This document shows, piece by piece, positions 1 to 40,286 of a DNA stretch of 40,286 nt; position 1 is the first letter of the stretch, and each line of letters begins with the position of its first letter. A program made the position numbers and the translations under genes. The notes beneath the pieces were generated by a model that saw only the letters and a program-made list of their open reading frames with translations, searched no databases and was not told the origin of the DNA. The DNA is taken from NCBI GenBank assembly GCA_017405805.1, contig JAFQZU010000030.1:1-40286 (forward strand), given 5' to 3'. The DNA comes from Lachnospiraceae bacterium. Lineage in GTDB: Bacteria > Bacillota > Clostridia > Lachnospirales > Lachnospiraceae.

Positions 1-292
1 AAGAATAACTCCTGCATGTAGTACTCTGTTTAGACCAGTATACTATATTTAGGAGTTTAGGAAAAGTAGGAAATTAAAATTTGACCAAAAAAATAAGGCG
101 GAAAGCGCCTTTCAAGAATTCGGGGTGTCAAAGACCCGATTATATGGTGTTATTCAGGGCGTGTCAATACAAAACTTGACGGGAACATGGGAATAATCGG
201 AATTAGGAACGACTTATTTGTGAAAAAGTGCGGTGCCCCCGAAACAGACGGGGTGGTATATTAATTAAAATAGGGAAAGGAGGCTGATCAAA
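1..292. other. Non-coding upstream stretch with short hairpins
   Basis: No credible gene is seen here. A 6-bp hairpin (arms 95-100 and 106-111) has a run of A on its left side (86-94), so it would look like an intrinsic terminator only for minus-strand transcription. A second small hairpin has arms CCCCG (237-241) and CGGGG (249-253). A strong ribosome binding site (AAAGGAGG) lies just before the gene at 293. No convincing plus-strand promoter was found. Confidence 0.4.
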
Positions 293-715
293 GTGAAGAT
301 TCGGCTGGATGATGTCATGCAGTCTTTATCCTATCATAATGAGACGGTCTACATGTACTACATTCCACTCGAGACGGTGCTCATGTTTCGGAACGGACAG
401 ATATTCGGAAAGCCCGTCGACGGCATAACCGATATGTATGATGTGAATGACAGGAAACATGATTTTATCGCGCTTCCGGATCTTGGAGACAGGGGGCGGA
501 AAAAAGTCATGATCGCATTTGTGCAGTCGCTTCCGGAAGGACCGCTGCGGGACAGGGCAATGGATGCTCTGGACGCAGAGAATCCTGGCAGGGAGCTGGA
601 GGAAGTGCTTCGCCGGGAGAGACGGCTTTTGGACTGGTTCTCCTACAGGGACGGAATATACAGTGAATTTTCCAAGACCTGGTGCGAAGAGACCGGGCTC
701 GAATGGATCGAATGA
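293..715 (+). CDS. UPF0158 family protein
   Basis: A 140-residue cytoplasmic protein resembling the uncharacterised UPF0158 family (Pfam PF03682). The family pattern is visible: an N-terminal MKIRLDDVMQSL segment, a middle part of the type MIAFVQSLPEGPLRDRAMDAL, and a C-terminal LLDWFSYRDG...WCEETGLEW ending. No membrane segment or signal peptide is present. The start is GTG at 293, chosen because AAAGGAGG lies about 8 nt upstream. It is followed 39 nt later by the LCP-family gene in the same direction, so the two may be co-transcribed. No biochemical role is known for the family, and the sequence offers no catalytic motif to assign one. Confidence 0.8.
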   Translation: MKIRLDDVMQSLSYHNETVYMYYIPLETVLMFRNGQIFGKPVDGITDMYDVNDRKHDFIALPDLGDRGRKKVMIAFVQSLPEGPLRDRAMDALDAENPGRELEEVLRRERRLLDWFSYRDGIYSEFSKTWCEETGLEWIE

Positions 716-754
716 TCCGGTCATTCCCGGATGAGAAAAGAGCGGTGAATATGT

Positions 755-1954
755 ATGAACGATAAAGAAAGAGAGCGCATGAACCGGATGCGCATGGAAG
801 AGGAAGAGGAGTACGAGGCGTTTCGGGAGGAGCAGGACCACGCGCGGGGCAGGGCTGTCCGGGAAGAGGCGTCTTACGGATACAATTCCGGAAACGGCCG
901 CGGCGCTGCGCCGAGGCAGCGGAGGCCCCGCAGGAAAAGCCCCCTCGGAAAGATCCTGCTGGCGGTCCTGATCGTCGTGATCCTCGCGGGACTGGGGGGA
1001 TACGCCTTTGTCCGCTCCAAGCTGAGCGGGATGAAGAGCGAGGAACTGGATCCCTCGATCACGGAGAGCATCAGCGATACTGCCCAAAATGATAGCTTCA
1101 TGGCGGGATATACGAACATTGCCCTGTTCGGCGTGGATTCGAGAGAGCAGGATCTCATGGACGGCGACAACAGGAGCGACACGATCATTATCGCATCCAT
1201 CAACAAGGAGACGAATGAGGTGCGCCTCGTCTCCGTATTCAGGGATACCTATCTGGATGTGGGAGACGGCACGTACGCCAAGTGCAACGCCGCATACGCC
1301 TACGGCGGGCCGCAGCAGGCCGTGGCCATGCTCAACACGAACCTGGATCTGAACATTACGGATTTTGTGACGATCGGCTTTGAGGGCCTTGCGGATACCA
1401 TCGATGCGGTGGGCGGCATCGAACTGGACCTGACGGAAGAGGAAGTCGGGTACATGAACAGCTACATGGAAGATATGAATTATGAGCTCGGGACGCCCTA
1501 CGAACCTGTGGAGAGCGCAGGCGTGCAGACCGTGAGCGGCATTCAGGCGACAGCCTACTGCCGGATCCGCTACACGGAGGGAGACGATTTCAGGCGGGCC
1601 GAGAGACAGAGGACGGTGCTCTCAAAGACTTTGGAAAAGATCAAGGGAGCAAGTCCCGCGACGCTCATGAAGATCGCAGAGAGCATTATGGATGAGACGG
1701 CCACGTCGCTGTCCTCGACGGAGCTTTTGGGGCTCATGACGAAAGCCGGATCCTTCGAGATCACGGAGCAGACCGGTTTTCCCGCGGACGAGCAGTGGGT
1801 TTACGGCACCATTAACGGTCAGTCCTGTGTGGTCCCCTATACACTGGAGAGCAACGTGATCTGGCTGCACGGACTATTGTTTGGTGATGAGAATTACCAG
1901 CCTTCGGACGCAGTTCTGGAAAGAAGCGAGACAATTGACAGCACACCGCGCTGA
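755..1954 (+). CDS. LytR-CpsA-Psr (LCP) family cell-wall polymer transferase
   Basis: LCP proteins transfer undecaprenyl-linked glycopolymers (teichoic acid-like polymers, capsule) onto peptidoglycan outside the membrane. This 399-residue protein has an acidic then Arg-rich cytoplasmic N-terminus (1-62), one membrane helix (about 66-86), and an extracellular LCP domain from about 118. Visible family signatures are NIALFGVDSR (121-130), RSDTIIIASI (140-149), the VFRDTY motif (161-166) and the later RIRYTEGDDFRRAERQR stretch, which together carry the Arg/Asp residues that bind the pyrophosphate-lipid donor. The ribosome binding site is weak, so the start could be slightly different. The polymer transferred cannot be told from sequence. 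Confidence 0.93.
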   Translation: MNDKERERMNRMRMEEEEEYEAFREEQDHARGRAVREEASYGYNSGNGRGAAPRQRRPRRKSPLGKILLAVLIVVILAGLGGYAFVRSKLSGMKSEELDPSITESISDTAQNDSFMAGYTNIALFGVDSREQDLMDGDNRSDTIIIASINKETNEVRLVSVFRDTYLDVGDGTYAKCNAAYAYGGPQQAVAMLNTNLDLNITDFVTIGFEGLADTIDAVGGIELDLTEEEVGYMNSYMEDMNYELGTPYEPVESAGVQTVSGIQATAYCRIRYTEGDDFRRAERQRTVLSKTLEKIKGASPATLMKIAESIMDETATSLSSTELLGLMTKAGSFEITEQTGFPADEQWVYGTINGQSCVVPYTLESNVIWLHGLLFGDENYQPSDAVLERSETIDSTPR

Positions 1955-2002
1955 TCGGTCCCGAGGGATGGAGCATCGCATTCCCACAAGGAGGGAACGA
2001 AG

Positions 2003-2377
2003 ATGAGTTTGAGAGATTTGTACGCGAGAGCGGACGGAGACTATGAAGCAGTAATGAAGCGGTTCCGGACAGAGGAGCGCCTTCGGCGCTTTGTCAAGCG
2101 CTTCCCGGACGATACGTCCTGCGAGAGTTTTCGCGAGGCGCTCGGAAAAGGAGATATGGAGACGGCTTTTCGGGAGATCCATGTACTGAAGGGATTATGC
2201 ATGAATCTCGGGTTTTCCAGGCTGCAGAAATGTTCCTCCACGGCAGTAGAGCTGCTGCGGCCCTTCTCGGAGGGAGGAGAGGTTCCTGCCCAGCAGAGCA
2301 GGGATATCGCGGCGGCGGCGGACGACGTGCACAGTGAGTGGGTGAGCCTTAAGAACATCATCATGGCGGAAATCTAA
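2003..2377 (+). CDS. Orphan HPt (histidine phosphotransfer) domain protein
   Basis: A 124-residue, all-helical stand-alone HPt protein. The phosphoacceptor histidine is His60 in the motif EIHVLKGLCMNLGF, matching the canonical AHxLKGxSxNLG pattern of phosphorelay shuttles. Such proteins accept phosphate from a hybrid kinase receiver domain and pass it to another response regulator in the cytoplasm. No kinase or response regulator gene lies in the window, so its partners are unknown. The start has a good AAGGAGGG site 6-13 nt upstream. It lies 48 nt after the LCP gene and may be read through from it; mscL downstream has its own promoter. Confidence 0.87.
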   Translation: MSLRDLYARADGDYEAVMKRFRTEERLRRFVKRFPDDTSCESFREALGKGDMETAFREIHVLKGLCMNLGFSRLQKCSSTAVELLRPFSEGGEVPAQQSRDIAAAADDVHSEWVSLKNIIMAEI

Positions 2378-2407
2378 AAAAAATATAAATTTCCGCCAAA
2401 AATCCGG

Positions 2408-2435
2408 TTGATGAAACATAGATATCTGCTACAAT
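2408..2435 (+). promoter_or_regulatory. Predicted promoter of mscL
   Basis: TTGATG (2408-2413), 16-nt spacer, TACAAT (2430-2435): a good match to a vegetative sigma-70/SigA promoter. It stands about 45 nt before the mscL start, so the leader is short. Confidence 0.6.
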
Positions 2436-2479
2436 ATAGAAAAAAGGTTTAACTCATTTCAGAAGGGAGTAACAAACAT

Positions 2480-2908
2480 ATGAGCGGTTTTATGAAAGAG
2501 TTTAAGGAGTTTATTTCCCGCGGCAACGTCATGGATATGGCAGTCGGCGTCATCATCGGCGGCGCCTTCTCCGCGATCGTCGGTTCCCTGGTGGATGACG
2601 TGATCAATCCCATCCTCGGCATGTTCGGCGGAGCTGATTTCAGCAACATCGTCATCCCGCTGGCGGGCGATGCTTCGATCCATATCGGAAGCTTCATCAA
2701 CGCGATCATCAACTTCCTGATCATGGCCTTTATCCTCTTTTCCATCATCAAGGCAATGAACAAGATGCAGAAGATGGTCAAGAAGGAAGAGCCGGCGGAA
2801 GAGGCTCCCACGACCAAGATGTGCCCTTACTGCAAGAGCGAGATCAACATCGAAGCCACAAAGTGCCCTTGCTGCACCTCCGATCTGCCTGCGGAAGCGG
2901 CGGAATGA
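2480..2908 (+). CDS. mscL: Large-conductance mechanosensitive channel with C-terminal zinc ribbon
   Basis: MscL opens a wide pore under membrane tension and protects against osmotic downshock. The typical N-terminus (amphipathic [26 protein letters not shown]), pore helix TM1 (about 17-40) and TM2 (about 70-92) are all present. At 142 residues it is close to the usual length. The C-terminal cytoplasmic part is unusual: after an acidic linker (102-110) it carries Cys115, Cys118, Cys129, Cys131 and Cys132 in a CPYC...CPCC arrangement typical of a zinc ribbon. It has its own promoter and ribosome binding site (AGAAGGGAG) and is followed by a terminator, so it is probably monocistronic. Confidence 0.95.
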
Positions 2909-2943
2909 TCTGAGGAAAGGCGCAGAGAGAAACTGCCTGTCGG

Positions 2944-2985
2944 GACGGCTTTTTCGCCACAGAGGTGGCGGGGAGGCCGTCTTTT
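2944..2985 (+). terminator. Intrinsic terminator after mscL
   Basis: Stem formed by GACGGC (2944-2949) with GCCGTC (2976-2981) and an inner CGCCAC/GTGGCG hairpin, followed by TTTT. It separates mscL from the decarboxylase gene. Confidence 0.7.
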
Positions 2986-3014
2986 ACATGTGCGGATAAG
3001 AGGGAGGAGTGCGC

Positions 3015-4520
3015 ATGGAACGATCGATCCTGTACAGACAGATCCGCGACATCTGTGAGACGCTGAAGATACCCATGCATATGCCCGGCCACAAGCGTGT
3101 CCTTCACTCTCCTGAGGAACTGCCCTGGCAGACTGACCTGACCGAAATAGAAGGCGCGGACGACCTGCATCACGCGGAAGGGATCCTTCGCGACGCCATG
3201 GACCGCACTGCGGGACTGTACAAAAGCCGCCGGACCTTTTATCTGGTCAACGGCAGTACCTGCGGCATTCTTTCCGGACTGCGCGCCCTGGTTCCCGACG
3301 GCGGGCGGGCGGTCCTGTCCCGGAACTGTCACAGGTCCGTCACCCATGCGGCGGAGCTTGGAAGACTGAATATCTCCTGGCTGTTTCCGGACATGGACGA
3401 GGATTATGCTGTCTGCGGCAGCATCAGGCCCGCACAGGTGGAACAGGCGCTGGAGGAAGCGCCGGACGCGGCAGCAGTCCTGATCACAAGCCCGACTTAC
3501 GAGGGCGTCCTGTCGGATATCCGGGGCATTGCGGAGATCTGTCACAGCCGGGGCGTCCCCCTGATGGTGGACGAGGCGCACGGCGCGCATCTGGGACTCT
3601 TCAGGGAAGGGGGCTTTCCGGAGGGGGCGCTCCGCTGCGGGGCGGATGTCGTCGTACAGAGCCCGCACAAAACGCTTTCGTCCCTGACACAGACGGCCTT
3701 CCTCCATGTGCAGGGCGATCTTGCGGACACGGAGGAGATCGAGCGGCAGCTGGCGATCTTTGAGACTAGTTCACCGTCCTATCCGCTGATGATATCCCTC
3801 GACAGCTGCACGGGCCTCTTGCGGGAAAGCGGCAGGGAGCTGTTCAGCGCATGGGGAGAGGCAATCGATTCTTTTGACGCGCAGACGGCAGGGCTCAGAT
3901 ATCTCCGGGCCCTCGGACACGGGTCGGATGATCCCGCGGCGCATCCGGCATTCTTTGCCCTCGACAGGAGCAAGATTCTGATCGGGACGGCCGCTGCCGG
4001 GATGACCGGCCTCGAGCTGGCCCGGATCCTGCGTACCCGCTTCCGCATCGAGACGGAGATGAGCAGCGGGAACACGGTGCTGGCCATGACGGGCTGCGGC
4101 GACGGGCTGGACGGATCCGGCCTGGAAGCCCTGGGCCGTGCGCTGCGCACCCTGGACGAAGAGATCGGAAAGCGCCGCGGGTGCGGCGGCAGTACAGAGA
4201 AGAAAACGTGCCGGGAGAAGCAGGAGGGCGCAAGCCCCGGATCCTCCATGGGCGCATGGGGAGAGCCGGCCCTGCCGATCTGGCGCTGCGTGCGCACCGG
4301 GAGAGAGATGCTTTCTGCCCGGCAGGCGCTGAACCGTATCAGCGCGGAATATGTCTACTGTTATCCGCCGGGGATCCCGTTTATCGTGCCGGGGGAAAGG
4401 ATCACGGAGCAGGTGCTGGCCCGGATCCGGGCGATCCGTGAAAACGGCGGCAGAGTGCGCCATTCCGCCGCTCTGTGCAATGAAGGGGCGGAGCGCTTTG
4501 CGTGTATGACGAAGGGGTAA
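3015..4520 (+). CDS. PLP-dependent Orn/Lys/Arg decarboxylase family protein
   Basis: A 501-residue fold-type I PLP enzyme of the Gram-positive Orn/Lys/Arg decarboxylase family (Pfam PF01276 with the C-terminal PF03711), which make polyamine precursors such as cadaverine or agmatine. Visible landmarks from the ATG start are MPGHKR (23-28), the cofactor-contacting DEAHGAH (186-192), and the Schiff-base lysine Lys219 in QSPHKTLSS. The C-terminal YPPGIPFIVPGE segment is also typical. The ATG at 3015 is preferred over GTG at 3009 because GGAGGAG (3003-3009) overlaps the GTG. Whether the substrate is arginine, lysine or ornithine cannot be decided. About residues 390-420 form a low-complexity linker. 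Confidence 0.88.
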   Translation: MERSILYRQIRDICETLKIPMHMPGHKRVLHSPEELPWQTDLTEIEGADDLHHAEGILRDAMDRTAGLYKSRRTFYLVNGSTCGILSGLRALVPDGGRAVLSRNCHRSVTHAAELGRLNISWLFPDMDEDYAVCGSIRPAQVEQALEEAPDAAAVLITSPTYEGVLSDIRGIAEICHSRGVPLMVDEAHGAHLGLFREGGFPEGALRCGADVVVQSPHKTLSSLTQTAFLHVQGDLADTEEIERQLAIFETSSPSYPLMISLDSCTGLLRESGRELFSAWGEAIDSFDAQTAGLRYLRALGHGSDDPAAHPAFFALDRSKILIGTAAAGMTGLELARILRTRFRIETEMSSGNTVLAMTGCGDGLDGSGLEALGRALRTLDEEIGKRRGCGGSTEKKTCREKQEGASPGSSMGAWGEPALPIWRCVRTGREMLSARQALNRISAEYVYCYPPGIPFIVPGERITEQVLARIRAIRENGGRVRHSAALCNEGAERFACMTKG

Positions 4521-4551
4521 GGCGCGCTGCGCCTGCAGCACAAAAAAGTGC

Positions 4552-4580
4552 TTGACAGCCCCCTTCCGCGGTGATAAAGT
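4552..4580 (+). promoter_or_regulatory. Promoter of the infC-rpmI-rplT operon
   Basis: A perfect -35 box TTGACA (4552-4557), 17-nt spacer and TAAAGT (4575-4580). Transcription should start near 4587, leaving a leader of about 200 nt before infC. Confidence 0.75.
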
Positions 4581-4586
4581 ACGTTT

Positions 4587-4773
4587 GTGTGTAAACACGA
4601 CCTTCTGCACAGAAAGTGTGCGGACTTACAATAAAGCAGAGTGCTCACTCTCACCCAACGGCGGAAGCTTTTGGCGTTCATACGGACGGACAGACGCAGG
4701 AGATGCAGCTGCATTGCCTGTTGTGATCCGGCTGAGAACAGTGGGACTTTGCGACCGCTGTTTTTTTGTTTTT
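4587..4773 (+). promoter_or_regulatory. Attenuated 5' leader of the infC-rpmI-rplT operon
   Basis: The long untranslated leader ends in an intrinsic terminator: AACAGTGG (4737-4744) pairs with CCGCTGTT (4755-4762) around a 10-nt loop, followed by a T tract (4761-4773). It sits just before the infC ribosome binding site. In Firmicutes this operon is autoregulated by ribosomal protein L20 binding a leader that mimics its rRNA site, with premature termination. The position, length and terminator fit that class. The L20-binding fold itself was not verified here. Confidence 0.65.
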
Positions 4774-4792
4774 GGAGTTGGAGGACAAGGCC

Positions 4793-5311
4793 ATCAGAAA
4801 CAATAACGACGATTTGTTCATCAATGAGAGAATTCGTGAACGGGAAGTACGAGTGATCGGCGCAGACGGTGAGATGCTTGGGATCATGAGTTCCAACGAA
4901 GCCAGAAAGCTGGCCGAAGAGGCGGAGCTTGACCTCGTGATGATCTCTCCCGGCGCAAAGCCGCCGGTCTGCAAGATCATTGATTACGGCAAGTTCAAGT
5001 ACGAGAAGACCCGCAAGGAAAAGGAATCCAAGCGCAAGCAGCATATGGTGGAGATCAAGGAGATCCGCATGTCTCCCAATATTGACACCAACGACATGCA
5101 GACCAAGGTCAACGCCGCGCGCAAATTCCTGGGTAAGGGCGACCGCGTCAAGGTGACGCTGCGCTTCAGAGGCCGTGAGATGTCGCACATGCATCAGAGT
5201 GCACATATTCTTACGGACTTTGCCGCTGCGCTGGCGGATGTGGCGGTCGTGGACAGGCCTCCCCGCGTGGAGGGCCGTACGATGACGATGTTTTTAGCTG
5301 AAAAGCGCTGA
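4793..5311 (+). CDS. infC: Translation initiation factor IF-3, probable ATC start
   Basis: IF-3 binds the 30S subunit and proofreads start-codon and initiator-tRNA choice. The 172-residue product shows the family order: N-terminal domain with [21 protein letters not shown], a Lys/Glu-rich linker helix ([14 protein letters not shown]), and the C-terminal domain with [12 protein letters not shown] and [12 protein letters not shown]. There is no ATG, GTG or well-placed TTG. The codon ATC at 4793 lies 8 nt after a clear GGAGG (4780-4784), whereas in-frame TTG codons at 4766, 4772 and 4778 lie in or before that site. Many bacteria start infC at AUU or another rare codon so that IF-3 represses its own synthesis. 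First gene of the infC-rpmI-rplT operon. Confidence 0.93.
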
Positions 5312-5417
5312 GCGGGGATCCTGCGAAAGCAGGGACCGGGGCGGTTTGGAAGAGCAGCTGGAAATACAGAGAATGGAACAGGATTGCGATCCATTTGGCG
5401 AAAAGGAGGAAAATAGA

Positions 5418-5615
5418 ATGCCCAAGATGAAGACAAGCAGAGCGGCCGCTAAACGTTTCAAAGTGACCGGAACCGGCAAGCTGACAAGATTTAAAGCTTA
5501 TAAGCGTCACATTCTGACCAAGAAGTCCACGAAGAGAAAGAGAAACCTCAGAAAGCCCATCCTGATGGATGAGACCAATGTAAAGAACATGAAGAGGATC
5601 CTGCCTTATCTGTAA
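5418..5615 (+). CDS. rpmI: 50S ribosomal protein L35
   Basis: A 65-residue, very basic protein of the large ribosomal subunit. It begins [20 protein letters not shown] and ends KRILPYL, the standard L35 pattern and length. ATG 5418 follows AAAAGGAGGAAA at a spacing of 7-8 nt. The frame is open further upstream to 5346, but that part has no family similarity or ribosome binding site. It lies between infC and rplT, the conserved bacterial order, and is translated from the same transcript. Confidence 0.97.
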
Positions 5616-5691
5616 GGTGCGGAGGTTCGAAGGGTCAAAGAAGACATGAAAGCGCCGCAGGTGCTTTACGGAGAATGGAGGATAGAATAGA

Positions 5692-6048
5692 ATGGCTAGA
5701 ATTAAAGGCGCTCTTAATGCGAGAAAGAAACATAACAGAGTATTAAAGCTTGCCAAGGGATACAGAGGTGCCAGGTCCAAACAGTACAGGATCGCCAAGC
5801 AGTCGGTCATGAGAGCACTGGCTTCTTCCTTTGCCGGCAGAAAGCAGAGAAAGAGAGACATGCGCTCCCTGTGGATTACCCGTATCAACGCGGCAGCCAG
5901 AATGAACGGCATCTCCTACAGCCAGATGATGCATGGTCTGAAGGTGGCAGGCGTCGACATCAACCGCAAGATGCTTGCTGAGCTTGCCGTGAGCGACGCA
6001 CAGGGCTTCGCGGCACTTACCGAGGTGGCCAAGAAGGCAATCGCCTGA
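5692..6048 (+). CDS. rplT: 50S ribosomal protein L20
   Basis: A 118-residue basic protein that binds 23S rRNA early in large-subunit assembly and, in Firmicutes, also represses this operon through its leader. Recognisable segments are [25 protein letters not shown] at the N-terminus and [24 protein letters not shown] in the middle, both nearly invariant in L20. Length is normal. Last gene of the infC-rpmI-rplT operon, followed by a strong terminator at 6098. Confidence 0.97.
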
Positions 6049-6097
6049 TCAGAGTCAGGCATCTCCTTTTAGATGTAAATACACAGATTTAAAAACG

Positions 6098-6138
6098 AAG
6101 CACCGTTATGGGAAAGTTTTTCCCAGAGCGGTGCTTTA
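6098..6138 (+). terminator. Intrinsic terminator after rplT
   Basis: AAGCACCG (6098-6105) pairs with CGGTGCTT (6129-6136), and inside it TGGGAAA pairs with TTTCCCA around a short loop. A TTTA tail follows. It closes the translation operon. Confidence 0.75.
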
Positions 6139-6224
6139 TGTACGTTTTTATGGTATTCTTTGTATGATACATGTCCTGATCCTGCGGAATGGGACAGAAT
6201 GGTACGAGGAGGAGACAAAAGAGT

Positions 6225-7175
6225 ATGAAACCGTATGCTTTTGGCGTAGATATAGGCGGTACTACAGTCAAGATCGGCTTCTTTAAGAGCGACGGGACTT
6301 TTCTGGACAGCTGGGAGATCCCGACCAGGACAGAGGAGGGCGGGAGGAAGATCCTGCCGGATATAGCGCGTTCCATTTCGAAGAAGGTTAAAGAAGCGGG
6401 GATTTCCCTGGATCAGGTGGAAGGCGTGGGCGTCGGCGTTCCCGGTCCGGTCATGTCTGACGGCATCGTCAACAAGTGCGTCAATCTCGGATGGGGTGTC
6501 GTGGACGTAAAGAGTCAGCTCTCGGATCTTTTGGACAATATCTCGGTGGAAGTGGCCAATGACGCCAATGTGGCAGCGCTTGGAGAGCAGTGGCGCGGCG
6601 GCGGCATGGGATTTGAGAATGTCCTCATGGTCACGCTGGGCACCGGCGTGGGCGGCGGCGTCATCATAGGCGGCAGGATCCTCCACGGCGCAAACGGCGC
6701 CGGCGGCGAGATCGGACACATGAAGGTCAGGGACGACGAGACGGCTGTCTGTGGCTGCGGCAAGAGAGGGTGTCTTGAGCAGTACGCCTCAGCGACGGGG
6801 ATCGTGCGGATCTCGAATCTGGCGCTCGAGAGAGATCCGAAGAGAGAGACCTCCATGCGCAGGTTTGACCCGCTCACGGCCAAGGATGTCTTTGACTGCG
6901 CGCGGCAGGGAGATGCGGTCGCAGGAGAGATCATGGAGGAGTTCGGCAAGGCGCTGGGAGAGGCGATCGCGCACATAACCTGCGTGATGGATCCCGATGT
7001 GGTCGTGATCGGCGGCGGCGTTTCGAAAGCGGGACAGATGATCCTGGACGTGGTGTCCAAGTATTATAAAGAAGCGGCTTTTTTTCCGCAGAAAAATACA
7101 CAGTTCAAACTTGCGGTCCTGGGAAATAATGCCGGCATGTACGGAGCGGTCAGGATGATCATTTCCGACAAGTAA
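6225..7175 (+). CDS. glcK: ROK family glucokinase
   Basis: Phosphorylates intracellular glucose to glucose 6-phosphate with ATP. The 316-residue protein has the phosphate-binding DIGGTTVK (9-16), the catalytic aspartate Asp113 in ANDANVAALGE, sugar-contacting GEIGH (161-165), and the ROK zinc site His165 plus Cys176, Cys178 and Cys183 in CGCGKRGCLEQ. This combination is typical of Gram-positive ROK glucokinases. ATG 6225 is preferred over the more distal start at 6189 because AGGAGGAG lies about 10 nt upstream and the family begins there. A second ROK gene follows after 57 nt and pgi after that, so the three probably act together at the entry to glycolysis. Confidence 0.9.
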   Translation: MKPYAFGVDIGGTTVKIGFFKSDGTFLDSWEIPTRTEEGGRKILPDIARSISKKVKEAGISLDQVEGVGVGVPGPVMSDGIVNKCVNLGWGVVDVKSQLSDLLDNISVEVANDANVAALGEQWRGGGMGFENVLMVTLGTGVGGGVIIGGRILHGANGAGGEIGHMKVRDDETAVCGCGKRGCLEQYASATGIVRISNLALERDPKRETSMRRFDPLTAKDVFDCARQGDAVAGEIMEEFGKALGEAIAHITCVMDPDVVVIGGGVSKAGQMILDVVSKYYKEAAFFPQKNTQFKLAVLGNNAGMYGAVRMIISDK

Positions 7176-7232
7176 GCCGGTTTGAGAGGATGCGTCACGG
7201 ATACAGTCATTTCACGAAAAACGGAGGTGGAT

Positions 7233-8195
7233 ATGGGAAAGAAATATAATGTCTGTCTGGATATCGGCGGGACAAAGATCCTCGGCGTGATTTTTGACGA
7301 AGAGAGGAACATCGTATACCGCCTTAAAAAGAAGACGAAGGAGGCGGGAGACGACGCCGGCAACGTTGAGAAAATGATCATCAGCGTAGCTGAGGAGATG
7401 ATCAAGGAAGCGGACCTGAAGAAGGGGCAGATCAACGCCATCGCAGCGGGCGCACCGGGCGTCATCGACCAGGCGGAAGGGATCGTCCTGTTTTCCCCCA
7501 ACCTTCCCTGGAGAGATTACGATATCAAGACGCCGATCGAGAAGAAATTCGGCGTTCCTTTCTACATCGGCAATGACGTGAACGTAGGCGTCCTGGGCGA
7601 GTACAAGTACGGCGCGGCCAAAGGATACAGCAATGTGGTCGGCTTCTTTGTGGGGACCGGCATGGGCGGCGGCCTGATCCTGGACGGAAGGCTGTTTACG
7701 GGCAATAAGTTCAAGGGCGCCGAGTACGGCCACATGATCCTGGATCCCGAAGGACCGCTCTGCGGCTGCGGCCAGAGAGGCTGTCTGGAGGCATTCTCCA
7801 GTAAGAAGGGCATGTCCTCCTATATCCTACAGCAGGTCTCCCGGGGCAGGCAGAGCATGCTGGCGGACAGGATCGAGAACGGTGTATTCAAGAGCAAATT
7901 CTTAAAGAAAGCGCTCAAGACCGGTGACGCAGTGACTATGGAGGCCGTGGACCGCGCCTGCCATTATCTGGCAGTTGCCACCGGCAATATGATCAACACC
8001 ATAAGCCCCGACATCGTGGTCTACGGCGGCGGTGTCATGGAAGCCGTGGGAGACCTGTTCATGGATAAGATCCTTGCGGAGGTCGACCGCTACTGCATGC
8101 CTTCCATCCGGTCGACCGTGGATCTCAAAAAAGCTGCGCTGGGCGACGATTCCGTGATCTACGGCGCACTTGCCATGATCGAAGATAATAATTGA
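7233..8195 (+). CDS. Second ROK family sugar kinase or regulator-like protein
   Basis: A 320-residue ROK protein with an intact kinase core: DIGGTKILG (10-18), catalytic Asp115 in GNDVNVGVLGE, EYGH (164-167), and zinc ligands His167, Cys177, Cys179 and Cys184 in CGCGQRGCLEA. There is no N-terminal helix-turn-helix, so it is a kinase type rather than a NagC/XylR repressor. It starts at ATG 7233 after CGGAGGTGG. It is clearly diverged from the glucokinase just upstream, so it may act on another hexose (fructose, mannose or an amino sugar); the substrate is not evident. The gene order glcK-ROK-pgi suggests a shared transcript. Confidence 0.87.
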   Translation: MGKKYNVCLDIGGTKILGVIFDEERNIVYRLKKKTKEAGDDAGNVEKMIISVAEEMIKEADLKKGQINAIAAGAPGVIDQAEGIVLFSPNLPWRDYDIKTPIEKKFGVPFYIGNDVNVGVLGEYKYGAAKGYSNVVGFFVGTGMGGGLILDGRLFTGNKFKGAEYGHMILDPEGPLCGCGQRGCLEAFSSKKGMSSYILQQVSRGRQSMLADRIENGVFKSKFLKKALKTGDAVTMEAVDRACHYLAVATGNMINTISPDIVVYGGGVMEAVGDLFMDKILAEVDRYCMPSIRSTVDLKKAALGDDSVIYGALAMIEDNN

Positions 8196-8250
8196 AGTCA
8201 GAGTGAGACAACAGAATATATGCTGCGCATAATTGCGTGAGGAGGAAATG

Positions 8251-9834
8251 ATGATCAGCTGGAAAAATCTGGATGAACTGGATGCATTTAAGAAGCTTTC
8301 CGCCATGAAAGGGCATGTTTGCCTGAAAGAGGTCATGGCGGGAGAGGGCGGCGCAGGCCGCGTTGCCAGGTACAATGTCCCGATGGGCGGAGGACTTTCT
8401 TTTAATTTCGCTTCCAGGGAAGTGGATGATGATCTTCTGGCAGTTCTTGCGGAACTGGCCAAGGAGGCACAGCTTACAGACAAGTATGCCGCGCTTTATA
8501 ACGGCGAGGTGGTCAATACCGGCGAGAAACGGCTCGTCCTGCATCAGCTCTGCCGCGGGCAGCTCGGAGACGATGTGATCGCGGACGGCGTCAACAAGCG
8601 CGAATTCTATACAGCCCAGCAGAAAAAGGCGGCTGACTTCGCAAAAGCCGTGCACGCGGGCGAGATCACCAACGCTGCCGGCGAGAAGTTCACGACAGTC
8701 GTACAGATCGGCATCGGCGGAAGTGACCTCGGTCCCCGCGCGGTCTATATCGCCCTGGAAAACTGGGCCAGGCAGACCGGAAATCTCCGGATGGAAGCTC
8801 GCTTTATCAGCAACGTCGATCCGGACGATGCCGCCGCTGTCCTCAAGTCGGTGGACATCCCGCATACCCTCTTCATCGTGGTCTCCAAGTCCGGCACGAC
8901 GCTGGAGACGCTGACCAACGAGACATTTGTGCGCAATGCCCTTAAGGAAGCTGGCGTAGATCCGTCAAAGCATATGCTCGCCGTTACCAGTGAGACCTCC
9001 CCGCTCGCATCGAGCACGGACTACCTTGCCGCCTTCTTTATGGACGACTATATCGGCGGACGGTATTCCGCATCCTCCTGTGTCGGCGGCGCAGTTCTGT
9101 CGCTGGCCTTCGGACCCGAAGTATACGACCGGTTCCTGCAGGGCGCTGCAGAGGCCGACAGAATGGCCAAGAACCCGGATATCCTGCAGAATGCGGCGAT
9201 GCTGGACGCTCTGATCGGCGTATATGAGAGAACAGTCCAGGGCTACGGCAGTACGGCGGTCCTTCCTTACTCCCAGGCGCTGAGCCGGTTCCCCGCTCAC
9301 CTGCAGCAGCTGGACATGGAGTCCAACGGCAAATCGGTAAACCGTTTCGGCGAGCCGATCAGCTACGTTACCGGCCCGATCCTCTTCGGCGAGCCGGGCA
9401 CCAACGGGCAGCACTCCTTCTATCAGCTGCTTCATCAGGGCAAGACGGTCGTTCCCATGCAGTTCGTGGGCTTCAAGAAGAGCCAGTGCGGCATGGATGC
9501 CGTGATCGAAGGCAGCACCAGCCAGCAGAAGCTCTGTGCCAACGTGGTGGCCCAGATCATGGCCTTTGCCTGCGGTAAGGAAGATGAGGACCGCAACAAG
9601 AATTTTGACGGCAATCGCCCCTCCAGCATTATCGTCGGAGAGCAGCTCGATCCCGCGTCCCTCGGCGCGCTGCTGGCTCACTTCGAGAATAAGGTCATGT
9701 TCCAGGGCTTTCTCTGGAACGTGAACAGCTTTGATCAGGAAGGCGTGCAGCTCGGCAAAATCCTGGCTAAGCGCGTACTGGCGCACGACACGGACGGCGC
9801 GCTCAAAGCCTACAGTGATCTGCTGGAGATCTGA
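8251..9834 (+). CDS. pgi: Glucose-6-phosphate isomerase
   Basis: Interconverts glucose 6-phosphate and fructose 6-phosphate. The 527-residue product shows the SIS-fold phosphate-binding motifs QIGIGGSDLGPR (152-163) and SKSGTTLET (212-220), the family signature region GGRYSASSCVGG, and the C-terminal HFENKVMFQGFLWNVNSFDQEGVQLGK. ATG 8251 is chosen because GGAGG (8241-8245) is 5 nt upstream; ATG 8248 and TTG 8233 are too close or before it. It follows two ROK kinase genes, giving a compact phosphorylation-isomerisation module. No terminator is obvious behind it; the tRNA promoter begins about 35 nt later. Confidence 0.95.
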   Translation: MISWKNLDELDAFKKLSAMKGHVCLKEVMAGEGGAGRVARYNVPMGGGLSFNFASREVDDDLLAVLAELAKEAQLTDKYAALYNGEVVNTGEKRLVLHQLCRGQLGDDVIADGVNKREFYTAQQKKAADFAKAVHAGEITNAAGEKFTTVVQIGIGGSDLGPRAVYIALENWARQTGNLRMEARFISNVDPDDAAAVLKSVDIPHTLFIVVSKSGTTLETLTNETFVRNALKEAGVDPSKHMLAVTSETSPLASSTDYLAAFFMDDYIGGRYSASSCVGGAVLSLAFGPEVYDRFLQGAAEADRMAKNPDILQNAAMLDALIGVYERTVQGYGSTAVLPYSQALSRFPAHLQQLDMESNGKSVNRFGEPISYVTGPILFGEPGTNGQHSFYQLLHQGKTVVPMQFVGFKKSQCGMDAVIEGSTSQQKLCANVVAQIMAFACGKEDEDRNKNFDGNRPSSIIVGEQLDPASLGALLAHFENKVMFQGFLWNVNSFDQEGVQLGKILAKRVLAHDTDGALKAYSDLLEI

Positions 9835-9869
9835 GGATCAAATTATTTTGAATTTTTCTAAATTTGCGC

Positions 9870-9898
9870 TTGCATTTTAAAGGCAATCATACTATAAT
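9870..9898 (+). promoter_or_regulatory. Promoter of the tRNA-Pro gene
   Basis: TTGCAT (9870-9875), 17-nt spacer, perfect TATAAT (9893-9898). It lies about 40 nt before the mature tRNA start. Confidence 0.75.
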
Positions 9899-9937
9899 AG
9901 CATTTGCCTGTTGAAAAGCAGGTTCTGCAAAGCAGAT

Positions 9938-10011
9938 CGGGGTGTAGCGCAGCTGGCTAGCGCACTTCGTTAGGGACGAAGGGGTCGTGGGTTCGAATCC
10001 CGTCACTCCGA
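9938..10011 (+). tRNA. tRNA-Pro with anticodon AGG
   Basis: A complete cloverleaf can be drawn. The acceptor stem pairs CGGGGTG (9938-9944) with CACTCCG (10004-10010), discriminator A at 10011. The D stem is GCGC/GCGC (9947-9950 with 9960-9963). The anticodon stem CTTCG/CGAAG encloses loop TTAGGGA (9970-9976), giving anticodon AGG (9972-9974) followed by G37, as expected for proline. The T arm has loop TTCGAAT (9992-9998). CCA is not encoded (TCA follows). C1-G72, A73 and G35-G36 fit proline identity. A34 would need deamination to inosine by a TadA-type enzyme. Confidence 0.93.
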
Positions 10012-10013
10012 TC

Positions 10014-10052
10014 AAAAAAAGACCGCAAACTTCGCGTTTGCGGTCTTTTTTT
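10014..10052. terminator. Strong bidirectional terminator
   Basis: GACCGCAAAC (10021-10030) pairs perfectly with GTTTGCGGTC (10036-10045) around a 5-nt loop. It is flanked by seven A on the left and seven T on the right, so it can stop both the tRNA transcript (plus) and the convergent membrane-protein gene (minus). Confidence 0.9.
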
Positions 10053-10089
10053 GTTGCGCGCCCATGTCGGGCGCGCATCGATCTGTCTC

Positions 10090-10908
10090 TTATTCCGCCG
10101 GCTTGTTTTCTTCCTGTCCGAATACGAGTTCCGGCTGGGCGGGCTGGGCCGGCGCCCCTGTCTCTGCAGCCGCGGGAGCGGCTTCGGGCTGTGAAGGTTC
10201 CGCAGTCACGGGAGCTGCCTCGTGCTGCACAGGTTCTGCAGTCACGGGAGCTGCTTCCGGATACGCGGGTTCAGAAGCCGCGGGAACTGCTTCGGGCTGT
10301 ACAGGTTCTGCAGTCACGGCAGCTGTCTCCGCCTTCGCCTTTTCCTTCTTCTCACGTCTGCCTGCGAGCAGGATGCAGATCCACGTAATGATCAGGCTGA
10401 GCAGGCTCGACATGCCGCTTATGAGCAGGACCCAGCTGGAGAAACCGGGAACGGCCTGCGTGACCAGGGTGATGTCCGCCAGTACGCAGAAGGCGCCGAA
10501 CAGACAGGCGATCGTGAGCAGCAGATTGATCACCCAGACGGCGTAGTTGAGGACTTTGACCTGCACGGTTGACTGCAGGATCAATACGCCGAGCAGGAGG
10601 GAGAACAGGCCGGTATACATCTCAAAACTGTTCGTGAGGGCTGTCATTCTCATAAAACCAATGCAGCCGAGCAGGATCAGCAGTGCGCCGAGCGCAAACC
10701 CGTAGCGGTCGATCCGCTTATAGTCCTTCGTGACGAAGTAGGAGACGATCGCAGCGACGCCGATGGCGACAAGACCGCCGCAAAGGATCTGGCACAGGAA
10801 CCCGACCGCCACATCTTTATTAAACAGCAGCAGATAGGCGATCACGATGGCGACGGCCGAAAAGAGAACCTGCGATACAACATTGCTTTTACTGGTTGAA
10901 TTCTTCAC
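10090..10908 (-). CDS. Six-helix membrane protein with repeat-rich cytoplasmic tail
   Basis: A 272-residue protein with about six hydrophobic helices in the first 190 residues, grouped as short helix pairs in a way that recalls the DUF308/HdeD-like fold, although that assignment is tentative. After the last helix comes a basic stretch (RREKKEKAKAE), then a Pro/Ala/Glu-rich tail made of roughly 12-residue repeats of the PVTAEPVQxEAA type, ending in ELVFGQEENKPAE. The positive-inside rule puts the tail in the cytoplasm. GTG at 10908 is preferred because AGGAGG stands 10 nt upstream; an ATG at 10947 lies before that site. Function is unknown. It is alone on the minus strand and shares the terminator at 10014-10052 with the tRNA gene. 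Confidence 0.75.
   Translation of the reverse strand: MKNSTSKSNVVSQVLFSAVAIVIAYLLLFNKDVAVGFLCQILCGGLVAIGVAAIVSYFVTKDYKRIDRYGFALGALLILLGCIGFMRMTALTNSFEMYTGLFSLLLGVLILQSTVQVKVLNYAVWVINLLLTIACLFGAFCVLADITLVTQAVPGFSSWVLLISGMSSLLSLIITWICILLAGRREKKEKAKAETAAVTAEPVQPEAVPAASEPAYPEAAPVTAEPVQHEAAPVTAEPSQPEAAPAAAETGAPAQPAQPELVFGQEENKPAE
10162..10327. repeat. Imperfect 36-bp tandem repeat inside the membrane-protein gene
   Basis: About four and a half copies of a 36-bp unit (core GCAGTCACGGGAGCTGC on the plus strand) encode the 12-residue Pro/Ala/Glu repeats of the protein at 10090-10908. The unit length is a multiple of three, so copy-number change would keep the frame. Confidence 0.75.
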
Positions 10909-11047
10909 AGTAAGGAATCCTCCTAAATCATTATATTTCCTGATCATTTATATCAGGCAGTTATAGTTTACCATAAATTTTGGCGGAAATACAAAAATCA
11001 GCGGAAAAACAGGCACAACATAACTGGCCTGCTTAAAAAAGTAAATA

Positions 11048-11077
11048 TTGGCACTTTTGAAAAGTCCAAATTATACT
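11048..11077 (+). promoter_or_regulatory. Predicted promoter of the ECF S-component gene
   Basis: TTGGCA (11048-11053), 18-nt spacer, TATACT (11072-11077). The remaining leader of about 45 nt is too short for a vitamin riboswitch. Confidence 0.5.
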
Positions 11078-11129
11078 ATACTGTGGATATCCAATGAAGG
11101 AAAAACTGATCAATAAAGGAGATGCGATC

Positions 11130-11729
11130 ATGAATGCGACGGTACAGGAAGCAAGAAATGAGGCGGTGACAAAGCTCGTCTTTGCCGGTGTTTTTGCGGC
11201 GCTTACATATGTTGTCTTTACTTTTCTGGCAATCCCCATCCCCACGCCGGGAGGCGGAAAGGTGTCCGTCCATCTGGGCAACGCGTTCTGCGTGCTGGGC
11301 GCCCTGCTGCTGGGAAGTACTTACGGCGGGCTGGGGGGCGCGATCGGACTGACGATCGCGGATCTGATCGACCCCGTCTATGTCGTTGAGGCGCCGATCA
11401 CCTTCGTCATCAAGTTCGCGATGGGGATCCTCGTCGGTGTGATCGCTCATAAGGTATTTCATATTACGGAGGAGACAGATCACAAAAAGCTACTGCGCAG
11501 CGTCATCATTGCGACGCTGGCAGGCCTCCTGTTCAATGTGATCGCGGATCCTGCCCTCCGCTATTTCTATAAGATCCTGGTCATAGGAAAGCCGGCGGCA
11601 GAGGTGTCCTTTGCAATCAATCTGGGCGTGACGGTCATCAATTCCGTCGTCTCCACTATTGTGACGGTAGTGCTCTATATGGCGCTCAGGCCGCCCCTTA
11701 GAAAGATGGGCCTCTTCTTCAAACTGTAA
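11130..11729 (+). CDS. ECF transporter S component (substrate-binding membrane subunit)
   Basis: A 199-residue membrane protein with about five or six helices that captures a vitamin or other micronutrient and delivers it to a shared energy-coupling module (EcfA-EcfA'-EcfT). The pattern AALTYVVFTFLAIPIPTPGGG...VHLGNAFCVLGALLLGSTYGGLGGAIGLTIADLID resembles the PF07155-type S components, which bind riboflavin or other small molecules. The N-terminus contains an Ala-rich helix (KLVFAGVFAAL) like that used by S components to dock on EcfT. ATG 11130 has AAAGGAG 8 nt upstream. No EcfA or EcfT genes are nearby, so it is a stand-alone (group II) S unit. Its substrate cannot be read from sequence. Confidence 0.8.
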   Translation: MNATVQEARNEAVTKLVFAGVFAALTYVVFTFLAIPIPTPGGGKVSVHLGNAFCVLGALLLGSTYGGLGGAIGLTIADLIDPVYVVEAPITFVIKFAMGILVGVIAHKVFHITEETDHKKLLRSVIIATLAGLLFNVIADPALRYFYKILVIGKPAAEVSFAINLGVTVINSVVSTIVTVVLYMALRPPLRKMGLFFKL

Positions 11730-11741
11730 ATATTATTTCAA

Positions 11742-11799
11742 GCCGTATATATGCGCCGCAGAGCTTTAGTGGTCACGGCTCAAGGCGCATATATACGGC
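11742..11799. terminator. Long nested inverted repeat between convergent genes
   Basis: Sixteen-base perfect arms GCCGTATATATGCGCC (11742-11757) and its complement (11784-11799) enclose a 26-nt loop that itself holds GAGC/GCTC (11761-11764, 11778-11781). It sits between the stops of the S-component gene and the ferredoxin-thioredoxin gene. It probably acts as a bidirectional terminator, though the T tracts on both sides are weak. Confidence 0.6.
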
Positions 11800-11802
11800 G
11801 CT

Positions 11803-13491
11803 TTACTTAGCTTTTTGATACAGCTCTTCCAACAATTCATAAGTGACCGACCCCGCCTGATTATAAACGATCTCTCCCTTTCGGTTGAGGACGACCGTCT
11901 GCGGCAGCAGCGCGATCGACGCCCCCGACAGATTGAACAGGGTGTCATTGTCGTCGTCAATGGCAAAAGGGATGGAGAGATCTCTTCCCGCAAGGAATTC
12001 CGGGACATCCTCCGTCACGAGCGAAGCGTGGACCGCAAGTATTTCCACATCACCCGCATGTTCTGCATATAGCCGGTCAAAGAGAGGAAGCTCCTGTACG
12101 CAGGGCCCGCAATAGGTCGCCCACATATTGATGATGGTGACCTTGCCTCTTGTATCGGCAAGATGGAATAGAGATCCGTCCAGGCAGGTTATGGTGAAGT
12201 CCTGCATCTGTTCTCCGATCGCCGTGCCCACGGGCGCAGTGCTGATAAACTGCACACTCCCGCCGCTCTCCGGGCCGGCGGCAGGCTCGGAAGGGGCGTC
12301 TCCGCCCTCATTCTCTGCAGCTGATGCACTCTCGTGATCCGCCTCTGTGGCTTCCGCAGGCGTATCGGCCGTCTGCACGGTCTCCGCGGTCTGCGCAGTC
12401 TCTGCAGTATCTCCGGTCCCGGCTGTCTCCGCGGCAGGGGCGGAGTCCGGTTTCTGGGAAGGTGCCGTCCTGCGTACGGAGGGATCCAGCAGGTTGAACC
12501 AGAGCAGGGCGAAGCACAGGACTGCCAGCGCGGCGCCCCATGCGACCTTCTCCCTGTTTTTGCGCTTCGCCGCCAGAGCAGGCGTGTCACCCGCACAGCC
12601 TTTGGCCGGTGCCTTGAGCGTATATGCGCCTGCACCCAGTGACAGGGCACCCTGCGGGCAGACATCCATGCATGCCGAGCAGTTTATGCACTCACGGTCG
12701 CCGACATGGCGGACGTCCATCTGGCAGCTGCGAACGCACGAGCCGCATCCGTTGCAGCGCTGCTCATCTACTTTGACGCCGACCAGACAGAATTTGTTGA
12801 ACAGGCCGTAGATCGCGCCCAGGGGGCACAGGAAGCGGCAGAAGGACCGGTAGCAGAAGATGCAGGCCAGTCCGATGACCAGCATGATCACGAATTTGCG
12901 CGTGAAGAGAATGCCCAGCATGGAGAAGAGGCTTGCGTTTTTCGGATTGGATAGGAGGCCGAGGGCGCCCTCAAAGGTGCCGGCAGGGCAGATGTATTTG
13001 CAGAAGCCGGGCACGGCCATGCCGTGCTTGATGCCGTACCAGAACGGAATGGCCCCCGCAAAAACAACGAGGATCACATATTTCAGACAGGAGAGAGCCC
13101 GCGTGACGCGGCTCTTTTTCAGTTTGGGGGTCGGGACCTTGTGAAGGAGCTCCTGGATCAGGCCGAGGGGACAGAGCCAGCCGCAGATGGTGCGTCCCAG
13201 GAGCAGGCCGTAGAGCATGATAATGCCCAGGACATACCAGCCGATGCGGTGTCCCGAGGAGGCCAGTGCGTTCTGTATGGATCCAAGAGGGCAGGCGCCC
13301 ACGGCGCCGGGGCATGAGTAGCAGTTGAAGCCGGGGACACAGACGGCTTTCGATTTTCCCATAAAGATCTCACCCTTTACAAAGCCCCGCAGATGAGCGT
13401 TGTAGAGGATGGCGCTGTAAAGCTGGATGAGCTTCCGTTTAAAGGAGGGAAGGCAGTGCTCCTGTTTACTCGTATTATCCAAGGCCAACAC
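11803..13491 (-). CDS. Membrane 4Fe-4S ferredoxin-type protein fused to an extracytoplasmic thioredoxin domain
   Basis: A 562-residue fusion. Residues 15-240 resemble NapH/NosR-type polytopic proteins with several helices and repeated CxxxCP motifs (CGWLCP 103-108, CKYICP 164-169, CRFLCP 218-223) plus CYSCPGAVGACP (57-68). Residues 246-278 hold two 4Fe-4S motifs (CNGCGSCVRSC, CINCSACMDVC). A further helix (about 317-335) leads to an Ala/Thr/Glu-rich linker (340-412), then a TlpA/redoxin domain with WATYCGPC (Cys461, Cys464) and cis-Pro530. The layout suggests electrons pass across the membrane to a thiol-disulfide domain outside. The start is uncertain: GTG 13491 overlaps the upstream gene, and TTG 13482 is better spaced from GGAG. 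Likely translationally coupled to the preceding CXXC protein. Confidence 0.88.
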   Translation of the reverse strand: MLALDNTSKQEHCLPSFKRKLIQLYSAILYNAHLRGFVKGEIFMGKSKAVCVPGFNCYSCPGAVGACPLGSIQNALASSGHRIGWYVLGIIMLYGLLLGRTICGWLCPLGLIQELLHKVPTPKLKKSRVTRALSCLKYVILVVFAGAIPFWYGIKHGMAVPGFCKYICPAGTFEGALGLLSNPKNASLFSMLGILFTRKFVIMLVIGLACIFCYRSFCRFLCPLGAIYGLFNKFCLVGVKVDEQRCNGCGSCVRSCQMDVRHVGDRECINCSACMDVCPQGALSLGAGAYTLKAPAKGCAGDTPALAAKRKNREKVAWGAALAVLCFALLWFNLLDPSVRRTAPSQKPDSAPAAETAGTGDTAETAQTAETVQTADTPAEATEADHESASAAENEGGDAPSEPAAGPESGGSVQFISTAPVGTAIGEQMQDFTITCLDGSLFHLADTRGKVTIINMWATYCGPCVQELPLFDRLYAEHAGDVEILAVHASLVTEDVPEFLAGRDLSIPFAIDDDNDTLFNLSGASIALLPQTVVLNRKGEIVYNQAGSVTYELLEELYQKAK

Positions 13492-14284
13492 ACTCCGTAC
13501 AGATTTTGACGGCTTTGATGAGGACGTCCGTCATGCTGCCGTTACAGATTCCCAGAACAATCAATATGACCGACGCTGCCAGCAGGATACGCCGGATGAG
13601 GGCGCTGCGTTCTGCAGTTCCCGCCGCGGTGTGGTTGAGAAGGGAAACTGCGGGCGAGGGATCGGGCGTATCGCCCGGCGCGGCGCTTCCCGCCTGCTTC
13701 AGACATGCTGCCGCCGCTTTCATCTCTCGCTCCATGCTCTTTTCCTGCAGGATTCCGGCGATGGAGAGGGCAGCCAGTCCGACAGCGGTCCATGGGACCA
13801 CAAAGAGGACAAGGGAGAGGATGACCTGGTCCAGCCCCTCGACATCCGCCCGGTCGAAGTGTCCCGCGTTGGTTATGTAGAGCAGGATCGGGATCATGCA
13901 GGCCGCAAAAACAGCCTGCCCGCTGACCTGCAGCTTCTTCTGCAGGTCCCGCTCCTTTTTCATTTCATCGGAGGGGGCCTTGATCTTTGCGCACATGAGA
14001 TTCCGGGCCAGTTCGGCGTCCTGTACCGGCTTCCCAATCGTCTCGTCTGAGATCCCTTTGATCCACCCGATGACAGTCATAATGACCGAAACCGCAAAAA
14101 GCGGGAGGATCGGGACAAGCCGGGCGGCCGCCTTCTCCCTCGTGTAGATCCATGCGGCGGGATGGCCCGCGGCCTTGTAGGCACTGCCCTCCCGAAAGAT
14201 CATGACTGCCGCCGCTGCGAGCAGGATGGCCGTCAGAATGCACAGGGCCGATTGTAGGATGAGAAAGGCTTTCTGTCGTGTCAT
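13475..14284 (-). CDS. Membrane protein ending in a CD1871A-type CXXC tail
   Basis: A 269-residue protein. The last 40 residues (ILLAASVILIVLGICNGSMTDVL... ending KICTECVGLG, Cys262 and Cys265) match the CD1871A family of CXXC mini-proteins, which are normally free-standing peptides of about 40-50 residues. Here that unit is joined to a longer N-terminal part with about four other helices (roughly 7-30, 60-80, 125-150, 155-180) and charged loops that I do not recognise. ATG 14284 has AGGAG 7 nt upstream. The 3' end overlaps the start of the ferredoxin-thioredoxin fusion gene by 17 nt, strongly suggesting one operon and a shared thiol-redox role. Confidence 0.72.
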   Translation of the reverse strand: MTRQKAFLILQSALCILTAILLAAAAVMIFREGSAYKAAGHPAAWIYTREKAAARLVPILPLFAVSVIMTVIGWIKGISDETIGKPVQDAELARNLMCAKIKAPSDEMKKERDLQKKLQVSGQAVFAACMIPILLYITNAGHFDRADVEGLDQVILSLVLFVVPWTAVGLAALSIAGILQEKSMEREMKAAAACLKQAGSAAPGDTPDPSPAVSLLNHTAAGTAERSALIRRILLAASVILIVLGICNGSMTDVLIKAVKICTECVGLG

Positions 14285-14395
14285 GGGTATGCTCCTGCAG
14301 AAACTATACAAATTTACTATATTAATGGTAGCATTTTATGTAAAAAGTGTAAACTTTGATATATAATAGGGATATAGCACGGAAGGAAAAAAACT

Positions 14396-14875
14396 ATGCA
14401 GCCTTTGTATACAGCCGAGACAGACCTGAGCCCGGAGGACTATAAAAGATACGCGCGCAGGATGCAAAAGCTCCCTGTCCTGCACATCGCCGTCATTGTC
14501 ATTGCGCTCATATGGATCCTGGTCTCCGGCGCCGTGAATCTCGGCACCGGCAGAACGGCGCTCGGCATCTTCATGCTGGCCGTCGTCGCGGTGTGCCCGG
14601 TCCTGTACCTGATCGGCATCAAAAGACAGGTAGAGCGCGGTTATGAAGGGATCTGCAAGGCGGGCGGGAACCGCTTCCGGATCAGTTTCTACGAGGATCA
14701 TCTGGAGACGGAAAACGCGTCCAACCATGGCAGCTATAAGTATGCGGAGCTCTGCGCCGTGATCGATACGGAGGATGACGTCTATCTGGAGGTAAAGCCG
14801 GGGAGCTGCGTGATCGTGCAGAAAAAGAACTGTTCGCCGGAGCTGCTCGAATTTCTCCGCGGTCTGAAAAAATAA
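14396..14875 (+). CDS. Two-helix membrane protein, YcxB-like
   Basis: A 159-residue protein with two adjacent helices (about 28-48 and 55-76) and a C-terminal cytoplasmic domain. The pattern FRISFYEDHLETEN...YKYAELCAVIDTEDDVYLEVKPGSCVIVQKK resembles the YcxB-like domain (PF14317), a small beta-rich domain of unknown function common in Firmicutes membrane proteins. ATG 14396 follows GGAAGG. It stands alone between the divergent redox operon and the SH3-peptide genes, and has no evident link to either. A TATAAT-like box at 14362-14367 may belong to its promoter, but no good -35 is visible. Confidence 0.65.
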   Translation: MQPLYTAETDLSPEDYKRYARRMQKLPVLHIAVIVIALIWILVSGAVNLGTGRTALGIFMLAVVAVCPVLYLIGIKRQVERGYEGICKAGGNRFRISFYEDHLETENASNHGSYKYAELCAVIDTEDDVYLEVKPGSCVIVQKKNCSPELLEFLRGLKK

Positions 14876-14894
14876 AATATTTTGTCTTTTGCCG

Positions 14895-14924
14895 TGGATA
14901 TGGGCAGGCGTTCCCGTATATAAT
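14895..14924 (+). promoter_or_regulatory. Tentative promoter of the double-glycine SH3 peptide gene
   Basis: TGGATA (14895-14900), 18-nt spacer, TATAAT (14919-14924). The -10 is perfect but the -35 is only a partial match. No ECF-type GGAAC/CGT pair was recognised, so control by the neighbouring sigma factor is not shown. Confidence 0.35.
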
Positions 14925-15016
14925 AATGTAAGCAAGGCAGAGAGCGAAAGAAATGGCGCCCACTGCCTGTATTGTAAAAAGAATGATTAACCAGTTTTAC
15001 CAAGGAGGACATGAGC

Positions 15017-15304
15017 ATGTCAGAAGAATTCAAAAAGGTTGACGAGCAGGAACTGGCAGAAGTAGCTGGTGGTGTAAATGGCAATCAGGGCTCTTATTAC
15101 GGCCCCTGGAAGACAGTCAGAAATCTGAAGAAGGGCTGGCTGGCACTCAGAACCGCTCCCAGATATGATTACAGCAATGAGATCGGCCATCTCTACAATG
15201 GCGACGATGTCCAGATCCGCGGCAAGGCCAGCGGCGACTACATCTGGGTATGGGCTCCCAAGCTCAACAAGAGCGGCTATGTGAACAGGAATTTCATCGG
15301 ATAA
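15017..15304 (+). CDS. Double-glycine-leader peptide with an SH3-like mature domain
   Basis: A 95-residue precursor. Residues 1-19 form a leader of the class cut by C39 peptidases, ending VDEQELAEVAGG with Gly18-Gly19 at the predicted cleavage site. The 76-residue mature part has no cysteine and from about residue 38 looks like a bacterial SH3 domain: WLALRTAPRYDYSNEIG, then LYNGDDVQIRG, a Trp-Val-Trp strand and a GYVNRNFIG ending. Bacterial SH3 domains often bind peptidoglycan. ATG 15017 is 8 nt after AAGGAGG; ATG 15011 is too close. The C39 ABC transporter and NHLM-type export genes lie just beyond on the other strand, so this is the likely cargo. Whether it is an antimicrobial, a signal or a wall protein is unknown. 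Confidence 0.85.
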   Translation: MSEEFKKVDEQELAEVAGGVNGNQGSYYGPWKTVRNLKKGWLALRTAPRYDYSNEIGHLYNGDDVQIRGKASGDYIWVWAPKLNKSGYVNRNFIG

Positions 15305-15340
15305 TAATGCTGCCGCATTTGCGGAGGAAATGAGGAGCGC

Positions 15341-15565
15341 ATGGAAGACATCGGCAAGTTGCTGAGGGGGGCGGACTTCTCCAAGGAGACAGACCTGAAA
15401 GACCGCCTTGCCGGGCAGCTGTTTGAGGTGCAGCATGCAGGAAAGAGCGTTCCTTTTTCCAGACTCTCCGGAGAACAGCTGCTGCAGGTCACTGCGGCCA
15501 AAGGAATTCCCGAAAGCATGCTGCCGAACGATCTGCTGGATGATAAGAAAGACATCAGGAGATAG
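15341..15565 (+). CDS. Small protein of unknown function, cargo- or regulator-like
   Basis: A 74-residue soluble protein with a good ribosome binding site (GAGGAG) 36 nt after the SH3 peptide gene, so very probably on the same transcript. It begins MEDIGKLLRGADFSKETDLKDRL, a charged helical segment, and contains LSGEQLLQVTAA (42-53). This recalls the LSxxELxxVxGG pattern of exported-peptide leaders but has Ala-Ala instead of Gly-Gly. It has no membrane helix, which argues against a typical bacteriocin immunity protein. It could be a second export substrate, an adaptor, or a partner of the nearby sigma factor. I do not recognise a named family. Confidence 0.7.
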   Translation: MEDIGKLLRGADFSKETDLKDRLAGQLFEVQHAGKSVPFSRLSGEQLLQVTAAKGIPESMLPNDLLDDKKDIRR

Positions 15566-15611
15566 CAGCGGCATACAGAAGGCAGATTGCATCAAAGGTT
15601 AACGACAGAAT

Positions 15612-15661
15612 AAAGGAAAAGAGATCATTCGAGGATATCGGTGAGATCTTTTCCTTTTTCT
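15612..15661. terminator. Terminator between the convergent small genes and sigma gene
   Basis: AAAGGAAAA (15612-15620) pairs with TTTTCCTTT (15649-15657), with GATC/GATC (15623-15626, 15645-15648) continuing the stem after a 2-nt bulge. T-rich tails exist on both strands. The right half lies inside the end of the sigma-factor gene. Confidence 0.6.
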
Positions 15662-16149
15662 ATTTCCCTGCACTTGGAGAGAAGACGCCTGTGCCGTTCG
15701 CTGACCGCCTTGGGCGTGATCCCGAGGATCGCGGCGATCTGCGGATTCTTCAGATCCTCGAAGTAGATCATACCAAGGAGCTCCCGCTCCGCGGGCGTGA
15801 GGCGGTGCAGAATAAAGCGAACCTCTTTGTTGACGGGGTCCGCCATGATGTCGTAGTGATCCGTCGAAGACGGCTCCTGCACGTTTTCATCGGAAAGAGA
15901 GGCGGTATCCCGTCTTCCCTTCCCCCTGAAATAGTCGATGAGCGTGTTGCGTGCGATATGGGTGAGCCAGGTGCGCACAGAAGCTATGGAAGGATCGAAC
16001 TTGTCGTAATTGATAAACGCCTTATAAAAAATGTCGCTGACAAGATCTTCCGCCCGTTCCCGGTCCAGGAGCTGGGCGTAGACATAGTTGTAGACGGCGG
16101 AAAACTGTTCTTCGTAAACGGAAGAAAAATCAGCTTTGTCTTTTTTCAT
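15625..16149 (-). CDS. ECF-type sigma-70 family sigma factor
   Basis: A 174-residue sigma factor with only regions 2 and 4. Region 2 (about 10-80) contains YNYVYAQLLDRERAEDLVSDIFYKAF and VRTWLTHIARNTLIDYFRG, the core-binding and -10-reading helices. Region 4 (about 110-165) contains LTPAERELLGMIYFEDLKNPQIAAILGITPKAVSERHRRLL, the -35-reading helix-turn-helix. It is the last gene of the minus-strand exporter operon, only 14 nt after the second ABC gene and with its own GGAG site. This position suggests it controls the exporter, the SH3 peptide gene, or both. No recognisable anti-sigma gene is adjacent; the 74-residue protein at 15341 is a conceivable partner. Confidence 0.9.
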   Translation of the reverse strand: MKKDKADFSSVYEEQFSAVYNYVYAQLLDRERAEDLVSDIFYKAFINYDKFDPSIASVRTWLTHIARNTLIDYFRGKGRRDTASLSDENVQEPSSTDHYDIMADPVNKEVRFILHRLTPAERELLGMIYFEDLKNPQIAAILGITPKAVSERHRRLLSKCREIEKGKDLTDILE

Positions 16150-16163
16150 ACAGTCCTATCTCC

Positions 16164-18341
16164 TCAGGTGAGCTGCCGTTTTACCAATTCTGCAAATAAT
16201 CCGTCTTTTTTCATCAATTCCTCATAGGTCCCCTCCTCCTGGATCTTTCCGTCTCCCAGATAGACGATGCGGTCGCAGTGCCGGATCGTGGAGAGTCTGT
16301 GGGCGATGACGATGCGTGTGCAATGCAGTTTGTCCAGTGCCTCCGTCACCTTCTTCTGGGATATATTATCCAGGGCGGAAGTCGCCTCGTCAAAAATCAG
16401 CACGGACGGCTTGGGCGCCACGGCCCGCGCGATCATCAGCCGCTGCTTCTGCCCGCCGGAGATGCCGCCCTGCCCCTCGGACAGGAAGGTATTCATTCCC
16501 ATCGGCATTTCCCGGATATCATCCGCGATGCAGGCGATCTCGGCTGCTTCCCACGCCTCTTTCATGGACAGGTGCGGGGCTGACAGAGTGATGTTGGAGT
16601 AGATATCGCCCTGGAAGAGTCCGCTGTCCTGCATGACCGTCCCGATCTGGCGGCGCAGAGATTTGACGTCGATCTTATTGAGGTTGCGTCCCGCATAGAA
16701 TATGGCGCCCTGTTCCGGCGTCTCAAAGCCGAGAAGGAGACGGACCAGGGTGGATTTGCCGCACCCGGTCCTGCCCACGATGGCGATATATTCGCCCGAG
16801 TGGATCTTGAGCGAGAGGTCGTTCACGATATAAGGGCTGTTTTCGTCATAGCGGAATTTGACGTGCTGCAGCTCGATGGGTCCCTTCAGCGAAGTGATGA
16901 TCTCCCGGTTCTCATCCGTCTCGGGCGCCGTCTCCAGTATGGGGGCGGCCATCTGAAGGATGGGCTTTATTTTGGCGAGTACTGTCACGATGGAGAAGAG
17001 GGAGCCGAAGGCTGCCGCCACGGAGCCGTATGCGGAGCTGAAGGCAAGGTAGCCGGCAGGCGTAATACCGCTGCTGATGGCGAGAGAGTACAGCACGACC
17101 GTTCCGGCCAGTTCAATGGAGGTCGAGATCACGCCGCTGAGCTTTAAGAGAAGCGGCGGATTGAACTGGAGGGCAGCGGACTTGTTGTACTGGAAGGCCC
17201 AGTGGGCGTAAGCGCGCTTTTCGGCGCCGGCAAGGCGGATCTTCTGAACGCCGTTGACCAGGGCAAACGCGAGGCCCAGGCACTTCGAGTTTTCAAGAAG
17301 GAGCTCTTTCTGGCGCCTGGTCTCCAAAAACACGGTGCAGAGCGACACGAGGATCCCGGCAAGGATGATGCACAGGGAAGGGACGACCAGCACCGGGGCA
17401 AAGCGGAAGATCTGCGTCACGTACAAAAGAGACATCAGGGAAGAGAGCCCCGTGGAGAAAAATACATTCACGATGGAACTGCACAGCGTGTTTACGGATT
17501 CGGCCCTCGAGGAGAGTTCGCCCGCGTTGTATTTGCGGAAGAACCCGGCCGGAAGGGACAGAATGCGCATCATGGTGGCCGATTCCACGTTCATGGACAG
17601 CCGCATATCCATGCGGTTGGAGATCAGCTCCGAGGAGGCGCCGATCAACAGTTCACTGATACTGATGGAGAGCAGAAAGACTGCCAGCGCCATGAGCACG
17701 GAAACCTCTCCCGTCTGGATCACGTCGTTGAAAAGGATGTAGGTCAGCTGCGGAACGAGCAGGCCGACCATGGTCGTCAGGAGCGAGATCCCGAAGGTCA
17801 GGAGGTAATCGGAGAGCTGCAGGCAGCTCAGGATATATCGAAGGAGATCTTTGATCGAAAGACTCTTCTGGGGGAACGGGCGGTAGAAGCAGTACGCCTC
17901 CTGTGCAAACTTCCCGAGGTCGGCCTGGGCTATGTGGAAGGTATTCCCCGCCTCGGGGTCATGACAGGTGTACCCTGAAGGCAGGGAAGGGATGAAGGCG
18001 ACGGGCTTGCCCGATTCCGCGTAAAAGCCAAGATATGCCCCCAGGGCGTCTTTCTGCCAGCTGCCTTTGAGTTCCACTTTCCGGTACATGATCCCGTAAG
18101 GGCGCAGGGCATAGTCAAGCTGGTCCTCCAGGCGTTCGATGCTGTCCGGGATCTCCCGGTAGGAAAGCCCGTAATAGCGAAGGATCTCGCCGATGGCGCT
18201 CTCCGCCATATCGATGTCCTTGACGGCCGTATAGTGGCCCCTGGACCCCATAACGGTCCGCGCGGCCTCCTGTAATGATCTTTGAAAGAGTTCGTCGTCC
18301 CCAAGCCTGCGCTTGCGGAGCTGATCGTCAAACCAATGCAT
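16164..18341 (-). CDS. NHLM-type bacteriocin export ABC transporter, permease/ATPase subunit
   Basis: A 725-residue half-transporter. The N-terminal ~150 residues (MHWFDDQLRKRRLGDDELF..., RPYGIMYRKVELKGSWQKDALGA) match the non-peptidase N-terminal domain of the NHLM-system ATP-binding protein (TIGR03797 type). Six helices follow (about 165-430). The ATPase domain has Walker A GRTGCGKST, signature ISGGQKQR, Walker B VLIFDEATSALD and the switch histidine in IVIAHRLST. It lies 12 nt after the C39 transporter gene with its own ribosome binding site, so the two probably form a heteromeric export complex in the membrane. In described systems the partner subunit cuts the leader and both drive secretion. 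Confidence 0.92.
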   Translation of the reverse strand: MHWFDDQLRKRRLGDDELFQRSLQEAARTVMGSRGHYTAVKDIDMAESAIGEILRYYGLSYREIPDSIERLEDQLDYALRPYGIMYRKVELKGSWQKDALGAYLGFYAESGKPVAFIPSLPSGYTCHDPEAGNTFHIAQADLGKFAQEAYCFYRPFPQKSLSIKDLLRYILSCLQLSDYLLTFGISLLTTMVGLLVPQLTYILFNDVIQTGEVSVLMALAVFLLSISISELLIGASSELISNRMDMRLSMNVESATMMRILSLPAGFFRKYNAGELSSRAESVNTLCSSIVNVFFSTGLSSLMSLLYVTQIFRFAPVLVVPSLCIILAGILVSLCTVFLETRRQKELLLENSKCLGLAFALVNGVQKIRLAGAEKRAYAHWAFQYNKSAALQFNPPLLLKLSGVISTSIELAGTVVLYSLAISSGITPAGYLAFSSAYGSVAAAFGSLFSIVTVLAKIKPILQMAAPILETAPETDENREIITSLKGPIELQHVKFRYDENSPYIVNDLSLKIHSGEYIAIVGRTGCGKSTLVRLLLGFETPEQGAIFYAGRNLNKIDVKSLRRQIGTVMQDSGLFQGDIYSNITLSAPHLSMKEAWEAAEIACIADDIREMPMGMNTFLSEGQGGISGGQKQRLMIARAVAPKPSVLIFDEATSALDNISQKKVTEALDKLHCTRIVIAHRLSTIRHCDRIVYLGDGKIQEEGTYEELMKKDGLFAELVKRQLT

Positions 18342-18353
18342 GAATTCTTCCTT

Positions 18354-20531
18354 CTATTCGTTAATCACCAGCGTTTTGTACAGGCCGTCCTGCGCGAACA
18401 GCTCCTCGTGGGTGCCGCGCTGTACGATCCTGCCGTGATCCAGAACGATGATCTCGTCGCAGTCCCGGATCGTGGAGAGACGGTGAGCCACCATGATCAC
18501 GGAGATGCCGCGGTCCCGGATCGCGTTCATGACCTTGTACTCGGTCTGCGCGTCCAGCGCCGATGTGGCCTCGTCCAAAATGATGATCGTGGGATCCTGC
18601 GCCAGGACTCTCGCCAGCTCCAGCCTCTGGCGCTGGCCGCCGGACAGATCCTTTCCGCCCTCTGTCAGCCGCCCGTCGTAGCCCTTGTCGCGCTTTATGA
18701 TGTCGTCGTGAATCTGCGCGTCCCTGGCCGCCAGTATACATGCGAAGTCCTCGATGGAACTGTCCCAGAACCGGATGTTTTCCATGATGGAGTCTTCAAA
18801 AAGCGTGATGTCCTGGTCCACGACGGCGAGGGAGCCGGTCATCACGCTGCGGCTTATCTCGCTGCGCGGCTTTCCGTCAAAAAGAATCTCCCCGCTCCAC
18901 GGCTCATAAAGGCCGGAGATCAGCTTGGCAACGGTGGACTTTCCGCATCCGGAGGCGCCGATGACGGCTACACGGCTTCCCGGCTTCATGGACAGATTAA
19001 ACCCTTCTATGAGCGGCGGGGCAAATTTTACGTAGCCGAAAGTCAGGTCCCGGATCTCCAGGGCACCGCTGAGTTTTACATATTCCGCTTCATCCTTCAT
19101 CGGCGGCTCGTTCCCGGAGACCGCGTCCGGGTATTCCATGACGTCGTCCACACGCTCCATATCCGTGCGCATCTCCTGGATGACCTGCCCTGCGGACAGA
19201 AGGGATGTCACAGGGTTCATGAAGGAGTTCAGATAGAGCTGGAAGGAATAGATCAGGCCGACCGTAAAGTTACCTTTGATCGTGAGATAGACGCCGATGA
19301 ACATGATAAAAAGATTGGCGATCGTATCCACGACCGAAGGGATCAGGCCGTAATACACATTGATCCTGTCAAATTTAACCTGCTGGGCGTTCACGGAAGC
19401 CTGCAGGCCCGACCATTTTCTGAAAAAGCCCGTCTCGGAGCCGCTGGACTTGATGGTCTCGATCATGCGGATCCCGGTCATGGTGGTACCCGACAGCTGC
19501 CCGGCGTCCCGCTGCTGGACGCGCGAGATATTGACGCGCATCTCGGAGACTTTTATGGAAACGACCAGGTTGATGACCATACAGAGCAGACCCACTGCCG
19601 TCAGCGGAAGGCTCTGCCGGATCATGACGATCAGGTAAAAGACCATCATGAACGCGTTCAGGACGAGCGGGCCGAACACATTGACGACGGTATCCGCGAT
19701 GGAGGCGTTGGTCTGCTGCCTCTGCAGAAGATCGCCCGCCATGCGCTGGGAAAAGAAATCCATGGGAAGACGCAGGAGCTTCCACATGAAGGTGGTATTG
19801 CCGATGACATCCATTTTGGCGCGGATCCGCAGAGAATAGACTGCCTGCAGCCAGTTCAGCACGATCTGCAAAAAGGTCAGGATCGACAGGATAATGATAA
19901 AGGGCACCTTCCATCCCGGATTGCGTCCCGAGAGGAGTCTGTCCAAAAATACCCGGCCCATAGCCGGATTGATCAGTCCGAACAAAGAGATGATCAGGGA
20001 GATCAGAAGGACGAAGACGATGGCGGCCTTTGCCCCGCGAAGCCTCCGCGCGGCAAATTCCAGCGTGCTCTTGCGGTGTCCGGACGGCTTAAAGTCTTTC
20101 CCCGGATGCAGCATGATAAAGACGCCGGTAAACCCTTTGTCGAACTCCTCTTCCGTGATGCTGATCCTGCCGCGGGCGGGATCGTTGATCCAGACTTTCC
20201 CGTTCTTAAAGCCGTCCAGCACCACGAAATGGTTGAATTCCCAGTGCACGATGCAGGGAAACTCCCCGGCGCTTTTGAGCTGGGCCGGTTCCGCCTTGTA
20301 GGCGTCCGCCTCCAGGCCGTACCAGCGGGCGGCGTTCATGACATAGAGCGCGTTGGATCCGTCGCGGGAGACCGCGCAGTCGGAGCGGACCTGCTCCAGA
20401 GGGACCCATTTGTCGTAATAAGCCAGGACCATGGTCAGGCAGGCGGCGCCGCATTCCAGCGCCTCCAGCTGCATGATGACAGGGACGTCCGCCACCTTCC
20501 CCTTGACCGGCTGTTTGATCGAAGCTGCCAT
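18354..20531 (-). CDS. C39 peptidase-containing ABC exporter (PCAT), NHLM type
   Basis: A 725-residue peptidase-ABC transporter that removes a double-glycine leader and exports the peptide. The C39 domain (about 12-140) is intact: oxyanion Gln21, catalytic Cys27 in LECGAACLTMVLAYY, His101 in FNHFVVLDG and Asp117 in INDPARGR. Six helices (about 165-420) follow, then an ATPase domain with GASGCGKST, LSGGQRQR and IIILDEATSALD. It matches the peptidase/ATP-binding subunit of NHLM systems (TIGR03796 type). It starts 9 nt after the HlyD-like gene (AAGGGGG site). The SH3 peptide at 15017, with VAGG at its leader end, is the obvious substrate. Cysteine and histidine conservation predicts an active protease. 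Confidence 0.95.
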   Translation of the reverse strand: MAASIKQPVKGKVADVPVIMQLEALECGAACLTMVLAYYDKWVPLEQVRSDCAVSRDGSNALYVMNAARWYGLEADAYKAEPAQLKSAGEFPCIVHWEFNHFVVLDGFKNGKVWINDPARGRISITEEEFDKGFTGVFIMLHPGKDFKPSGHRKSTLEFAARRLRGAKAAIVFVLLISLIISLFGLINPAMGRVFLDRLLSGRNPGWKVPFIIILSILTFLQIVLNWLQAVYSLRIRAKMDVIGNTTFMWKLLRLPMDFFSQRMAGDLLQRQQTNASIADTVVNVFGPLVLNAFMMVFYLIVMIRQSLPLTAVGLLCMVINLVVSIKVSEMRVNISRVQQRDAGQLSGTTMTGIRMIETIKSSGSETGFFRKWSGLQASVNAQQVKFDRINVYYGLIPSVVDTIANLFIMFIGVYLTIKGNFTVGLIYSFQLYLNSFMNPVTSLLSAGQVIQEMRTDMERVDDVMEYPDAVSGNEPPMKDEAEYVKLSGALEIRDLTFGYVKFAPPLIEGFNLSMKPGSRVAVIGASGCGKSTVAKLISGLYEPWSGEILFDGKPRSEISRSVMTGSLAVVDQDITLFEDSIMENIRFWDSSIEDFACILAARDAQIHDDIIKRDKGYDGRLTEGGKDLSGGQRQRLELARVLAQDPTIIILDEATSALDAQTEYKVMNAIRDRGISVIMVAHRLSTIRDCDEIIVLDHGRIVQRGTHEELFAQDGLYKTLVINE

Positions 20532-20540
20532 AGTTCCCCC

Positions 20541-21017
20541 TTACCTGGAAAACAAAAATGAGATGGGGTGGAGCGATTCGGTGGTGACGACCGCCTCATA
20601 GTACCCGTCGTTCAGGTAACAGTCCGTGCGCAGAACGATCACAGACTGTCCCTGCTGCAGGTAACCCGATTTATAGAGGCTGGGGTCGTCCGTTGCATCC
20701 ATAGTCTTCCGGTTGTTGTCGGAAGGCTCGGCCAGCATCTCTACGTCTCCGATCTGAATATGGATCTCGGGGTCCTCCAGGTTGATATCCTTCTCCCGTA
20801 TATAGCAGCTGATCGTGCTGTCCCGCACGATGGCGGGGGCAGTCACATTGGTTACCAGTTTGCCGAAAATGCCCCAGACGATCATGCCGCCGAGGATCAG
20901 TACGATGGAGAGCAGGACCAGCCAGACGCCCGGCCCCGTTACGTGGAGATATTCAGCCAGGTGATCCGGCGAGGAGATCTGCTCCAGATTTTTCTCTCGA
21001 AATAATTTGTCGCTCAT
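20541..21017 (-). CDS. NHLM-type secretion protein, short HlyD-like adaptor
   Basis: A 158-residue single-helix protein. It starts MSDKLFREKNLEQISSPDHLAEYLHVTGPGVWL, then a membrane helix (about 34-56), then an extracellular region of about 100 residues with a barrel-like GQSVIVLRTDC strand. This matches the HlyD-family secretion protein of NHLM systems (TIGR03794 type) but is shorter: the usual coiled-coil and lipoyl hairpin are missing, so it may only bridge the transporter to the cell wall. ATG 21017 is preferred to TTG 21035 because GAAGGA lies 10 nt upstream of it. First gene of the exporter operon, behind a good promoter. Confidence 0.85.
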   Translation of the reverse strand: MSDKLFREKNLEQISSPDHLAEYLHVTGPGVWLVLLSIVLILGGMIVWGIFGKLVTNVTAPAIVRDSTISCYIREKDINLEDPEIHIQIGDVEMLAEPSDNNRKTMDATDDPSLYKSGYLQQGQSVIVLRTDCYLNDGYYEAVVTTESLHPISFLFSR

Positions 21018-21063
21018 GTATTCTGCTTCCTTCAAAGCTTATTCTGTGTCAAAACCAACTCCC

Positions 21064-21092
21064 ATTATAGCATAGAATGAAGTGTTTGCTAA
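21064..21092 (-). promoter_or_regulatory. Predicted promoter of the exporter operon
   Basis: On the minus strand: TTAGCA (21092-21087), 17-nt spacer, perfect TATAAT (21069-21064), 47 nt before the HlyD-like start. It resembles a vegetative promoter rather than an ECF one. Confidence 0.55.
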
Positions 21093-21182
21093 GAAAGACA
21101 GGGAAACACTATATTTTGTGGAAAGATGTGTTACAATAACCCAGAAGAAGTATGCATTTCATAAAAACAAAGGAGATATAGA

Positions 21183-22169
21183 ATGAGAAAAACAGCTGTT
21201 CTGGCTGCCGTGGCCGCTCTGGTGCTGATGACATCGGTCGGCACCGCCGCGGCACAGACCGTCTTTTCGGACGTCCCTGACCCGAAGGACAGTGTCTACT
21301 GGGCGGTCGGGAAGAATATCATGTCGGGCAAGGGCGACGGCACTTTTGACGTGAACGGTCCCGTGACGCGCGGCCACATGGCCGTGTTCCTCTGGAAGGC
21401 GGCCGGAAAGCCCCAACCCGCCGGGAGCGCGAAGACCTTCACGGATGTCCCGGCCTCACATCCTTACTACAAGGCAGTGCAGTGGGTGAGCAGCAGGGGG
21501 ATCTCCACCGGACGGGCGGACGGAAGTTACGGCGTCAGCCTCCCCTGTACCAGGGGACAGACCGCGGTCTTTTTGTGGAAACTCAAGGGCAGGCCCGCGG
21601 CCAAAGGCTCCGCGCAGGCGTTCGCTGACGTTCCGGCGGATCATTCCTACTATAAGGCGGCGCAGTGGGCGGCGGAAAACGGGATCCTGTCCGCGGACGC
21701 AAAGGGAAATGCCGGGATCAATGCCGTCTGCACGAGAGGGGAGTTCGCCCGTATGCTCCAAAAAGCGGTCGGCGCACAGGCGGCGGCTGGGCATAAGCAC
21801 ACCTGGGTGGCGGACACCAAGGTGGTACATTATGAAGAGCTCGGTCACTATGAGAAGCAGCAGATCAGTACCAGGACCGTCGTGGACAGGGAAGCCTGGG
21901 ACGAACCGCTCTACATCCGGGTCTATTACTGCGACGAGTGCGATTACAACACGGCGGGGACGGTGGATGAGATCACGGAGCACATCGACGGGGAGCACGG
22001 CGGCGACGCCGGGTTTACCATGGAATATTCCGACGCCGGCGTGATCAAACATGATCCGGAGACCCATGAGGAGCCGGTATACGGAAACGTGTGGGTAGTA
22101 GACCAGGAGGCGCATGACGAGACGGTGACGACAGGATACCGGTGCTCGGGATGTGCCGCGCAGAAGTAA
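21183..22169 (+). CDS. S-layer homology (SLH) domain protein with Cys-rich C-terminal region
   Basis: A secreted 328-residue protein. A signal peptide (1-24, cut near TAAA-QT) is followed by three SLH repeats (about 27-75, 84-137, 146-198) with the typical FxDVP, YxAVxW and TRGxxAxFLWK elements; these bind pyruvylated wall polymers. After a His-rich hinge (GHKHTW) comes a C-terminal region of about 120 residues with acidic patches and two CxxC pairs, YYCDEC (Cys250, Cys253) and CSGC (Cys321, Cys324), that could bind zinc. It has AAAGGAG before the ATG. It diverges from the exporter operon across a 165-nt gap, which may or may not mean a shared function. The C-terminal domain is not one I can name. 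Confidence 0.88.
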   Translation: MRKTAVLAAVAALVLMTSVGTAAAQTVFSDVPDPKDSVYWAVGKNIMSGKGDGTFDVNGPVTRGHMAVFLWKAAGKPQPAGSAKTFTDVPASHPYYKAVQWVSSRGISTGRADGSYGVSLPCTRGQTAVFLWKLKGRPAAKGSAQAFADVPADHSYYKAAQWAAENGILSADAKGNAGINAVCTRGEFARMLQKAVGAQAAAGHKHTWVADTKVVHYEELGHYEKQQISTRTVVDREAWDEPLYIRVYYCDECDYNTAGTVDEITEHIDGEHGGDAGFTMEYSDAGVIKHDPETHEEPVYGNVWVVDQEAHDETVTTGYRCSGCAAQK

Positions 22170-22186
22170 CGAAGTAAATGAGTCCG

Positions 22187-22252
22187 AAAACAGATGTATC
22201 CGCAGGCCAATGCACGCATAGCGTGCAAAAACCCTGCGGATACATCTGTTTT
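22187..22252. terminator. Bidirectional terminator with 20-bp arms
   Basis: Perfect 20-bp inverted arms (22187-22206 and 22233-22252), starting AAAACAGATG and ending CATCTGTTTT, enclose an inner hairpin GCACGC/GCGTGC (22212-22217, 22221-22226). It lies between two convergent genes and supplies A/T runs on both sides. Confidence 0.85.
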
Positions 22253-22271
22253 CAGGCTGTTTTTATGGGGT

Positions 22272-23486
22272 TCATTTGATGGTTTGCACGCTGAGGATCG
22301 CCGGCGTGTACTGGTGCATGGTCTCCGACTCCCAGATGACACCCTCAATAGTGACCTTTTTGTTTGTGCCTGCCAGCTTTTCCAGCCGTGTCCACTGGCT
22401 TGCGGCAGGGCAGTGGAGGCTTACCGAGTACATGACCATGTCGATCCCGGTTCCGGTCTTCAGGCGCACGGGCACTTCCAGGTTGAGGGCAAGGTTCTCA
22501 TCGGTATTATCCGGATCCATGTTGAAGTGGCCGTTGAAAAGGCTGATGTAGCCGGTGAGCGTGACGGGCGTCTCATCCATTATACCTGTGTCGATCAGGG
22601 AGACGGCGCTGCCGTTCGCCCCGGTCCCCACGGGGGCGTCCTCGACCCGGGACAGACTGTCGGAACCGCTGTAGCCGTCGGGCTCCCAGCGGCATTCCAG
22701 ATAATCGGGAAGGTCGGGATAGGTGTAATATTGAAGACCGCTGTTCAGCTGTATATAGGCGGATTTGAGCTTGTCACTGTCGAGGTTTACCGTCATATCC
22801 GTGATGAAGGAAGTACTGCTGAGCACATACAGGTTCGGCACAGTCTCCGATTTCACGTACTGAAGGAAGTACCGGTCCTCGATCTGCGCCCTGTCAGCGG
22901 AACTGTTCGCGGTCTGCCAAAGGCCCTCACAGGACTCGTAGAGCCTGCTGTTGAAATCCCGGCTGTCGTACCATCCGTCCCGGCCGGCAGCGACGGCGGC
23001 GCGGTCTACGGCGTATCGGCCCATGGCATATCCCAGTCCCTCGGGATCTTCCAGCGTGTAGCCTTTAAAACCGTTCGATCCAAGGCTTACGACCTGCAGG
23101 CCTTTTTTCTGCGCCTCGGCGGCGGATGCCTCATAATCCTTCGACAGGATGACCGCGCAGGCATAGCCCTCTTCGGAGGCGGTCCGGAGCGCCTGTTTTA
23201 CGGCATCGGGAGTGGAAGCACAGAGGTCAGCCGTGCCGCCGGCTTCCGCCGCAGCCGCGGAGGCACCTTTTTGGAACAGTTTGTTCCACTTGCTGCCCAT
23301 CTCATTTCCGACGGCAAGCAGGATGCGTACATTTGCAGTATTTTTCGTATCGGCGCGTGCCGATACGGGGGCAGAGCCCGGAAGGACTGCGAGCGCCGCA
23401 AGAACAAGTGCCGCGCAGACGGCCAGCAGGGATTTGGTGAAGCGGTTATGGACAGACGGTCTGTCCACAGACGGATCAGCGCGCAT
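22272..23486 (-). CDS. Secreted protein with periplasmic-binding-like N-terminal domain
   Basis: A 404-residue protein with an N-terminal membrane/signal segment (about 17-43, ending APVSARA). The next ~110 residues (VRILLAVGNEMGSKWNKLFQKGASAAAAEAGG..., later ACAVILSKDYEASAAEAQKKGLQVVSLGSNG) look like the first lobe of a sugar-binding type 1 periplasmic fold. The rest is Asp/Ser/Tyr-rich, and the last ~110 residues (TLTGYISLFNGHF..., KVTIEGVIWESE) resemble a beta-barrel or OB-like domain. No lipobox is present. ATG 23486 has AAGGAGG 8 nt upstream. No transporter genes are next to it, so a sensing or binding role outside the cell is only a guess. Confidence 0.68.
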   Translation of the reverse strand: MRADPSVDRPSVHNRFTKSLLAVCAALVLAALAVLPGSAPVSARADTKNTANVRILLAVGNEMGSKWNKLFQKGASAAAAEAGGTADLCASTPDAVKQALRTASEEGYACAVILSKDYEASAAEAQKKGLQVVSLGSNGFKGYTLEDPEGLGYAMGRYAVDRAAVAAGRDGWYDSRDFNSRLYESCEGLWQTANSSADRAQIEDRYFLQYVKSETVPNLYVLSSTSFITDMTVNLDSDKLKSAYIQLNSGLQYYTYPDLPDYLECRWEPDGYSGSDSLSRVEDAPVGTGANGSAVSLIDTGIMDETPVTLTGYISLFNGHFNMDPDNTDENLALNLEVPVRLKTGTGIDMVMYSVSLHCPAASQWTRLEKLAGTNKKVTIEGVIWESETMHQYTPAILSVQTIK

Positions 23487-23663
23487 GGGGAAGCCTCCTT
23501 GACTGATAGTGTGAATGAAACAGTAAACGATTTAGGAAAAAGACGCATTACGATGTCTTACAGTGAGAATTATACCACATATGTTGCCGCAGGGGCAGTG
23601 CTCTTACTTGTCAGCCCGAAGCGGAATTTGGTAAAATATTTTTATCTATAGGGGGGTGACGGC

Positions 23664-24029
23664 ATGGTCAGTGTAAAATGCCTGTACTGCATCGGTACAG
23701 AGGAGGAGATCGCGAAATATCGTTCCGGAGGGATGCCCGAGGGTACCATCGACGTCTATGAAGATAAGCTGGTGTTCTTCAAAAAGAGCCGGACAGTGTC
23801 CATGACACTGGGGGTAATCGGTTCACTTCTGGAGGGAAAAGGCACCGAGGACTGCACCGTCTCCAAGGAAGAGGTCCGGGGCTGCGAGAAGGCGGCCGCC
23901 CCTGACGGAAGTCTCCGGCACTACATGGTTGAACTGGGGGACGGACGAAAGATCCGTATCCTGCCGCGCGGCAGGAAGAGCCGGGAGACAGAACAGCTGC
24001 TGGACGCCTTCTGGAAAACAGTGAATTGA
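23664..24029 (+). CDS. Hypothetical protein, PH-like beta-rich domain possible
   Basis: A 121-residue soluble protein beginning MVSVKCLYCIGTEEEIAKY, with strands of the type GTIDVYEDKLVFFKKS and YMVELGDGRKIRILPRGR that suggest a small beta-barrel (PH-like) domain ending in a helix (RETEQLLDAFWKTV). No catalytic motif is visible. ATG 23664 has GGGGGG 7 nt upstream. Its stop is 26 nt before the PreA-like gene, so it is probably the first gene of the 23664-28179 transcription unit. I do not recognise the family with confidence. Confidence 0.65.
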   Translation: MVSVKCLYCIGTEEEIAKYRSGGMPEGTIDVYEDKLVFFKKSRTVSMTLGVIGSLLEGKGTEDCTVSKEEVRGCEKAAAPDGSLRHYMVELGDGRKIRILPRGRKSRETEQLLDAFWKTVN

Positions 24030-24055
24030 ATTTGAATAGGCAAGGGAGGTACAGA

Positions 24056-25561
24056 GTGTTTAACAGGAGAATCTATCGGTCGGATATGATCGCGTGCACT
24101 CTCTGTCAGAATCCCCCGTGCACGACAGCTTGCGGTAAGACGGATCCGGGGAATCTGCTGCGCAGTATCTGGTTCGACAACGAAAAAACAGCGGCCGGCA
24201 CAATGCCGGAAACTTTTCCCTGCAGGACATGCCCCTCGCCGGCGCCCTGCGAAAGTGCCTGCGTGCGGCCCGGTGCGGTGCCGGTCAGGAACCTTCTTCT
24301 GAAACTTCATGAAGAGGTGAAGGAGGAGTTGGAAACAGCGCTCCCGGAAGACGAAAAGAGGCTGCGCGCGAGCCTGTGCGGCGTGCCGCTGGAGAACCCG
24401 TTCCTGCTGTCGTCCTCCGTCGTGTCCAGCACCTATGAAATGTGTGCGCGCGCCTTTGAGGCGGGATGGGCCGGAGCCGCTTTCAAGACGATCTGCTCTT
24501 TTGACATTCACGAGGCGTCTCCCCGCTATTCGGCCATCACCGGAGACAGCGGGACGATCATAGGCTTTAAGAATATCGAGCAGCTCTCCGACCACAGCGT
24601 GGCGGAGAACATGGAGACCTTCCGAAGACTGAAGAAGGATTATCCGCAAAAGGTCATTATCGCGTCCCTGATGGGACAGAACGAGGAGGAGTGGGAGTCG
24701 CTGCCCCGCCTGTGCGACGAGAACGGGGCGGATGTCATCGAGCTCAATTTTTCCTGCCCCAACATGGCGGACGGAGGACTCGGTTCCGATATCGGACAGG
24801 TGCCGGAACTGGTGGAGCGTTTTACCGCGGCGGCAAGGCGCGGCACTAAAAAGCCGATCCTGGCAAAACTGACGCCCAACGTCTCATCGATGGCGCCTGC
24901 TGCAGAGGCGGCCATGCGGGGCGGAGCGGACGGGATCGCTGCCATCAACACGATCAAGAGCATCGTGGGCGTGAGCCCGCAGACCTACATATCTTCGCCC
25001 GCCGTGCACGGTATGTCTGCCGTGGGCGGATACAGCGGAAACGCTGTCAAGCCGATCGCCCTTCGTTTTATTGCGGAGATGGCGAAGGATCCCGCTCTGC
25101 AGGGCATGCATTACAGTGCGATGGGAGGGATCGAGACCTGGAAGGACGCCCTGGAGTTTATTCTTCTTGGCGCTGAGAACGTACAGGTCACGACGGCCGT
25201 CATGCAGTACGGATACCGGATTATCGACGATCTCAAGTCCGGTCTGAACCTGTATATGAAGGAGCGCGGCGTGTCTGAGCTGAAGGAACTCATAGGCGTG
25301 GGACTGGATTCCGTGAGTGAGACGACAGACGTGCTGGAGCGGGATACGGTCCTCTTCCCCCAATTCCTTCCGGAACGCTGCATCGGCTGCGGAAGATGTG
25401 CGCTGTCCTGTTCGGACGGCGGACATCAGGCGATCACAATGACAGAAGAGAGAAGACCGAGGCTGAACGGCGGCAAATGCGTTGGCTGTCATCTCTGCGT
25501 ACTGGTATGTCCGCAGAGAGCGGTGATACCCGGTGGAAAAAGGGTCAGATTGAAAAGATGA
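24056..25561 (+). CDS. PreA-like dihydropyrimidine dehydrogenase family flavoprotein with N-terminal Fe-S segment
   Basis: A 501-residue predicted Fe-S flavoprotein. Residues 12-72 hold eight cysteines (CTLCQNPPCTTAC, CRTCPSPAPCESAC) like the N-terminal Fe-S module (Fer4_20) of dihydropyrimidine dehydrogenase and PreT. Residues 105-405 form an FMN-binding dihydroorotate-dehydrogenase-like barrel (ELNFSCPNM, KLTPNV, AMGGIETWKDALEFILLGAENVQV). The C-terminus has two 4Fe-4S motifs (CIGCGRCALSC, CVGCHLCVLVC). The FAD/NAD(P)H domain normally between these modules is absent. The catalytic Cys of the family (in LACGQDPELV of mammalian enzyme, from memory) is replaced by Ile246 in GSDIGQVPELV. GTG 24056 is chosen for its GGGAGGT site 5 nt upstream. 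Substrate unknown. Confidence 0.83.
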   Translation: MFNRRIYRSDMIACTLCQNPPCTTACGKTDPGNLLRSIWFDNEKTAAGTMPETFPCRTCPSPAPCESACVRPGAVPVRNLLLKLHEEVKEELETALPEDEKRLRASLCGVPLENPFLLSSSVVSSTYEMCARAFEAGWAGAAFKTICSFDIHEASPRYSAITGDSGTIIGFKNIEQLSDHSVAENMETFRRLKKDYPQKVIIASLMGQNEEEWESLPRLCDENGADVIELNFSCPNMADGGLGSDIGQVPELVERFTAAARRGTKKPILAKLTPNVSSMAPAAEAAMRGGADGIAAINTIKSIVGVSPQTYISSPAVHGMSAVGGYSGNAVKPIALRFIAEMAKDPALQGMHYSAMGGIETWKDALEFILLGAENVQVTTAVMQYGYRIIDDLKSGLNLYMKERGVSELKELIGVGLDSVSETTDVLERDTVLFPQFLPERCIGCGRCALSCSDGGHQAITMTEERRPRLNGGKCVGCHLCVLVCPQRAVIPGGKRVRLKR

Positions 25562-25585
25562 TCCGGTCGGAGGATAAGGCGGCGT

Positions 25586-27676
25586 ATGCAAACTATGATA
25601 CTCCGGATGACAGGAGCCGTGCTGATCTATGTGCTGCTCACGGCGCTGCTCCGGAATTATTGGGAAAAAAGTGAAAAAGACCTGAGGACCAAGCTCTTGA
25701 TCGGCGTAGTCTTCGGCGTATGCGCAGTCGTATCCACCCACGGCGGGGTAGATTACTACGATATGATCGTGAATGTGCGCGATCTGGGTCCCCTGGCGGC
25801 CGGACTTTTCTTCAGCCCCGTCAGCGGGATTACGGCGGGGCTCATCGGCGGCGTGGAGAGATATATCGCCGGCACATACTGGGACGTCGGCTCCTACACG
25901 CGCGTGGCATGCGGGATGTCGACCTGTTTGGCGGGCTTTTTTGCCGCGGCGCTCAAACACTTCGTATATAAAGAAAAGCGCGCGTCGCTCCTCTCGTCCT
26001 TACTGATCGGCGCGGTCATGGAAGTCTTCCATATGTATGCTATCTTATTCACGCACAGGGACAGCATGCGCATGGCCTATTACATAGTGGAAGAGACAGC
26101 GGTGCCCATGATCGTTTTCAGCGGGATCGGTCTCATGGGCTGCGCTTTTATAACAGGCTTCCTCGCGGGAGATTTCAGCAAGGGATTTATCATTCTTCCC
26201 AGAGAGGTGACGCCTCTCGCGATCCGCTTTCAGAGATGGCTTTTGGGCGTGACAGTCCTCGCCTTCATGATCGACTTTACGGCGACCCTGGGGTTTCAGA
26301 AAAGAATGGCGTATCAGGACGCCTCGCTCGCCCTGCTCTCTCTTGAATACTCCTACGAACAGTTTTACAAGGAACTGGAAAATGACCCGGAAGTGACGAA
26401 CCGGCTCATGGAGTATATGGTGGATGAGCGGGATGCGGTCTATATCGTCTTTGACCGGGACGGAAAGTTGGTCGCCGGATCCTATTTGGACCAGCTGGCG
26501 GTGAGTACGCTCTCAGAAACGGATCGCGCCCTGTTCACAGAGAAAATGAAGAGCAGGCCCTATATGGCGCGGCCGGAAGTCTATTATGGCGAAAATATGC
26601 TTTGCTTTGGAAGAAAACTGTCGGACGGGTATTCCATCCTGGTCGCCATGTTCGAGTCCATCCTGTATGAGGGCGTAAAAAAAGAGATGTACGAGACCAC
26701 GCTCTCCCATATCCTTCTGTTCGCGATCCTCTATTTTCTGATCGCGGTCCTGGTCAATACGATCATCGGACGAAATCTTCGCACGGTCAATTCCACGCTC
26801 CACAGGATCATTGAGGGAGAACTGGACGAGACGGTAAACGTGCGTGAATCGCTGGAATTTTCCGCCCTCTCGGATGACATCAACCTGACGGTGAGCGCCC
26901 TGCGGGGCTATATTGACGAGGCGGAAAAGCGCATGGAGGAGGAGCTGAAGCTGGCAGCCCTGATCCAGGAGGCGGCGCTCCCGCGCAATTTTGACTTTCC
27001 CAGAGAAGATTTCAAGGTATATGCCATGATGGATCCGGCAAAACAGGTCGGCGGAGATTTTTACGATTTCTTCTTCATGGATTCGGATCATCTGGTTCTG
27101 GTCATAGCGGACGTCTCGGGCAAAGGAATACCGGCGGCGCTGTTCATGATGCGTTCCAAGACGGCCATTTCCAACCTGACCAGGCCCGGGACTTCGCCTG
27201 CCGATATCCTGGAGGATGTAAACCAGGTCCTGTGCGATGGCAACGACATGGAAATGTTTGTGACGGTGTGGATCGGGATCATAGACCTTCGGACGGGTCG
27301 CATGCAGTGCGCCAACGCCGGGCACGAGTATCCCATGATCTGCCGGGACGAAGCGGGGTATCAGCTCTTCAAGGACAAGCATTCCCTGGCGCTGGGCGTG
27401 GAGAAAGATATACCTATGCATGAGTATGAGATCATGTTCTCTCCGGGGGACAGACTTTTTGTCTACACAGACGGCGTTCCGGAGGCAAACGACGCAGACC
27501 AGCAGCAGTACGGGACAGAACGCCTCACGGCAAAGCTGAATTCCCTGCGCGATGTGCCGCAGGCGGAGGTACTTGCCGGGGTGAGGGCGGATATTGACGT
27601 CTTTGCGGGAAAAGCAGAGCAATTTGATGACATAACGATGATCGGGTTTACCTACCTCGGTCAGAAGGGAATTTAA
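25586..27676 (+). CDS. LytS-type membrane sensor fused to PP2C/RsbU-like serine phosphatase
   Basis: A 696-residue signalling protein. The first ~190 residues have five to six helices like the 5TM-LYT receptor of LytS kinases (LGPLAAGLFFSPVSGITAGLIGGVERY). A further helix (about 213-233), an extracytoplasmic sensor region, another helix (about 370-392) and a HAMP-like linker follow. The C-terminal PP2C domain (about 455-690) has the metal-binding DPAKQVGGDFYDFF, DVSGKGIPAALFM, NAGHEYP, YTDGVPEA and FDDITMI motifs. RsbU/SpoIIE-type phosphatases dephosphorylate anti-anti-sigma proteins, but no such partner is encoded nearby. It starts 24 nt after the PreA-like gene. Confidence 0.9.
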   Translation: MQTMILRMTGAVLIYVLLTALLRNYWEKSEKDLRTKLLIGVVFGVCAVVSTHGGVDYYDMIVNVRDLGPLAAGLFFSPVSGITAGLIGGVERYIAGTYWDVGSYTRVACGMSTCLAGFFAAALKHFVYKEKRASLLSSLLIGAVMEVFHMYAILFTHRDSMRMAYYIVEETAVPMIVFSGIGLMGCAFITGFLAGDFSKGFIILPREVTPLAIRFQRWLLGVTVLAFMIDFTATLGFQKRMAYQDASLALLSLEYSYEQFYKELENDPEVTNRLMEYMVDERDAVYIVFDRDGKLVAGSYLDQLAVSTLSETDRALFTEKMKSRPYMARPEVYYGENMLCFGRKLSDGYSILVAMFESILYEGVKKEMYETTLSHILLFAILYFLIAVLVNTIIGRNLRTVNSTLHRIIEGELDETVNVRESLEFSALSDDINLTVSALRGYIDEAEKRMEEELKLAALIQEAALPRNFDFPREDFKVYAMMDPAKQVGGDFYDFFFMDSDHLVLVIADVSGKGIPAALFMMRSKTAISNLTRPGTSPADILEDVNQVLCDGNDMEMFVTVWIGIIDLRTGRMQCANAGHEYPMICRDEAGYQLFKDKHSLALGVEKDIPMHEYEIMFSPGDRLFVYTDGVPEANDADQQQYGTERLTAKLNSLRDVPQAEVLAGVRADIDVFAGKAEQFDDITMIGFTYLGQKGI

Positions 27677-27684
27677 GCAGTACT

Positions 27685-28179
27685 ATGAGTACCCGTAAAA
27701 AGAGCGGTCCGGACAGGGCTGTGTTCGAGAGAGAGATCGAAAAGCTCATGGAATCGCAGGAGATCCGCCGGATGGAGCAATTCGGTCAGCACGGCGGCAA
27801 CAACACGCTGCAGCATGTGCGCAATGTGGCTTTCAAGAGCTTTGAGCTGGCGCAGAAGCTCGGCTGGGACATCGATGAAAAGGTCCTGGCAAGAGGCGCG
27901 ATCCTGCACGATTATTATCTTTATACCTGCGTGAATAAGCACGGGATCAAGGCTTACAAGCATGGGACCGGACATCCCGGGCTGGCCCTTAAGAACGCCA
28001 GGAAGGACTTTGAACTGACCGAAAAAGAGGAGAACATCATCGAGAGCCATATGTGGCCGCTGACGCTTTTCCACATGCCCAAAAGCAGGGAGGCGTTTCT
28101 GGTCTGCATGGTGGACAAGTACTGCGCGGCCAATGAGATGCTGCTTCACAGGAATAATCTGGAGGGAAAAAAGCAGTAG
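27685..28179 (+). CDS. HD-domain metal-dependent phosphohydrolase
   Basis: A 164-residue single-domain HD protein. Metal ligands are visible as His44 (LQHVRNVA), His75-Asp76 (AILHDYYLY), further His97 and His122 (GHPGLALKNA, IESHMWPL) and Asp144 (CMVDKYCA), the standard HD order. Such enzymes cleave phosphate esters of nucleotides or related molecules. It begins 8 nt after the PP2C-sensor gene with a weak ribosome binding site and probably depends on translational coupling. Small HD proteins of this type are common in clostridia; the substrate is not known. Its stop lies just before the thiamine-operon promoter. Confidence 0.85.
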   Translation: MSTRKKSGPDRAVFEREIEKLMESQEIRRMEQFGQHGGNNTLQHVRNVAFKSFELAQKLGWDIDEKVLARGAILHDYYLYTCVNKHGIKAYKHGTGHPGLALKNARKDFELTEKEENIIESHMWPLTLFHMPKSREAFLVCMVDKYCAANEMLLHRNNLEGKKQ

Positions 28180-28191
28180 GGCGCGATTTAC

Positions 28192-28220
28192 TTGAATAAT
28201 GACTGTCAGAGTGCTATAGT
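28192..28220 (+). promoter_or_regulatory. Promoter of the thiD-cytX operon
   Basis: TTGAAT (28192-28197), 17-nt spacer, TATAGT (28215-28220), directly upstream of the TPP riboswitch. Confidence 0.65.
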
Positions 28221-28232
28221 GTTGTCAACACA

Positions 28233-28315
28233 AAAGGGGAGCTCTCGCAGGAGGGCTGAGAACGGCATCCGGCCGGACCCTTTAACCTGATTTGGATAAT
28301 GCCAACGTAGGGATA
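28233..28315 (+). promoter_or_regulatory. TPP (thiamine pyrophosphate) riboswitch
   Basis: The THI-box consensus is clear: AGGGGAGCTC near 28235, GGGCTGAGAA (28253-28262), GGACCCTTTAACCTGAT (28275-28291) and GGATAATGCCAACGTAGGGA (28294-28313). TPP binding to this aptamer normally lowers expression of thiamine genes. A terminator downstream (28350) and the genes thiD and cytX fit that role. Confidence 0.96.
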
Positions 28316-28349
28316 TTGTGGACAATACCGTTCCGGAGAACGATATCAA

Positions 28350-28384
28350 AGCAGGTATGTCTATGTGCATGCCTGCTTTTTTGC
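28350..28384 (+). terminator. Riboswitch expression-platform terminator
   Basis: AGCAGGTATG (28350-28359) pairs with CATGCCTGCT (28368-28377) with one G-U pair and an 8-nt loop, followed by TTTTTT. It should form when TPP is bound and stop transcription before thiD. The competing antiterminator was not worked out. Confidence 0.85.
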
Positions 28385-28387
28385 GCG

Positions 28388-28605
28388 AAGCAATGAGCCA
28401 TGCGCGGACAGGACGTCAAATGCTCGTCGGGAGCTTGCTCACGTAAGAGCATTTGACGGACTGGACGCATACGGCGAACGCCGTGACAGTGAGCGTCCGA
28501 AGGATGCGAACAGTCGGCATGGTTCATTGCAAGCCATGCTAAGATAGGAACGGCAGGAAACCGTAGGAAGCGGTCAACCGGGGGCACCACTCTTGGCCGC
28601 TATAC
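28388..28605 (+). other. Strongly structured non-coding segment between riboswitch and thiD
   Basis: Several long complementary segments fold into a multi-branched shape. The outer stem is 14 bp with one G-U (28390-28403 with 28517-28530). Inside it are a perfect 12-bp hairpin (28414-28425 with 28447-28458) and an arm GGACGC/GCGTCC (28463-28468, 28493-28498) capped by ACGGC/GCCGT. Outside are ACGG/CCGT (28550-28564) and a 9-bp hairpin (28569-28577 with 28593-28601). AGCCATGC at 28532-28539 could compete for the 3' outer arm. No coding frame with a ribosome binding site is seen. It may be a structured RNA element or an inserted palindromic repeat; I know no matching family. Confidence 0.6.
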
Positions 28606-28652
28606 AAAATTAATGCGAAGCTGCCGACGGACTGCGGCAGGGAAAGGATCAA

Positions 28653-29450
28653 ATGAGAACAGCATTAACAATCGCGGGAAGTGATTCCAGCGGAGGCGCC
28701 GGCATCCAGGCAGATATCAAGACCATGACCGCAAACGGGGTCTATGCCATGAGCGCGATCACCGCGCTGACTGCCCAGAATACAACCGGCGTAACAGGAA
28801 TCATGGAAGTAACATCTTCATTTTTGGCAGAGCAGCTGGATTGTATTTTTACGGATATCTTTCCGGATGCAGTAAAGACCGGGATGGTCTCATCCTCCGG
28901 CCTGATCGAGACGATCGCGGCAAAACTCCGTCAGTACGAAGCGCGAAATATCGTCGTGGACCCCGTCATGGTGGCTACGAGCGGCGCGAAACTGATCAGC
29001 GACGAAGCGATCGACACCCTCAAAAAAGAACTGCTGCCGCTTGCGGCGTTGATCACGCCCAATATCCCGGAGGCAGAGGTGCTGACCGGAAGGAGCATCG
29101 CGTCACCGCAGGAAATGGAAGAGGCGGCGCGTGACATATATGAATGCTATGGGTGTGCCGTTCTGTGCAAGGGCGGTCACCGCGTGAGCGATGCCAACGA
29201 TCTCCTCTATGACGGTTCGGAAGCGGTCTGGTTCTACGGCAGACGGATCGACAACCCCAATACCCACGGGACCGGCTGCACGCTCTCATCCGCGATCGCT
29301 TCCAATCTGGCAAAGGGGTATGACCTCAGGACCTCTGTGCAGTACGCGAAGAACTATATTTCCGGCGCGCTGGCGGCTATGCTGGACCTGGGCAAAGGGA
29401 GCGGCCCCATGAACCACGCCTTTGCGATAGAAGGTGAGTACAGGGGGTGA
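28653..29450 (+). CDS. thiD: Hydroxymethylpyrimidine/phosphomethylpyrimidine kinase
   Basis: Phosphorylates HMP to HMP-P and then HMP-PP, the pyrimidine half of thiamine. The 265-residue ribokinase-fold protein has the N-terminal TIAGSDSSGGAGIQADIKT, the DPVMVATSGA substrate-binding region, TPNIPEAEVLTG, and the C-terminal anion-hole motif NTHGTGCTLSSAIAS. Length is normal. GGGAAAGGATC precedes the ATG. It is the first gene of the TPP-riboswitch operon; the HMP transporter gene cytX follows after 6 nt, so the operon salvages external HMP instead of making it. Confidence 0.97.
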   Translation: MRTALTIAGSDSSGGAGIQADIKTMTANGVYAMSAITALTAQNTTGVTGIMEVTSSFLAEQLDCIFTDIFPDAVKTGMVSSSGLIETIAAKLRQYEARNIVVDPVMVATSGAKLISDEAIDTLKKELLPLAALITPNIPEAEVLTGRSIASPQEMEEAARDIYECYGCAVLCKGGHRVSDANDLLYDGSEAVWFYGRRIDNPNTHGTGCTLSSAIASNLAKGYDLRTSVQYAKNYISGALAAMLDLGKGSGPMNHAFAIEGEYRG

Positions 29451-29456
29451 ATAAGG

Positions 29457-30635
29457 ATGAATAAGACGAAAAAGACATCGGTATTTGCCAACGGACTGAT
29501 CTGGTTCGGCGCCGGCGTCTCCATCGCGGAGATCCTGACGGGGACCTATTACAGCACACTGGGTTTCGGAAGAGGACTGGCAGCTATCCTGCTCGGACAC
29601 CTGATCGGCGGCGTCATGATGTTTGCTGCCGGCCTGATCGGCGGCTTTGAAGAAAAGAGCGCCATGGAGACCGTCAAAATGAGTTTTGGCGAAAAGGGCA
29701 GCCTTCTCTTCGTCCTGCTTAACATCCTGCAGCTTGTCGGCTGGACGGCCATCATGATCTACGACGGGGCGCTGGCGGCCGGCGGGATCGTGGCGGCGCC
29801 CGCCTGGGTATGGCCGCTCGTGATCGGCGGACTGATCGTTGTCTGGATCCTGATCGGCCTGACGAACCTCGGGAAGGTCAATACAGTCGCGATGGCGGCG
29901 CTCCTGATCCTGTGCCTGATCCTGTGCGGCGTGATCTTCAGCGGGAAGGGCGGCGCGGAGGCGGTTATCGACGACAGCCTCAGTTTTGGCGCAGCCGTCG
30001 AACTCGGCGTGGCAATGCCGCTGTCATGGCTGCCCCTCATCAGTGACTATACCAGGGAAGCGGAGAAACCTTTTGAAGCGACGCTGGTCAGCGTGCTGGT
30101 CTACAGTGCGGTCAGTATCTTCATGTATATCATCGGTATGGGCGCCTCCATCTACACGGGGACGGACGACATCGCGTCGATCATGGTAAAGGCCGGTCTG
30201 GGCGTCGCAGGACTTCTCATCATTGTCTTCTCGACGGTTACGACGACCTTCCTCGACGCTTACTCGGCAGGCGTCTCCTGCGTCTCGATCTCTGAGAAGA
30301 TCAACGAGAAGTGGGCGGCCGTCGCGGTCGCCGTGATCGGAACCATCGCGGCCATCGTATATCCAATGGACAACATCACCGATTTCCTCTATTTGATAGG
30401 ATCGGTCTTCGCGCCCATGATCGCCATTCAGATCGCGGACTACTTCATTCTGAGGAAAAAGCCTTTTACGGGACCGGCCAATATCCGGAATCTTCTGATC
30501 TGGGTGATCGGTTTTGCCGCATACAGGATCCTTATGAGGGTGGATACGCCCGTGGGCAATACGCTGCCGGATATGGCGCTGACGATTCTGATCTGCCTTG
30601 CGGTATCCGCTTTTGGAGATCGCAATAAGAGTTAA
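29457..30635 (+). CDS. cytX: Putative hydroxymethylpyrimidine transporter, NCS1 family
   Basis: A 392-residue membrane protein with about 12 helices of the NCS1 nucleobase:cation symporter family. The N-terminal LIWFGAGVSIAEILTGTYY and the middle PLSWLPLISDYTREAEKP and VTTTFLDAYSAGVSCVSI motifs fit the CytX group, which is repeatedly found behind TPP riboswitches and is thought to import HMP. It starts 6 nt after the thiD stop with AGGGGGTGA upstream. Import by CytX and phosphorylation by ThiD make one salvage route. A strong terminator follows. Confidence 0.92.
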   Translation: MNKTKKTSVFANGLIWFGAGVSIAEILTGTYYSTLGFGRGLAAILLGHLIGGVMMFAAGLIGGFEEKSAMETVKMSFGEKGSLLFVLLNILQLVGWTAIMIYDGALAAGGIVAAPAWVWPLVIGGLIVVWILIGLTNLGKVNTVAMAALLILCLILCGVIFSGKGGAEAVIDDSLSFGAAVELGVAMPLSWLPLISDYTREAEKPFEATLVSVLVYSAVSIFMYIIGMGASIYTGTDDIASIMVKAGLGVAGLLIIVFSTVTTTFLDAYSAGVSCVSISEKINEKWAAVAVAVIGTIAAIVYPMDNITDFLYLIGSVFAPMIAIQIADYFILRKKPFTGPANIRNLLIWVIGFAAYRILMRVDTPVGNTLPDMALTILICLAVSAFGDRNKS

Positions 30636-30657
30636 AGTCATACGGAATATGATTTGG

Positions 30658-30687
30658 ACAGCGGGAGACATTCTCCCGCTGTTTTTT
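30658..30687 (+). terminator. Intrinsic terminator after cytX
   Basis: ACAGCGGGAGA (30658-30668) pairs perfectly with TCTCCCGCTGT (30672-30682) around a 3-nt loop, followed by TTTTT. Confidence 0.9.
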
Positions 30688-30738
30688 CTGATATAATGAT
30701 AGAAAACCGATAAAGTTTAACAGGGAGGAAAATATATT

Positions 30739-30912
30739 ATGATCAGATGCCAGATGTGCGGAAAAGAATTCGATATGGACGAGGCAAGGGAAGCTTTCGA
30801 AAAGGAGTGCGACGGCGTATGGTCCTACGACAGCTTCGACCAGTGCCTGTGCGCGGAGTGCGCGGCGGAAGTCATGGATACCATCTTTATGTATCACACC
30901 GTTTCCATGTGA
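30739..30912 (+). CDS. Cys-rich 57-residue zinc-ribbon-like microprotein
   Basis: A short gene with a clear GGGAGG site upstream of ATG 30739. The product begins MIRCQMCGKEFDMDEARE and contains Cys4 and Cys7 (CQMC), a middle Cys24, and CLCAEC (Cys36, Cys38, Cys41), a layout typical of a small zinc ribbon. It is acidic and has no membrane segment. It ends 12 nt before the exonuclease gene, so the two are likely co-transcribed. I do not recognise a named family; a nucleic-acid-binding or adaptor role is only a possibility. Confidence 0.75.
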   Translation: MIRCQMCGKEFDMDEAREAFEKECDGVWSYDSFDQCLCAECAAEVMDTIFMYHTVSM

Positions 30913-30924
30913 GAGGAGAAGCAC

Positions 30925-31758
30925 ATGTGCAAGTTTATATCCTGGAACATCGATTCCATTAACGCTGCGCTGACGTCGGCTTCTCCCAGGGCGCAGCTGT
31001 CCAGAGATGTTCTGGGCACGATCGCAAAGGAAAAAGCGGATTATATCGCCATCCAGGAGACCAAGCTTCCCGCGGCGGGGCCGGCCGGAAAACACACGGA
31101 GGCCTTGGCGGAACTGTTTCCGGGATATCGGGTGGAATGGGTCAGCTCGGCACCGCCGGCGCGTAAAGGATACGCCGGAACAATGATCCTGTGCCGCGAG
31201 GGGCTGGAGGCGGAAAAGATCGTGCCCAGGATCGGCGCGCCCGACACCATGGATGACGAGGGGCGGATCCTTGTCCTGGACTGCGCAGGATTCTATTTCG
31301 TGAATGTGTACACGCCGAATGCGGGAGACGGTCTCAGGCGGCTGGCGGAACGGCAGGAATGGGACAGGCGGTATGCGGATTATCTCGCACAGCTGGACCG
31401 GGAAAAACCCGTGATCGCGTGCGGCGACTTCAATGTGGCGCACAGGGAGATCGACCTGGCGCACCCGGAAAGCAATCACATGTCCGCCGGATTTACGGAT
31501 GAAGAGAGGGAAGGCTTTACGCACCTTCTTGACAAGGGGTTCGTCGACACCTTCCGTCATGTACACGGTGATGTAGAGGGCGCCTACTCCTGGTGGGCGC
31601 AGAGGATCAGAACCAGCAAGATCAATAACTCTGGCTGGAGGATCGATTATTTTCTCGTGAGCGACCGGCTCAAAGAGCGGGTGAAAAGATCGGAGATGAT
31701 CGATTCAGGTCCCAGGCAGGATCATACGCCGATCCTGCTGGAGATCGACCTTCCGTAA
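30925..31758 (+). CDS. xth: Exodeoxyribonuclease III / AP endonuclease family protein
   Basis: A 277-residue member of the exonuclease-phosphatase fold used in base-excision repair to cut abasic sites and remove 3' blocks. Motifs in order: FISWNIDSINAA (near 4-15), the metal-binding IQETKLP, the VNVYTPNAG strand, the catalytic CGDFNVAHREIDLAHP, WRIDYFLVSD, and the C-terminal QDHTPILLEIDLP with the Asp-His pair. Length and order match the ExoA/Xth group of Firmicutes. ATG 30925 has GAGGAG upstream and follows the Cys-rich microprotein gene by 12 nt. Confidence 0.94.
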   Translation: MCKFISWNIDSINAALTSASPRAQLSRDVLGTIAKEKADYIAIQETKLPAAGPAGKHTEALAELFPGYRVEWVSSAPPARKGYAGTMILCREGLEAEKIVPRIGAPDTMDDEGRILVLDCAGFYFVNVYTPNAGDGLRRLAERQEWDRRYADYLAQLDREKPVIACGDFNVAHREIDLAHPESNHMSAGFTDEEREGFTHLLDKGFVDTFRHVHGDVEGAYSWWAQRIRTSKINNSGWRIDYFLVSDRLKERVKRSEMIDSGPRQDHTPILLEIDLP

Positions 31759-31798
31759 TGTTACAGGCTCCGGGTAGACAGTATGCGTGGAGGAGAAT

Positions 31799-33166
31799 AT
31801 GCAATCTCAATATATTATAGCTGTAAACATTATTTTTGAATGGCTGTTTTTGTCGATCTCTCTGTTCACGATCTCAGCCAAGCTGGAGTGGAAGAAGAGA
31901 TGGCTGTCCTTTATACCGGGATTCCGCATCTATTGCCTGGGGGATTCGGTAGGGCTCAGCAGAGAAGGCGCGTACTGCGGGATCATGGATTTTCTCTTTG
32001 TCTATTCCGCCATTACAAACTATGCGGTCCAGGGGAAAGAAGAGATCAGAACACTCGCTTCTCTGATCCATCTGCTCCTGTATATCTTTCTGTTCATCTA
32101 CCGGCTTAGGATCTACATGCAGATCCTGAAGCTGTTTGGTCTGGATAAAAAATGGATCATTATCTGGCTGGTCGCAGACTGGCTTCCGCTTCTGATCATC
32201 GGACTCGATAAAAAGTACCAGCCGCGGAGAGAGCGGATCATGGAGAATGCAGGGGAAAATGGTGTTGACACCGGAAGGGAGCCCGAAAAGCTGCCTGCGT
32301 CTTTGAACGAATCCGTGCCTGTGACCGACGAAGGCCTGAGCATTCATCTTAAGGAGCGCACGGTGACGGACTTCGGGAAGAAGCACACGCTCTTAAAGGA
32401 CGTCGCACTCAATATTCCTCCCAAATCCCTTGTTCTTCTTCTCGGCGGATCCGGTGCCGGCAAGACAACGCTGATCAATGCGGTGATCGGTTATGAAAAA
32501 GCGGACGCAAAAGTGTTTCTAAATGGCGTAGATGTCTATGAGGACTATGACAGTGTCAAGCACAGGATCGGATTTGTTCCGCAGAAAAACCTGATCAGAG
32601 GAAATGACACCGTGATCAATACAGTGGGGGATGCTGCCCGGATGCGCCTTCCAACCTCCGTCACGAACGGGGAACGGGGAAAGATCGTCAAAGAAGACAT
32701 GGACCTTCTGGGGCTGACCTCCGGCCAGGACGGCCTGGTGTCCAAGAAGTCGGGCGGACAGCTGCGGAGGATCTGCATTGCCATGGAACTGGTCACGGAT
32801 CCGGCACTGTTCATCCTGGATGAGCCTGACTCCGGTTTGGACGGCGTGATCTCCAGGGAGATCTTTACGAAACTCCGGCAGATCGCCGATGAGGACAGGA
32901 TCGTGATCGTTATCACGCACACCCCCGACCGGGTGATCGATCTGTTTGACAAAGTCATTGTACTGGCCAAGGATTCCGACAAGACAGGGCGTCTGGCTTT
33001 CTACGGAACGCCCCGGGAGGCGAAGGAGTTCTTTGGAAAAGACAGCATGGAGCAGATCGTTATGAGTATTAACAGCAAAGAGGAAGGCGGAGAAGGACGG
33101 GCTGATGAGCTGGTAGAAAAATACAGAGCCCTTGCCGCATCGCAGAAAGGAGGGAAGGCGTCATGA
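31799..33166 (+). CDS. ABC transporter ATPase with N-terminal membrane domain
   Basis: A 455-residue fusion. The first ~140 residues form four or so helices with a WLSFIPGFRIYCLGDSVG pattern like the DUF5684 (signal-peptidase-like) membrane segment. The second half is an ABCG/White-like ATPase: Walker A GGSGAGKTT (216-224), Q-loop FVPQKN, signature SGGQLRR, Walker B LFILDEPDSGLD and switch IVITHTPDRV. ATG 31799 is preferred because GGAGGA (31789-31794) overlaps GTG 31787. It overlaps the permease gene by 4 nt (ATGA), so the two are translated together. This looks like an exporter. The substrate is unknown. Confidence 0.88.
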   Translation: MQSQYIIAVNIIFEWLFLSISLFTISAKLEWKKRWLSFIPGFRIYCLGDSVGLSREGAYCGIMDFLFVYSAITNYAVQGKEEIRTLASLIHLLLYIFLFIYRLRIYMQILKLFGLDKKWIIIWLVADWLPLLIIGLDKKYQPRRERIMENAGENGVDTGREPEKLPASLNESVPVTDEGLSIHLKERTVTDFGKKHTLLKDVALNIPPKSLVLLLGGSGAGKTTLINAVIGYEKADAKVFLNGVDVYEDYDSVKHRIGFVPQKNLIRGNDTVINTVGDAARMRLPTSVTNGERGKIVKEDMDLLGLTSGQDGLVSKKSGGQLRRICIAMELVTDPALFILDEPDSGLDGVISREIFTKLRQIADEDRIVIVITHTPDRVIDLFDKVIVLAKDSDKTGRLAFYGTPREAKEFFGKDSMEQIVMSINSKEEGGEGRADELVEKYRALAASQKGGKAS

Positions 33167-34113
33167 CAGGAACTGCAACTGAAAAACTGAATTATACCGG
33201 GCGCCTTGCACAGTTTGGAATCACTTTCCGGAAATTCCTCAGAATGTTTGTCTATCAGAGTGACTGGATCGTCCTTCCGATCGGCGCAGTGATTGCCGCG
33301 CTGGTGACTTTTGTCGTGGGATCCAACATGTTCGTGACGCAGGAGGGGACAACGATGGGTACCTTTGCCCTGACCTGTGTCTGTGTCTGGAACGGCTTCT
33401 TCAACTCTATCCAGGTCGTATGTCGGGAACGGGATATCGTAAAAAAAGAGCATCGCGCAGGCATGTACCTCTCATCCTATATTCTGGCGCATATTGTCTA
33501 TCAGCTGATCCTGTGCCTGCTGCAGACATTGATCACATTACTCATCTGCGGCATTGCGGGCGTTAAATTTCCCGGGCAGGGAATCATCACGCCCTGGGGG
33601 ATTGTCGATATGGGCATAACCATATTGCTCGTCACTTATGCGGCAGACGTCATGGCGCTCATGGTCTCATGTATCGTCAAAACCACGACCGCAGCCATGA
33701 CGGTGATGCCCTTTCTGCTGATTTACCAGCTGATTTTCTCAGGAAGCTTTTTTGATCTGGGCGCCGCGGATCCTATCAAACTGACCACTATATCCCATTG
33801 GGGGACTGACTGCCTGTGCGCCATTGGCCGTTACAATGAACTGCCCATGGTGACACTGTGGAATACCCTGGTCCAGTTCAAGGACGCAGAGCTGTTCGGT
33901 GAAAAGCCCCTGCTGTATATTCTGCAGAATGTGGAAAAAAACGGCATGCTCAATGACTTTCTACTCTGGTCGGGCCAAAACAGGATGAATCCGGCCTATG
34001 CAAGCACACCGGAGAATGTGCTGACGGCATGGGGCGCGATACTCCTCATGGTCGTTGTTTTTGCCGTTGTCGCGGTCATCACGCTGAAGTTGATCGATAA
34101 AGATCAGAGATAA
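33163..34113 (+). CDS. ABC-2 type transporter permease
   Basis: A 316-residue membrane protein with about six helices (near 37-58, 65-85, 110-135, 147-172, 180-200, 283-305). The pattern of a cytoplasmic N-terminus, CRERDIVKKEHRAGMYLSSYILAH (connecting/elbow helix) and a late helix ending KLIDKDQR is typical of ABC-2/ABCG permeases. It starts within the stop of the ATPase gene (4-nt overlap), so they form one complex. A lipoprotein gene follows after 27 nt. Likely role: efflux of a lipid, peptide or drug. Confidence 0.85.
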   Translation: MTGTATEKLNYTGRLAQFGITFRKFLRMFVYQSDWIVLPIGAVIAALVTFVVGSNMFVTQEGTTMGTFALTCVCVWNGFFNSIQVVCRERDIVKKEHRAGMYLSSYILAHIVYQLILCLLQTLITLLICGIAGVKFPGQGIITPWGIVDMGITILLVTYAADVMALMVSCIVKTTTAAMTVMPFLLIYQLIFSGSFFDLGAADPIKLTTISHWGTDCLCAIGRYNELPMVTLWNTLVQFKDAELFGEKPLLYILQNVEKNGMLNDFLLWSGQNRMNPAYASTPENVLTAWGAILLMVVVFAVVAVITLKLIDKDQR

Positions 34114-34140
34114 CGAAAATGCGTCTGTAAGGAGAAAATC

Positions 34141-35028
34141 GTGAAATATAAAAAGGGCCCCGGCCTGCTGCCGGTATTGTGTATTGTTCTCGTCCTGCTG
34201 TGCGGATGCGGCGCAGCTGAGCCTGCTTTCAAATATGAGCTGAAGGAAGTTCATCCCGTTGCGGGCAGACAGGGCATTTGTACGGAAGGGGGATATTATT
34301 GGGTAAGCGGTTCCAAGACGCTGTCAAAATATGACAGCAGCTGGAACCTTGTCGCCGAAAATACGAACCCCTTTGAAGGGTATACATTGGAAGTCAACCA
34401 TATCGGTGACATCGATGTGTACAACAACGAGCTGTATCTCGGCGTAGAGTACTTTATGGACGGCGAAGGGCATAATATACAGGTCGCAGTATACGACGGC
34501 GACACGCTGAAGCTTAAGAGGGTCTTTCCTTTCCGCCCTGACACAGGTCAGCTGGAATGCAGCGGAATCGCAGTTGACGCCGATTCCCGGACAGTATATA
34601 TGACATCATGGATCGATGACGAATCCAGTGAATCTCTCTATATGTATGATCTTGACACAGGGGAATACAAGGGAAACCTGAAGATGCAGCCGGCGCCGAA
34701 ATGGCTGCAGGGCGTTGCCTATTACGACGGGAGCCTGTACGTGACCAGTGATGACGGCGATGCCGACGATAATGCGCCGGACCATATGTACAGGATCGAT
34801 GTGGCAAAGGATAAAAAAACCGGAGACGTCGTTCTGGAAAAAGCATTCGATGATGTGATACGGCAGGGAGAGATCGAAGGCCTGACCTTTGACAAAGAGC
34901 GCGGGCAGCTCCTCCTTCTGTATAACAGAGGAGCGAAAATCATTGCCGGAATGCCGTCCGGCTTTTATGAGGGCTACACAGAAGAAATTCATGAAGTGTT
35001 TGTTTATGACATTGTTGGAAGTAAGTGA
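34141..35028 (+). CDS. Beta-propeller-like lipoprotein
   Basis: A 295-residue lipoprotein. The signal peptide LLPVLCIVLVLLCGC ends in a lipobox (Leu20-Cys21-Gly22-Cys23), so Cys23 should be lipidated and the protein tethered outside the membrane. The mature part has repeated four-strand elements (ISxxDVYNNELYLGVEY, IAVDADSRTVYMTSW, VAYYDGSLYVTSDD, LTFDKERGQLLLLY) typical of a beta-propeller similar to SdiA-regulated or YncE-like proteins. GTG 34141 has AAGGAG 7 nt upstream. It is the third gene of the ABC-exporter operon and may gather or present the transported compound. A terminator-bearing repeat begins 143 nt later. Confidence 0.82.
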   Translation: MKYKKGPGLLPVLCIVLVLLCGCGAAEPAFKYELKEVHPVAGRQGICTEGGYYWVSGSKTLSKYDSSWNLVAENTNPFEGYTLEVNHIGDIDVYNNELYLGVEYFMDGEGHNIQVAVYDGDTLKLKRVFPFRPDTGQLECSGIAVDADSRTVYMTSWIDDESSESLYMYDLDTGEYKGNLKMQPAPKWLQGVAYYDGSLYVTSDDGDADDNAPDHMYRIDVAKDKKTGDVVLEKAFDDVIRQGEIEGLTFDKERGQLLLLYNRGAKIIAGMPSGFYEGYTEEIHEVFVYDIVGSK

Positions 35029-35098
35029 ATGTGTGGCAACTGATTATATGTGATAGGTGAAGCCGCTCTGCTCATTCCTTCGCGTGAGTGCCGCGTAC

Positions 35099-35143
35099 TC
35101 TTTTACCAGGGGCGGAAAATGGAGTATCGTAAAACAATAGTTG
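35099..35143. repeat. Degenerate direct repeat, copy A
   Basis: The segment around TTTTACCAGGGGCGGAAAAT with GGAGTATCGTAAAACAATAGT recurs at 35488-35532 in the same orientation with a handful of substitutions. The two copies flank the 35171-35375 repeat. Confidence 0.55.
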
Positions 35144-35170
35144 GGCTCGCTTCGGCCGCCTGCACTTAGA

Positions 35171-35375
35171 GTTTGGGCTGGATCAGGTTAAATAACAGGA
35201 AAAGTGCCAATGAAAATCGTCTCAAGCCGATTATGATTTGGCACTTTCTTCTTTTTTATACTTGATTTGGCCCAATTATGGCAAATATATCAATTTTACG
35301 ATAACTATTATTTGCTTTGTCATTTTCCATTTTGGCACTCTGATGCAAAAACCTACCTTTTCAGCCCAAATGAAG
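35171..35375 (+). repeat. Dispersed ~204-bp repeat, copy 1 (plus orientation)
   Basis: Starts GTTTGGGCTGGATCAGG and ends near TCAGCCCAAATGAA. A second copy lies inverted at 36243-36446. Over 135 nt compared by hand they differ at about 20 positions with no gaps. Both carry the same hairpin and T tract near their start, so each would end transcription of the operon on its left in its own orientation: copy 1 follows the ABC-lipoprotein operon. No transposase or obvious terminal inverted repeat is present. Confidence 0.85.
35201..35257 (+). terminator. Terminator hairpin within repeat copy 1
   Basis: AAAGTGCCAA (35201-35210) pairs with TTGGCACTTT (35238-35247); inside it AATCG pairs with CGATT. 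CTTCTTTTTT follows. It should end the ABC-lipoprotein transcript. Confidence 0.75.
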
Positions 35376-35487
35376 AAAATCAAAGGTTCAAGCCGCCAAA
35401 AACCAACCGCCAAACCGCCAAAAACAAGCCGGCCAAGCCACCCGTCACTTCCCCGGCCCAATCGCCGCACCGCGCACCACAGTCTTT

Positions 35488-35532
35488 CTTTTACTAGGGG
35501 CGAAAAAGGAGTATCATGAAACAGATAGTGAA
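35488..35532. repeat. Degenerate direct repeat, copy B
   Basis: Matches copy A at 35099-35143 (TTTTACTAGGGGCGAAAAAG, then GGAGTATCATGAAACAGATAGT). Confidence 0.55.
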
Positions 35533-35644
35533 ACTCCTTATGAGAGAGTTTCGCAGGGACATCCCACCATTTTAGCTTACTTCTGTCAGGAAGCAGTTCG
35601 CAGAACCGCCAACAGAGGAAAGAGAAACAGCAGAGGATGCTCAT

Positions 35645-36124
35645 ATGACCAAACAGGAGACATACGAATATCTGACAGCACACGGCGTTGATTATGAAGT
35701 AACCGAACATCCTGCAGTGTTCAATATGGCTGAAGTTGCCAGGATCCAGCTCCCGCATCCGGAAGCCGATGCAAAAAACCTGTTTGTCAGGGATGACAAG
35801 AAACGTCACTACTACATGATCACCGTGCAGGGCGACAAAAGGGTAGATTTAAAGCAGTTCCGGAAAAAGCATGGATTGCGAAATCTTTCTTTTGCTTCTG
35901 CCGATGATCTTATGTCGATCATGGGGTTGATACCCGGTGCGGTTACTCCGTTGGGCTTACTGAACGATCGGGAAAGAAGAGTGGAACTTTACCTGGATGC
36001 CGCTTTCTCTGAATGCATCGGCGTCCATCCCAATGATAATACGGCAACTGTATGGATGAAGACAAAAGATCTGATCAACTTAATAACAGAACACGGAAAC
36101 AGGGTATGTGTCGTTGAAATCTGA
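35645..36124 (+). CDS. YbaK/ProX-type prolyl-tRNA editing domain protein
   Basis: A 159-residue free-standing editing domain that hydrolyses mischarged tRNA-Pro (typically Ala-tRNA-Pro, PrdX/ProX type). Family features: TKQETYEYLTAHGVDYEVTEHPAVFNMAEV at the N-terminus, KNLFVRDDKKRHYYMITVQGDKRVDLK with the conserved Lys-Asn near the start of the core, LMSIMGLIPGAVTPLGLLND with the GxxPGxVTP loop that forms the substrate pocket, and VGVHPN-like IGVHPNDNTATVWM. Length fits the family. GAGGATGC precedes the ATG. It is isolated between repeat elements and has its own terminator. Confidence 0.92.
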   Translation: MTKQETYEYLTAHGVDYEVTEHPAVFNMAEVARIQLPHPEADAKNLFVRDDKKRHYYMITVQGDKRVDLKQFRKKHGLRNLSFASADDLMSIMGLIPGAVTPLGLLNDRERRVELYLDAAFSECIGVHPNDNTATVWMKTKDLINLITEHGNRVCVVEI

Positions 36125-36148
36125 TAATCCTGGCTGTAAATAAAGTCA

Positions 36149-36187
36149 AACCCCCCGAAGCGCAGCGCTCCGGGGGGGGGTGTTTTG
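36149..36187 (+). terminator. Terminator after the editing-domain gene
   Basis: CCCCCCGAAGCG (36151-36162) pairs with CGCTCCGGGGGG (36166-36177) with one internal mismatch, followed by GTGTTTT. Very G-C-rich stem. Confidence 0.75.
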
Positions 36188-36242
36188 ATTGATGCAGTTC
36201 ATGGAATCAATGTTTCCTTGATTAACTTCATTTGGGATTAAT

Positions 36243-36446
36243 TTCATTTGGGCTGAAAGGGTGAGGTTTCGCATCAGAGTGCCAAAATGGAAAACGTCAA
36301 AAAGAATAATTGTTATCATAAAATTGATATTTAGGCCCGATTTGGGCCAAAGCAAGTATAAAAAAGAAGAAAGTGCCAAAAGATAATCGGCTTGAGACGA
36401 TTTTGATTGGCACTTTTCTTGGTTTTTAGCCTGATTTAGCCCAAAC
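36243..36446 (-). repeat. Dispersed ~204-bp repeat, copy 2 (minus orientation)
   Basis: Inverted relative to copy 1 at 35171-35375 and about 85% identical where compared. On the minus strand it starts 58 nt after the stop of the YgjV-like gene, so as with copy 1 its hairpin lies just downstream of an operon read in the same direction. Together the two copies flank the editing-domain gene. Confidence 0.85.
36359..36416 (-). terminator. Terminator hairpin within repeat copy 2
   Basis: On the minus strand AAAGTGCCAA (36416-36407) pairs with TTGGCACTTT (36379-36370) and is followed by CTTCTTTTTTAT. It should end the membrane-Xre-YgjV operon. Confidence 0.75.
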
Positions 36447-36492
36447 CGCAGGATCAGGCGAGCAAGAAGGCCGTAAACCGCAGGATCAGGCG
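36443..36492. repeat. 18-bp direct repeat
   Basis: AAACCGCAGGATCAGGCG occurs at 36443-36460 and again, identical, at 36475-36492, separated by 14 nt. It lies at the outer edge of repeat copy 2. Confidence 0.8.
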
Positions 36493-36503
36493 TCCGGCTC
36501 GGC

Positions 36504-36995
36504 TCAAATCTTTTTCATTCTGATCAAAGAGACGATTGCCAGCACTCCCGATACAAAATCCACCACTGCCGAAACCAGATCCAGTATGAACACGTCGTAC
36601 ACGGTAAAAAGAAACTGATTCACGATCATGTTCAGCTTAATGGCCGGGATCCTCCGCGCGAAGTAACATCCCGCCGTATAAATCATGGTGGCCGCCACCG
36701 GGATCAGTCCCACTGCGCCCCTGTTGTTGCCGGCGATCCCCAGAATGGGCAGCACTACGAAAAAAGCCGCGCAGACCTTTCCGCTAAAACGTCCGTACGC
36801 GATCATCGTGTTGCGCATGGCGCAAAGAATAAAGGTGATCGTGCCGCTCATGGACGCAAAAAAAACATTAGCAGCCGCCAGCAGCAGGCACTGGGCTGCC
36901 TGATAGAGATAGATGCGCTTATGGTCCCTGCTCCAGCAGGAGGCGGCAGTAAAGCAGGCCGCCGCCAGGGACAGCATATTTCCAGCTAAAATCAT
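36504..36995 (-). CDS. YgjV-family inner membrane protein
   Basis: A 163-residue protein with about five helices. The order LAGNMLSLAAACFTAASCWSRDHKRIYLYQAAQC, then a RNTMIAYGRF loop and the NNRGAVGLIPVAATMIYTAGCYF segment, resembles the uncharacterised YgjV/Imp family (PF10688). ATG 36995 has GAGGGAAGA 9 nt upstream; the longer open frame to 37172 overlaps the regulator gene and has no such site. It is the last gene of a minus-strand operon with an Xre regulator and another membrane protein, and its transcript should end in the repeat hairpin at 36359-36416. Function unknown. Confidence 0.72.
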   Translation of the reverse strand: MILAGNMLSLAAACFTAASCWSRDHKRIYLYQAAQCLLLAAANVFFASMSGTITFILCAMRNTMIAYGRFSGKVCAAFFVVLPILGIAGNNRGAVGLIPVAATMIYTAGCYFARRIPAIKLNMIVNQFLFTVYDVFILDLVSAVVDFVSGVLAIVSLIRMKKI

Positions 36996-37032
36996 TAAAG
37001 ATTCTTCCCTCGCATTAGTTGTATCCGGTTGA

Positions 37033-37230
37033 TCAGTCCTCTGCCCAGAAAAGCTCATCAAGTGTCTTCCCCAGGACCTTGCATATTTTAATGCACAGAT
37101 TGATCGTCGGATTGTAATCGCCTTTCTCGATCGCACTGATCGTCTGCCTGGATACTCCGACCGCTTCGGCAAGATCTGCCTGAGACAGGTCCATTCCTGC
37201 CCGTGCCGCTTTCAACTTGAGATTCTTCAT
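37033..37230 (-). CDS. Xre-family helix-turn-helix regulator
   Basis: A 65-residue single-domain DNA-binding protein: MKNLKLKAARAGMDLSQADLAEAVGVSRQTISAIEKGDYNPTINLCIKICKVLGKTLDELF. The Cro/C1-type helix-turn-helix is formed by QADLAEAVGVSRQTISAIEKG. It belongs to the compact group closely linked to small membrane proteins in Firmicutes. Its start codon overlaps the stop of the upstream membrane-protein gene (ATGA), so both are translated together. It may control its own operon; an inverted repeat AGACAC/GTGTCT in the leader (37802-37819) is a candidate operator. Confidence 0.93.
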   Translation of the reverse strand: MKNLKLKAARAGMDLSQADLAEAVGVSRQTISAIEKGDYNPTINLCIKICKVLGKTLDELFWAED

Positions 37231-37751
37231 GCCTCTTCCTCCCGGTCAGCCGCTTTCCTGACAAGGCCGACGATGCCGATCACCGCAAACATCAGGCCGC
37301 AAAGCAGATTGACCATAGGCGACTGAAACTTGCCATCCACAATAAGCTCGCCCGACTTCCAAGCCATGAATGCACCGGCAATATTGAGAACTGAAATGAC
37401 TGCCATGAGGATGATGTACCGCGGAAGATTTGTATTCTGCCCGATATAGGCTCCCTTCCAAATGCAATACGAAGCCTGCACCGTGACGCCGACAAATATC
37501 ACGAAGAAATGAACCACATACGGCTCCGCCGGCAGCTCCATCCCCATCGTCAGCACGCAGAGCACAGCTTCAAGGATCAGCACTGTGTAAAAAGCATACT
37601 TATATCCTTCACCGCGGATCAGCTTCTGCATCTCATCATATTCCGTATACAGCTTTTTGTTCCGGTGCACATAGCGAAAAACAAAAACTGCGACGATCAA
37701 ACCTATGATTATTCCGGTCATTCCCCCGATTATACGAGCACTGTTGAACAT
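37227..37751 (-). CDS. Four-helix membrane protein partnered with Xre regulator
   Basis: A 174-residue protein with a helix near 8-28, a cytoplasmic loop (RYVHRNKKLYTEYDEMQKLIRGEGYK), then helices near 52-72, 80-100, 112-130 and 143-163. The pattern LYTEYDEMQKLIRGEGYKYAF is typical of small membrane proteins encoded immediately before Xre regulators in clostridia. The ATG at 37751 follows TAGGAGGC. It is the first gene of a three-gene operon behind a good promoter and overlaps the regulator gene by 4 nt. Its activity is unknown; it may sense or be controlled by the regulator. Confidence 0.75.
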   Translation of the reverse strand: MFNSARIIGGMTGIIIGLIVAVFVFRYVHRNKKLYTEYDEMQKLIRGEGYKYAFYTVLILEAVLCVLTMGMELPAEPYVVHFFVIFVGVTVQASYCIWKGAYIGQNTNLPRYIILMAVISVLNIAGAFMAWKSGELIVDGKFQSPMVNLLCGLMFAVIGIVGLVRKAADREEEA

Positions 37752-37831
37752 ATCCGCCTCCTACTGTAATCTGATCTTTTATAATCTGATCTTTCTGCAA
37801 CAGACACGGTTAAGTGTCTTCCGTTATGGAT

Positions 37832-37860
37832 ATAGTACATCTGCAGTAGCGATATGTCAA
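37832..37860 (-). promoter_or_regulatory. Promoter of the membrane-Xre-YgjV operon
   Basis: On the minus strand a perfect TTGACA (37860-37855), 17-nt spacer and TACTAT (37837-37832). An inverted repeat AGACAC-6-GTGTCT (37819-37802) lies just downstream, where a repressor could act. Confidence 0.65.
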
Positions 37861-37910
37861 CTATATTTTACATTTATCTACTCAGAAAAGCAGATTGCTT
37901 ATCTGATTGA

Positions 37911-38243
37911 TTATCTGCGGTTTTCGTTACCCCAGTCGCATAGTTTATCCAGAACCTTCACAAGTGAATGTCCTCGATCGGTCAGGGAGTATTCAACTTT
38001 GGGAGGAATCTGAGGATAAACATTGCGGACTATGAGATCATCTGCTTCAAGTTCTTTCAGGTTCTGACTGAGGGTTTTGTCGGCAATCTTTTTCAAATAG
38101 CGTTGCATTTCATTAAAACGGACGGGTTCATACTCCATAAGGCAGTAGAGGATGATGGGCTTATATTTGCCTGCGATCAGTGACAGCGTGTAGCTGTATC
38201 CCGTGGAATTGAAATCAGCTTCTTCAATCTTTTGTTTTTCCAT
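37911..38243 (-). CDS. HxlR-family transcriptional regulator
   Basis: A 110-residue winged-helix regulator. Family features are the N-terminal YSLIAGKYKPIILYCLME-type helix (here LSLIAGKYKPIILYCLM), FNEMQRYLKKIADKTLSQNLKELEADDLIVRNVYPQIPPKVEYSLTDRGHSL, covering recognition helix and wing. HxlR proteins respond to redox or aromatic stress and usually control a neighbouring divergent reductase. The start is ATG 38243, 2-3 nt after GGAGGT, which is tight. It is divergent from the flavoprotein remnant and flavin reductase genes, and the region between holds overlapping promoters and a palindrome. Confidence 0.93.
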   Translation of the reverse strand: MEKQKIEEADFNSTGYSYTLSLIAGKYKPIILYCLMEYEPVRFNEMQRYLKKIADKTLSQNLKELEADDLIVRNVYPQIPPKVEYSLTDRGHSLVKVLDKLCDWGNENRR

Positions 38244-38257
38244 TACTTACCTCCAAG

Positions 38258-38336
38258 TAAGTACCTAACGTAAAAGTTGGTACTTGCATTGCTATTTGGT
38301 ATTTGTATAATGTACGTTGAAAAGACTGAAAAGTCA
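38258..38336. promoter_or_regulatory. Overlapping divergent promoters with candidate HxlR operator
   Basis: Rightward promoter: TTGCAT (38283-38288), 16-nt spacer, TATAAT (38305-38310). Leftward promoter for hxlR: TTGACT (38336-38331), 17-nt spacer, TACATT (38313-38308). A near-palindrome AAGTACCTAAC (38258-38268) / GTTGGTACTT (38275-38284) overlaps the rightward -35 and lies in the hxlR leader, where binding could repress both directions. Confidence 0.6.
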
Positions 38337-38348
38337 ATCGATCCATAG

Positions 38349-38666
38349 GAGGGTGCTGGAGCGGCGGCAAAGATCCCGAACACCCATGTTCCCAAAGAGA
38401 TGACATGGAGCAATGCATTTGACCGTTTATTTGCGATTGCGGAGTGCGATCAGAACTATCGTAATCCTAAGAAACAGACGGCCCTCATCATGGCAGCGGA
38501 AGGTGCTGGTTTTGAAGAGAGTGAACACTGGTATGATCACCTGGAGAAGCATATCGGATGGAAAAGCATTGGGAAAATCCTCTGCGGCTGCGTGACACAG
38601 CCGGGGGATACTGATGGCAAAAAAGAACTTCAGGATGCATATAAACTCGGAAGATCAATTCAGTAA
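38349..38666 (+). pseudogene. Truncated NAD(P)H-dependent FMN-reductase/flavodoxin-like gene (C-terminal half)
   Basis: The open frame from 38349 (first ATG 38400, 88 residues from there) encodes FDRLFAIAEC, then KKQTALIMAAEG, and ends with GWKSIGKILCGCVTQPGDTDG and AYKLGRSIQ. This matches only the C-terminal half of flavodoxin-fold NAD(P)H oxidoreductases. The N-terminal ~90 residues with the FMN phosphate-binding loop are missing, and a stop lies in frame at 38346. The promoter and HxlR operator are still intact directly upstream, so a deletion joining promoter to gene middle is the simplest reading. It may still be transcribed with the flavin reductase gene. It could alternatively be a genuine short protein. 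Confidence 0.55.
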
Positions 38667-38682
38667 ACGAAAGGCGGAAAGA

Positions 38683-39255
38683 ATGAAAAAGAATTTAGGC
38701 GTTGTGCAGGCTGTTTATCCGATGCCGGTTTTGATGGTTGCGGCATATGATGAGAATGGCAAAGTAAATGTTATGAATGCGGCATGGGGGATGATCTGTA
38801 ATGAAGACAGGATCGCACTGTTTATTGATGAAGATCATAAAACCACGCAGAACCTGTTGAAGACGAAGGCATTTACAGTGAGTATTGCCGATAAGGATCA
38901 TATGGATGTGGCTGATTTCTTCGGGATCGCATCGGGAAATAAGATGAATGATAAGTTTGAGAGAACCGGTTATACAGCGATCAAGAGCGAGCACGTAAAT
39001 GCGCCGATCATCGATGAATTCCCCGTGGTAATGGAGTGCGAGCTTGCTGAGGTTTCCGAGACAGAGAGCTTTTACTGCATCGTCGGCAGGATTGTAAATA
39101 CGGCGGCAGAAGAAAAAGTGCTCTCTGAAAACGGCAAAGTTGATCCTTCCAAGCTGGAGGCGCTTATTTTTGACCAGTTCCAGCATGGCTACTATGTATC
39201 CGGTGAGAAGGTTGGCGCAGCATGGAACGCCGGTGCAGGTTGGATGAAAAAATAA
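38683..39255 (+). CDS. Flavin reductase family protein (FMN-binding split barrel)
   Basis: A 190-residue protein of the flavin reductase-like family: MKKNLGVVQAVYPMPVLMVAAYDENGKVNVMNAAWGMIC is the standard start, with YPxPVxMVxxYDExGKxNVM; AEVSETESFYCIVGRIVN and LEALIFDQFQHGYYVSGEKVG follow. Such proteins bind FMN and are often small redox enzymes responding to oxidative stress. ATG 38683 has GGCGGAAAG upstream; the longer frame from 38614 overlaps the upstream gene remnant. It lies 16 nt after that remnant, on the transcript probably controlled by HxlR, and is followed by a terminator. Confidence 0.92.
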   Translation: MKKNLGVVQAVYPMPVLMVAAYDENGKVNVMNAAWGMICNEDRIALFIDEDHKTTQNLLKTKAFTVSIADKDHMDVADFFGIASGNKMNDKFERTGYTAIKSEHVNAPIIDEFPVVMECELAEVSETESFYCIVGRIVNTAAEEKVLSENGKVDPSKLEALIFDQFQHGYYVSGEKVGAAWNAGAGWMKK

Positions 39256-39286
39256 TCTGATATGAAAAGTGATTAGCGCTGACTTG

Positions 39287-39312
39287 AAACCCCGTCTTGA
39301 CGACGGGGTTTT
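39287..39312 (+). terminator. Terminator after the flavin reductase gene
   Basis: AAACCCCGTC (39287-39296) pairs perfectly with GACGGGGTTT (39302-39311) around a 5-nt loop, followed by TT. Confidence 0.75.
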
Positions 39313-39434
39313 ACACTTACCATACAGAAGACAGAAACCTTGCTGACAGGAAAGCACTCTATACAGCGGAAGGCAAAGCGTATTATCATGGGAACCTGTG
39401 GATCCCGGATGATCTGGAAACGATAGAGGTGTAG
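39288..39434 (+). pseudogene. Possible C-terminal gene remnant, family not recognised
   Basis: A frame open from 39288 to a TAG at 39432 reads ...EDRNLADRKALYTAEGKA..., then GNLWIPDDLETIEV, which looks like real protein sequence rather than random translation. It has no start codon or ribosome binding site and begins inside a terminator. It is most likely the 3' end of a deleted gene, which fits the truncated gene nearby. I could not name the family. Confidence 0.35.
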
Positions 39435-39509
39435 ATGGAGGTGGACCATGGCCGGGGCTGTGTGCTATATGTGTGCTATAATTGAGCGGAAGTATCGGGG
39501 GAAATAAGA

Positions 39510-40097
39510 ATGTCAGAAAAAGATAAGATGCTGCATCAGAAACTATACGACGCCAATTATGATCAGGAGCTTGAAAAAGAAAGAATTCAATGTAAGATTC
39601 TCTGCCAAAAATACAACAGCCTCCCGATCGACAAAATAGACGACAGGCATAAGTTCATTAAGCGTATTCTTGGAGAAACCGGGGAAAACGTTCATATTGA
39701 ACCGGATTTCTGGTGTGATTACGGCTATAGGATTAAAGTGGGTGAAAACTTCTACGCTAACCACGGTCTGATCATTCTTGATGCGGGAGGCGTGACATTT
39801 GGCCGCGATGTTTTCATAGCGCCGTCATGCGGGTTCCATACTTCCGGTCATCCGATCGATTTTCAGCGGCGCAATCAGGGACTGGAATATGCATATCCGA
39901 TTTTTGTCGGTGATAATGTCTGGATTGGCGCAGGCGTACAGGTCATGCCGGGCGTCACGATTGGAAGCAACGTGGTGATAGGAGGCGGCAGTGTTGTAGT
40001 AAAGGATATTCCATCCAACAGTGTAGCGGCAGGAAATCCCTGCAGGGTGATCCGGCAAATTACTGATGCTGATGCAAAGAAGAACTGGGACAGATAG
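39510..40097 (+). CDS. Maltose/galactoside O-acetyltransferase-like protein
   Basis: A 195-residue left-handed beta-helix acetyltransferase of the MAT/GAT group, which moves acetyl from acetyl-CoA to a sugar hydroxyl. The N-terminal region (EKDKMLHQKLYDANYDQELEKERIQCK) is the family's substrate-cap; the helix follows with hexapeptide turns (VHIEPDFWCDYGYRIKVGENFYANHGLIILDAGGVTFGRDVFIAPSCGFHT). The catalytic His lies in GFHTSGHP, and the end GDNVWIGAGVQVMPGVTIGSNVVIGGGSVVVKDIPSNSVAAGNPCRVIR is canonical. The ribosome binding site is GGGGGAAA. It stands alone, with two hairpins behind it. Confidence 0.95.
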   Translation: MSEKDKMLHQKLYDANYDQELEKERIQCKILCQKYNSLPIDKIDDRHKFIKRILGETGENVHIEPDFWCDYGYRIKVGENFYANHGLIILDAGGVTFGRDVFIAPSCGFHTSGHPIDFQRRNQGLEYAYPIFVGDNVWIGAGVQVMPGVTIGSNVVIGGGSVVVKDIPSNSVAAGNPCRVIRQITDADAKKNWDR

Positions 40098-40121
40098 ATT
40101 CCACTTGAGATAGTTAACAAA

Positions 40122-40200
40122 AATCGCAGACTGCTCGTCTGCGATTCAGACTGAAGACAAAGTCGTGTTTATGCCATCTGGCATACCACGACTTTTCTTT
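40122..40200 (+). terminator. Tandem hairpins after the acetyltransferase gene
   Basis: The first hairpin, AATCGCAGAC (40122-40131) with GTCTGCGATT (40137-40146), has no T tail. The second, AAAGTCGTG (40159-40167) with CACGACTTT (40187-40195) and an inner ATGCCA/TGGCAT (40171-40176, 40179-40184), is followed by TCTTTTATT and is the better terminator. Nothing gene-like is seen from 40200 to the window end. Confidence 0.65.
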
Positions 40201-40286
40201 TATTCCAGACAAATCTGAAAAATAGCATAAGTAATAAGCGTTTTCCTTTCGAATTATCGGGGAGCAGACCCCTCTGATCCAGGATC

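Follow-up and report, generated by a model that had tools for sequence, protein, structure and literature searches.

The window analyzed here, the whole stretch of 40,286 nucleotides from a Lachnospiraceae bacterium (contig JAFQZU010000030.1), contains a locus that we interpret, with moderate confidence, as a PCAT regulon controlled by an ECF sigma factor and secreting small wall-binding domains. Gene layout, family assignments, co-occurrence, the predicted fold, leader geometry and promoter statistics were computed, and from them we infer sigma binding to a motif, cleavage, export and wall binding as follows. A housekeeping-type promoter would drive a HlyD stub, two ABC genes (ABC1 and ABC2) and, as the last gene, the sigma factor, which would read promoters of the CRTGGA-N16-CGTATA type located before cargo genes; its targets would be an SH3 gene and the small gene p74 at this locus, together with a double-glycine (GG) PepSY gene beside the genome's second exporter. 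The leader of the SH3 precursor would dock in the C39 domain, cleavage would occur after Gly19, and an SH3b domain of 76 residues would be released outside, where it would most likely bind the cell wall. Export of the SH3 protein by this PCAT or its sister is very likely, transcription from the cargo promoter by the sigma factor is likely, and binding of the secreted domain to the wall seems reasonably probable.

The exporter operon is encoded on the reverse strand in the order short HlyD-like adaptor (20541..21035), ABC1 (18354..20531), ABC2 (16164..18341) and ECF sigma factor (15625..16149), and it is faced by the forward-strand gene of the double-glycine SH3 precursor (15017..15304). This layout, as well as the intact Cys27, His101 and Asp117 of the C39 domain, had been described in a first-pass annotation, and both were confirmed. 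The HlyD-like protein is not a full-length HlyD partner, as it matches positions 2-55 of the 421 of TIGR03794 (E 2.8e-8; 33.1 bits vs a cut-off of 156.2); read from the sequence, its start seems more likely to be the ATG at 21017 than the TTG at 21035. In the profile search, ABC1, a C39 peptidase-permease-ATPase, scored above the TIGR03796 cut-off (894.9 vs 853.3 bits). Its C39 peptidase domain (20097..20486, reverse strand; PF03412, E 4.0e-36) also retains Gln21, which we take to be the oxyanion Gln, the three residues named above presumably being the catalytic triad. TIGR03797 was by far the top family for ABC2, the NHLM second ABC, with a score slightly below the cut-off (690.6 vs 709.4 bits). 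A sigma-70-like promoter for the operon, TTAGCA-17-TATAAT (21064..21092, reverse strand), is proposed from a consensus match only and is one of 12 such matches in the region, where 4.0 were expected. Only two C39 proteins, each an NHLM ABC1, were found in the source genome (84% complete), and the second PCAT has its own double-glycine PepSY cargo gene.

The same three exporter families in a single operon (TIGR03794/03796/03797) characterize NHLM/NHLP export, according to the available portions of Haft et al. 2010 (PMC2887384). Unlike those systems, the HlyD protein is here reduced to a membrane stub, the cargo is a globular domain, and a profile scan of eight window proteins (14396 to 22166) found no NHLP/Nif11 precursor or leader and no modification enzyme. 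The families matched by the exporter carry names that label it a bacteriocin exporter. PCAT1-CtA of Clostridium thermocellum (4ry2), with which ABC1 aligned across residues 19-718 (E 3.3e-94), likewise combines a C39-ABC exporter with a cargo behind a double-glycine leader. The available portions of PMC6959990 give that cargo 66 residues, compared with 76 here, and report it as unstructured inside the cavity; this counts against the reading above, and passage of a folded protein, which the first-pass annotation envisaged, is conjectural. In contrast to the present locus, PCAT1 is described there with neither an ECF sigma factor nor a second ABC, nor with an SH3 protein as cargo. In the accessible parts of the open-licence PMC literature, neither a PCAT exporting an SH3 protein nor double-glycine genes under an ECF sigma factor were found described.

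The SH3 precursor gene follows a Shine-Dalgarno sequence, AAGGAGG (15002..15008, forward strand), read in the sequence; the ATG at 15017 gives a product of 95 aa, and a start at another in-frame ATG, at 15011, would lengthen it to 97. Its 19-residue leader, MSEEFKKVDEQELAEVAGG (15017..15073, forward strand), ends in ELAEVAGG and shows the C39-substrate pattern, with hydrophobic residues at -4, -7 and -12 before the GG (V-12, L-7, V-4, G-2, G-1). A hydrophobic residue occupies -12 in 53 of 53 GG-SH3 precursor leaders; this position is independent of the selection, whereas -7 and -4 are fixed by the pattern used to pick leaders and are thus circular. The C39 leader pattern in the available portions of PMC6959990 and PMC6363468 agrees with a hydrophobic -12. 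The mature part (Val20-Gly95; 15074..15301, forward strand) is a cysteine-free, SH3b-like domain of 76 aa with a charge of +6 and a pI of 9.8. The earlier reading of the precursor, its leader and its mature part thus stands, and the SH3 likeness that had been claimed is upheld by structure prediction, which gives an SH3 fold; the match to Pfam SH3_3 reached only 18.4 bits (E 0.0025), under the gathering score of 27. SH3_3 was detected at E<=0.001 in 25 of 52 members of the SH3 family, the window protein lying outside those 25, no NCBIfam family was common to more than three of the 52 precursors, and a PHROGs search gave nothing useful. Many of the top fold matches come from the SH3b parts of wall hydrolases. 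Unlike the SH3b domains of phage lysin Psm (4krt), LytB and NlpC/P60 enzymes, the domain here stands alone and single, has no catalytic part and carries a PCAT-type leader. Relatives also encode multi-SH3-repeat proteins of the same family, with apparent Sec signals as judged by eye. An origin by leader swap from Sec proteins was rejected, as 54 of 58 GG domains split from 42 non-GG repeats in a domain tree (branch support 80/90, few alignment columns), the remaining four being long-branched among the non-GG repeats.

Within the genus, C39 was present in all 29 genomes with an SH3-precursor match, compared with 35 of 62 overall (hypergeometric 4e-12; 2e-11 for the 28 with a readable leader). 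Among genomes at least 90% complete, it was found in 8 of 8 SH3-precursor genomes and in 11 of 26 in total, or in 7 of 7 (p 5e-4) when G007, whose only SH3 match has no readable leader, was omitted; all these probabilities ignore kinship among genomes. G006 carries a GG-SH3 gene but lacks an ABC1 at E<=1e-150; it does have a C39 frame, 500 aa long, at C249. In the family sample, G071 (two GG-SH3 genes, no C39) was considered as an exception and judged to be contamination, its two contigs being 99.3-100% identical to G039 DNA. The first-pass annotation had proposed searching for the exporter-SH3 arrangement in related genomes, and it does recur: a GG-SH3 gene lies within 3.1 kb of 11 of the 44 ABC1 matches, and these cases span at least three gene orders and three ABC1 lineages. 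The outcome that the annotation had named as refuting its reading, homologous exporters that are never near GG-SH3 genes, was thus not what the comparison showed. No such gene occurs within that distance at the other 33 (one lies at 8 kb), and several ABC1-match contigs end close to the exporter. In the stretches fetched, GG-SH3 genes were mostly unlinked to exporters.

The sigma factor consists of regions 2 and 4 only (Sigma70_r2 8.2e-16; r4_2 5.4e-9), and it shares 59-64% identity with orthologues from 15 further genomes of the genus. Downstream of the SH3 gene lies p74 (15341..15565, forward strand), encoding a 74-aa protein; this gene and the motif at 14893-14922 had escaped the first-pass annotation. 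In the genus, p74 is linked to the sigma gene in 16 of 16 genomes; in four further genomes from the family (G141, G313, G322 and G294), the pair adjoins the exporter. The C-terminal end of p74, LSxxxLxxVxAA, resembles a C39 leader with AA replacing GG, and structure prediction gave a helical, low-confidence model for it (pLDDT 62.7, pTM 0.25). Judging from these sequence comparisons, the sigma factor is part of a sigma-p74 module whose putative promoter motif also marks cargo genes. A fixed operon of sigma factor and exporter was rejected, since in 0 of the 15 other sigma genomes, which are drafts, does the sigma gene share a contig with any ABC1 match; the idea of the sigma factor as a mere neighbour became less likely once the p74 partner and the motif came to light. 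C39 is present in all 16 genomes with a sigma orthologue. GG genes also occur in 16 genomes without one at the cut used, and therefore the sigma factor is dispensable for the cargo as such. ECF-type sigma factors of the TcdR/UviA group turn on toxin or bacteriocin genes. By description, this group is similar in placing a dedicated sigma factor beside a secretion product; unlike it, the sigma gene here belongs to a PCAT operon, and the putative motif marks unlinked GG genes.

The putative ECF-sigma promoter upstream of the SH3 gene, CGTGGA-N16-CGTATATA (14893..14922, forward strand), is one mismatch from CATGGA-N16-CGTATATA and is the sole window match at <=2 mismatches, where 0.10 were expected. 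A conserved copy of the motif precedes p74 and some of the GG genes. Using a PWM trained on the p74 promoters of 11 relatives, with the window outside the training set and training sites scoring 39-47, the site before the SH3 gene was the top match in the window (19.0 vs 10.2 for the next), while the maxima in 20 shuffles of the window reached up to 10.0. By this stricter measure, the window's cargo gene was the only one above 14 in 1.41 Mb. An exact CGTGGA-N16-CGTATA precedes the GG-PepSY gene at the second exporter of the source genome, with a PWM score (8.9) no better than the window background. The core TGGA-N15-17-CGTA, defined after the window and PepSY sites were seen, precedes 11 of 20 GG genes in sigma genomes vs 0 of 47 elsewhere (Fisher 1.3e-7), or 9 of 18 vs 0 of 47 without the source genome (p 1.5e-6); counted by genome, the values are 9 of 14 vs 0 of 16 (p 1.4e-4), and these statistics ignore kinship. 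Four of 71 rows were left out of the count, namely three frames of >200 aa and one ORF at window position 6933, which starts inside a 328-aa frame. The motif is absent from 9 of the 20 GG genes in sigma genomes, including all four of G005. In G141, it lies upstream of GG peptide genes, and one of the two tested resembles Nif11, just under the gathering score.

The first-pass annotation had also noted the lack of modification and immunity partners, and the clustering of neighbouring ORFs agrees with it. Among the families listed (at most 45; at least 4 loci, <=6 kb), no recurrent immunity or modification family appeared; the recurrent partners were genes of the exporter, a zinc-ribbon family with GG leaders, and apparent backbone genes or shadow ORFs, although many listed families are shadow frames and fast-evolving small partners could escape this approach. 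A loose scan that itself missed p74 looked for SD-led ORFs in the 200 bp downstream of 53 GG-SH3 genes; 43 had none, and the exporter HlyD accounted for four of the ten ORFs detected. A YcxB-like gene (14396-14875; Pfam 22.9 vs 23.3), 141 bp upstream of the SH3 gene, could conceivably encode an immunity protein, although the ORFs of the compared loci included no relative of it. The recurrent pairing, the predicted SH3 fold and the lack of a recurrent immunity or modification family make a classical bacteriocin less likely. Class II bacteriocins with C39 exporters are alike in leader and exporter type, but no recurrent immunity gene was found here and the mature part is larger and globular. We consider it unlikely, if the best of the alternatives, that the SH3 protein is a bacteriocin-like antagonist targeting the wall and sent out by a bacteriocin-type system. 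The antimicrobial or signal peptides for which PCAT systems are known (available portions of PMC6363468 and PMC2887384), the cationic mature part, the short bacteriocin-like GG peptides at exporter locus L103 and the weak likeness of the leader to Bacteriocin_IIc (15.5 bits, under the gathering score of 27.1) would suit such an antagonist. Nevertheless, the protein has no catalytic domain, some genomes carry several unlinked GG-SH3 copies, and mature charges across the precursors span -7 to +10, which, with the neighbour and downstream-ORF results, argues against it. The spread of charges also weighs against the preferred reading of a wall-binding domain.

Somewhat less probable still is a role as a surface signal or an adhesin-like coat protein, by which cells would be marked or linked without any action on the wall itself. 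The multi-repeat relatives with apparent Sec signals and the variable linkers and copy number of GG-SH3 relatives are consistent with it, whereas the eight window proteins scanned around the locus include no receptor or two-component family, and many of the top fold matches belong to wall hydrolases. It is improbable that the neighbourhood is incidental, i.e., that the exporter has another cargo and the SH3 protein leaves through the second PCAT or not at all: the unlinked majority of GG-SH3 genes and the separate PepSY cargo of the second PCAT fit this idea, but linkage recurs in several gene orders, C39 co-occurrence is without exception in the genus, and the SH3 gene and the sigma module have a promoter type in common. 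A comparably slim chance is given to an envelope-protection circuit taken jointly with a reporter role of p74. The sigma factor would then activate genes for exported decoys (SH3b, PepSY) that bind the producer's wall and protect it from lytic enzymes bearing the same kind of domain; p74, as a leader mimic with AA for GG, would sit on the C39 domain or on the sigma factor and report whether the exporter is occupied, so that cargo expression would track export capacity.

Under the preferred reading of a sigma-controlled regulon for wall-binding domains, the promoter motif lets part of the cargo set be predicted, and the sigma-p74 pair renders the control of such an exporter testable. Should the genus use these exporters to secrete ordinary small domains (SH3b, PepSY, zinc ribbon), with a dedicated ECF sigma factor controlling part of this traffic, then some of the 'bacteriocin' calls made for Lachnospiraceae of the gut and rumen would mislead, and the Gram-positive surface would be served by a second, small protein-secretion route.

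The window is the entire 40286-bp contig C6 of an 84%-complete genome. Between positions 14893 and 21092, two transcription units face each other. On the forward strand, the SH3 precursor gene (15017-15304) precedes the gene for the 74-residue protein p74 (15341-15565); on the reverse strand, the genes for the HlyD stub, ABC1, ABC2 and the ECF sigma factor follow one another in that order from 21035 down to 15625. ABC1 passed the TIGR03796 cut-off, retains Cys27, His101 and Asp117, and aligned with PCAT1 over residues 19-718, and the HlyD-family match covers the membrane end of the family only; the C39-type ABC exporter with these residues intact and the short HlyD-like adaptor of the first-pass annotation were both borne out. 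Divergently from this operon lies a gene for an S-layer-homology (SLH) protein (21183-22169).

Using the window precursor as query, we found relatives in 29 of 62 genus genomes, a tally that counts multi-domain matches as well as G007, whose only copy lacks a readable leader. All 29 are among the 35 genomes in which the C39 family is present (hypergeometric p = 4e-12, taking genomes as independent of descent); with the 28 genomes having a readable leader, p = 2e-11, again ignoring descent. A hydrophobic residue occupies position -12 in all 53 leaders collected. Among 299 genomes sampled across the family, leader-covering matches occurred in G000, G142, G287 and G071, and NHLM ABC1 occurred in 52 genomes, including the first three. 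G071, a metagenome-derived genome, was rejected as a genuine carrier because its contigs (L172 and L173) are 99.3-100% identical to G039 DNA, making contamination likely. The pairing of exporter and SH3 gene, which was to be sought in related genomes, also holds physically: for 11 precursor genes the nearest ABC1 is no more than 3.1 kb off, the precursor gene sitting upstream of HlyD, following ABC2 or ABC1, or converging on the exporter genes as it does in the window. In a further case (locus L098) the distance is 8 kb. The precursor-linked ABC1 proteins fall in at least three places of the ABC1 tree, which was obtained by a short search without bootstrap and has a long window branch.

Clustering of the ORFs within 6 kb of double-glycine (GG) SH3 genes revealed no recurrent immunity-like or enzyme family among those listed, in agreement with the earlier remark that such genes are missing. 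Besides exporter genes, it revealed a GG family in five loci with zinc-ribbon-like cysteine pairs (judged by eye), adjoining GG-SH3 and exporter genes (L073:518-859, L081:978-1319, L085:9485-9793, L096:10267-10608 and L100:10567-10896). The second NHLM exporter of the window's genome, on contig C30, has a GG-PepSY gene downstream (L009:13571-14004). Since GG zinc-ribbon and GG-PepSY genes accompany exporters, exporters of this type seem to transport small, ordinary domains of several kinds, whose cargo status is suggested by leader and place. At L103:2338-13166, one divergent exporter is surrounded by nine short, bacteriocin-like GG genes, whose products measure 50-60 aa and end in AAI, SAI, ASI or GSI. 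At L101:741-2025, a GG-SH3 gene adjoins a gene whose product carries three repeats of that SH3 family and, judged by eye, starts with a Sec-like N-terminus.

Sigma orthologues with 59-64% identity occur in 15 other genus genomes, in all of which sigma and exporter are on different contigs. Counting the window, a p74 relative lies near sigma in 16/16 genus genomes, and all 16 carry C39 (p = 1.5e-5). The p74 profile matched 9 of 397 family genomes; NHLM ABC1 is present in all seven p74-positive genomes (the window's included) within the 299-genome sample, G434 and G440 lying outside it. The p74, sigma and exporter genes share a single fetched stretch in G141, G313, G322 and G294, and G141 repeats the order HlyD-ABC1-ABC2-sigma; in G302, p74 and sigma adjoin each other apart from the exporter, and no sigma was seen beside p74 in G434, G440 or G218. 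The C-terminal end of p74, LSDxELxxVxAA(G), has the spacing of a C39 leader with AA replacing GG. Scored without the GG columns, the best leader window immediately precedes AA in 17 of 19 p74 proteins (shifted in L148 and L184), a score reached by 22 to 41 of 500 shuffles for four p74 proteins, including the window's.

The p74 upstream regions of 12 relatives share, with small variation, the motif TCATGGA-N16-CGTATATAG. When the window was scanned with a motif model (PWM) built from 11 of them, one site stood out clearly, at 14887-14930 in front of the SH3 gene; it scores 19.0, against 10.2 for the runner-up and no more than 10.0 in any of 20 shuffles. This predicted site is a weaker variant of the motif, since the training sites score 39-47. 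Outside training, in 1.41 Mb of fetched loci, scores above 14 were found at the p74 promoters of G058, G053 and G005 and at the window site, with one stray at 14.0; no GG gene other than the window's exceeded 14 there. The PepSY site (L009) scores only 8.9, yet contains an exact CGTGGA-N16-CGTATA. The wider claim that the motif marks cargo genes rests on the core TGGA-N15-17-CGTA, not on the PWM. This core lies within 300 bases upstream of 11/20 GG genes of sigma genomes versus 0/47 of others (p = 1.3e-7; background 0.015 per 300 bases); by genome, the counts are 9/14 versus 0/16 (1.4e-4). Because the core was defined with the window and PepSY sites already in view, the gene count was repeated excluding the window's genome, giving 9/18 versus 0/47 (1.5e-6). 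In G141 (L203:9025-9960), three GG peptide genes lie downstream of a sigma-type site, together with a p74-like ORF whose product ends in SAGG; one of two GG peptides tested matches Nif11 at 22.1 bits, under the gathering score of 23.8. Six sigma-genome loci have an additional sigma-type site; in the four whose following gene was read, near the sigma-p74 locus, these genes look like one membrane-protein family (L150:10614-11405, this copy matching Bax inhibitor-1; L154:453; L158:15537; L159:665).

We propose that a sigma-70-like promoter, identified by consensus match, would drive the exporter operon and thereby sigma, which would turn on the cargo genes and p74. The leader would then dock in C39 and be cleaved, setting free the domain, which outside the cell would most likely bind peptidoglycan as an SH3b domain. 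The mature protein is 8.7 kDa, approximately 10,500 cubic angstrom, against a PCAT1 cavity of 15,000 cubic angstrom (PMC6959990), so size alone is no obstacle to export, folded or unfolded. That sigma drives the cargo promoter is, judging from the motif, quite probable; we rate this step and the reading as a whole slightly lower than we otherwise would, as the PepSY site does not stand out under the PWM. The locus is real, recurrent and richer than the first-pass annotation described; its core idea of an exporter paired with SH3 cargo stands, and the antagonist or signal role it offered for the SH3 protein is unproven. Overall, with export, cleavage, binding and sigma specificity all predicted, we somewhat favor an ECF-sigma-controlled PCAT regulon that would secrete small wall-binding domains.
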